DNA of 39,269 nt from Spirochaetia bacterium (GTDB lineage: Bacteria; Spirochaetota; Spirochaetia; Treponematales; Treponemataceae), in the NCBI GenBank assembly GCA_022773305.1, contig JALFAW010000068.1, positions 1-39,269 on the forward strand, read 5' to 3'. The notes under the pieces were generated by a model that searched no databases, was not told the origin of the DNA, and saw only the letters and a list, made by a program, of their open reading frames with translations. A program made the translations under genes and the position numbers. Below, one piece after another: positions 1 through 39,269 of the stretch (its first letter is position 1; every line of letters starts with the position of its first letter).

Positions 1-25
1 AGCGTTAGCGTGCCTTGACTCGACG

Positions 26-172
26 TATTCTTTGGGTGGCTTTTTGCTTCGCAAAAATCAGGCTTTTCAGGGTTACGCTATCGCTTCATTCCTTCGCTAC
101 GCTTCGGAACTGGCTACGCCAGCCCTTACAATCCTTGCCACTGTTTAAAATTAAAAAACTCGAAATTGAACC
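26..172 (+). repeat. 147-bp extragenic repeat, copy A
   Basis: This stretch is repeated at 21339-21485 in the same orientation with only two differences (near positions 58 and 120). It starts at TATTCTTTGGGTGGC, has a middle rich in GCTTCGC/CGCTACGC-type words and ends in ATCCTTGCCAC followed by an A/T-rich tail finishing CTCGAAATTGAACC. The GGTGGC and GCCAC near the two ends are short inverted ends. Related but diverged elements occur at 34184-34360 and 38538-38577. No gene was seen in 1-217; a short open frame crossing it is only a by-product of the repeat. Confidence 0.85.
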
Positions 173-217
173 TATTAATTTCCATTTTAAAAATATTAAA
201 ACTTTTATGAACTTTTA

Positions 218-1438
218 TTAAGACGTAATAATCTTGTTAAAAAAATCATAAACATTTATTCCATTAATTACCTGATTTTTTTTATAGTGATTCACAGTTG
301 CTTCAAGTCCAACTTCAAGATGCTCTGAAGTGATTCCATGATTTATCGAAATACTTGCTTCCATCAATGCTGACAGATGATCACAAATTCTGACAAGTTT
401 TCCATCAATCGGTTGAAATTTTTCATCATTATATTTTTCATTAAGTTCATCATAAGAAACTATTTGAATAATTCCCATTTCATTTTGAATTCTGTTTGAA
501 AACTCATCACTAGTATAATAAATTATTTGATTTACAAAAAAATTTTCCATCAATGGTACAAGTTCTTTACTCACAATTTCATTTTCTATTTTTTTAACAA
601 TATTTGGAAGGTCATCTGTTGCCTGTTTTACTGGAGAAATAATGTCACGTGTAACAGATTCTGGTAAATCATGAAAAAGTGCACTGAAAAAATTATTTAT
701 AACACGCTGTCTGCACATTTTCGGATTTGATTCTCTCCCCAAAAGAAGAGTCATAATAGCAACATAAAAACAATGGCCTAAAACAGAAGTAGCAGGTATT
801 CTTGGTGTTTGATTCCATCTCGTTTGAAAACGAAGTTGTTCTATTTTTAGTAAAAACTTAAACGCTTTTTGATGTGTAATCAATTTCTGCAAACCTTCAA
901 ATTCCAGATATGGCTGAATCTGTTCTTCAAGTTCAGTTTTTATGTCAGCCAATCGCTCTTTTTCATTTACAACAGAAATCATTTCCAATTCTCTGATTGT
1001 AGCAAACTTATGTGCGGCTTCATAAACACGAACAGTTTTTTTTAAATCATCTGGAATTGTTTTTGTTCCTGATTTTGAATAAACATAATCAGAAAATTCT
1101 GAAAAAAGTTTTTCATCCATTAGATTTGAATATTGATTTAAAACCCATTCATTAAGTCTTAAATACTCTTCAGGAAACTCTTTTTTTAGCATCTGTTGTA
1201 CTGGAGCTTTTATATCACAAAGTGCAATTTTTCGTAATAAATCGAAAAGAGAAGCATATATCATCCAATGCCAGTCTATTATTTCTCCTTTGTTCTCTTC
1301 AAACTTTCCGATTATATAAGCTAAAACCATTTTTTCGCCAGCTTTATCCATCTCTACAAGTTCAAAAGGACGAATCAAATCGTTCCATCGTTGAATTGAA
1401 AAACCTTCAAATATTTTGAGAATAAGATTTTTTTTCAT
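218..1438 (-). CDS. YfbR-like HD-domain phosphohydrolase
   Basis: 406 aa. The C-terminal half carries an HD-superfamily metal site: H222 in SVLGHCFY, the H256-D257 pair in FHDLPES, and D353 in ICDHLSA. The stretch FHDLPESVTRDIISPVK resembles the YfbR/HD_3 group of 5'-deoxynucleotidases (YHD..E...GD.P.PVK), so hydrolysis of a nucleoside monophosphate or similar phosphoester is plausible, but the substrate cannot be read. Residues 1-200 are helical with no recognised domain and no signal peptide, so the protein should be cytosolic. The ATG lies one base after the stop of the upstream 267-aa gene, so the two are probably translationally coupled. It is the last gene of the run that starts at cheW. 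The HD fold is well supported; the exact reaction is not. Confidence 0.75.
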   Translation of the reverse strand: MKKNLILKIFEGFSIQRWNDLIRPFELVEMDKAGEKMVLAYIIGKFEENKGEIIDWHWMIYASLFDLLRKIALCDIKAPVQQMLKKEFPEEYLRLNEWVLNQYSNLMDEKLFSEFSDYVYSKSGTKTIPDDLKKTVRVYEAAHKFATIRELEMISVVNEKERLADIKTELEEQIQPYLEFEGLQKLITHQKAFKFLLKIEQLRFQTRWNQTPRIPATSVLGHCFYVAIMTLLLGRESNPKMCRQRVINNFFSALFHDLPESVTRDIISPVKQATDDLPNIVKKIENEIVSKELVPLMENFFVNQIIYYTSDEFSNRIQNEMGIIQIVSYDELNEKYNDEKFQPIDGKLVRICDHLSALMEASISINHGITSEHLEVGLEATVNHYKKNQVINGINVYDFFNKIITS

Positions 1439-1439
1439 T

Positions 1440-2243
1440 TTAATTACTTAATCCATTCTTATGATCAGAATCCATTTTGTCTTTCCACACGAGAGCTTTT
1501 CTTTTTACTTCGTCAGCTACATCAGTTTTTCCTATTGCAATATAAAATTTTCTCAAAGCTAAAAGAAACTTTATTCCATTTCTCATATCATCAATTCGAC
1601 GTGAAGAAGTTTCATATTTATTTCGATATGCATTAGCCGAATCTTTTAATAGTTTCTCAATTAACCGAATATATAATGCAACCAGTTCATAATTTTCAGA
1701 ACTTGGATCAAAATAATATTTTACACATTCCCTCATATCCAATAGATTTTTTGCTATAGTAGCAAAACGACCTTCAAGTTCTACAAATGATAGTTTCCAC
1801 TTACTGTTTTCTCCAAAAGCTTCTTTGAGCATTGAAATGGCAAGGCCTAGTTTTTTAATAAGCATAAATCTTCTAGGAATAGAAATATTCTTGATTTTCT
1901 CTAGATTTTCAGTTAAATCAAGATAAGGAACATCAATTTTATCTGTAACAATTTCTTCCATATAAATTATAGCCTTATATAAAACTTTTCTAGCATCATT
2001 TAAAGCATCATTATTTTTAACTCCTAAAACTTTAAGTGACAGACTATTTTGAGCCATATACAAGGTAGATATATAAATCATATCTTCACATAAAAGGATT
2101 TTTTTGTTTTCTAAATCAATATCACCTTTATGCATTCCATTGAGCATAGTTTTCTCTTTTGCAAGTAAAGCAGAAATTTTTTCTTTATAAGGAATAATAA
2201 CTTCATTAAAATGAAGCCTCATTTCTTCTGAAATTTTTGCCAT
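1440..2243 (-). CDS. Conserved hypothetical protein (helical)
   Basis: 267 aa; I do not recognise the family. The protein is almost entirely charged, amphipathic helix (many K/E/L/I residues), with no signal peptide, membrane segment, cysteine cluster or obvious catalytic motif, so a cytosolic structural or scaffolding role is as likely as an enzymatic one. The start is well defined: GGAGG sits five bases before the ATG. It lies 65 bp downstream of recN and one base upstream of the HD-phosphohydrolase gene, so it belongs to the same transcription unit and is probably a spirochaete-specific companion of the HD protein. Confidence 0.7.
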   Translation of the reverse strand: MAKISEEMRLHFNEVIIPYKEKISALLAKEKTMLNGMHKGDIDLENKKILLCEDMIYISTLYMAQNSLSLKVLGVKNNDALNDARKVLYKAIIYMEEIVTDKIDVPYLDLTENLEKIKNISIPRRFMLIKKLGLAISMLKEAFGENSKWKLSFVELEGRFATIAKNLLDMRECVKYYFDPSSENYELVALYIRLIEKLLKDSANAYRNKYETSSRRIDDMRNGIKFLLALRKFYIAIGKTDVADEVKRKALVWKDKMDSDHKNGLSN

Positions 2244-2308
2244 TATGTCCTCCGATTTTCAAAATATCTTTGAGCAACTAAATTCTGAACAATTCCTGCT
2301 ATTTTGAA

Positions 2309-4045
2309 TTAAATTTTGCTATATTTAGATAGAAGTAATCTTGCATGTTCCAAAGATTGTTGTGTATCTGAATCACCAGACAGCATTCTAGCAATCTCAG
2401 AAACCCGTTCTTCTCCTTCAATAACATGCACATTTGAAGATGTTATTTCTCCAGATACAGTTTTCTCTATCTTAATTTGATTATCGGCATATACAGCTAT
2501 ACTTGCAAGATGTGTAATACAAAAAATTTGTCTTTTTTTGGCAAGATTTTTCAGGTGTAAGCCAACAGCAACTGCAACTTCACCACCAATTCCAGTATCA
2601 ATCTCGTCAAAGATTAATGTATCTACACTGTCTGTTTGTGCAAAAATTGTTTTTAAAGCAAGCATAACCCTGGAAAGTTCGCCGCCTGATGCAATTTTTG
2701 CAAGAGGCAGCAAAGGATTTCCAGGATTAGCACTAATCATAAATTCAATATCATCTTTTCCGTATGGACCACAGTTTTGTTGTAAGTTATTTCCAGATTT
2801 TTGTTTGATTGAAACTTCAAATCTAGTTCCCTTCATTCCAAGTTTAGAAAGAATTTCATTTACTTCATTATTTAGAATTACAGCAGTTTCCTTTCTTTTT
2901 TTAGAAAGAATTTCAGCAGAAATTAGAAGCTCTTTTTCCAGTTTTTTAATCTCACCTTCCAATTTTTCTTTATAATTATTTCCTTCACCATTTTCTTCGA
3001 TATAATGTTGTGCATTTTCAAAGTAATCAAATACTTCAGATAGTGGTGCATTAATCGAAGATGCATATTTTTTCTTTAAATTATATATCAAAGAAAGTCT
3101 ATCTTCCACTTGCTGCAAACGATTCTGATCAAAAACAAGAGAATTCTCATAGTTACAAAATTCATCAGCGACATCAGATAATTCATAAAACGCAGATTCA
3201 AGACGACTATCCAAATCTGCAACAGATTTATCCAGTTCAGCCAAATGTGAAGCATCACGCCTAATTTTTTTCAATAAAGAAACAACGCTTTTTTCATCAT
3301 TACTCATGCTCTGATTTATTGAAACAATATCCGAATAAATCTTTTCATATGAAACAAGTCTAGTTTGTTCTTCTTCCAGGGAAACATCTTCATCTTTTTT
3401 TAGTTTGGCTTCAGAAATTTCTTTCACTGCAAAAGTCATCATATCAAGATTTCTCAATCTTTCACTGTCCGACATAGAATATTTTTCCAGTTCTTTTCGT
3501 TTAGAAACAAGTTCTGCATATTTATTAGTAAATAATTCCACATCTCCAGAAATTCCAGCTCTAGCATCTAGATATTTTCTATGTTCCAAAACTTTCATCA
3601 AAGACTGATGTTCATGCTGACCATGAATATCCACCAGAAAAGAAGAAAACTGAGACAGTTCATTTCTAGTAACAGGAGTATCATTTATCCATGCAGATGA
3701 TTTTCCTGTATCTTTTAAAAACCTTCTTAACAACACACGATTGTTTTCAACTTCAATTCCATGCATTTTTAGCCATTCACAGGAATTTAATGCTTCGTCC
3801 TCTTCAGTTATAACATCTCTCACTTTTTCAGATTTAATTACAAAAGTTCCACACACAGAAGCTTCTTTTTTTCCAGTTCTGATTTGAGATACTTCTGCTT
3901 TTCCACCAAGTAAAAAAGAAAGCGCACCTATTAAAATTGATTTTCCAGCACCAGTTTCACCAGATAAAACAGTAAAACCTTCCTTAAACTCCAAATAATC
4001 ATAATCAATAAGAGCAAAATCTTTAATTGTTAAATCTTCAAGCAT
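2309..4045 (-). CDS. recN: DNA repair ATPase RecN
   Basis: 578 aa, full length for RecN, an SMC-like ATPase that gathers DNA ends during double-strand-break repair. The N-terminus has the Walker A motif GETGAGKS (residues 29-36). The middle (about 160-400) is a charged coiled coil. The C-terminal half carries the ABC-type signature ASGGELSR, then Walker B DTLIFDEIDTGIGG and the FCITHLASIA switch region. The closely spaced C-terminal motifs are typical of RecN rather than RecF or SbcC. Its ATG overlaps the end of nadK by 8 bases, a sign of translational coupling. The nadK-recN adjacency is common in many bacteria, which supports both assignments. Confidence 0.95.
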   Translation of the reverse strand: MLEDLTIKDFALIDYDYLEFKEGFTVLSGETGAGKSILIGALSFLLGGKAEVSQIRTGKKEASVCGTFVIKSEKVRDVITEEDEALNSCEWLKMHGIEVENNRVLLRRFLKDTGKSSAWINDTPVTRNELSQFSSFLVDIHGQHEHQSLMKVLEHRKYLDARAGISGDVELFTNKYAELVSKRKELEKYSMSDSERLRNLDMMTFAVKEISEAKLKKDEDVSLEEEQTRLVSYEKIYSDIVSINQSMSNDEKSVVSLLKKIRRDASHLAELDKSVADLDSRLESAFYELSDVADEFCNYENSLVFDQNRLQQVEDRLSLIYNLKKKYASSINAPLSEVFDYFENAQHYIEENGEGNNYKEKLEGEIKKLEKELLISAEILSKKRKETAVILNNEVNEILSKLGMKGTRFEVSIKQKSGNNLQQNCGPYGKDDIEFMISANPGNPLLPLAKIASGGELSRVMLALKTIFAQTDSVDTLIFDEIDTGIGGEVAVAVGLHLKNLAKKRQIFCITHLASIAVYADNQIKIEKTVSGEITSSNVHVIEGEERVSEIARMLSGDSDTQQSLEHARLLLSKYSKI

Positions 4046-4880
4046 GAGGACCTCCAGACCAGTTCAATTTCGACCTTAATGCATTATAAAACTTTTCTCT
4101 TGTAGCACAAACCAACTGTACCTTTTTTTCATATTTACTAACAAAAATTCTATCTTCAGATTTCAATATTTCAGCATCTTGACCATCTACTGTAATACAA
4201 ATCTCTTTTGCCCTACTTTGTTCTACTATAATCTCCAAATCACCATCTGGACTTAAAACAATAGGTCTACTCGATAAAGAAAATGAATTTACAGGTGTCA
4301 ACACAAACGCACTTAAATGAGGATCAACAATCGGACCACCAGCTGCCGCAGAATAAGCAGTTGAGCCAGTAGAAGTAGAAACAATAACTCCATCAGATTT
4401 CAATTTACACAAAGGAAGACCATCATAGTTTACAGAAAGAGAAACAGTCGTAGCACCTCTTTTTGCAGAGATTACAACATCATTTAATCCTAGAGAAGAA
4501 TAAACAACTTTTGAATCTCTAAAAACCTTTACGTCCAGCATTGCCCTTTTCTCAATAAATGCATCGCCATCTAAGAACGTTTCAAGTTCATTCTTCCATT
4601 CAAAAGGTTGCACTGAAGCTATAAAACCAAATTGTCCAAGATTCACTGGAAAAACAGGAATACCAAGTTTCACAGCATTTCTTGCAGCAAAAAGAACTGT
4701 ACCATCTCCTCCTAAAGTAATTACAAAATTGTAACCTTCAAAAGAAATATTTTCACAAAATCCATCAAAATTCAAAAAATCAGATTTATAACCTTTTTTA
4801 CAGAGAAATTGATTGATTTCATTTGCAAGAAGCATAGACTCATCTTTGCTTGTATTAATAACAATAAGTGATTTCTTCAT
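4038..4880 (-). CDS. nadK: NAD kinase
   Basis: 280 aa. NAD kinase phosphorylates NAD+ to NADP+ in the cytosol and sets the NADP(H) pool. Diagnostic motifs are present: TLGGDGTVLFAAR (GGDG at residues 57-60, the phosphate-binding and catalytic loop), the NDVV region near 133-136, and STSTGSTAYSAAAGG, the glycine-rich NAD-binding loop. The length is normal for bacterial NadK. The gene overlaps recN by 8 bases and follows the DegT-like gene by 22 bases, in the cheW-to-HD gene run. Nothing unusual was seen. Confidence 0.95.
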   Translation of the reverse strand: MKKSLIVINTSKDESMLLANEINQFLCKKGYKSDFLNFDGFCENISFEGYNFVITLGGDGTVLFAARNAVKLGIPVFPVNLGQFGFIASVQPFEWKNELETFLDGDAFIEKRAMLDVKVFRDSKVVYSSLGLNDVVISAKRGATTVSLSVNYDGLPLCKLKSDGVIVSTSTGSTAYSAAAGGPIVDPHLSAFVLTPVNSFSLSSRPIVLSPDGDLEIIVEQSRAKEICITVDGQDAEILKSEDRIFVSKYEKKVQLVCATREKFYNALRSKLNWSGGPHA

Positions 4881-4902
4881 TTATCCTTTATTCTGAATAA
4901 TT

Positions 4903-5955
4903 TTATGGTAAAGAACTTAAAACCTTAATAATCTTCGAACTTTCTGCATGAGTCAATCTTGGATATAAAGGAATGTGAACACAACGCAAATATAAAGATT
5001 TTGCATGAATACAAGTTTCTGACAATTCATCTTTTAATGCAATAATAGAATTTTCATAAGCTAAGTTAATCTCAATATCTTTTTTTGCAGCATACTGTTT
5101 TACATCTTTATACGAACTTGATAAAACAAGAGGAAAACTACACGCTGTCGAACCATTCTCATTCTCTCTTGCATACATTTTATGACGTCCAATAAAACAT
5201 GCCTGCTGATACATTGCAAAGAGTTCTTTTCTTGTTTTTTCATTTCTAGCAAACTCTTTTACCTGAACCCAAGCCAAAGCAGCATTTATATCAGGAAGCA
5301 AATCTGTCAAAGGCGCTTCTTCAACATATTTTTTTAAAACAATCCATTCACGTCTACCAGGTGAAATCAAAACAGCTCCACCGCCAGCTGTTATTACATC
5401 CCTCTCTTCAAGTCCCAAAATGGAATACACACCAAAAGTTCCAGCCATTTTCTGCTGTTGAGCAGAATCATCCTCGCCAGTCATGCTAAAAGCAGAACCA
5501 GCACTTTGCGAAACATCTTCGATTATTGGTACTCCAAGTTTTACTATTTCTTCAAGATTTGGAAGAATTCCTTCAGTTTCATGCAACAATAAAACTTTTC
5601 CGCCTTGCTTTATTCCTTCGCTGATAATCTGTTCATTTACTAATCCATTAACTTCATCAACATCAAGAACAAGAGGTTCAAATCCCATTGAAACAAGAGA
5701 CTGATATTGCCAAGCCGGTGCCAAAGCCGAAACCATCACTTTTGAATTTGCTTCAAGTCCCATAGACATCAATGCATACTTCAAAGCAATTGCCGGACTT
5801 CTCAAAGCCACAGCGCCATCACATTTAATAAATTCTTTAATTTGAGTAATTAATTTTGCATTCAACTCGCCAGGACCGATTTTTTCATCAACCATACAAG
5901 TCAAAACTGCATCCATTTCTTTTCTACGAATAGTTGTACTGTAAGTCTGTATCAT
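4903..5955 (-). CDS. DegT/DnrJ/EryC1-fold protein, probable non-PLP paralogue
   Basis: 350 aa with the fold signature of the DegT/DnrJ/EryC1/StrS sugar aminotransferases: the start SPAIALKYALMSMGL (the family's GT.AL..AL), the cofactor-ring aspartate in IIEDVSQSAGS (D147), and the GTFGVYS...TAGGGAVL stretch (172-195). In active enzymes that last stretch reads roughly YSFH.TK..TTGEGG and its lysine binds PLP. Here residues 178-189 are SILGLEERDVIT, with no lysine and two extra residues. The protein may therefore be a pseudo-enzyme or use another chemistry. The ATG overlaps the cheW stop (TAATG), suggesting co-translation with a chemotaxis adaptor; I recall a similar neighbour of cheW in T. pallidum annotated as a spore-coat polysaccharide protein. 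Fold call firm, activity doubtful. Confidence 0.75.
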   Translation of the reverse strand: MIQTYSTTIRRKEMDAVLTCMVDEKIGPGELNAKLITQIKEFIKCDGAVALRSPAIALKYALMSMGLEANSKVMVSALAPAWQYQSLVSMGFEPLVLDVDEVNGLVNEQIISEGIKQGGKVLLLHETEGILPNLEEIVKLGVPIIEDVSQSAGSAFSMTGEDDSAQQQKMAGTFGVYSILGLEERDVITAGGGAVLISPGRREWIVLKKYVEEAPLTDLLPDINAALAWVQVKEFARNEKTRKELFAMYQQACFIGRHKMYARENENGSTACSFPLVLSSSYKDVKQYAAKKDIEINLAYENSIIALKDELSETCIHAKSLYLRCVHIPLYPRLTHAESSKIIKVLSSLP

Positions 5956-6428
5956 TACTGTATATCAATAATTTTTTGTAATTCTGATGCATTAAACAAT
6001 TTTCTAGTATTCAACATGATTAAATAACCATGTTCTTCACGAACTACACCTTCAATATATTCATTTCCAATACCGCTAAGCATCTGTGGAGGTTCTTTTA
6101 CTTCTTCTTCTTTTATTGTAACAACACGTTCAACTTTATCAATAATAATTCCGATTTTGCTACCTTCAATATCAAGAATAATAAAACCACCTTCCATTTC
6201 TATATCTTCTGGCTTTGACGTAGATTGAATATTAAAACGTTTATGCAAATCAATAATAGGAATTATTTCACTTCTCAATTTTATAATTCCTTCCACATAG
6301 TAAGGAGCATTAGGAATAACTCGGACATTTTGAAGCCTTACAATCTCTTTGACATCCATGATATTAACTCCATACAATTCTTCTCCCAATCGGAAAGTTA
6401 CAAGTTGAAATTGAACTTCAGTAGCCAT
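5955..6428 (-). CDS. cheW: Chemotaxis coupling protein CheW
   Basis: 157 aa, one CheW domain. CheW links methyl-accepting chemoreceptors to the kinase CheA at the inner face of the membrane. Family features: the opening QLVTFRLGEELYGVNIMDVKEIVR, then PNAPYYVEGIIKLRSEIIPIIDLHKRF, then IIDKVERVVTIKEEEV and the C-terminal YIEGVVREEHGYLIMLNTRKL. It is the first gene of a minus-strand run (cheW, DegT-like, nadK, recN, unknown, HD). AGGGAG lies six bases before the ATG. The 285 bp upstream hold a candidate -10 box and an unused Shine-Dalgarno sequence. Confidence 0.95.
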   Translation of the reverse strand: MATEVQFQLVTFRLGEELYGVNIMDVKEIVRLQNVRVIPNAPYYVEGIIKLRSEIIPIIDLHKRFNIQSTSKPEDIEMEGGFIILDIEGSKIGIIIDKVERVVTIKEEEVKEPPQMLSGIGNEYIEGVVREEHGYLIMLNTRKLFNASELQKIIDIQ

Positions 6429-6484
6429 ATAGTCTCCCTAAATCACATATCATCTGAATCCAAAATATTTGAATCCTTAAAAAA

Positions 6485-6490
6485 ATTATA
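6485..6490 (-). promoter_or_regulatory. Candidate -10 box for the cheW operon
   Basis: Read on the minus strand this is a perfect TATAAT, about 57 bases before the cheW ATG, in a gene-free stretch (6429-6713). No good -35 lies 16-18 bases upstream. A second, weaker pair further up (TTGACC at 6606-6611 and TATTGT at 6583-6588, 17-bp spacer) could be another start. Apart from these and the lone Shine-Dalgarno at 6553-6561, I see nothing else in this gap. Confidence 0.35.
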
Positions 6491-6713
6491 CAATAATTTT
6501 AACCCAAAAACCGAAGTTTTGCAATGATTTTTTATTCAGTAATTAAAACAATTCACCTCCTATTTAAAAAAAAATTTGATTTACAATAACCAATAGAAAA
6601 AAACAGGTCAAATATCAAATTTAATTTTTTTTGTTCAGTTATTTTTTTAACTCAGTCTTATATACTACTTTGCAGATACTTCTATCATTACCACAAAGCA
6701 AATCTAAAAAATG

Positions 6714-7439
6714 CTAGTCTACAACAAACAGAGTAATTACATCAACAGTTTCAATTCCAATTCTTTTTAGAATTTCTGCACAACTTTCAATTGTAGCTCC
6801 AGTAGTACAAACATCATCAATTAAGCAAACTTTTCTAGGCAAAACATCATTCACACATTTTAATTCTTGTTTTATAGTCTTTTCCTGTTCAACCTGATAA
6901 GCACAACTTATTGTTTCAAGTCTTTCCTTTTTATGGAGTTTTTTTTGTTGTTCTGTAGTGTTCCTTTTTAAAAGTTTAAGAACTTTTATTCCATAACGAT
7001 TTTTCAAAAAAGAACAAATTTCATCAACTTGATCCCAACCATTCTTTTTGACTTTACCTTTTCTTGGAGGAACAGGAACAACTATTTCATCATTCAATCT
7101 ATTAAGAGCTTTGAATACAAAATAAGCAAATAAAGAGGAAACTGCTCGTTCACCCATTATCTTCCATTTAAATAATAATTCTTTATTCCAAAGTCTATAT
7201 GAAAAAAGAGGCAACATATAATTTGTATGAAGCAAAATTCTTTCATTTCTACACCTAGAACAAGTATCTTCCGTTGATATTAAAACTTTTCCGCAAATTT
7301 TGCATCTTTTTTCATTAAACACATCATTAAGAGAAAAGTGCTTTGAAAGACATTTCTTACAAATTGGATAGATAAAAGTTTTTTCATTGCAAATAACACA
7401 AGTACTACCATTGTTCAAGATTGAGAAAAAACTTCGCAT
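6714..7439 (-). CDS. comF: ComF-family phosphoribosyltransferase-like protein
   Basis: About 241 aa from the ATG chosen here. The N-terminus has two zinc-binding cysteine groups, CVICNEK...CKKC and CKICGKV...CSRC. The C-terminus has the phosphoribosyltransferase PRPP loop, VCLIDDVCTTGAT, and the preceding PVPPRKGKVKKNGWDQ stretch is typical of ComF. ComF proteins support uptake and processing of transforming DNA in competent bacteria; in spirochaetes the role is unproven. The frame stays open upstream to 7511, with an alternative ATG at 7481; neither has a good ribosome site. I chose 7439 (MRSFFSILNNGSTC) because it gives the usual short lead before the first cysteine. It follows mutS at the end of the tamB-to-mutS run. 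Confidence 0.85.
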   Translation of the reverse strand: MRSFFSILNNGSTCVICNEKTFIYPICKKCLSKHFSLNDVFNEKRCKICGKVLISTEDTCSRCRNERILLHTNYMLPLFSYRLWNKELLFKWKIMGERAVSSLFAYFVFKALNRLNDEIVVPVPPRKGKVKKNGWDQVDEICSFLKNRYGIKVLKLLKRNTTEQQKKLHKKERLETISCAYQVEQEKTIKQELKCVNDVLPRKVCLIDDVCTTGATIESCAEILKRIGIETVDVITLFVVD

Positions 7440-7526
7440 TAAGAAAACACCAGCCTGCTTTGATTCAAAAATTAAATTCATCACATATATAATATGTATC
7501 AAACCTATCAAAAAGAGGAAGTCAAA

Positions 7527-7568
7527 ATGAGAAAATTATTGTTTTTTTTTATTATTTTACTGTCCTAA
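7527..7568 (+). other. 13-codon plus-strand ORF with signal-like sequence (possible gene remnant)
   Basis: ATG followed by codons for RKLLFFFIILLS and then TAA, preceded six bases upstream by a good ribosome site, GAGGAAG. The peptide looks like the beginning of a secretion signal. It sits between the start of comF and the end of mutS and runs antiparallel to both, overlapping the mutS stop. It could be the stump of a lost secreted-protein gene, a micropeptide, or chance in A/T-rich DNA. Confidence 0.25.
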
Positions 7569-10160
7569 TAGAGTTTTTTTCCAACGTGAGATTGTCTGCA
7601 ATGCATTCATCGGCGTTATATTATTTAAATCCACAGATAAAATCTCAGAAATGATTATTTCTTCATCACTAAAAAGTCCAGGTGAATGAGTTTCTATATT
7701 TTCTTTTTCTTTTTGAATAATTTTTTTTTCTTCAAAAACATTCTTATCGCCATTAGCAGCTTGAATATCACAAAGAATTTTATTTGCTCTGTCAATCACT
7801 TCTGGAGGAATTCCAGCAAGTTTTGCTACATGAATTCCATAAGAATTTTCTGTAACACCTTCCTTTATCTTTCGTAAAAAAACAACACGTCCATTCTGCT
7901 CAAGAACATCCATACACAAGAATTTCAAGGAAGTATGTTTAAGCCTTGACAATTCATGATAGTGAGTTGCAAAAAAAGTTTTGCATTTAACTGTATCCAA
8001 AAGATATTCAGAAACAGCCTTTGCGATTGCAAGTCCATCTTCAGTGGAAGTTCCTCTTCCTACTTCATCCATAATCACAAGAGAACGATTTGTTGCTGCA
8101 TGCAAAATATTTGCAGTTTCAGTCATTTCTACAAGAAATGTTGACTCACCTTTTGCTAAATTATCAGAAGCACCAACACGACAAAAAATTCTATCAACGA
8201 TTCCAAGTTTTGCACTATCAGCTGGTACAAAAGAACCTGTCTGAGCAAGCAAAGCGATTAATGCATTTTGACGTAGATAAGTACTTTTTCCAGCCATATT
8301 CGGACCAGTTATCAGTGCAAAAGAAGGAATTTCATCATCATCTGAAGAAAGAAATGAATCATTAGGAACAAATTCTCCAGTAGGAAGGTGTTTTTCAACA
8401 ACTGGGTGTCGACCGTTTTTTATTTCAAAAATACCGTCATCTGTTATTTCAGGGCAAACCCATTTATGTTGGATTGCAGCCTGAGCATAAGAACAGATAG
8501 CATCAGTATTTGCAACTTCTTGTGAGATTTGATGTAAATAAGAAACATATTTTTTCAATGAATCCCTTATTTCTAGATACAAATCTCTTTCAAGTTCTAA
8601 TATTTTTGTAGAAGCTTCATTTAAATCTTGTTCAAGTTTTTGCAATCGCTCTGTTGTATAACGGTCACCATTAACAAGAACTCGACGCATAATAAAATGA
8701 GAAGGAACTGAAGAAAGTTTTCCTTTTGAAACTTCAATAAAATATCCTGCGTTATTATTATATTTAATTTTTAAAGTAGAAATTCCAGTTTTTTCACGTT
8801 CTTCATTTTCATATTCAGAAAGAATTGCATTAAAATTATTATGAATATTGCGCCAATGATCCAATTCCTCTGACCAGCCTTCTTTGATAATTCCACCATC
8901 GGTTAAACTAGTAGAAGGATTTTCCAAAATGGAATTTCCGATAAGATTACAAATATTCTGTGCATCTTCAGAAGAAACAAAAGAATAATCAAAGTCTATA
9001 AGATAAGATTTTACTTTTGTCCACATTTCTAGACTTAAACGTAATGCTTGAAGTTCCTTTGGATGAGCTTTTTCCATCGCAATTCTTGAAGCTAGTCGTT
9101 CTATATCTAATATTGAAGATAAATCTGTTTTAAGTTTTTCAAGTAAAGAGCGATTTTCAACTATTTTTTGAATACGAATCTGTCTTTCATCAATCATTTT
9201 TGCATTGATTAATGGAAATAAAAGCCAGTTTCTTAAAAGTCTTCCACCCATCGGAGTTTTAGTAAAATTTACACAATCGAAAAGAGTATAAGATGAAGTT
9301 CCATCTCTCATATTTTGTGTGATTTCCAGATTTCGAATAGAACTATCATCCATCACAAGAAAATCATTATCTTCATATACTTGGATAGAAGTAATGTGAG
9401 AAAGTTTTGCATTTGTAGTTTTTTCAAGATAATCAAGCAAAAAACCAGCTGGAGCAATTTCTGCACTATCATTTTCAAGACCATATGCTTTTAAACTTGC
9501 AGTATTAAATTGTGATGTTAATTTTTTATAAGAAAAATCTATTGAAAAATCCCAATCAGGATAATAAGATACCGACAAATTTCCAATAGAATTAACAGCA
9601 TCCTGAATATTTTGATTATTTTTTAGTGAAATCGGGAGTAATAATTCCCTTGGACCAGCACGATGGAGTTCTTTAGAAAAATATTGAGAAAGTTTAGAAG
9701 CAGACCATGAAGTAGCTTTAAAAGTTGATGTAGAAACATCGATAAATGCAAAACCAACTCGACCTTTTGTAATAGATAATGCTGCAAGATAATTTTCTCT
9801 ACAACCTTCAAGATATTCATCCTCACAAGCCGTTCCTGGAGTAATAATCTCTACAACTTTACGTTCAGCAATGCCTTTTCCAGCTTTTGGAATTTCTCCA
9901 ACTTGTTCACAGATAACTATTTTTTTTCCTAAGCGTAAAAGTCTTGCAATGTAAATTTTTGCAGCATGATAAGGAATGCCACACATTTTTTGAGATGCTC
10001 TATGTGTTAAAGTCAGATTTAAAAGTTTAGAAACCTCTTCAGCATCATCATCAAACATCTCATAAAAATCACCAAGCCTGAAAAAAACAACTTCGTTTTT
10101 ATATTGTTCTTTTATACCCCGATACTGTATCATCATAGGGGTAAGATTTTCTTCTGCCAT
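7557..10160 (-). CDS. mutS: DNA mismatch repair ATPase MutS
   Basis: About 867 aa, full length. MutS binds mismatched or looped bases and starts repair with MutL. The N-terminal mismatch-binding domain contains the F-x-E wedge in FFRLGDFYEMF. The C-terminal ATPase has Walker A TGPNMAGKSTYLRQ, the following helix, Walker B LVIMDEVGRGTSTEDG and the FATHYHEL switch. The frame extends four codons upstream to a TTG, but the ATG at 10160 (MAEENLTPMM) lies one base after the skp stop and matches the family start (TPMM.QY). It is downstream of tamB, bamA and skp, an arrangement I recall from T. pallidum. Confidence 0.97.
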   Translation of the reverse strand: MAEENLTPMMIQYRGIKEQYKNEVVFFRLGDFYEMFDDDAEEVSKLLNLTLTHRASQKMCGIPYHAAKIYIARLLRLGKKIVICEQVGEIPKAGKGIAERKVVEIITPGTACEDEYLEGCRENYLAALSITKGRVGFAFIDVSTSTFKATSWSASKLSQYFSKELHRAGPRELLLPISLKNNQNIQDAVNSIGNLSVSYYPDWDFSIDFSYKKLTSQFNTASLKAYGLENDSAEIAPAGFLLDYLEKTTNAKLSHITSIQVYEDNDFLVMDDSSIRNLEITQNMRDGTSSYTLFDCVNFTKTPMGGRLLRNWLLFPLINAKMIDERQIRIQKIVENRSLLEKLKTDLSSILDIERLASRIAMEKAHPKELQALRLSLEMWTKVKSYLIDFDYSFVSSEDAQNICNLIGNSILENPSTSLTDGGIIKEGWSEELDHWRNIHNNFNAILSEYENEEREKTGISTLKIKYNNNAGYFIEVSKGKLSSVPSHFIMRRVLVNGDRYTTERLQKLEQDLNEASTKILELERDLYLEIRDSLKKYVSYLHQISQEVANTDAICSYAQAAIQHKWVCPEITDDGIFEIKNGRHPVVEKHLPTGEFVPNDSFLSSDDDEIPSFALITGPNMAGKSTYLRQNALIALLAQTGSFVPADSAKLGIVDRIFCRVGASDNLAKGESTFLVEMTETANILHAATNRSLVIMDEVGRGTSTEDGLAIAKAVSEYLLDTVKCKTFFATHYHELSRLKHTSLKFLCMDVLEQNGRVVFLRKIKEGVTENSYGIHVAKLAGIPPEVIDRANKILCDIQAANGDKNVFEEKKIIQKEKENIETHSPGLFSDEEIIISEILSVDLNNITPMNALQTISRWKKTLLGQ

Positions 10161-10161
10161 T

Positions 10162-10680
10162 TTATAATCCAAGTTCGTTTATCACTTGATTTGTGATATC
10201 AACAGAAGAACTGTACCACAAAATTGCATTTGCATCTTGCAAACTTAAAATCATACTATACCCACCGCCCTCAGCAATTTTAGCAAGTGTATTGTAAAGT
10301 TTTTTATAAAAATCATCAGAATTTTGTAATGATTTTTGTAATGATTCTAATTCTACATTTTTTGCATTTGTATATTCAGTTAAATAATCTTTTTTTCTTG
10401 TAATTTCAGCTTCAATTTTTAATACCTGTGTTTCATTACCTGCACTTTCATAGTCCAATTTTTTTTGCTGAAGTTGTTTTAATTCATCAGAAAGTTTATT
10501 AACTTCTTCCTGAAAATCAGCTTTTTTCTTTTCATAATTTCTGATAGGAGCTGAATTTCTAAAATATGCATTATAAACTTTTGCAGTGTCAACAACTCCA
10601 AATTTTGTAATCTGCTGAGAAAAAGCAGGAATTGAAATTAATAAAAATAAAATAAATAAAGAAAGTAATCTTTTTTTCAT
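10162..10680 (-). CDS. skp: OmpH/Skp-like periplasmic chaperone
   Basis: About 172 aa. The N-terminus is a signal peptide (KKR, then a leucine/isoleucine-rich core, then AFSQ). The mature part starts ITKFGVVDTAKVYNAY, the usual Skp opening (..IA.VD...V....), followed by a long charged helix pair (residues about 45-130) that forms the tentacles of Skp trimers, and a short C-terminal strand. Skp holds unfolded outer-membrane proteins in the periplasm for BamA. A TTG start four codons upstream is possible, but the ATG at 10680 has GGGG six bases ahead of it. It sits 15 bp after bamA and directly before mutS. Confidence 0.9.
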   Translation of the reverse strand: MKKRLLSLFILFLLISIPAFSQQITKFGVVDTAKVYNAYFRNSAPIRNYEKKKADFQEEVNKLSDELKQLQQKKLDYESAGNETQVLKIEAEITRKKDYLTEYTNAKNVELESLQKSLQNSDDFYKKLYNTLAKIAEGGGYSMILSLQDANAILWYSSSVDITNQVINELGL

Positions 10681-10695
10681 AAAAAACCCCAATAA

Positions 10696-13089
10696 TTATC
10701 TGTTTGTGATATTGAAAGAAAGAGCAAACTGGAATGGTGTATTATCAAATTTAGGAACACCATCTGTTACTCTGAATCTCCAAGCAAAAATTAAATGAAT
10801 AGGCAACTGAGGCATTAAAAAACGAATTCCAGGTCCATAACTGAAATAGAAATCTTCTAAACAAAGAGATTCCAAATCTTTAACTGATTTTTTAACTGCA
10901 ACTGCATCAAAAAAGCCATCAATACCAATAACCCCAGGAATAACTGGAACACGTAATTCCAATTTATTAGATAACATTACCTGACCTTTTGTATATTTGT
11001 AATTGTCTGTCCATCCTCGTCCATTAAACATTCCATCAATATATAACTTATTTGAATCTGTAACTGTTCCGTAAACTGGAAAAATTGCTGATAAACCTGT
11101 ATAAGCAGCAAATACCATTTTTAATGAATATGTATCAGAAAAAGGAATATCAAATAATTTTAAATATCCTTCAAGTTTTGTATCTGAACGTAAGAAAAAT
11201 TCTGTTTCCAAGCCAGGAATCAAACCATACCATGCAAGACGCTCACTTGCAAACCAACCTTTTGTAGGATCATAGTTTACATCACGATTATCAACAGAAA
11301 AACTTGTGTAGATAGAATTCATAAGTCCAAATGTATTTGCAAATGAAGATACACCGACATCCACTGGAACATATAATGATTCATCATAAATATTGTTTGA
11401 GAATGAATTTGATATTCCGCTTGATAAAGATAGAATTGCATAATCAGGAGTCCATCTTCTGAAAAGTCCTGAACTCAAAGAAGCAGTCCAACTTTCAAAA
11501 TTCATATAATAATAACGCTGATTAAAATCAAGATTTGGTGACCAGAAATTTACAGGAGTAGTAGCATTCGAATGAGAAAATGAAAGACTTTGAGAAAAAC
11601 CAATCGGACTATTTCCAATCCAGTTTTGAGAATAGGAAAAATCTATGGATTGTTCTGTGTTGGAAGCTGTTACTGAAGAAGAAATTGTTTTACCCTCGCC
11701 AAAGAGATTTGAATTCTCAATTTTCAAGAAAAGCGAAATCGGTAAAGTATTTGGCTCAGTAATTCCCGAGAAAGTCATACCAAACTGAATGTTAGAAGTT
11801 GACTGTTCTTCTACGGTCCAAACTAAATCTACAAGATTTTCTTCGGAACCTTGTTGCGGTTCTGGAATGATGTTAGAAAAATACTGCAGATTCATCAAAT
11901 TTCGCATACCATTAAGAATTTTTTCTCTAGAGAAAATATCACCCTCTTCTATAGGAATTTCTCGCTTAATCACATTTTCTTTTGTTTTATTATTTCCTTT
12001 TATAATGATATTTTCGATGTGACTTCTTGAATGTTCGACTATTGTAAGCACATACGAAATTTCATGACGTTCAGTATTTTTTAACGGCATAGGATAATAT
12101 TCATTTGACATATATCCATTTTCAAAATAAACACTTTGAATAGTTGCTAAATCTTCTTGAAATTTTGTTTCGTTATAAATTGCGCCAGACTTTAATTTCT
12201 GTTGTTTCAAAAGTTCTTTTACTGAAAAGACTTCATTTCCTTTAATTTCAAGTCCTACAAAAGTATACTGAGCTCCCTCTTGAATAATAAAATTTATTGT
12301 AAGTTCATTACGCTGTTTTTCGTCATTAAATGATGTATCGATTGTTACATCAAGAATCTGTACATCAGCATAACCTCTTTCGCGATAATATTCAATTATT
12401 CTTTGTTTGTCTTGTTCTAGTGTGGATGGTTGATATGCACCATCTTTTAAAATACCAACTTCTTTTAGTTCAAGTTTCTTTTTCAAAGCTTTTTCAGAAA
12501 TAATGGTATTTCCCTTAAACTTAATCTCTTTGATTATTGTATTTGAGCCTTCATTTATATTGAAAACTATTTCAACACCGTTATCTTTTTGGACGACAGA
12601 ATGAGAAACACTCGATGTTGTATAACCTTTTGAAAGATAATAATTTCGTATAACTCTTTCATCAAGTAAAACTTTAGATTCAACAAAAACATCACTTGCT
12701 TTTATTTTAATCTGGTCACGAAGTTCACCATTTCTGATTTTTTTATTTCCTATAAAATTTACAGCTTTTATTACTGGTCGTTCTATAACTTCAAAAACAA
12801 GTAAAACATCATTATTTTTGTCAGAATTATGCTTGGCATAAGGATTTATATCCTCAAAATATTCCAAAGCATAAAGTTTATCTAGAATTTCATTAAAAAC
12901 TGAGTCTGTAAAAGGTTCATCAATATATGAACTAATAATTCCTGTCAAATCTGATTTTTTAACATTTTTTAATCCTGAAAATTCTATTTTTGCAATTGGT
13001 TGATTCCAATACCATTCACTTTCCTGTGAAAATGCAGTAAATGCAAAAACAAAAAAAACAAAAAAAAGTGGAAGCATTTTACGATGCAT
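10696..13089 (-). CDS. bamA: Outer-membrane protein assembly factor BamA
   Basis: About 797 aa. It has a signal peptide (RKMLPLFFVFFVFAFTAFSQ), then repeated POTRA domains over roughly residues 28-425 (repeated motifs such as IAKIEFSGLKNVKKSDL, IKAVNFIGNKKIRNGEL and IKEIKFKGNTIISEKAL), then a C-terminal 16-strand barrel. The barrel contains the lid-loop RGW motif in MFNGRGWTD and ends in a beta-signal-like FQFALSFNITNR. BamA inserts beta-barrel proteins into the outer membrane. It corresponds to what I recall as Tp92/TP0326 in T. pallidum. The chosen ATG has GGAGG six bases ahead; a GTG lies one codon earlier. It follows tamB by 66 bp. Confidence 0.96.
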   Translation of the reverse strand: MHRKMLPLFFVFFVFAFTAFSQESEWYWNQPIAKIEFSGLKNVKKSDLTGIISSYIDEPFTDSVFNEILDKLYALEYFEDINPYAKHNSDKNNDVLLVFEVIERPVIKAVNFIGNKKIRNGELRDQIKIKASDVFVESKVLLDERVIRNYYLSKGYTTSSVSHSVVQKDNGVEIVFNINEGSNTIIKEIKFKGNTIISEKALKKKLELKEVGILKDGAYQPSTLEQDKQRIIEYYRERGYADVQILDVTIDTSFNDEKQRNELTINFIIQEGAQYTFVGLEIKGNEVFSVKELLKQQKLKSGAIYNETKFQEDLATIQSVYFENGYMSNEYYPMPLKNTERHEISYVLTIVEHSRSHIENIIIKGNNKTKENVIKREIPIEEGDIFSREKILNGMRNLMNLQYFSNIIPEPQQGSEENLVDLVWTVEEQSTSNIQFGMTFSGITEPNTLPISLFLKIENSNLFGEGKTISSSVTASNTEQSIDFSYSQNWIGNSPIGFSQSLSFSHSNATTPVNFWSPNLDFNQRYYYMNFESWTASLSSGLFRRWTPDYAILSLSSGISNSFSNNIYDESLYVPVDVGVSSFANTFGLMNSIYTSFSVDNRDVNYDPTKGWFASERLAWYGLIPGLETEFFLRSDTKLEGYLKLFDIPFSDTYSLKMVFAAYTGLSAIFPVYGTVTDSNKLYIDGMFNGRGWTDNYKYTKGQVMLSNKLELRVPVIPGVIGIDGFFDAVAVKKSVKDLESLCLEDFYFSYGPGIRFLMPQLPIHLIFAWRFRVTDGVPKFDNTPFQFALSFNITNR

Positions 13090-13155
13090 CACACACCTCC
13101 CAAGTAATTAGTCACTAAACAAGTGATAAAAAAAATAAAAAAAACGTAAAAAAGA

Positions 13156-16100
13156 CTAAAAAGTCAATTTCCAAGTTAAAGTCAATGAAGTTGCTGGTTC
13201 AAATCTACCATTTATCATTGCGTTTATATCTGGAGCCATATTGATTCGAATATTAGGTCCTGAAAACAAAAATTCAGTTCCAGAATTTATCTTTATAGGA
13301 ACATTTGAAAGTGGTCCTTCTAATTCAATACCAAATTCCGGTTGAAAGTTTGTTTTTCGAACCGAAAAAATATCGCTTGTATTAGTATTGTCAAAAGACA
13401 CATGTAACATCGCATCAATATATAAAGAACTTCCTAAATATCTACCTACATAAACAGTTGAATTATCCAAAAAGTTACCGATAGAGATATTATTTTTAGA
13501 TAAATCTCCAGACATCCCCATTCCCAATGTATTTTGTAAAATATTTGTCCTTATTGAAAATATATCAAAATTTAACAAATCACGCAACTTGTTTTCCATA
13601 GAACGCATAACGGTTGATTGCAATGCATAATCTGACGCTGCAAACAAGAAATCTGTAGCTTTGTTTGAATCTGCAACAACAATCTGACCAAGCATTGTCA
13701 ATATATCATTTTCAGACTTTGCTGGCTCAGAAGAAAATCTTGGTTCCATTTTATCAAGATATTGATTTTCTACAGACATTATGATTTTTACAGTTTGACC
13801 TTTAAAGTCTTTTTCTCTTGTTTCTGCACGGAAAGTAACAATTGGATTAGAAAGTTCTTCAGGATTGAATTTTATTGCACCCGATTTTATGTAAAAATTT
13901 CGATTTAAATATGAAACATCACCAGAACGAACTTTTAATTCTCCGTCAACAGAGAGTTGTTCATTATCAGGATTATAAATTACAGAAAAACTAGTATTTG
14001 GAACAAAAACACATCTCAAAATTGGATCAAAACTTATTGACGCATGAGTTCCAAGTTTTATATCAAGATTTGTCTGTACTTGAATTGATTCAGAATTATT
14101 CTGCAATTCATTCAGTTGATTTTGTGGAATACCAGTAAATGAGGACACTGATGAGTTTAAATCTATATCTTCTCCAAAAATTGTTCCTGAAATATCAAAA
14201 ATATTTTCCTCAAATGAAAGTTTTAAATCTGTAAACACATTTCCCTGCAATACAAATAAAGGTGTTGTAATCTTAATAGGAAACAAATTTGGATTTTGAG
14301 TTTTGACAGAGCCTTCAATTCTATCTATAACCCATTTATTTAGCATAAAATCAAATTCTACTTCAACTTTTTGATTGTTTTTATTATTTAAAACTGTTTT
14401 TTCAAACTCAATTTCATTTTGATTAAAATTCAAAACTAATTCATCTGTTGTCAGTTTATGATTCGTAAGAAAAGGAAGACTAAATATTGGCTTAGGAATT
14501 CTTATTGAACCAGAAAAATCAGGATTATCAAGAGAATTACTTATCATAATGTCTCCATTTATAATTCCATTTTCAACGCTCAAAATATTGTCAAAATTCA
14601 AATATGAAAAAAGTTTTGCTAAATCTATATTAATATCATAAAGACTTAAACTTGTATTATTTGCGGAAGTTATTCCTCCAAGTCCAAAAGAAATAAAACT
14701 TCCATTATTTACAGTCAAATCCAGAAGCTTATTATTTAAATCAAAAATTCCATTAATTCCAGCATTTTGTGAAGATGAAATCAAGAAATATTTATCAGAA
14801 TATGAAAATGATAAGGATAAAGGAAATTTCGTTTTAATCATCGAACCAGAAAATTCTGGGAGTTCAAGATTCACAAAAAAACTTTCTGGAATTCTTGAAT
14901 CATGAGGAACAATTGCATTTGTAAGTTTTAGTTTCATAGGGGATTGCAAAGTTTTTTCACCAACGTTTACAAGCATTTTTCCTTCAGCGGCCAACGTTAT
15001 ATCTCGTAAACTACATTTTGCCTGAATATCAGAAATATTTAAAACATCATAATTAATTGAAAAATCATTAACTGATAAAATTTCATCTTCCAAAATTGCA
15101 TTTCCACTCACTTTCAAAAAAGAATTGGCAATTAATATGGAAGAATCTGAAACGTTTAATGAAATGTACGGATTTTCCAAAATTCCAGATGCATAAAAAG
15201 AAGCAGAAAGTTTATTATTCTCATTTTGCAAAAATCCAAATCGATTTAATCCAAAAGAATTCAATTCCAACTGTAAATTTAAATAAAGATTTTTCAATAT
15301 ATTTTCTTTTGTAAGTTTTATTTGTTCTGGATTAGAAATGACACCATCAAAAAATATATTTTCTTGAGAAAATGGATTTTTAACATTTATTCTTGCTCCA
15401 ATGGAATCCAAAATGGAATTATTTATATTAACAGTAACGTCAGCATCTCCTTGAAGAGATGAATATAAATCGCTGTATGCAATTGAATCAAACTGAGCAC
15501 CATATTTTGTGATATTTCCAGAAAGTGTAATTTTGGGACTAGTTGAATAATTAACATTTGGAATTTCTACTTCGAACTGATGAAGTCTAATATCTGGTCC
15601 ATTTAGAGAATCATAGAAAAATTGTGTATTTGTTGAAAAAACTGTAGTGTTTTTGGAAAAATTTATTGGAAGATTATTAAAATTAATAAATCCGTTTATT
15701 CTATCTTTTTCAAAATTGACTTCCAGCTGTGTATCATAATCACCAGATAAAGTCAAAATTCCTGGCATGATGGAACCTGAAAAATGATATGGAATAGAAG
15801 ATGATGTTAACTCAAGCGTAAAAAACATATCTGAAAAATCTTCATTTCTGTCAAAAGTTCCCGAGGCTTCAAAAGCAACTTTTCCATAAACAACAGAAAG
15901 ATTATTCATTTGAAAGCTCTGTTCATTTCCATTTACACTAAGCATTATTACCTGATTTTCTTTTTGAGTATTTGCAAGAAGAATGTACGGTACATTATAA
16001 GAAATTGTCTTAAAATCAGACGAAACATAAAAATCACCAGAAATTACATAAGGAGATACATTTTTTTTAATTGTATTGAAATTATAAATTTTGTCCTGTG

Positions 16101-17598
16101 ATAAAAATTGTTGAACAAATTCCACAATCGTATCAAGATATATTGTATTGAATAAAACGCTTGTTTGAATGTAATTTGATTTAGGGAGGTAACTACCATC
16201 TATTTGAATTACGCCAGGTTCAGAATCATCGCTATGAGAATAATCTGAAGCTTCAAATCTAAAATCAAAAGAATCTTTACCAGGTAACATTGAAAGCGAA
16301 AGTGCCGTTAAAGCATGGTTATCTACAAAAATTTGTGGCGAAAAAGCCTTAAATCCTTTTTCAAGAGCATCAAAATAAACTTCGGTTGTAATAACTTTAC
16401 CATTTTTCATTTTAAAATAAGGTAAATCAAACATTCCAGAAAGCTGCATATTTTCATAAGAATAGTTTAAACTCCCATTTGCAATACAATTTTCTCCATT
16501 TAAATATAATTTTGTTACTTCAAATTCATTTTGATTTCCATAAACACTGAAACCAGCATCAAGTCCACCAGCAAAAACATTATCAGGAATAAGAATATTA
16601 GAATCGCTCAAAAACATCAACGTTTTATTGGATAAATCGCAATTTACTATTGTATCTGTGTCAAAACTGATATTCTTAAATTTACTGATTTTCTTTTGAT
16701 TTGATTTTGAAAGTATTATTTCAAAAGGTTTCAGTTTTTCAGTTTTTAACTGAGCATTTATCACATTATTCTGCAAATCATATTTTACACCCACAGAAAT
16801 AGGATTAATTACCTGAATTGTATGAATATCAAATTTATTATCTTCTAAAGTCGCTTGAAAATTTAATTTCCCAATTTTATAAATTCCGTTTGTCAAATTT
16901 GAAATTCTTATTACAAAATGTGCTTCATCAATCTGACGCGAAAAATCTCCATTAACGTTTAATTGACAAGAAAATTTTTGATTTAACATTTGAATAGAAC
17001 TAGAGATTTTTGCATCAATTTCTGAATCAATCTGTAATTCCATAATATTTTTTTTAGGATTGTTATCAACATTGATTTTTTTAACATTCAATACTGCTAA
17101 AAAATTATTCTGGTCATAATTTATATTAATATTTTTTAGTTTAACATTTCTAGGAATGTATTTCTCCATTTGCAACTGAAGTACTTCATTTTCATCTTGG
17201 CTATTTTTTTTGATTTTTTGGATATACAACAAAAATTTTGATAGTTCAATATTTACACCATCAATCAAAACATAAGTGATTCCTTCCTGCAGATTTTTTT
17301 TGAAAAGTTCTGAAATCTTTATGCCGGCTTTTACATTTTGTATTGATAAAAGATTTCCTTCATCAGATGATATTTCTATTTGCCTGATTGAAACGTTTTT
17401 CATAAGTGAAGGCGACATAGATTGATATGAAATTTTCAGACCTGTTTCTTTTTGAATATCTTCAAGAACTTTTGAAATGCCGTTGTTTATGAGCGAAATA
17501 AAATGATTTCCCACAGGAATGCACACTACAAGTGCAAGCAAAGTGAGGAAAATCAAAATAAAACTGCGGACACGGCCACTTTTGTACAAAAATCCCAT
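13156..17598 (-). CDS. tamB: TamB/AsmA-like envelope biogenesis protein
   Basis: 1480 aa. A single N-terminal membrane segment (about residues 12-32) anchors a very long periplasmic region made of repeated short beta strands (N/S/F-rich, such as ISLSGNI and IQIDGSYL). The C-terminal TamB domain (DUF490, about residues 1150-1480) contains LKVRSGDVSYLNRNFYIKSGAIKF, VTFRAETREKDFKGQTVKI and SENDILTMLGQ, which are typical of this family, and ends with a barrel-like aromatic residue. TamB-type proteins bridge the inner and outer membranes and are linked to lipid transport and outer-membrane protein assembly; placement just upstream of bamA fits. The -10 box is so close to the ATG that the message would have almost no leader. 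Confidence 0.9.
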   Translation of the reverse strand: MGFLYKSGRVRSFILIFLTLLALVVCIPVGNHFISLINNGISKVLEDIQKETGLKISYQSMSPSLMKNVSIRQIEISSDEGNLLSIQNVKAGIKISELFKKNLQEGITYVLIDGVNIELSKFLLYIQKIKKNSQDENEVLQLQMEKYIPRNVKLKNININYDQNNFLAVLNVKKINVDNNPKKNIMELQIDSEIDAKISSSIQMLNQKFSCQLNVNGDFSRQIDEAHFVIRISNLTNGIYKIGKLNFQATLEDNKFDIHTIQVINPISVGVKYDLQNNVINAQLKTEKLKPFEIILSKSNQKKISKFKNISFDTDTIVNCDLSNKTLMFLSDSNILIPDNVFAGGLDAGFSVYGNQNEFEVTKLYLNGENCIANGSLNYSYENMQLSGMFDLPYFKMKNGKVITTEVYFDALEKGFKAFSPQIFVDNHALTALSLSMLPGKDSFDFRFEASDYSHSDDSEPGVIQIDGSYLPKSNYIQTSVLFNTIYLDTIVEFVQQFLSQDKIYNFNTIKKNVSPYVISGDFYVSSDFKTISYNVPYILLANTQKENQVIMLSVNGNEQSFQMNNLSVVYGKVAFEASGTFDRNEDFSDMFFTLELTSSSIPYHFSGSIMPGILTLSGDYDTQLEVNFEKDRINGFINFNNLPINFSKNTTVFSTNTQFFYDSLNGPDIRLHQFEVEIPNVNYSTSPKITLSGNITKYGAQFDSIAYSDLYSSLQGDADVTVNINNSILDSIGARINVKNPFSQENIFFDGVISNPEQIKLTKENILKNLYLNLQLELNSFGLNRFGFLQNENNKLSASFYASGILENPYISLNVSDSSILIANSFLKVSGNAILEDEILSVNDFSINYDVLNISDIQAKCSLRDITLAAEGKMLVNVGEKTLQSPMKLKLTNAIVPHDSRIPESFFVNLELPEFSGSMIKTKFPLSLSFSYSDKYFLISSSQNAGINGIFDLNNKLLDLTVNNGSFISFGLGGITSANNTSLSLYDINIDLAKLFSYLNFDNILSVENGIINGDIMISNSLDNPDFSGSIRIPKPIFSLPFLTNHKLTTDELVLNFNQNEIEFEKTVLNNKNNQKVEVEFDFMLNKWVIDRIEGSVKTQNPNLFPIKITTPLFVLQGNVFTDLKLSFEENIFDISGTIFGEDIDLNSSVSSFTGIPQNQLNELQNNSESIQVQTNLDIKLGTHASISFDPILRCVFVPNTSFSVIYNPDNEQLSVDGELKVRSGDVSYLNRNFYIKSGAIKFNPEELSNPIVTFRAETREKDFKGQTVKIIMSVENQYLDKMEPRFSSEPAKSENDILTMLGQIVVADSNKATDFLFAASDYALQSTVMRSMENKLRDLLNFDIFSIRTNILQNTLGMGMSGDLSKNNISIGNFLDNSTVYVGRYLGSSLYIDAMLHVSFDNTNTSDIFSVRKTNFQPEFGIELEGPLSNVPIKINSGTEFLFSGPNIRINMAPDINAMINGRFEPATSLTLTWKLTF

Positions 17599-17609
17599 TT
17601 TATCGAAAA

Positions 17610-17615
17610 ATTATA
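17610..17615 (-). promoter_or_regulatory. -10 box of the tamB operon
   Basis: On the minus strand this reads TATAAT, a perfect -10, only 11 bases before the tamB ATG. The -35 region (about 17633-17638) is weak. The predicted transcript start lies only about five bases before the ATG, leaving almost no 5' leader, and no Shine-Dalgarno fits. Confidence 0.5.
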
Positions 17616-17658
17616 TCATTTTTTTGTCTGTTTTTATATAGTTTTTGAGACTCTCATA

Positions 17659-17687
17659 TAGAAAAAATAACATTCATCAGATATAAT
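17659..17687 (+). promoter_or_regulatory. Promoter of tmk
   Basis: TAGAAA (17659-17664), a 17-bp spacer and a perfect TATAAT (17682-17687). The tmk ATG begins seven bases after the -10 box, at the expected transcription start, and there is no Shine-Dalgarno. This implies a leaderless message. It faces away from the tamB promoter, with about 45 bp between their -10/-35 elements. Confidence 0.5.
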
Positions 17688-17694
17688 CGTAAAC

Positions 17695-18300
17695 ATGATT
17701 TTAAAGAATTTTATTGTTTTCGAAGGAATTGATGGAGCTGGCACTTCCACTCAAATCAAAAAAATATGCGAAAAAAATCCTCAAAAATTTTTTCAAACTG
17801 CAGAACCAACATCGTTGGAAACAGGTAAGTTTTTAAGAAAAATGCTTGGCGGAGAATTTTCTGTTGACGAAAAAACAAATTCTTTTTTATTTGCAGCCGA
17901 CAGAGCAGAACATCTTTACGGCAAAAATGGAATTATAGAACAAATTAACAATGGAAAAACTGTTATTTCTGACAGATATCTTTTTTCAAGCCTTGCATAT
18001 CAGTCAATTTCCTGCGGAGAAGAATTGCCAAAACTTTTGAATTCGACATTTCCTTTACCAGAAATTCTTTTTTTCTTTGAGATTGACCCTGAAATTTCAT
18101 TAAAAAGAGTTGATTCCAGAAATGAAAAAAAAGAAATTTACGAAAAAATTGAAACTCAGAAAAAGATTGCATTGGAATATGAAAAAATCATAAGCGGGTA
18201 TGAAAACAACCCGTCCTGCGGAATGAAAATCATCAGAATTGACGCAACCAAATCTATAGATGAAATTTCAGAAACAATTTCTAAAATCATACTTCAGTAA
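17695..18300 (+). CDS. tmk: Thymidylate kinase
   Basis: 201 aa, normal length. It converts dTMP to dTDP in the cytosol. Family motifs: the opening FIVFEGIDGAGTSTQ, AEPTSLETGKFLR (the DRX-type acceptor site region), LFAADRAEHL, and ISDRYLFSSLAYQS. The P-loop is unusual: the invariant lysine of GxxGxGK[ST] is replaced by threonine (T17 in GIDGAGTST). I recall the same in treponemal homologues, so it may be a lineage trait rather than decay. It is the first of a plus-strand run with a secreted unknown, aroB and a cysteine desulfurase, and is probably translated from a leaderless message. Confidence 0.93.
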   Translation: MILKNFIVFEGIDGAGTSTQIKKICEKNPQKFFQTAEPTSLETGKFLRKMLGGEFSVDEKTNSFLFAADRAEHLYGKNGIIEQINNGKTVISDRYLFSSLAYQSISCGEELPKLLNSTFPLPEILFFFEIDPEISLKRVDSRNEKKEIYEKIETQKKIALEYEKIISGYENNPSCGMKIIRIDATKSIDEISETISKIILQ

Positions 18301-18337
18301 GTGTTAATTAGATAACTTTTTTTCCGATAATTGAATT

Positions 18338-18952
18338 GTGAAAAAAAAAATTATAACATTCACTTCCATTATCCTCTTTTTTATGTTTCTTCCATCAAAT
18401 CTGTTTGGTTACATGGTAAAATACAAAGAAGACTGGTATAAACTTTATCACGTTCATTATCAGCAATATCCTGATGATTGTATTGAAAACATATATTGGC
18501 TGGAAAAAGCAGCACAGGCAGATTTTTGTAATCCTCAGTTTGTAGATTTTAAAATCACAAGTGAAAAACAATGGGAAAAATATCGTTATTTATTCCAAAT
18601 GCACATTAATCTTAAACTTATTGAACAGCATTTAAGACTTGGCAGAACTTATGACAAAAAATGCATTTATTTTTACGATGCTCCATGGAAAGATGAATAT
18701 TTACGTAACATGCAGAAAGCTTTGGAATGTTACCAGGCGGGACTTTATTATTGGCAGGAAGCAAAATTATGGTGTGAAAAGGCAAATACAAAATCATTCA
18801 ATTTTTTATACATCACAGAAAAACAAAATTGGGAAGATGAAAGAGAAAGAATTGTAAACGGTGAACTTGATTACGAAAAAATACTGACAAGAGAGATTAA
18901 TCGCTTAGAAAAAAACATAAAAGAACTTAACGAAATGGACAAAAAGTATTAG
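18338..18952 (+). CDS. Secreted hypothetical protein
   Basis: 204 aa from a GTG start. The first 24 residues form a signal peptide (KKK, then a hydrophobic core IITFTSIILFFMFLPSNLFG), so the product is probably periplasmic or surface-linked. The mature part is rich in tyrosine, tryptophan and charged residues, with a repeated helical feel (LEKAAQADF, ALECYQAGLYYWQEAKLW) that suggests a TPR-like or helical-bundle fold. The C-terminus (about 165-204) is a charged coiled coil. I do not recognise the family. It lies 37 bp after tmk and 32 bp before aroB and shares their strand. Confidence 0.75.
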   Translation: MKKKIITFTSIILFFMFLPSNLFGYMVKYKEDWYKLYHVHYQQYPDDCIENIYWLEKAAQADFCNPQFVDFKITSEKQWEKYRYLFQMHINLKLIEQHLRLGRTYDKKCIYFYDAPWKDEYLRNMQKALECYQAGLYYWQEAKLWCEKANTKSFNFLYITEKQNWEDERERIVNGELDYEKILTREINRLEKNIKELNEMDKKY

Positions 18953-18984
18953 AATATTAGCACTTTATTTATAAGGAAGTTCTT

Positions 18985-20103
18985 ATGTCTACAGAATCAA
19001 TGAAAATCTCCTATCCGGCAATTTATGCAGGCACACAATACTCACAAATCAATTTTTACTCCGGCACGCCAGATTTGTGCAGCGTTTTTTACAATCAAGA
19101 AGAAAATTGCACACAAAGAAGATTTTTTATTACAGACGCAAATGTTGCCAGTCTTGAATGTATGCAAAATTTTATTCAGAAATTTGATGACGGTATTTAT
19201 GAGAATGACCGTCTGCTTATTTTAGGTTCTGGTGAAAAATATAAAACGATTGAATCTGTTCTTTCTATTATCACAGCTGCTGTTGAAGCAGATTTTACAC
19301 GTAAAGACATATTCGTTGGAATTGGAGGCGGTGTCATTTGTGACATTACAGCATTTGCTGCTTCCATTTTTAAACGTGGCGCAAAAGTAGAATTCATTCC
19401 GACTACCCTTTTGGCAATGGTTGATGCAAGCATTGGCGGAAAAACTGGCTGCGATTATGAAAACTACAAAAATATTATCGGAACTTTCTTTCCAGCTCAA
19501 AAACTTTATTATTTTCCAGAATTTTTACAATATCTTCCTGAAAATCAATATAATTCTGGGCTTGCAGAAGCAGTAAAAACAGCAATTCTTTTTGATAGCG
19601 AATTATTTGAAATTTTCAAAAATGATTCACAAAAAATCAATGAACGCGATAAAGATTTACTTGAACTTATTATCAGAAAATGTGTTAAAGCAAAAGCAGA
19701 AATAGTGGAACAGGATTTTACCGAACAGGGAATCAGGGCATTTTTAAATCTAGGACACACTTTTGGACATGCATTGGAATCTACTTCAGGACTTGGAAAT
19801 ATAACACACGGTTGTGCAGTTGCGTGGGGAATTGGAAGAAGCGTTGATTTAGCTTACCAAAAAGAATATTGCCGCCAAAGTTTTAGAGATGAGGTATATA
19901 AAGTTCTGGAACAATACAACTGGGATACTCAAGCAATTCCGCAAATAGTTCAAGGCGGCGGAGTTGGAGAAAGACTTCTTTCTGTTATGCACAAAGATAA
20001 AAAAAATCTGACTGATAAAATCAGAATTGTTCTTGCAAAAGGAATCACTGATATTGTTATCGAAGAATTCTCTGATGAAGAGATTCTTTCAGTTTTGAAA
20101 TAA
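18985..20103 (+). CDS. aroB: 3-dehydroquinate synthase
   Basis: 372 aa. It catalyses the second step of the shikimate pathway, converting DAHP to 3-dehydroquinate with NAD and a divalent metal. Motifs: ILGSGEKYKTIESV (substrate pocket), the NAD loop GIGGGVICDITAFAAS, FIPTTLLAMVDASIGGKTG, the metal-binding E in GLAEAVKTA, and the metal histidines in NLGHTFGHALE and THGCAV. The ribosome site AAGGAAG lies six bases before the ATG. Aromatic biosynthesis is absent from T. pallidum, so its presence points to a free-standing gut or oral type of Treponema. Confidence 0.95.
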   Translation: MSTESMKISYPAIYAGTQYSQINFYSGTPDLCSVFYNQEENCTQRRFFITDANVASLECMQNFIQKFDDGIYENDRLLILGSGEKYKTIESVLSIITAAVEADFTRKDIFVGIGGGVICDITAFAASIFKRGAKVEFIPTTLLAMVDASIGGKTGCDYENYKNIIGTFFPAQKLYYFPEFLQYLPENQYNSGLAEAVKTAILFDSELFEIFKNDSQKINERDKDLLELIIRKCVKAKAEIVEQDFTEQGIRAFLNLGHTFGHALESTSGLGNITHGCAVAWGIGRSVDLAYQKEYCRQSFRDEVYKVLEQYNWDTQAIPQIVQGGGVGERLLSVMHKDKKNLTDKIRIVLAKGITDIVIEEFSDEEILSVLK

Positions 20104-20157
20104 AAGATTTTTTTTCATTAGTTTTTTTGAAAAACTGAAATCAGACAGGATTAAAAA

Positions 20158-21333
20158 ATGACAGATAAAGATTTTGATTATGAACATTATTTTGATTGGG
20201 CAGCTACCACACCACCTGATCAGGATATTTTAAAAGAATCTCTCGAAATCACTATGAAAAACTGGGGAAATCCTTCCAGCGTTCATCAGATTGGAAAAAA
20301 TGCTAAATCTGTTCTAGAAGAAACACGCGCAAAAGTTGCTAAAACCCTTGACGTAAAAACTGAAAACATCTATTTTACGTCTGGTGGAACAGAAAGCGAC
20401 CAGATTCCCCTTCTTTCAGTTATGACAAAACCTTTATGCGGAACTGTTCTTATCAGTTCAATTGAACATCCTGCCATAAGAGAACAGGCCTATGCAATGA
20501 AACACTGTGGCTGGAAAATCAAAGAACTTCCTACAGATAAATACGGAATTATTCAACCGCAAACCGTTGTAGATTACCTGACAGACGACACTATGCTTGT
20601 GTGCATCATGGCCGTGAACAATGAAACTGGCGTAATTCAACCGATTTATGAAATAGCCGATACCATAATTGAAGTCTCAAAAAATAAGAGACGTCCAAAA
20701 TTCCACGTTGACTGTGTTCAGGCAGCTGGAAAAATAAGGCTGGACCTTTCACACAACGGAATTGACAGTGCAGCAATCAGTTCTCACAAGATTTGCGGAC
20801 CAAGAGGAATCGGAATTTTATATCTCAAAGATAAACTTGAACCCTTTTTAAAAGGCGGTGGACAGGAAAATAATATCAGAAGCGGAACTGAAAATGTTTT
20901 TGGTGCTGTTGCAATTTCAAAATGTCTGGAACGTTATTATAACAAAGACAATTCGGAGTTTACAAAAATTTCTCAGGACTTCGTAAACCAGCTTTCACAA
21001 CTTAAAGGCTGCACAATAATTCCTCAAAGCAGACTGGAAAAACCTGAACTTTTTTCTCCCTTTGTTGTTCAAGCAGCTTTTTCTAAGATTCCTGGAAATG
21101 TAATGCTTAGAGCTCTTGATTCTGAAGGTTTTAGTATATCAACAGGAAGTGCATGTTCTTCAAAGAAAAACAATCGTCCAGTTCTTGAAGCAATGCATAT
21201 AAATAATGATTTACGTGAAACTTCTGTTCGATTTAGTTTTGGGCCACATACAACTCAAAAAGCTGTTTTAGAACTATTCAAAATTGTTTCTAAAATAAAC
21301 AGTACATTTAATAGGACAGATGTCGAGTTTTAA
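20158..21333 (+). CDS. Cysteine desulfurase (NifS/IscS family)
   Basis: 391 aa, class V PLP enzyme that takes sulfur from cysteine for Fe-S clusters or tRNA thiolation. Residues seen: YFDWAATTP start, GGTESD loop, H104 in SIEHPAIRE stacking on PLP, NNETG (154-158), the PLP lysine K211 in SSHKICGPRG, and the persulfide cysteine C333 in STGSACSS. The loop after C333 is long (SSKKNNRP), the type-I/II distinction being unclear. There is no scaffold gene (iscU/nifU) next to it; the downstream neighbour is the 147-bp repeat and then replicon DNA. It follows aroB by 54 bp. Confidence 0.92.
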   Translation: MTDKDFDYEHYFDWAATTPPDQDILKESLEITMKNWGNPSSVHQIGKNAKSVLEETRAKVAKTLDVKTENIYFTSGGTESDQIPLLSVMTKPLCGTVLISSIEHPAIREQAYAMKHCGWKIKELPTDKYGIIQPQTVVDYLTDDTMLVCIMAVNNETGVIQPIYEIADTIIEVSKNKRRPKFHVDCVQAAGKIRLDLSHNGIDSAAISSHKICGPRGIGILYLKDKLEPFLKGGGQENNIRSGTENVFGAVAISKCLERYYNKDNSEFTKISQDFVNQLSQLKGCTIIPQSRLEKPELFSPFVVQAAFSKIPGNVMLRALDSEGFSISTGSACSSKKNNRPVLEAMHINNDLRETSVRFSFGPHTTQKAVLELFKIVSKINSTFNRTDVEF

Positions 21334-21338
21334 ATTTT

Positions 21339-21485
21339 TATTCTTTGGGTGGCTTTTTGCTTCGCAAAAAACAGGCTTTTCAGGGTTACGCTATCGCTTC
21401 ATTCCTTCGCTACGCTTCGGAACTGGCTACGCTAGCCCTTACAATCCTTGCCACTGTTTAAAATTAAAAAACTCGAAATTGAACC
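21339..21485 (+). repeat. 147-bp extragenic repeat, copy B
   Basis: 145 of 147 positions equal copy A at 26-172, same orientation, offset 21313. It begins six bases after the cysteine desulfurase stop. Copies A and B therefore bracket the entire housekeeping block, and copy B marks its boundary with the plasmid-like replicon. Confidence 0.85.
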
Positions 21486-21776
21486 AGTTATAAAAAGTTT
21501 AACATAATTGAATTTTCTTGACAATCAAAATATCGTAAAATTTCACAAAAAATAAATCTCGAAAATGAAATAAATACAAAATGGAGCATCAAAAAATACT
21601 TTTTTCAGATTATTAAACTTTCTTCTATATAATAAATATAAACTGGAGCACCTGTAAAAGATATAACTTGTGAAAAAAGTTATTTTCATAAGTTTTTTGA
21701 ATATTTGTTACTAAATTTTTAAGATTTCAAAAGAAAATTCCTTTTTTTTAGTTTTTATGCTCCAGTTTCTATTTGT

Positions 21777-21785
21777 TTATCCACA
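21777..21785 (+). promoter_or_regulatory. DnaA box
   Basis: Exact TTATCCACA. Seven bases later, TGTGGATGA (21792-21800) is a one-mismatch box in the opposite orientation, making an inverted pair immediately beside an iteron. Confidence 0.6.
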
Positions 21786-22003
21786 TAAAACTGTGGATGA
21801 CCTTCTTTTTTCCGCTCCAATCTATATTTATTTTATTTATTCATTTTTTTATTCCTAACTCTTGTAATAATAACAAAATAGAAACAATTTTTAAGGAATA
21901 TATGCTCCAATATATATTTTTACTTGCTCCAAATTATAATTATCTTCTATAAAAACAAATAGAATTAACAAATAAATTTAAACAAGTAGTAGTAAAAGAA
22001 AAA

Positions 22004-22012
22004 TGTGGATAA
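22004..22012 (-). promoter_or_regulatory. DnaA box
   Basis: TGTGGATAA, the exact complement of TTATCCACA, 16 bases beyond the repA stop. Together with the box at 21777 it frames the iteron-bearing region. Confidence 0.55.
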
Positions 22013-22027
22013 ATCACATAAAATTAA

Positions 22028-23038
22028 CTACATACTTGCTGTTACTAAAACATATCTTGAATCTTTTGAAAGAATTTGTGGTATAGAATGATACAAAGTA
22101 ACTCCATCACCATCTTTATTAATTGCAACATTTAGTTCAGGATAATATTTTTCTTTAATTATTCTTATCTGCTCCAGTATGTAATTATAATTTGTTCTTT
22201 CTTGATTTTCATGACTTTTTTCTTTAACAGGCATAAATTGTTCTACAAGTGAGTTGCTTGGAATAAAAACAGAATCACCAGGTTTTAAACTGTTATTTCG
22301 ATAGGTAAGCCATGCATAAATATCCTTTCCTACAGCACTTGTAATTTTTTTATAAACCGAATAATTAATTGGAACAGAATGTTTACGTGAAAACTTAACA
22401 AAAGCTGGTGACAATTTCATCGAAATGCAATATTGTTTACCCTCTTTTCCATCTTCTTTTAATTCAAGATACTGCATTCCTTCCATAAAAGGGATGATAC
22501 CAGTGGAAACTAAAGTTGCTTGAACTTTATCAGCTTTTAATTGTTCATCTGCTTCTAAAAGGTCTTTAAAAAGTGATTTTTGAACAATGGAAGTACGTTT
22601 TTCTTCAAAAACAAATGTCGATTTGGAAAAATATTCAAGCTGTTCTTTTATTTCGTTACTTCTGCCTGCTGAAAGCTGCATTTCTTTAAGAAGATGACGA
22701 ATTGAATTGTATTGAACCATAACACTTCCATCATCAGCACTTGGTTTTTCCACTACTGCATGTGTTGTCAAAATGGTGAGCAAAAGTCTCCCATATTTAC
22801 CAAATGGCACTTTGTCGGCTGTACTTGCAAGACTAAGAGAAATATTATTATATTTTCGTTTAAAAATATTTTTGTTTACATCTTTTAATGGCAAAGAAGC
22901 TGATATGAATGGACTAGAAAGAAAACTCCTCAATCGTTTTTCAGGGTCATCTTCAATAAGAGCTGGAAGATTTTCGTTTGTCAATTCATCCAGAGCACTT
23001 TTACCAAAAAGTTCTTCATTGTTAATAATGTTTTCCAT
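22028..23038 (-). CDS. repA: Plasmid replication initiator, RepA family
   Basis: 336 aa. The stretch VPFGKYGRLLLTILTTHAV (about 77-95), then SIRHLLKEMQLSAGRSNEIKEQLEYFSKSTFVFEE and the later ISMKLSPAFVKFSRKHSVPINYSVYKKI with DIYAWLTYRN, match the 'plasmid encoded RepA protein' family (RepA_C), winged-helix initiators that bind iterons. No signal peptide or membrane segment. It is the third gene of a parA / RHH / repA operon; its ATG follows the RHH stop by five bases, with GGGGAG overlapping the gap. An iteron-like sequence (22170-22186) lies inside its coding region. The initiator is intact, so the replicon may be functional. The family call is from motif memory. Confidence 0.85.
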   Translation of the reverse strand: MENIINNEELFGKSALDELTNENLPALIEDDPEKRLRSFLSSPFISASLPLKDVNKNIFKRKYNNISLSLASTADKVPFGKYGRLLLTILTTHAVVEKPSADDGSVMVQYNSIRHLLKEMQLSAGRSNEIKEQLEYFSKSTFVFEEKRTSIVQKSLFKDLLEADEQLKADKVQATLVSTGIIPFMEGMQYLELKEDGKEGKQYCISMKLSPAFVKFSRKHSVPINYSVYKKITSAVGKDIYAWLTYRNNSLKPGDSVFIPSNSLVEQFMPVKEKSHENQERTNYNYILEQIRIIKEKYYPELNVAINKDGDGVTLYHSIPQILSKDSRYVLVTASM

Positions 23039-23043
23039 CTCCC

Positions 23044-23406
23044 CTACCTGTTATTTTTTGTAATTAATCCTGCAGCATTAATTTCTACATTGCCACTTTT
23101 GATTTGCTGTTCCAGATAAAAACATGCAAGTTGAATTCCTTTTGAAAGTGTAATTCCGTAAGTAGCAAAAAAACCTTTTAACTGATTTTTGTTTTCTTCA
23201 GTTGTGCGGAAAATTATTTGAGTGTCTTTGATTGCAGTTTTTTTCTGAATAATCGGCGTTTGTAGACTGTTTTGACTATTTTGAAAAGGTGCTCCAGTTT
23301 GTATTTGATTGTTATCTTGATGCAGATTTTCTGATGTTCCATCTAAATACCTTAAATTTTCTGAAATATCTGGAGCTGAAGGTTTTTTCTTTTGTGATAC
23401 TGCCAT
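23044..23406 (-). CDS. Ribbon-helix-helix partition/regulatory protein
   Basis: 120 aa. Residues 1-70 are Q/N/P-rich and probably disordered. Residues about 71-112 (TQIIFRTTEENKNQLKGFFA, then TYGITLSKGIQLACFYL) have the strand-helix-helix pattern of ribbon-helix-helix DNA-binding proteins. In plasmids such small proteins sit next to ParA, bind the centromere and repress the par promoter (ParG or omega type), so it is the likely ParB-role partner. GGGAG is seven bases before the ATG. An exact inverted copy of the iteron variant AAATACAAACTGGAGCA lies inside the gene (23290-23306), in the region coding for the disordered part. Confidence 0.75.
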   Translation of the reverse strand: MAVSQKKKPSAPDISENLRYLDGTSENLHQDNNQIQTGAPFQNSQNSLQTPIIQKKTAIKDTQIIFRTTEENKNQLKGFFATYGITLSKGIQLACFYLEQQIKSGNVEINAAGLITKNNR

Positions 23407-23456
23407 TTATTATCTCCCTTTTTTGTGTTTTAAAAGTAAATCTTGTAAAAAATATG

Positions 23457-24212
23457 TTATTTTTCTTCGATAATTGCTTTCGAAATTTTATTTATTGCGT
23501 CCAATGTTATTTGTTTTGTTCCGTAAAGTTCCTGAACGAGAATTTGAGAACCTTGTGCTTTTTTGAATGCCTGATCAACTGGAAGCATAAACAAAGTGAA
23601 GTTTTTGTTCTCTTCAAATTGTGCTAGAAGTTGTGATTGCTGCTGAAGTCTGTCATCTTTGGAATTCAAAATTAATTTGTTAAAAACAGGTTCTTGAATA
23701 CGCATGTTTTTTTTGAGCGTATTAAGTGAATCTGCAAAAGTAACAAGACCGTCCGTACTGAAAATGTCGAGTTGTAAAACTGCGATTGCTTCGTTACTCG
23801 CTACAAGGCACATTTTTTCCAGAAGATTGAATGCTGGAGACGTATCAATGATAGTAAATTCAAAACCCATATTTTCAATTTCATCAAGAAGGTTTCTGAC
23901 ATAGAAGATTTTGTCACCAGTTGCGGTTTGTGAAAAGTCACGGAGGCTTCCACCAATTCCTGCTGTTGGCAGAATATAAAGATTTTCTACATGAGTTTTG
24001 CAGATTGCCTGTTCAAGATTTGCTTTGCCCAAAAGTACATCGGCAAATTCATATTCTACTTCAGGATATATCCAGCCTGAAGAATTTCCCTGAGGATCAG
24101 CGTCTATTAAAAGTGTTTTTTTGCCTGCGAGAGCCAGGTCTCCAGCAACAGAAACTGAAACTGAAGTTTTTCCTGTTCCACCTTTTTGAATAGCGAAAGT
24201 TATAGTTTTCAT
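23457..24212 (-). CDS. parA: Plasmid-type partition ATPase ParA
   Basis: 251 aa, a small ParA (type Ib size) without an N-terminal DNA-binding extension. It carries the deviant Walker A KGGTGKTS (residues 10-17, signature lysine K10), Walker A' LLIDADPQGNSSGW, and Walker B FTIIDTSPAF. ParA ATPases move plasmid copies over the nucleoid using a partner protein bound to a centromere. It is the first gene of the operon with the RHH protein and repA, under a consensus promoter at 24279-24307. GGAG precedes the ATG by six bases. The lack of an own operator-binding domain fits regulation by the RHH partner. Confidence 0.93.
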   Translation of the reverse strand: MKTITFAIQKGGTGKTSVSVSVAGDLALAGKKTLLIDADPQGNSSGWIYPEVEYEFADVLLGKANLEQAICKTHVENLYILPTAGIGGSLRDFSQTATGDKIFYVRNLLDEIENMGFEFTIIDTSPAFNLLEKMCLVASNEAIAVLQLDIFSTDGLVTFADSLNTLKKNMRIQEPVFNKLILNSKDDRLQQQSQLLAQFEENKNFTLFMLPVDQAFKKAQGSQILVQELYGTKQITLDAINKISKAIIEEK

Positions 24213-24244
24213 TTTATCTCCAAAAATTAAAATAAATTATTTTA

Positions 24245-24265
24245 GGGAGACAAAATAAGTCCCCC
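24245..24265 (-). promoter_or_regulatory. Hairpin in the parA leader
   Basis: GGGAGAC (24245-24251) and GTCCCCC (24259-24265) can pair (seven pairs, one G-U in the minus-strand RNA) around a seven-base loop. It lies 33 bases before the parA ATG, just after the predicted transcription start, next to a G-rich tract GGTGGGTGGGGG on the minus strand. It could slow early elongation or protect the mRNA end. Confidence 0.35.
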
Positions 24266-24278
24266 ACCCACCAAAAAT

Positions 24279-24307
24279 ATTATAATACGAATGTTATTAC
24301 GTGTCAA
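24279..24307 (-). promoter_or_regulatory. Promoter of the parA-RHH-repA operon
   Basis: On the minus strand: TTGACA (24302-24307), a 17-bp spacer, TATAAT (24279-24284). Both boxes are perfect consensus. The spacer contains one of the 12-bp repeats proposed to be the RHH protein's sites, so binding would block RNA polymerase and give self-regulation. Confidence 0.75.
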
Positions 24308-24388
24308 TTACAAAATGATAATAAAAAATACGAATGTAATAACAAAAAGAATGCAATAAGTATACAAAAGTATTAACAATGTAGTAAC
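24289..24388 (+). repeat. Four 12-bp repeats, candidate par operator/centromere
   Basis: GAATGTTATTAC (24289-24300), GAATGTAATAAC (24332-24343), GAATGCAATAAG (24349-24360) and CAATGTAGTAAC (24377-24388) share the consensus GAATGYAATAAC. The first lies within the parA promoter spacer, the others just upstream. ParA-RHH modules usually place direct repeats here that act as both operator and parS. Binding is inferred. Confidence 0.45.
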
Positions 24389-24403
24389 AAAAGTAACACG
24401 CTG

Positions 24404-24484
24404 AAATCTTCGTTTTGAGAGGGAAAATATTACTTTTTGATATATTAATTGAAAAAGCAGGTGAGGCTTTCAGAACGAAGATTT
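24404..24484. repeat. 11-bp inverted repeat upstream of the par operon
   Basis: AAATCTTCGTT at 24404-24414 and its exact complement AACGAAGATTT at 24474-24484, 59 bases apart. The spacing is too long for a terminator hairpin; it fits a protein-binding or centromere element. Confidence 0.5.
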
Positions 24485-24518
24485 GAGCGTTTGAGGGGAA
24501 ACTAACAACTTAAGAATA

Positions 24519-24596
24519 ACTGTATATACAAAGAGATTTAAAAGAATATAAATGTAAATACAAAAAGAATAAAAAAAATAAAATTGTATATACAGT
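24519..24596. repeat. Paired TGTATATACA palindromes
   Basis: ACTGTATATACAA (24519-24531) and TTGTATATACAGT (24584-24596) are exact complements, and each contains the 10-bp palindrome TGTATATACA. Two identical palindromic sites 65 bp apart are typical of a dimeric repressor operator with looping. The TetR regulator at 25357 is a candidate binder, but nothing links them directly. Confidence 0.5.
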
Positions 24597-24642
24597 AAGA
24601 TTTGTATGAGAAATTGTAGCTGAAAAAAATATATACCAATAT

Positions 24643-24701
24643 AAACCAAGGTCTGTCCCTGTTTTACAAGTTGATTTTAAAACAGGGACAGACCTTGGTT
24701 T
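24643..24701. repeat. Perfect 24-bp hairpin with GGTCTGTCCCT core
   Basis: Arms 24643-24666 and 24678-24701 are exact complements around an 11-base loop, and the right arm runs into T6. The arm carries the AAGGTCTGTCCCTG word shared with the arrays at 33.5-38.5 kb. It would work as a plus-strand terminator, or be an inverted pair of the repeat core. Confidence 0.75.
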
Positions 24702-24708
24702 TTTAAAT

Positions 24709-24810
24709 GGGGTACGACCTTAAAAAGGGGGACAGACCTCGTTTTGTAAATAGGGGTACGACCTTATTTGAATATTGTCCTTCTTTGAAATCAAGGTCTG
24801 TCCCCCTTTT
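24709..24810. repeat. Second inverted pair of the GGTCTGTCCC core plus a direct repeat
   Basis: A 17-bp exact inverted repeat (24723-24739 and 24794-24810, arm AAAAGGGGGACAGACCT) immediately follows the 24-bp hairpin. A 14-bp direct repeat, GGGGTACGACCTTA, occurs at 24709-24722 and 24753-24766. No gene lies in this stretch. Confidence 0.65.
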
Positions 24811-24828
24811 AAACTATTTTTGTTAAAG

Positions 24829-25242
24829 AAATATAAACTGGAGCAGAGTGATGATGAAAAAGGTTTAATAAATACAAACTGGAGCAGTCAAAAACTTTGT
24901 AGTTATTTGAAAATACAAACTGGAGCAGAGTAAAAGAACATAAATATAAAGTGGAGCAGGGCATAAAATATAAACTGGAGCATATTGTTTTTTGTGGTTA
25001 TGTCTGTAAATTTTTTGGTAGACAGAATCTAAAGTGTATAAAATTGTTAACAAATTTTGGGAAAATAAATATAAACTGGAGCAGTTGTTTGTGAGTTTTA
25101 TTGATGTGAAAATATAAAGTGGAGCAGTGTATGCTAATTTATTATTATTTTTTAGAATATACTCCGTTTATAAATATAAACTGGAGCAGGTAACTGTATA
25201 AAATTTTAAACATTATGAGAATTTGAAATATAAAGTGGAGCA
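24829..25242 (+). repeat. Main iteron array, nine copies
   Basis: Nine direct copies of the 17-bp iteron start at 24829, 24870, 24911, 24942, 24966, 25067, 25110, 25172 and 25226. They fall in two forms, AAATAYAAACTGGAGCA and AAATATAAAGTGGAGCA, differing at one central base. Start-to-start distances (41, 41, 31, 24, 101, 43, 62, 54) are mostly near whole helical turns, so RepA would bind mainly along one face. It lies upstream of the par-rep operon. Iterons serve both as origin and as copy-number control sites in this replicon type. No gene in 24213-25338. Confidence 0.85.
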
Positions 25243-25356
25243 TATTATCTTTATCTTTTTTATTTACAGAAAATTTGTTAATATATAGTTAGTTTGAAGT
25301 TTGCCTTGAATAGGAAATATTAACAGCCTGGTAAAAATTTGTTTCTGGTAATAATT

Positions 25357-25956
25357 ATGTTGAATAAGAATTCTACAAGAGAAAAAATATTAAAGTCTGC
25401 TTTGAATCTGTTTTCAGAAAAAGGTTATGATGGTGTAGGTGTTGATTTGATTGCTGAAAATTGCGGATTAAAAGGACCTTCCATTTATAAGCATTTTAAA
25501 GGAAAAGAAGAAATTCTTGATGTTTTGATTTCTAATCTAGAAGATTATTATAATGAAAAATTTGGATTTGAGCAAAATAATATAAAAATTCCTGATTCTA
25601 TGGATGAATTGGTTGCTAATGCTTTTGAACAAATTAATTTTACAATGAACGATGAATCAATAAAAAAAACGAGAAAACTTTTGACTCTTGAACAGTTTAG
25701 AAACAAAAAGATTGCAAAAATTGCTTCAACTCATATTTGTGAAGGAATTTCGAATTTATACTGTATTATATTTCAAAAAATGATGGATAAAAAAGTGATT
25801 AATAAAACTGATGCCAGAATGCTTTCTATTGAATTTGTTTATCCTGTTTCTATTTTAATTCAAACTTGTGACAGGGAACCTGAAAGAAAAGATGAAATTT
25901 TAGAAACCATTAAAAACTACTTTTGCCATTTTGCAAGGAAATATTCAGTTGATTGA
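25357..25956 (+). CDS. TetR-family transcriptional regulator
   Basis: 199 aa from the ATG at 25357 (MLNKNSTREKILK); an upstream in-frame TTG is less likely. Residues about 8-55 form the TetR helix-turn-helix: KILKSALNLFSEKGYDGVGVDLIAENCGLKGPSIYKHFKGKEEIL. The C-terminal ligand-binding domain is generic and gives no ligand. TetR proteins usually repress a neighbour and leave DNA when they bind a small molecule. It stands inside the replicon, between the main iteron array and a last iteron seven bases after its stop, so it seems to belong to the replicon. The palindromes at 24519-24596 are a possible operator. Confidence 0.85.
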   Translation: MLNKNSTREKILKSALNLFSEKGYDGVGVDLIAENCGLKGPSIYKHFKGKEEILDVLISNLEDYYNEKFGFEQNNIKIPDSMDELVANAFEQINFTMNDESIKKTRKLLTLEQFRNKKIAKIASTHICEGISNLYCIIFQKMMDKKVINKTDARMLSIEFVYPVSILIQTCDREPERKDEILETIKNYFCHFARKYSVD

Positions 25957-25962
25957 GAAAGA

Positions 25963-25979
25963 AAATATAAAGTGGAGCA
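25963..25979 (+). repeat. Outlying iteron
   Basis: AAATATAAAGTGGAGCA, an exact copy of the second iteron form, seven bases after the TetR stop and about 720 bp beyond the main array. It marks the right edge of the replicon. Confidence 0.8.
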
Positions 25980-26027
25980 GGGTAGAAAAAAAGTTTTGTT
26001 TTTATAGAATTTTCTTATTGGTAGATG

Positions 26028-26150
26028 TGCAAGGGTATGGAGCAGTTGCGAAGCAAGCCACTGGACTGAACGAGCGAAGCGAAGTGAGGGAAGCGGCCGA
26101 GGGTTACCGAGCTGCGTAACACCCGACCCCGAAGGGGTTGCACCCTATAT
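26028..26150. repeat. GCGAAGCGAGGGAAGCGG-type extragenic element
   Basis: Contains GCGAAGC, CCACTGGACTGA and GAAGTGAGGGAAGCGG, words shared with the element at 34184-34360. It can form hairpins: GGGTTAC with GTAACaCCC (about 26101-26124) and CCCC-GAA-GGGG just after. It lies directly before the DUF2130 gene. A frame open through it is a by-product, not part of that gene. Confidence 0.55.
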
Positions 26151-26200
26151 TGTATTATATAAAAAAAGCTGGGCAGAAAGAATTTTTTTGGAGGTTTTAT

Positions 26201-27538
26201 ATGCAAATTACGTGTCCTAAATGTGGGACTTCTATTACTTTGGAGCAGAATGTTTATGATGAGATTGCGAACAAGATTCGAAATGAAGAATTTGAAAAAG
26301 AGATAAATAAGCAGGCAATGATTCTGGCAAAGCAGAAGAATTCTGAGATTGAAACGGCTGTTGCAAGGGAAAAAGAATTGTTTGCAAAAAAAGAGGCTGA
26401 GTATAAGGCAGAAATTGCGGCATCGATGGAAAAAATTAAGGCGGCTGAAAAGGAACAACAGTCCAGATTGAATGAGCTTGCTACAAAAAAAGATGCGGAA
26501 TTTACGATGAAGATTGCTGAATCTGAAAAAAATATGGCTTCTTTGAAAGCAAAATATGAGGCTTTGGAAAAGGAAAAGGAATTTGCGGTGAAAGCTGCTG
26601 TGCAAGGCGAACAGACGAAGGTTTTGAAGCTTGAAAATGAGCTTGAAATGGCTAATAAGGAACACGAATTGCAGATTTCGAATTTAAAATCTGGATTTGA
26701 GACTGAAATTAAACTGAAAGATGAGCAGATTCAGCAGATTAAGGATTTTCGCAAAAAGCAGTCTACAAAGATGATTGGTGAAAATCTGGAGCAACATTGT
26801 TCTATTTCATTTGACAGGGTGCGTCCTTTGTTTCCGAATGCTACTTTTGGAAAAGATAATGATGCCAGCGAAGGTTCGAAGGGTGATTTTATTTATCGTG
26901 AAACTACTCCTGATGGTATTGAAGTGCTTTCGATTATGTTTGAGATGAAAAATCAGGATGAGGACACGAAAACAAAGCATAAAAATGAGGATTTTTTTAA
27001 AAAGCTTGATTCTGACAGGAATAAGAAGAAATGCGAATTTGCTATTTTGGTGAGTACGCTTGAAGAGGATAATGATTTATATAATGACGGTATTGTTGAT
27101 ATTTCGCATGTGGTGCCAAAGGGGTTTGTAATCCGTCCGCAGTTTTTTATTCCGATTATTCAGATTTTGAGAACTTCTGCTTTGAAAACGATTGATGCAA
27201 AACGTGAACTCAAGGTTATGAGGGAGCAGGAAAGGGATTTGACGAATTTTGAGGAAAATCTGGAGGCGTTTAAAAAAGGTTTGTCGGGTTCTTTTGAAAA
27301 GGCTAGGGCAAATCATAATAAAGCTATTGCGGAAATTAAGGATACGATTAAGCAGCTGGAAGGAATTGTTATTCTTTTGGAGCGTTCTAGTGGTCAGATG
27401 GACACTTGCGATAATAAGCTTGAAGATTTTACTGTCAAAAAGATTACGAAAAATGCTCCTTCTGTGTTAAAAAAACTGGAGGATTTGCGTTCTGAAAAAG
27501 AAAATGATAATGGTTTTGAAAAAAGCGGGGAAGTGTGA
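26201..27538 (+). CDS. DUF2130 coiled-coil protein, possible nuclease
   Basis: About 445 aa. It starts with one zinc-type pair, CPKCG (residues 5-9), then a long K/E/A-rich coiled coil (about 20-200), then the DUF2130 core (about 205-360). Within the core, GSKGDFIY followed by SIMFEMKNQ gives D...ExK spacing, as in PD-(D/E)xK nucleases, so DNA cleavage is possible but not proven. The C-terminus is another helical region. The start is clear: GGAGG six bases before the ATG at 26201. It stands alone between the replicon and a convergent efflux operon, perhaps a defence or DNA-handling gene. Confidence 0.8.
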   Translation: MQITCPKCGTSITLEQNVYDEIANKIRNEEFEKEINKQAMILAKQKNSEIETAVAREKELFAKKEAEYKAEIAASMEKIKAAEKEQQSRLNELATKKDAEFTMKIAESEKNMASLKAKYEALEKEKEFAVKAAVQGEQTKVLKLENELEMANKEHELQISNLKSGFETEIKLKDEQIQQIKDFRKKQSTKMIGENLEQHCSISFDRVRPLFPNATFGKDNDASEGSKGDFIYRETTPDGIEVLSIMFEMKNQDEDTKTKHKNEDFFKKLDSDRNKKKCEFAILVSTLEEDNDLYNDGIVDISHVVPKGFVIRPQFFIPIIQILRTSALKTIDAKRELKVMREQERDLTNFEENLEAFKKGLSGSFEKARANHNKAIAEIKDTIKQLEGIVILLERSSGQMDTCDNKLEDFTVKKITKNAPSVLKKLEDLRSEKENDNGFEKSGEV

Positions 27539-27661
27539 ACTAATTGTAGTTGAAGACATGTAGTTGAAGAATGTTTTTTTCAAAGTATTTTGATAAAAAA
27601 TAGGGCTTGAGAACAACGTAAGAGGTTTGCGTTTGAATTTTTGGGTGGTGATTTTAGTAAT

Positions 27662-28846
27662 TTATTCGCCACTCAAAGCTATTACTGGATCAAGTTTTGC
27701 TGCACGACTTGCTGGATTTAATCCAAAAAAGACTCCTGTAATAACACTGAAAATAAACGAAACAAAACAAGCTTTTATATTTATGACAAATACTTGTTTT
27801 TGTATATATTCAACGCATAGACTTATGATTATGCCTATTATTACTCCAATTATGCCACCAATTAGAGTAATGCTTGCCGATTCTACGAGAAATTGTTGTC
27901 TGATATCGGATGGCGAGGCTCCTAGTGCTTTTCTGATTCCGATTTCTTGTTTTCGTTCTGTGACTGTCACAATCATGATGTTCATAATTCCAATTCCGCC
28001 AACTAAAAGGGAAATGGCTGCTATGGCACTTAACATCATGCTCATTGTATTTGTGATTTCACTCATCTGATTGAGCATGGATTGCATTGAAGTGACTCGA
28101 ACTGCATAGGAATTTCCTGATTTTTCTGTACAATAATTTGTAATTATGTCTACAAGTTGTGTTGCAATTTGATTTGAAATTGCTTGTACCATGACAGTAT
28201 CTGCATTAGGATTTGGCATAATTTTTTTGGAATAAAATCCACGTGGAATATAAGCTGAACCATTTTCCATTCCTGAAGTCTGTTCTTTTAGAACTCCAAT
28301 GATTTCAAAACCAAAAGTTACCTTGCCAACTACAAGCATTATTTTTTTGCCAATTGCATCTCCTGCTGGGAAAAAATCTTGAGCTACATCAGAACTTAAA
28401 ATTATTTTTTGTGTTCCTTCTTGATTATCTGTGACATTAAAAAATGTACCTTCTTGCAATTCTAGATTATACATTTCAAGATAACCTGTTTCTATTGCAG
28501 AACAACTCACCGAAGATGAAAGATCATTGTATCCTAAAGTTGCGCTTAGTGAGTTTTTGTACCAGATTTTTTTTATGCCAGAAATATTATCAAATAATTC
28601 TTCTCGAAAAGTTTCATTGAAAGATAAAACTGCGTTTCTTCCTCTTGTCAAACGTCCACCATTTATGCTCACAACATCAAGTCCGGCTGTTCCAAAAGTT
28701 TGAGCTACTTGTTTTGTGGAACTTGCTCCCATGCTTGTGATTACAATTACAGAAGCTACTCCAATAATGATTCCAAGTAGAGAAAGAAATGTTCGTGTTT
28801 TGTTGCGTGTAAAACTTTGTATTGCATATAAAAAATCTTCTAACAT
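27662..28846 (-). CDS. MacB-like ABC transporter permease (FtsX fold)
   Basis: 394 aa. A first membrane segment near the N-terminus (TFLSLLGIIIGVASVIVITSMG), a large periplasmic domain (about 50-265, MacB_PCD type), then three C-terminal segments around MLSAIAAISLLVGGIGIMNIMIV, ITLIGGIIGVIIGIII and VFVINIKACFVSFIFSVITGVFFGL, with the conserved TERKQEIGIRKALGAS loop. This is the mechanotransmitting permease type, here separate from its ATPase instead of fused as in E. coli MacB. It is the last gene of the TolC / adaptor / ATPase / permease operon. Substrate unknown. Confidence 0.92.
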   Translation of the reverse strand: MLEDFLYAIQSFTRNKTRTFLSLLGIIIGVASVIVITSMGASSTKQVAQTFGTAGLDVVSINGGRLTRGRNAVLSFNETFREELFDNISGIKKIWYKNSLSATLGYNDLSSSVSCSAIETGYLEMYNLELQEGTFFNVTDNQEGTQKIILSSDVAQDFFPAGDAIGKKIMLVVGKVTFGFEIIGVLKEQTSGMENGSAYIPRGFYSKKIMPNPNADTVMVQAISNQIATQLVDIITNYCTEKSGNSYAVRVTSMQSMLNQMSEITNTMSMMLSAIAAISLLVGGIGIMNIMIVTVTERKQEIGIRKALGASPSDIRQQFLVESASITLIGGIIGVIIGIIISLCVEYIQKQVFVINIKACFVSFIFSVITGVFFGLNPASRAAKLDPVIALSGE

Positions 28847-28862
28847 ATTTTTTCCTAAATAA

Positions 28863-29585
28863 TTATAAACTATTATCTGCCTTGATTAATCCGTCAAAAA
28901 TATTGATGCAACGATTCATTGAGGCACCTATTCCGCTATCATGTGTTACGATTATGATTGTTGTTCCGTTTTCTTGATTGATTTTGCGAAATAATTCCAT
29001 CACTTGTTTTCCTGTTGTAGAATCTAATGCACCAGTTGGCTCGTCTGCAAGTAATATTTTGGGTGACGTAACCATTGCACGGGCAATAGCTACACGTTGT
29101 TTTTGTCCTCCAGAGAGTTCATGTGGTCTATGATTCATACGTTGTTCCAATCCCACTGATTCAAGCGCTCGTTCTGCTCTTTTTTTTCTTTCTGATTTTT
29201 CAACTTTTTGATATTTAAGAGGAAGCATTACGTTTTCTAATACTGACATTCCTGGAATCAAATGATATTGCTGAAAAACAAAACCGATAGTTTTATTGCG
29301 TAAAATTGCAAGTTCTTTTTCTGTCATTTGTGATGTAAACTTTCCGTTTATCTGAATTTTACCGGAGGTGGGGCGGTCTAAACATCCAATCATGTTCATG
29401 CAAGTTGATTTTCCAGAACCAGATGGACCCATGATAGCCAGGAATTCTCCTTGTTTTATTTCAAAACTCACACCGCGCAGAGCATGCACTTCGTTTTCCC
29501 CAATTTTGTATGTGCGTGTAACATCTTCCAGCTTTACAACTGTATCATTCAGATTGATGGTATTCATATTTTTAATATTATCCAT
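28863..29585 (-). CDS. MacB/LolD-like ABC transporter ATP-binding protein
   Basis: 240 aa. Walker [11 protein letters not shown]-loop [20 protein letters not shown] signature [15 protein letters not shown], Walker [14 protein letters not shown] and the H-loop VTHDSG are all intact. The sequence is typical of the MacB/LolD/FtsE clade that energises FtsX-fold permeases. It lies 11 bases after the adaptor and 16 bases before the permease. It should power export of a peptide, lipid or drug through the adaptor and the TolC-like channel. Confidence 0.95.
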
Positions 29586-29596
29586 AATTTCTATTA

Positions 29597-30661
29597 TTAC
29601 ATTGGCGGCATTCCACCACCTGGCATCCCTCCTGACTGACCATTTCCATTTCTGTTTGTGCCATTTCCATTATTTCTTTGCGAATTTGAATTGTTTCGTT
29701 GTTGGTTTTGTCCAGATTTTGGTGATTTTGTCTGCTGCAGCAAACGTTCGCCACCTTCAAGTCCTTCCAAAATTTTTACATATTCTTTTCCATAAGGAAT
29801 AACTTTTACATCTTTTTTTTCTCCGTTTTTGGCTAATACAACAAAGGCTTTTTTGTTTTCGTAACCGATTGCATTTCTTTCTACGATAAGATTATCTACA
29901 GGAGCTTCAATTTGAATTTTTCCTGTGAATGAAAAAATTGGTAAAATAGCTGAAGGATATTGATCAATACGGATTTTGACTTTAACAATAGTTGCACCAC
30001 GTGATGTGATTTCACCGATGGCTGGCCAGCTTTCTACATATCCTTTTATTACATCAGGATAAGCTGAAAACTGTAAATCTACTTCCTGACCTTTTTGAAG
30101 TTTTGAAACATCGGTTTCTGCAACTTCTACTTCAGCAACAAGATAATCAATATTCACCAATGTTCCAACAGAATCTTTTGCTTCAAGAGAATCTCCAACA
30201 GCAACATCTAAATCTGCAATAATTCCATCAAAGGTAGCTGTAACTTTGCGGTCTTCTACCTTTTGAACAAGAGAAAGTCTTTGTGTTTCTTTTAGTTGAA
30301 GTTCACGAGAAGAACCTGATATTTTTGTCGTTGCCATATCATAATCATGTTTTGCAAGATTATATAGTTCGGTTGTATTATCAAGCTGTAGAATTACATC
30401 ACCTTTTTTAACATAATCTCCTGCTTTTACATTTACAGCAACAACTGTTCCAGCAGAAAGCGCTTGTAAGGTTTGTTGTTGTGCCGCAGATACTGTGCCT
30501 GAAATTTCTATAATATTTTCATAAGTTTCTATTCTGACTGTATAAATCTCATTTGCTTCTGTCGGTTTGTGCAGAAAAATTCTTAATCCTACAATACTGC
30601 CTGTAAGAACAATAAAAACTGTTAATAAAATTAAAACAATTTTAAATTTTTTGTTTATCAT
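29597..30661 (-). CDS. MacA-like periplasmic adaptor (HlyD family)
   Basis: About 354 aa from the ATG at 30661, six bases after GGAG; a TTG four codons upstream is less likely. One membrane segment (KIVLILLTVFIVLTGSIVGL), then the biotinyl-lipoyl half motifs (GTVVAVNVKAGDYVKKGDVILQLD and ATFDGIIADLDVAVGDSLEAKDSVGTLV), and a beta-barrel domain. The helical hairpin between the lipoyl halves is short. The last 40 residues are low complexity, rich in N, G, Q and M, which is unusual for the family. It links the ABC pair to the outer-membrane factor. Confidence 0.9.
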   Translation of the reverse strand: MINKKFKIVLILLTVFIVLTGSIVGLRIFLHKPTEANEIYTVRIETYENIIEISGTVSAAQQQTLQALSAGTVVAVNVKAGDYVKKGDVILQLDNTTELYNLAKHDYDMATTKISGSSRELQLKETQRLSLVQKVEDRKVTATFDGIIADLDVAVGDSLEAKDSVGTLVNIDYLVAEVEVAETDVSKLQKGQEVDLQFSAYPDVIKGYVESWPAIGEITSRGATIVKVKIRIDQYPSAILPIFSFTGKIQIEAPVDNLIVERNAIGYENKKAFVVLAKNGEKKDVKVIPYGKEYVKILEGLEGGERLLQQTKSPKSGQNQQRNNSNSQRNNGNGTNRNGNGQSGGMPGGGMPPM

Positions 30662-30684
30662 ATAATTCTCCAAAAAAAAAGTTT

Positions 30685-32109
30685 TTACTGCACAAAAAGC
30701 GACAAAATTTCATCATTGTATATTATTAATTCAATTTTATTAATAATTGTTTTTAAAAAATAGGATTGTGCATTTACTTTTGCCGAATAATATTCGCTTT
30801 CCGTTACAAAACCATCTTTGTACCATTTTTCCAAATCATTTTCTATCTTGCTGTACATTTGGTAATATTCTTCAGAAGATTCTTTGTTCCATTTTAAATC
30901 GTTCAATTTTTGTTCGTATTCCACTACATAAGTTTCATAATTATTTTTAGCTTTTTCGATTGCAAGGTTTTCCTGCTGTTCATTTATAATATCAGTTTTT
31001 ATTTCAATCGAGTTTGTTAGAAAATTATTTGGAGAAACAGTTGCTGAAAATGTTACTGAAGGAGATGATGAACCTTTTTGTATTGGTACATTTATATCAG
31101 CTGCTACGTTAATTCCCCCAATTGTAGAAGAAAGTCCTGCATCAACAGTTTGATTTTCAGAAAACGTTAATCCACCATTTGCCCTGAGAGAAAAATTTGA
31201 TTTAGATTTACGTTGCATAGAATTGATTTTATTTGTCCAAACAGCTTTTTCAATTTCAGAAAAAAGATTCATATCAAAAGAATGAATATCAAAAGGTTCA
31301 GTTTCTTGAATATCTAGAGGAATAAGATTAAAAAAATCAAAACTTTGAGATAACTGCAAATCAGAAAATTCAGAAATGTCATAACCACATTTTTTGTAAA
31401 AAACAATGTATGAATGAATTAAAGAGCGAATTTGTTTTTCAATATCATATTCATTAGAAAGAATTTTCAATTGAGCAGTTCGATAAGTTGAGGAGTTTTC
31501 ACTGTATCCTTGTGATTTTACTGTTTCAAACTCAATTTTGTTTGTGTAAAGTGTTTTCTGAAGCGATAAAACATTATCTATAGAATTTAATATAGATTTT
31601 AAATCATTATAAAAACTTTTTTCACAATTTACAGTTTGATTTTGCAAGTTTTGCATGGCCTCATCATAAGTGCGTTGAGCTTTTAGAAGAGAAATTTGTC
31701 TTTCAAGATTTGCAGAACTTAATAAATTAATTTCCATGTTAAATTTAAAATTGTTTAATGGAAAGTTTGATTTTTCGCCAGGTAGATTTGTAGATAAAGA
31801 AACAACCATATTTGAAGCTTGTGGAATTTGTAATTCAACTTGTGGGTTAATAGAAAAAGAATTTTTACCATCAAACTTAAAAGATATATTTCCGGTTGAA
31901 AGCGTGATATCGAAACCATTATTAATTTTTTCAGAATCTAAAGAAAGTTGTGCTTTCTGAACAGCCAAAGCACTTTCTTTTACTGAACTATCGTTTTCGA
32001 TATAACCGAGCAACAAATTGCTAGTGGCAATAGGAGTAAAACAAAAAATATTCCCACCACAAAAAAATAGGAAAAACAACTTTATTATAAAAAATTTCGT
32101 AATTTTCAT
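30685..32109 (-). CDS. TolC-like outer membrane efflux protein
   Basis: 474 aa. A signal peptide (KITKFFIIKLFFLFFCGGNIFCF) precedes a mature part with two long helical regions (about 140-230 and 380-450) alternating with beta segments (INLSTGNISFKF..., VTFSATVSPNNFL), the repeat plan of TolC/OEP proteins, although identity to E. coli TolC is not obvious. It is the first gene of the efflux operon, 24 bases upstream of the adaptor. AAAGGGA precedes the ATG by three bases. The 259-bp gap upstream should hold the operon promoter; I see only a weak TTGACT (minus strand, 32174-32179). Confidence 0.75.
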   Translation of the reverse strand: MKITKFFIIKLFFLFFCGGNIFCFTPIATSNLLLGYIENDSSVKESALAVQKAQLSLDSEKINNGFDITLSTGNISFKFDGKNSFSINPQVELQIPQASNMVVSLSTNLPGEKSNFPLNNFKFNMEINLLSSANLERQISLLKAQRTYDEAMQNLQNQTVNCEKSFYNDLKSILNSIDNVLSLQKTLYTNKIEFETVKSQGYSENSSTYRTAQLKILSNEYDIEKQIRSLIHSYIVFYKKCGYDISEFSDLQLSQSFDFFNLIPLDIQETEPFDIHSFDMNLFSEIEKAVWTNKINSMQRKSKSNFSLRANGGLTFSENQTVDAGLSSTIGGINVAADINVPIQKGSSSPSVTFSATVSPNNFLTNSIEIKTDIINEQQENLAIEKAKNNYETYVVEYEQKLNDLKWNKESSEEYYQMYSKIENDLEKWYKDGFVTESEYYSAKVNAQSYFLKTIINKIELIIYNDEILSLFVQ

Positions 32110-32368
32110 GATTCCCTTTGCAAATTTTTTGTTATTTTTAGAATTTGACTGTCTTTTTATGTAAATTCAGGAAAGTCAAAAAAACTGAAAACATCTTTCA
32201 GCAAACAAATTTTAAAATTAAGATGATATGAAAAGTATACAGCAAAAGAAAATATTAAAAAAAGAAAAAAATAGGAAAATAACAAAACTTTAATTCTGCA
32301 TAACAGAAAATTATCGCTACAAAAAATTTTGAAAACAAAATAAAATTGCTATTCAAGTATTGTGCAAC

Positions 32369-33205
32369 TCAAGATTGAAGCATTTCCTTCAGCTTTAATG
32401 CATTTTGAGCACCGTAACCTTTTGGATGATTGTTGAAAAAAATCTGACACCGCTTGCCTGCATTTTTTATAAACTTTACAATTGGCACAAAAGAAAAAAG
32501 TTCTTCATCAGAATAAAAATATTCGTAACGTGCACTTCCATTTTTATCATTTTTTTCGTTGGAAGTTGAAGCATACCAGCTATCAGCATTCCTTCCGTGA
32601 AGCCGAAGATAAGCCATATTCCCAAAAATTTTTGTACAATTCTGCTCCAGAAATTCTTTAGATTCAAAATCAAAAGCAGGAAGATGCTTCAAATCAGGCA
32701 TATCACAATAAACAAAAGCAGCATTCTTTTTTGATAAACCTTCAAAAACAGAATCCAAAATCCATTGTTTGTTGCGAAACTCTACAGCCACAGGAAAACC
32801 TTCAAATTCATCTAAAAGATAGGAAAGATAAAATCGATTGTCAATATCATAATGAAAACTTTGTGGAAACTGAAATAAAATCGAACTCAAAAGATTTTTT
32901 TGATTCATAAGTTTCAAAGCATTTTTAAAAACTTGTGCCTCTGTTTTCCATAATGAAGAAATTTCATGAGTTAAAAGTCTGTGAGCCTTTACACTGAAAT
33001 TCACACGCCCTTCAGATCTTTTTAGAAAACTTTCCATGCGTTCGAAAGTAGGCATGTTGTAAAAAGTGCTGTTTAATTCAAGTGCGTTAAATTTCGTAGA
33101 GTAATATAGAAGAAAATCTTTGCGTGCAAGATTATCAGGATAAAAAACACCTTTCCATTCTGGATAATCGTAGCCACTTGTACCAATTAAAATGTCGTCT
33201 ATCAT
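32369..33205 (-). CDS. DUF72 (YecE-like) protein
   Basis: About 278 aa. The opening DDILIGTSGYDYPEWKGVFYP and later LNSTFYNMP, FSVKAHRLLTH, ILFQFPQSFHY, VAVEFRNKQW, AYLRLHGRN and CQIFFNNHPKGYGAQNA are the hallmark blocks of the DUF72/YecE family, a TIM-barrel-like group of unknown activity. The frame is open to 33256, but family proteins start at I-x-I-GTSGY, so I use the ATG at 33205; no strong ribosome site is seen at either. It stands alone upstream of the efflux operon and next to repeat-rich accessory DNA. Confidence 0.88.
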   Translation of the reverse strand: MIDDILIGTSGYDYPEWKGVFYPDNLARKDFLLYYSTKFNALELNSTFYNMPTFERMESFLKRSEGRVNFSVKAHRLLTHEISSLWKTEAQVFKNALKLMNQKNLLSSILFQFPQSFHYDIDNRFYLSYLLDEFEGFPVAVEFRNKQWILDSVFEGLSKKNAAFVYCDMPDLKHLPAFDFESKEFLEQNCTKIFGNMAYLRLHGRNADSWYASTSNEKNDKNGSARYEYFYSDEELFSFVPIVKFIKNAGKRCQIFFNNHPKGYGAQNALKLKEMLQS

Positions 33206-33289
33206 AATAAAAAGTTTAAAATCTTGCCAAACTCTTGAGATAATTGTTTTTATCATTAATTAATCTTAATAGAATAACTAATAAACCTA

Positions 33290-33418
33290 AAATGTAATCT
33301 CCAAAGCATTTGCATATTTGGTAGGCATTCTGTATGGAAGTTCTATCACTAAAAGTCCTGCATACTGGGTAAAGGCCAGATTACCTACTCCGAGAAGTCG
33401 AACAGTTCTAATATTTTC
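33290..33418 (-). other. Unidentified 43-codon open segment
   Basis: Between a stop and a stop on the minus strand, this segment reads NIRTVRLLGVGNLAFTQY... and ends ...MPTKYANALEITF. It has no start codon of its own and could be the end of a lost gene, or part of a non-coding element: GGTAA...TTACC and AATACGCT...AGCGTATT (33420-33453) hairpins lie in and beside it. I could not name it. Confidence 0.25.
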
Positions 33419-33529
33419 TCAATACGCTTTTTATTTGAGAAAAAATAGCGTATTTCTTTTGGCATATAATTCTTTCAACTGTTATTATAGTTTCATTTAT
33501 TGAATTTGTATACAAAATTTATAGAAATA

Positions 33530-34177
33530 CAAGAGGTCTGTCCCCATTTAACACAATATGTATACGAGCCAGAGACAGATCTTGAATTAAAAACTACGTT
33601 TTTTCTGAGTTTTGGTTGCAAAGGAAAATAAACTTTTATGTGAAAGAAGAATGTAATCAAAACTCGCAGCACGTGCCAAACAAAATGTACGTTGAAATGC
33701 AAATTTTTGGCACGTGCAGGGACAGACCTTGTTTTAAACAAAGCTAACACTGAGTTTTTGCAAAAGTGGAATTTCGACATAGAAAGCTAGGTGCTGGAAA
33801 TGCAAAAACTCACGGCTCGTGCAGACAATACGTACGTTGGTATTTCAGTTATCAGCACGAGCCAAGGACAGATATTGAATTAAAACCTACGCTTTTTCTG
33901 AGTTTTGGTTACAAAGGAAAATAAATTTTTATGTGGAAGAAGAATGTAACCAAAACTCGCAGCACGTGCCAAACAAAATGTACGTTGAAATGCAAATTTT
34001 TGGCACGTGCAGGGACAGATCTTGTTTTAAACAAAGCTAACACTGAGTTTTTGCAAAAGTGGAATTTCGACATAGAAAGCTAGGTGCTGGAAATGCAAAA
34101 ACTCACGGCTCGTGCAGACAATACGTACGTTGGTATTTCAGTTATCAACACGAGCCAGGGACAGACCTTGAATTATA
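33530..34177 (-). repeat. Structured repeat array 1: two 293-bp dimeric units
   Basis: Two nearly identical 293-bp units (33574-33866 and 33867-34159) plus flanking half motifs. Each unit contains two similar halves of about 147 bp. Every half has a GGTCTGTCCC-type core (seen here as its complement), a stem with GCACGTGCC/GGCACGTGC or GGCTCGTGC/GCACGAGCC, and a second stem with GAGTTTTGG/CCAAAACTC or GAGTTTTTGC/GCAAAAACTC. Orientation is opposite to the arrays at 36354 and 38240. Open frames through it are by-products. Confidence 0.85.
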
Positions 34178-34183
34178 GAAAAT

Positions 34184-34360
34184 GTGGCAAGGATAGTAGC
34201 CCCTGCGAAGCAGTCCACTGGACTGAGCGAAGCGAGGGAAGCGGATGAGCGATAGCGAAGGGCGAATAGCCTGTTTTTTGGTTGCTTTGGTTCCTGAAAA
34301 TCAGTTGTTGAGTGGTGCCAGATTAAATTGAAGGAAGCAAAGCAACCAAAAAGCCACCCA
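34184..34360 (-). repeat. Longer relative of the 147-bp A/B repeat
   Basis: It runs from GTGGCAAGGAT to AAAAAGCCACCCA, the complements of the right (ATCCTTGCCAC) and left (GGGTGGCTTTTTG) ends of copies A and B, so it is the same family in inverse orientation with a longer centre. The centre includes CCACTGGACTGAGCGAAGCG and AGGGAAGCGG, shared with the element at 26028. No gene is seen in 33257-34503. Confidence 0.65.
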
Positions 34361-34421
34361 TATTAAAAAAAATAAGAAATTTATTATCTGTTCAAAAAAT
34401 ATAATCAAAAGGAATAGTTTA

Positions 34422-34449
34422 TTGATTTTTTTGGAAGATATGTTATAAT
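34422..34449 (+). promoter_or_regulatory. Promoter of the S24 repressor gene
   Basis: TTGATT (34422-34427), 16-bp spacer, TATAAT (34444-34449). The predicted start lies about 48 bases before the ATG, and GGA is six bases before it. No clear operator palindrome stands out beyond ATGCAT at 34463. Confidence 0.5.
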
Positions 34450-34503
34450 GGAGTTTGGAAAAATGCATGTAGCTATTTTAAATATAAATAATTTGGAAAA
34501 TTA

Positions 34504-35160
34504 ATGGAAGCAACTGATTTTTGGAAAGAAATAAAAGAAAATCTCTCGAAAAAAGGGAAGACTCAAGAATGGCTTTGTAAAGAGTGTGATATGGATTTGC
34601 AGTCGCTTCGAAATCGTATTTATAAAAACAGATTTCCGACGATTGAAGAAGCGTTGAAAATTCTTGCTGTTTTTGAGTTGAAACCTAATCAATTTTTTGG
34701 AATTTCTGATAAAAAAGATGAGAGTTTGGATGATTTATCTGAGGATTTAAAAATCTGTGGCAATGATGTTATTTTAGTTCCTGTAATGGAGCAAGTTTTT
34801 TCTGCTGGACGTGGACAATTTGTTCCTGAAGTTGAAGAAGTTCTCGAATATATTGCGGTGCCGAAAGAATTACGTAAGTTTGGTAAAAATATTGCTGCAT
34901 GCCGTGTCAAAGGTGATTCTATGGAACCTACGCTTTTTGATGGTGATACAATTATTTGTGATAATAAAGGTTATGACGGGAATGACGGCGTTTATACAAT
35001 TATTTACAAAGGCAATGGTTTTGTAAAGCGTTTACAACGGACAAAAGACGGTGTGAAAATTATTTCTGATAATAAATTTTATGAGCCGATGTTTGAAAGT
35101 TCTGAAAGTGAAGATTTTTCTGTGATTGGAAAAGTGCGCTATGTTTTGCATAAGATGTAG
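34504..35160 (+). CDS. Phage-type repressor: HTH plus S24 autoprotease
   Basis: 218 aa. Residues about 10-65 form an XRE-like helix-turn-helix (KTQEWLCKECDMDLQSLRNRIYKNRFPTIEEALKIL). The C-terminal half is an S24 LexA/CI-type serine peptidase: the cleavage pair A101-G102 in FSAGRGQF, catalytic S139 in VKGDSMEPT and K175 in NGFVKRLQ. Such proteins repress target genes and cleave themselves when RecA is activated by DNA damage. It is clearly intact, although no phage structural or integrase genes lie nearby. Repeat array 1 lies upstream, a decayed transporter and an orphan methyltransferase downstream. Confidence 0.92.
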   Translation: MEATDFWKEIKENLSKKGKTQEWLCKECDMDLQSLRNRIYKNRFPTIEEALKILAVFELKPNQFFGISDKKDESLDDLSEDLKICGNDVILVPVMEQVFSAGRGQFVPEVEEVLEYIAVPKELRKFGKNIAACRVKGDSMEPTLFDGDTIICDNKGYDGNDGVYTIIYKGNGFVKRLQRTKDGVKIISDNKFYEPMFESSESEDFSVIGKVRYVLHKM

Positions 35161-35161
35161 T

Positions 35162-35299
35162 TTTATTTATTTTGTATGCGCGTATATTCTTATGAGCATT
35201 TTTGCAGGTTCTCTTAGCGACAGATGGAATAAAAAAATCACAATGCTTGTTTGTGATACATTGGCAACATTTTCTACAGGTACAATTTTCATTCTATAA
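35162..35299 (+). pseudogene. MFS transporter remnant
   Basis: An open frame begins inside the end of the repressor gene and continues FIYFVCAYILMSIFAGSLSDRWNKKITMLVCDTLATFSTGTIFIL before a stop at 35297-35299. This is one hydrophobic helix, then the DRW-x-KK loop-2/3 motif typical of MFS drug and macrolide efflux proteins, then part of the next helix. Over 350 residues are missing. It is probably a relic left by insertion or deletion. Confidence 0.6.
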
Positions 35300-35386
35300 T
35301 AGCAACATGTCTGATTTTAGGAAAAATCATGAACAGATATAAGTTTGTTGAGAATGAATAAAATTTGAATAAAGGAAATGAAATTT

Positions 35387-36352
35387 ATGTTACAAGACGA
35401 TGGTAAGAAAATTGTGTCAAAAGAAAGGGCGGGCAGAAACAGAACTGTCACTTTGCATCCTGACGAAGTAGATTTTTTAAAATCGCATATCATTACGCCA
35501 GATAAAATTGATGGTAATAATATTATTAATCAGACAATAAATGGTGATTTATTATCAGTGATTGATTTGATTCCAGATGAATTTGCTGATTTGATTATTA
35601 TTGATCCTCCATACAATCTGACGAAAAACTTTAATGGTCTGCATTTTAATTCACGAGCAGAAACAAAATATGATGATTATCTTGCTTCATGGTTTCCAAA
35701 AGTTTGCAAAAAATTAAAATCAAATGGTTCTCTTTATATGTGTGGTGACTGGAAATGTACTTCGTCATTGCAGCGTGCTATTGAAAAGGAACTTACAATC
35801 TTGAACAGAATTACATGGCAGAGAGAAAAAGGGCGGGGTGCTAAAACAAACTGGAAAAATGGTATGGAAGATATTTGGTTTGCGGTAAAAAATCCAAATG
35901 ATTATTATTTTGATGTCGAAGCTGTGAAAATGAAACGCAAAGTGATAGCACCTTACAAAGTTGACGGAATTCCAAAAGACTGGAAGGAAGAGGATGATGG
36001 AAATTTCAGATTAACTTATCCATCAAATTTTTGGGATGACATTTCCATTCCTTTTTGGTCAATGCCTGAGAATACTGATCATCCAACCCAAAAACCAGAA
36101 AAATTGTATGCAAAATTGATTTTGGCATCATCTAAACCTGGAGCAATGGTTTTTGATCCTTTTTTAGGAAGTGGAACTGCAAGTGTTGTTGCAAAAAAAC
36201 TTGGTAGAAACTACTGCGGAATAGAAATGAATGAAGAATATTGTCTTTTGTGTCAAAAACGTCTTCAAATGGCAGAAAAAGATTGTTCTATCCAAGGTTA
36301 CAAAGACGGTGTTTTTTGGGAACGGAATTCACTGAAATTTCAAAATAAATGA
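35387..36352 (+). CDS. Orphan DNA methyltransferase (N6-A/N4-C, beta-type order)
   Basis: 321 aa. Motif IV IIIDPPYNLTKNF (DPPYN about 73-77) comes before the SAM-binding motif I VFDPFLGSGTASVVA (about 255-269), the beta arrangement; HPTQKPEKL lies between them. These enzymes methylate adenine N6 or cytosine N4. The first ATG (35378) is too close to AAAGGA; the ATG at 35387 has it ten bases away, so I use that. No endonuclease gene is visible, so it is an orphan that may act in regulation or protection. It sits between the repressor/MFS remnant and array 2. Confidence 0.9.
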   Translation: MLQDDGKKIVSKERAGRNRTVTLHPDEVDFLKSHIITPDKIDGNNIINQTINGDLLSVIDLIPDEFADLIIIDPPYNLTKNFNGLHFNSRAETKYDDYLASWFPKVCKKLKSNGSLYMCGDWKCTSSLQRAIEKELTILNRITWQREKGRGAKTNWKNGMEDIWFAVKNPNDYYFDVEAVKMKRKVIAPYKVDGIPKDWKEEDDGNFRLTYPSNFWDDISIPFWSMPENTDHPTQKPEKLYAKLILASSKPGAMVFDPFLGSGTASVVAKKLGRNYCGIEMNEEYCLLCQKRLQMAEKDCSIQGYKDGVFWERNSLKFQNK

Positions 36353-36353
36353 T

Positions 36354-36814
36354 AGACAAGGTCTGTCCCTGGCTCGTGTTATTAGCCTGGCACACCAATG
36401 AACATTTAGTTAACACGAGCCGAGAGTTTTGGCGTATGTTTTTTATTTTCTTTTGCTGGAATTGTAATTTTGCCAAAACTCAGAAAAGCATGCGGTTTGA
36501 AAACGAGGTTTGTCCCTGGCTCGTGTTATTAGCTTGGCACACCAATGAACATTTAGTTAACACGAGCCGAGAGTTTTGGCTTTTGTTTTTTATCTTCTTT
36601 TGCTGGAATTGTAATTTTGCCAAAACTCAGGAAAGCGTGCGGTTTGAAAACAAGGTTTGTCCCTGGCTCGTGTTGTTAGCTTGGCACACCAATGAACATT
36701 TAGTTAACACGAGCCGAGAGTTTTGGCATTTGTTTTTTATCTTCTTTTGCTGGAATTGTAATTTTGCCAAAACTCAGAAAAGCGTGTGGTTTGAAAACAA
36801 GGTCTGTCCCTGTT
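36354..36814 (+). repeat. Structured repeat array 2: three 147-bp units
   Basis: The core GGTYTGTCCCT starts at 36360, 36507, 36654 and 36801, exactly 147 bp apart, so three full units plus a closing core. Each unit has an 11-bp stem, GGCTCGTGTTA/TAACACGAGCC, around a loop of about 30 bases, then a 10-bp stem, GAGTTTTGGC/GCCAAAACTC. The units are almost identical, implying recent expansion. Because 147 is divisible by three, a long frame stays open through it; I do not regard it as a gene. Confidence 0.9.
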
Positions 36815-36819
36815 TTGTG

Positions 36820-36848
36820 TTGAAAAACCTAAAACTTTGGGTTATATT
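36820..36848 (+). promoter_or_regulatory. Promoter of the 155-aa gene
   Basis: TTGAAA (36820-36825), 17-bp spacer, TATATT (36843-36848). The ATG (36855) lies six bases after the -10 box, so the message would be leaderless, in agreement with the missing Shine-Dalgarno. Much of it resembles an internal piece of the same gene at 37022-37046. Confidence 0.45.
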
Positions 36849-36854
36849 TTATAT

Positions 36855-37322
36855 ATGAGTAAAAAGACAACACAAATTTACACTTCCATTGATAATCTGT
36901 TTGAAATCCAGAAAAAACTTTTGGACATCAAAACAAACTTGCAGATGACGAAAATCACAACTGATTCAGAAAACTGCTTTCATGAAATGGATGAACTTAT
37001 CTTTCATATGGAACAAAATCTCAAAAACCTAAAGTTTTGGGTTACATCACTTTATGAACAGAATGGAAAGTCCACAAGTGCTGCAAAGAAGATTGCAAGT
37101 AAACAAAATGGAAAAAAAGGGGGCAGACCTCCAAAAAAAATCACTCATGCGAAGCAAATGCTTGCCCAAATTGAAATCCATCTTTCCGATATTGACCATA
37201 ATCTGAAAATGAATGATAATATGGAAGAAATTGAACAATTACAGACAGAAAAAGAAATTCTTTTACAAAATCAAAAAGAGTTTCAACAAATTCTTTTATC
37301 AGAAAAAAATAGGAATGACTAA
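36855..37322 (+). CDS. Hypothetical protein with AT-hook-like segment
   Basis: 155 aa (MSKKTTQIYTSIDN...). Mostly amphipathic helix: an N-terminal helical region (about 10-75), a basic segment AAKKIASKQNGKKGGRPPKK (about 75-95) with a GRP core as in AT-hooks, and a charged coiled coil to the end. No signal peptide. It may bind A/T-rich DNA. A TTG six codons upstream is open but the ATG fits the promoter. The stop is three bases before the patatin ATG, so the two are co-transcribed. Family unknown to me; possibly phage- or plasmid-derived. Confidence 0.7.
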   Translation: MSKKTTQIYTSIDNLFEIQKKLLDIKTNLQMTKITTDSENCFHEMDELIFHMEQNLKNLKFWVTSLYEQNGKSTSAAKKIASKQNGKKGGRPPKKITHAKQMLAQIEIHLSDIDHNLKMNDNMEEIEQLQTEKEILLQNQKEFQQILLSEKNRND

Positions 37323-37325
37323 TTT

Positions 37326-38177
37326 ATGGAAAAAATCGGTTTAGTTTTGGAAGGCGGAGCAATGCGAGGAATGTTTTCTGCCGGGGTTACCGATGTTTTG
37401 ATGGAAAATAAAATCGAATTTGACGGTGCAATTGGAGTTTCGGCAGGAGCAACTTTTGGCTGTAATTATAAATCAAAACAACCAGGTAGAGCAATCCGCT
37501 ATAATAAACGTTTTTGCAAAGACTGGCGTTATAGTTCATTTAAATCTCTCATCAAAACAGGGGATTATTATGGAGCAGATTTTTGTTATAACGAACTTCC
37601 AAATAAACTTGATATTTATGATGTAAAAACTTATCGGGAAAATCCCATGCCTTTTTACATAGTTGCTTCAGACTGCAACACTGGTAAACCTGTTTATAAA
37701 GAACTAAAAAAATGTGATGCAGATGAACTTACCTGGATGCGTGCTAGTGCGAGTATGCCGCTTGCAAGTAAAGTTGTGCAGGTTGACGGCTATGAACTTC
37801 TAGATGGTGGCATTACTGATTCCATTCCATTAAAATATTTTGAATCGCTTGGGTATAGCAAAAATCTTGTAGTACTGACTCAGCCTCGAGATTATCTCAA
37901 AAAAGACAACAAATTAATCTGGCTTATTAAAATCATGCTTAAAAAATATCCAAATATTGTTCATGCTATGAAAAATCGTGCCAAAGTGTACAATCAGGAA
38001 AAAAAATATGTGTTTGAACAGGAAAAACTTGGTAAAACTTTTGTGATTTGTCCGGAACACGATTTAAAAATCAGTCGCACGGAAAAGAATCCAGATGAAT
38101 TACAGCGTGTTTATGATTTAGGTCGTAAAGTGATGCAAGAAAAACTAGAAGAATTTGTAAAATTTGCTGCAAGATAA
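37326..38177 (+). CDS. Patatin-like phospholipase
   Basis: 283 aa, soluble, no signal peptide. The oxyanion loop is GLVLEGGAMRGMFSAG, the nucleophile elbow GVSAG (S39 at 37-41), and the dyad aspartate D160 in LLDGGITDSIP. The C-terminal VICPEHDLKISRTEKNP stretch is typical of the YjjU/RssA-like bacterial patatin group. It would hydrolyse acyl esters of lipids. It follows the AT-hook-like gene by three bases. Patatins sometimes act as defence effectors, but no sensor domain or defence partner is seen here, so a housekeeping lipid role is equally likely. Confidence 0.9.
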   Translation: MEKIGLVLEGGAMRGMFSAGVTDVLMENKIEFDGAIGVSAGATFGCNYKSKQPGRAIRYNKRFCKDWRYSSFKSLIKTGDYYGADFCYNELPNKLDIYDVKTYRENPMPFYIVASDCNTGKPVYKELKKCDADELTWMRASASMPLASKVVQVDGYELLDGGITDSIPLKYFESLGYSKNLVVLTQPRDYLKKDNKLIWLIKIMLKKYPNIVHAMKNRAKVYNQEKKYVFEQEKLGKTFVICPEHDLKISRTEKNPDELQRVYDLGRKVMQEKLEEFVKFAAR

Positions 38178-38204
38178 AAAGGGTAAATGAATAAAATGTG
38201 GAAA

Positions 38205-38520
38205 ACAGGGACAGATCTTAATTTTTTTTAATCTATAAAACAAGGGCTGTCCCTGCACGTGCCAAAAATTTGCATTTCAACGTACATTTTATTTAGCACG
38301 TGCTGCGAGTTTTGGCTTATTGAAATAAACTTAAAAAAATAAATCAACTTTTGCTAAAACTCAATAATTATTTGGTTTAAAATCAAGGGGTGTCCTTGCA
38401 CGTGCTAAAAACTTAAACACCACAGAAAATTTTGTTTGCACGTGCTGCGAGTTTTTCTTAACGCTTCGCTGAAAAACTCAGGGAAAATCTTGTTTAAAAT
38501 CAAGGGGTGTCCCTAAATTT
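38205..38520 (+). repeat. Structured repeat array 3, diverged
   Basis: A complement of the core (GGGACAGATCTTA, about 38209) is followed by plus-strand cores GGCTGTCCCTG (38245), GGGGTGTCCTTG (about 38387) and GGGGTGTCCCT (about 38504), spaced 143 and 117 bp. Stems: GCACGTGCCAAA with TTTAGCACGTGC, GCACGTGC pairs in the second unit, and GAGTTTTGGC/GCTAAAACTC. Same family and orientation as array 2 but older-looking. Nothing else is visible in 38178-38601 apart from the relic at 38538. Confidence 0.75.
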
Positions 38521-38537
38521 TAGAAACAAAGACAACT

Positions 38538-38577
38538 AGGTTCAATTTCGAGTATTTGATTTACAAACCGTGGCACA
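38538..38577 (-). repeat. Right-end relic of the A/B repeat
   Basis: AGGTTCAATTTCGAGT followed by ...CCGTGGCACAGG is the complement of the A/B right end (CCTTGCCACTG...CTCGAAATTGAACCT) with several changes. It lies just beyond the mcrC remnant. Confidence 0.5.
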
Positions 38578-38601
38578 GGTTTTAACTTGAAAATGAGACT
38601 G

Positions 38602-39018
38602 TTAATCGAAAAAAAATTTTACAATATCGTTAAGTTGTTTCTCAATATCAGAAAAATCTACATTTAAATCCAAAGTTTGAACTGCAAATTGATTTCCTGA
38701 AATGGTGAATTTTTGATTTGGTGTTATTTCTTCATCTGTTTTTGCATAAAGTAACAGCCCGCTAACTTTTCCAACGTACGTTGCTTTTTTATTACTTACA
38801 TACGAATGAATTTGGTACATATTTCCGCTATGATAAGAATTTTTTCCGAATTGACTTTGCATGGTTCTGCCATAATATTTTGTATCAATAATTAAAACTT
38901 TCTTTTGCGACTTATCTTCTAAAGTAATATCTGTTTTCATAGCTGGAAGATATTCTTTTACTCCTACTGAAATTATACCATAATTTTTCAAATAAAATAT
39001 GAAGTAACTATTCAGCAC
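38602..39018 (-). pseudogene. mcrC: McrC C-terminal fragment
   Basis: 138 codons, of which about 115 match the end of McrC, the nuclease subunit of the McrBC system that cuts methylated DNA with the GTPase McrB. Seen: YLPAMKTDITLEDKS and VLIIDTKYYGRTM (the D...DxK of a PD-(D/E)xK nuclease), GKNSYHSGNMYQIHSYV and LLLYAKTDEEI. The N-terminal part that contacts McrB is absent: the frame starts with a GTG immediately after the IS66 stop, and its first about 20 residues are unrelated A/T-rich filler. No mcrB is in the window. It is most likely dead. Confidence 0.8.
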
Positions 39019-39269
39019 CTAAAATCCCAGGCATAATGCAGGATTTCCAGCAAAGGCAAGTTTTACAGCTTCAAAGGCGTTTACTCCATGTTTTCTTGCT
39101 GAGTCGATATAAGAACGGATTTTAAGATACCAGCGTGCACCATCATCTGAACGGAAATTTCCTGCGACCTTGGATTTTGACTTCAGATTCCTGATTGTTC
39201 TTTCTGCGGCATTATTTGTAAACGGAACCTCAAAATTCCTTGCAAAGAGAAGCATTGAGTCTTTAAGCT
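39019..39269 (-). mobile_element. IS66-family transposase, C-terminal part (runs off the window)
   Basis: The minus-strand frame is open to the window edge and ends at 39019. EVPFTNNAAERTIRNLKSKS, then GNFRSDDGARWYLKIRSYID and SARKHGVNAFEAV are hallmarks of the IS66 transposase C-terminus, including the catalytic glutamate in NNAAER of the DDE core. The rest of the element lies beyond 39269. Its 3' end abuts the broken mcrC. No clear terminal inverted repeat was recognised. Confidence 0.88.

What the first reader, a model, noticed from the sequence alone, without database searches (positions are those of the whole stretch)
36354..36814. Tandem array with exact 147-bp period and two conserved stem-loops per unit
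Three nearly identical units each have GGTYTGTCCCT, an 11-bp stem (GGCTCGTGTTA) and a 10-bp stem (GAGTTTTGGC). The loop lengths and period are fixed exactly. It matches no repeat class I know: not CRISPR, not attC, not simple REP. It may encode a structured RNA or be a recombinase or transposase substrate.
Basis: seen in the sequence. Interest (0 to 1): 0.75.

Follow-up and report, generated by a model that had tools for sequence, protein, structure and literature searches.

The report
Two-hairpin repeats between transposase end motifs
The tandem repeat is real; it is a small mobile-looking DNA module, made of two conserved hairpins, that sits between copies of the short end-sequence flanking an unusual single-strand-DNA transposase in gut Treponema, and it gives a concrete handle on what that little-studied class of transposases moves.

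Summary
In detail: three 147-bp units (95-97% identical) at 36356-36812, each with an 11-bp and a 10-bp stem. The array is one of three in the window. The genome has 642 near-exact AAGGTCTGTCCC motifs (control 6). A unit is a 12-bp motif plus a ~135-bp two-hairpin module. Stems are kept by compensatory changes in 112 distinct sequences from four species plus orphans (12 of 20 pairs; 0/500 shuffles). G.U and A.C wobbles are equally rare, which weakly favours a DNA over an RNA constraint.

The motif is the inverted terminal repeat of a Y1/HUH transposase gene in the same genome, of the RAYT/TIRYT kind. Homologues elsewhere mostly carry CTGTCCC next to the gene, with a 4-nt tag that differs by clade. 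All four genomes with many units encode this transposase (4/4 against 18/196 others). Related species show motif-only sites where this genome has units, precise to the motif.

Best reading: non-autonomous two-hairpin elements using the TIRYT motif as end and landing site, stacked head to tail. Complication: the module also occurs without the motif, inside a separate 216-bp MITE and one GC-rich repeat. Mobilisation by this transposase is inferred, not shown. New variant of a known kind.

The parts
36356..36812 (+). Tandem array, three 147-bp units plus closing motif
36358..36369 (+). Motif AAGGTCTGTCCC opening unit 1
36371..36481 (+). Two-hairpin core, unit 1
   Evidence: covariance model R1, 105.9 bits
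36505..36516 (+). Motif GAGGTTTGTCCC opening unit 2
36518..36628 (+). Two-hairpin core, unit 2
   Evidence: R1, 107.5 bits
36652..36663 (+). Motif AAGGTTTGTCCC opening unit 3
36665..36775 (+). Two-hairpin core, unit 3
   Evidence: R1, 110.7 bits
36799..36810 (+). Closing motif AAGGTCTGTCCC, followed by TGTTTT; this end lines up with the motif-only site of relative G257
33564..34175 (-). Second array, four cores alternating in two sequence types (33607-33718, 33752-33863, 33900-34011, 34045-34156)
38242..38513 (+). Third array: one long-form core (38254-38362) and one short-form core (38397-38479), motif variants AAGGGCTGTCCC and AAGGGGTGTCCC
24648..24804 (.). Motif-only cluster (four copies in both orientations) without cores, interleaved with variant AAGGTCGTACCC

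Best explanation
Each unit is a non-autonomous mobile module of about 135 bp (T, hairpin 1, 2-3 nt, hairpin 2, ~23-nt tail) lying between direct copies of AAGGTCTGTCCC, the end motif of a multicopy TIRYT-type Y1/HUH single-strand transposase encoded elsewhere in the same genome. Proposed mechanism: in single-stranded DNA the hairpins fold and the transposase recognises the motif and cuts at its end (CCC|T or CCCC|T). The segment 'T-hairpins-tail-motif' is then rejoined at the end of another motif copy. The motif is regenerated on both sides, so units accumulate head to tail at motif sites. Homologous recombination or slippage between copies then changes the unit number. Shown: anatomy, covariation, motif on both sides of most sampled units, the motif as the transposase gene's inverted ends, the genome-level association, and unit presence/absence precise to the motif. 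Inferred: that this enzyme does the cutting, the cut position, and that DNA rather than RNA is the folded form.
For: Motif 642 copies against 6 control. Y1_Tnp gene (Pfam 58.6 bits, cut-off 23) at G000:C227 has the motif inverted 78 nt upstream and 74 nt downstream; at least four places in the genome share its 3' end up to this motif and then diverge. Among 35 homologues with complete flanks, 24 have an upstream and 21 a downstream CTGTCCC in inverted arrangement, 15 both; the 4-nt tag differs by clade. Multicopy units occur in 4 of 200 genus genomes, all with the transposase (4/4 against 18/196, p 1e-4). 87 of 111 sampled cores have the motif on both sides in the same orientation, 104 on at least one. 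Covariation: 95.5% of cells paired, 129 double-change cells, 0/500 shuffles. Near-empty sites: the window locus in G257 has two motifs but no units, and in more distant G212 the sequence after the same gene shows neither; L087 15238-15750 against G257 lacks two single 147-bp units exactly at motifs; L082 has 2 units where G255 has 4; L075 has four motifs where G257 has five units. G212 arrays also hold a unit unrelated in sequence but with the same two-hairpin layout. In G073 the genome's only two exact motifs bound its single unit.
Against: The module also occurs without the motif: inside a 216-bp MITE with other terminal repeats (more than 20 copies in this genome), inside a GC-rich repeat, and as a motif-free tandem array, so the motif is not strictly required for it to be carried or amplified. 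Many loci were fetched by the motif, so the 87/111 figure is biased upward. Presence/absence between direct 11-bp repeats can also arise by slippage or deletion. About 18 genomes have the transposase but no units. No biochemical, transcript or excision data.
Confidence: 0.55

Rival explanations
1. The two-hairpin module is an independent mobile or selfish unit with its own unknown mobiliser, captured by several vehicles (TIRYT motif sites, the 216-bp MITE, GC-rich repeats). The tandem arrays then arise passively by recombination or slippage between the motif repeats.
For: The same module ends (5' T|GGCTCG, 3' TTTACAATT|) occur in motif arrays, in the MITE and in the GC-rich repeat; in the last two the module replaces half or most of a small palindrome. 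A motif-free tandem array exists. Orphan copies sit in genomes without the transposase.
Against: The MITE-borne copies are near-identical, so one capture explains them. Sequence-diverse units are otherwise found at motifs. Multicopy genomes all have the transposase. Motif-free contexts number only a handful.
Confidence: 0.27
2. The unit encodes a structured regulatory or processing RNA, amplified in tandem.
For: Two covarying stems and a conserved loop segment around CACACCAAYG. Motif clusters prefer divergent intergenic regions, i.e. sites upstream of genes (13/24 against 1/19).
Against: No Rfam match of any weight. G.U and A.C wobbles are equally frequent in stems (18 and 17), not the asymmetry expected of RNA. 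Both strands fold about equally. Unit number varies freely between close species.
Confidence: 0.1
3. BIME-like architectural repeats binding a nucleoid or topoisomerase protein, with position and number selected by the host.
For: Intergenic placement (10 of 121 motifs inside ORFs of 120 aa or more, in sequence that is 81% ORF) and clustering.
Against: Absent from nearly all congeners (190 of 200 genomes). Copy number and cargo differ at orthologous sites of close species.
Confidence: 0.05

Closest known systems
TIRYT / TIRtron (TIR-associated tyrosine transposases, Di Nocera et al. 2013, PMC3733652; TnpAY1 subclass 2.1 in PMC6006769)
   Same: Y1/HUH gene of about 240 aa flanked by short inverted repeats; published TIR consensus GGGGWSAS is matched by GGGGACAG here; TIR copies dispersed and clustered in the genome.
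   Different: Hundreds of copies; direct-repeat arrays carrying a covarying two-hairpin module; Y motif YILQNP instead of YIELNP or Y[IV]HLNP; a clade-dependent 4-nt tag in front of an invariant CTGTCCC. Neither held paper describes such cargo, and PMC6006769 reports no REP-like structures near subclass 2.1 genes.
REP/BIME/REPIN repeats and their RAYT (TnpAREP)
   Same: High-copy intergenic repeats with hairpins associated with a Y1 transposase gene; tandem and inverted clusters.
   Different: No GTAG-headed 20-65-nt palindrome; the motif is not itself a hairpin; divergent intergenic regions are preferred, whereas REPs favour unidirectional and convergent ones (PMC3733652).
IS200/IS605 elements and their non-autonomous two-hairpin derivatives
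   Same: Two hairpins per unit on one strand, proposed single-strand processing.
   Different: Longer stems and loops; transposase has Y..NP rather than Y...Q; the unit is bounded by direct copies of the motif that ends the transposase gene in inverted orientation.

Membership tests
TIRYT / TIRtron | Y1/HUH transposase gene flanked by inverted terminal repeats | tested here: met
   Pfam Y1_Tnp over cut-off; inverted motif on both sides
TIRYT / TIRtron | TIR fits GGGGWSAS | tested here: met
   Downstream TIR reads GGGGACAG in inverse orientation; upstream copies read AGGGACAG, 7 of 8
TIRYT / TIRtron | Family of TIR copies elsewhere in the genome | tested here: met
   642 against 6 control
TIRYT / TIRtron | C-terminal HTH domain (Bac_DnaA_C, HTH_23 or HTH_28) and Y motif YIELNP or Y[IV]HLNP of subclass 2.1 | tested here: inconclusive
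   No HTH hit in Pfam for the C-terminal 66 aa; Y motif is YILQNP, closer to subclass 2.7, but length 248 and the SS tail fit 2.1
REP/RAYT (REPtron) | Class 2 TnpAREP core with Y..NP | tested here: met
   YILQNP, NHIH; NCBIfam REP_Tyr_transpos matches at 55 bits, below its cut-off of 80
REP/RAYT (REPtron) | Flanking palindromic REP headed by GTAG or GTRG | tested here: not met
   Motif AGGTCTGTCCC, no GTAG-headed palindrome in the gene's flanks
IS200/IS605 | Transposase with Y...Q signature, about 150 aa | tested here: not met
   248 aa, YILQNP; NCBIfam IS200 22.7 bits, cut-off 55
Integron attC | R'' and R' boxes (RYYYAAC ... GTTRRRY) | tested here: not met
   Neither box in any of the three units
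CRISPR | Short repeats separated by unique spacers | tested here: not met
   The whole 147 bp repeats at 95% identity
Known structured RNA (Rfam 15) | Match at gathering score | tested here: not met

The most novel reading that the evidence does not exclude
A TIRYT transposase uses its own end motif as a dedicated landing site and builds cassette-like head-to-tail arrays of hairpin modules at conserved motif sites, with a 4-nt tag in front of CTGTCCC acting as a lineage-specific address; the two-hairpin layout, not the sequence, is what is recognised.
Probability: 0.3. Interest if true: 0.78.

Novelty: new variant of a known kind. Interest (0 to 1): 0.56.

Why it matters
TIRYT-type Y1 transposases are widespread, but the two surveys read here describe only short flanking inverted repeats and no defined substrate or cargo. 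Here is a genome family in which the end motif is present hundreds of times, a structured cargo with proven covariation lies between motif copies, related species show near-empty sites, and the motif's first four letters differ with the enzyme's clade. That gives direct in vitro substrates and a test of end and target specificity.

Tried and rejected
Literature search for the motif string: only unrelated primers. Treponema with tyrosine transposase: no paper. Known RNA: none. attC and CRISPR: excluded. Coding: ORF 36349-36858 spans the array only because 147 is divisible by 3; other units of the family have lengths not divisible by 3. Plasmids: no match. Viral contigs: four chance matches without arrays. 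Matches outside Spirochaetes in the genome scan: the four sampled had no motif family. Other Y1 genes of the genome (C177, C12, C58, C209) have no motif near them. No structure prediction of the transposase was made, because its loci came from a tool whose sequences are not among those admitted.

Full report
What is there. The array at 36356-36812 is exactly as described: three 147-bp units, 94.6-96.6% identical, each opening with AAGGTYTGTCCC (first letter G... in unit 2), then an 11-bp stem with a 29-nt loop, a 2-nt gap, a 10-bp stem with a 38-nt loop and a 23-nt tail, and a fourth motif closing the array. Nine of ten variable positions are outside the stems. Two sister arrays lie nearby, 33564-34175 on the minus strand with two alternating unit types, and 38242-38513 with one long and one short unit; a motif-only cluster lies at 24648-24804.

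Genome scale. AAGGTCTGTCCC with up to one mismatch occurs 642 times in the 3.1-Mb genome, against 6 for the reversed control. In 293 kb examined, same-orientation spacings cluster at 18-48, 112-119 and 142-150 bp. The two longer classes are the same two-hairpin unit with a short (GAGTTTTTYTTAACGCTTCGCTRAAAAACTC) or a long second hairpin.

Structure. A covariance model (R1) gave 114 matches at E below 1e-8 from the window genome, three relatives and single orphans. The relatives are G255 (the contigs of CAMBMW01), G257 (CAMEET01) and G212 (JALEPQ01), all uncultured Treponema or Spirochaetia assemblies. On 112 distinct sequences 95.5% of cells are standard pairs, 12 of 20 pairs show double changes, 129 cells are compensatory, and no shuffle of 500 reaches this; sliding the partner by one to three columns destroys the signal. 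That alignment was fitted to the structure; the MAFFT alignment of 14 units gives the same answer. Interior G.U and A.C mismatches are equally rare, 18 and 17. RNA folding would favour G.U on one strand, so this leans weakly towards a DNA constraint.

The transposase. Pfam Y1_Tnp finds several genes in the genome. One, at C227, 248 aa, has the motif in inverted orientation 78 nt upstream and 74 nt downstream. Three further contig ends carry the same 3' end and the same ~75 bp up to GAGGTCTGTCCCC, then diverge, so the gene is repeated and its end is the motif. Homologues in the family mostly carry a CTGTCCC motif close by: of 35 with full flanks 24 have it upstream and 21 downstream in inverted arrangement, 15 on both sides. 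The preceding four letters differ by clade: AGGT in the own clade, mostly GGGT in the next, AAGG/AGGG, ATCC/TTCC, TACT and TGCT/AGCT further out (descriptive, tags assigned by hand, no shuffle control).

Association. In 145 family genomes, five or more exact AGGTCTGTCCC occur only in genomes with this transposase (4 of 18 against 0 of 127). In 200 genus genomes the unit is multicopy in four, all with the transposase (4/4 against 18/196, p 1e-4). Relatedness is not corrected for. Orphan single units occur in a few genomes without it. In G073 the only two exact motifs of the genome bound the single unit; that contig is only 4.3 kb, so contamination cannot be excluded.

Comparison of orthologous sites. 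After the window's methyltransferase gene, G257 (about 90% identical flanks) has an inverted pair of motifs and no unit; in G212 (75%) the ~280 bp shown after the same gene have no motif and no unit; G255 has the array, cut by a contig end. At L087 15238-15750, two single units are absent from G257, each exactly between what would be one motif. At L082 there are 2 short units where G255, 97-98% identical, has 4. At L075 there are four bare motifs where G257 has five units. So motif sites are shared and their cargo turns over. Gain and loss cannot be told apart from these data alone. In G212 some array units are unrelated in sequence but have the same layout, two adjacent hairpins then a tail, z -5.2.

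Complication. In this genome and in G255 the module also sits without the motif inside a second multicopy element: a 216-bp MITE with TIR CAGGGCAAACGCATTATAA and apparent target duplications. Empty copies read GGGGCTGCCGCGAGAGCGGCATTATAATAGTTTC; filled copies read GGGGCTGCCGC-TGGCTCG...TTTACAATT-ATAGTTTC. A GC-rich repeat at G000:C128 carries the module with the same ends in place of a small palindrome. C55 has a tandem array without the motif. The module thus has ends of its own, and the motif is its commonest but not its only setting.

Mechanism. E. coli TnpAREP cuts single-stranded DNA at C|T next to the hairpin, and Marinomonas TnpAREP also at CA (PMC8266576). Here the motif is always followed by a pyrimidine: T in 77 of 122 cases, CT or CCT in 22, CA in 17. 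Cuts at the ends of two successive direct motifs would release T-hairpins-tail-motif; joining it after another motif regenerates the motif on both sides and stacks units head to tail. This explains direct orientation, mixed unit types in one array and motif-precise differences. It is inferred; no step is shown biochemically.

Filing. It works like a REP/RAYT or IS200-derived non-autonomous element. The transposase fits the TIRYT kind by flanking TIRs and the GGGGWSAS consensus (PMC3733652), but not by its Y motif, and no C-terminal HTH was detected. REP membership fails (no GTAG-headed palindrome). attC, CRISPR and known RNA families fail. Hence: new variant of a known kind.

Noticed in passing
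window 22028-25979: RepA_C-type protein, ParA-type ATPase and at least eight direct 15-bp iterons ATATAAASTGGAGCA; 9 of 11 copies in the genome lie in this contig. Looks like an iteron replication origin, so the contig may be a plasmid or integrated replicon.
   Followed up: partly
L038 (G000:C209): An adenine-specific methylase-like ORF of about 1040-1200 aa with a complete-looking Y1/HUH domain (HLH and Y..NN) inserted in frame just before the NPPY motif, bounded by GLKSL peptide repeats.
   Followed up: partly
L306-L325, L292-L299: 216-bp MITE with TIR CAGGGCAAACGCATTATAA, dozens of copies in G000 and G255, about 212-bp relatives in G212; some copies hold the two-hairpin module.
   Followed up: partly
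window 24710, 24754 and elsewhere: Second motif variant AAGGTCGTACCC: 42 copies with up to one mismatch against 7 control, several of them in the same clusters as AAGGTCTGTCCC.
   Followed up: no
window 26025-26090 and 34182-34280: GC-rich repeat GCGAAGCRGTCCACTGGACTGA...GCGAAGCGA; similar GC-rich segments lie between motif copies in relatives, e.g. L096 and L102.
   Followed up: no
20 contigs of G000 plus window: Motif clusters occur in 13 of 24 divergent but 1 of 19 convergent intergenic regions (p 8e-4), opposite to the published preference of REPs.
   Followed up: partly
L164, L165, L167: Orphan short units in three Treponema genomes sit at one end of a shared repeat of about 430 bp, 91-93% identical between genomes.
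   Followed up: no
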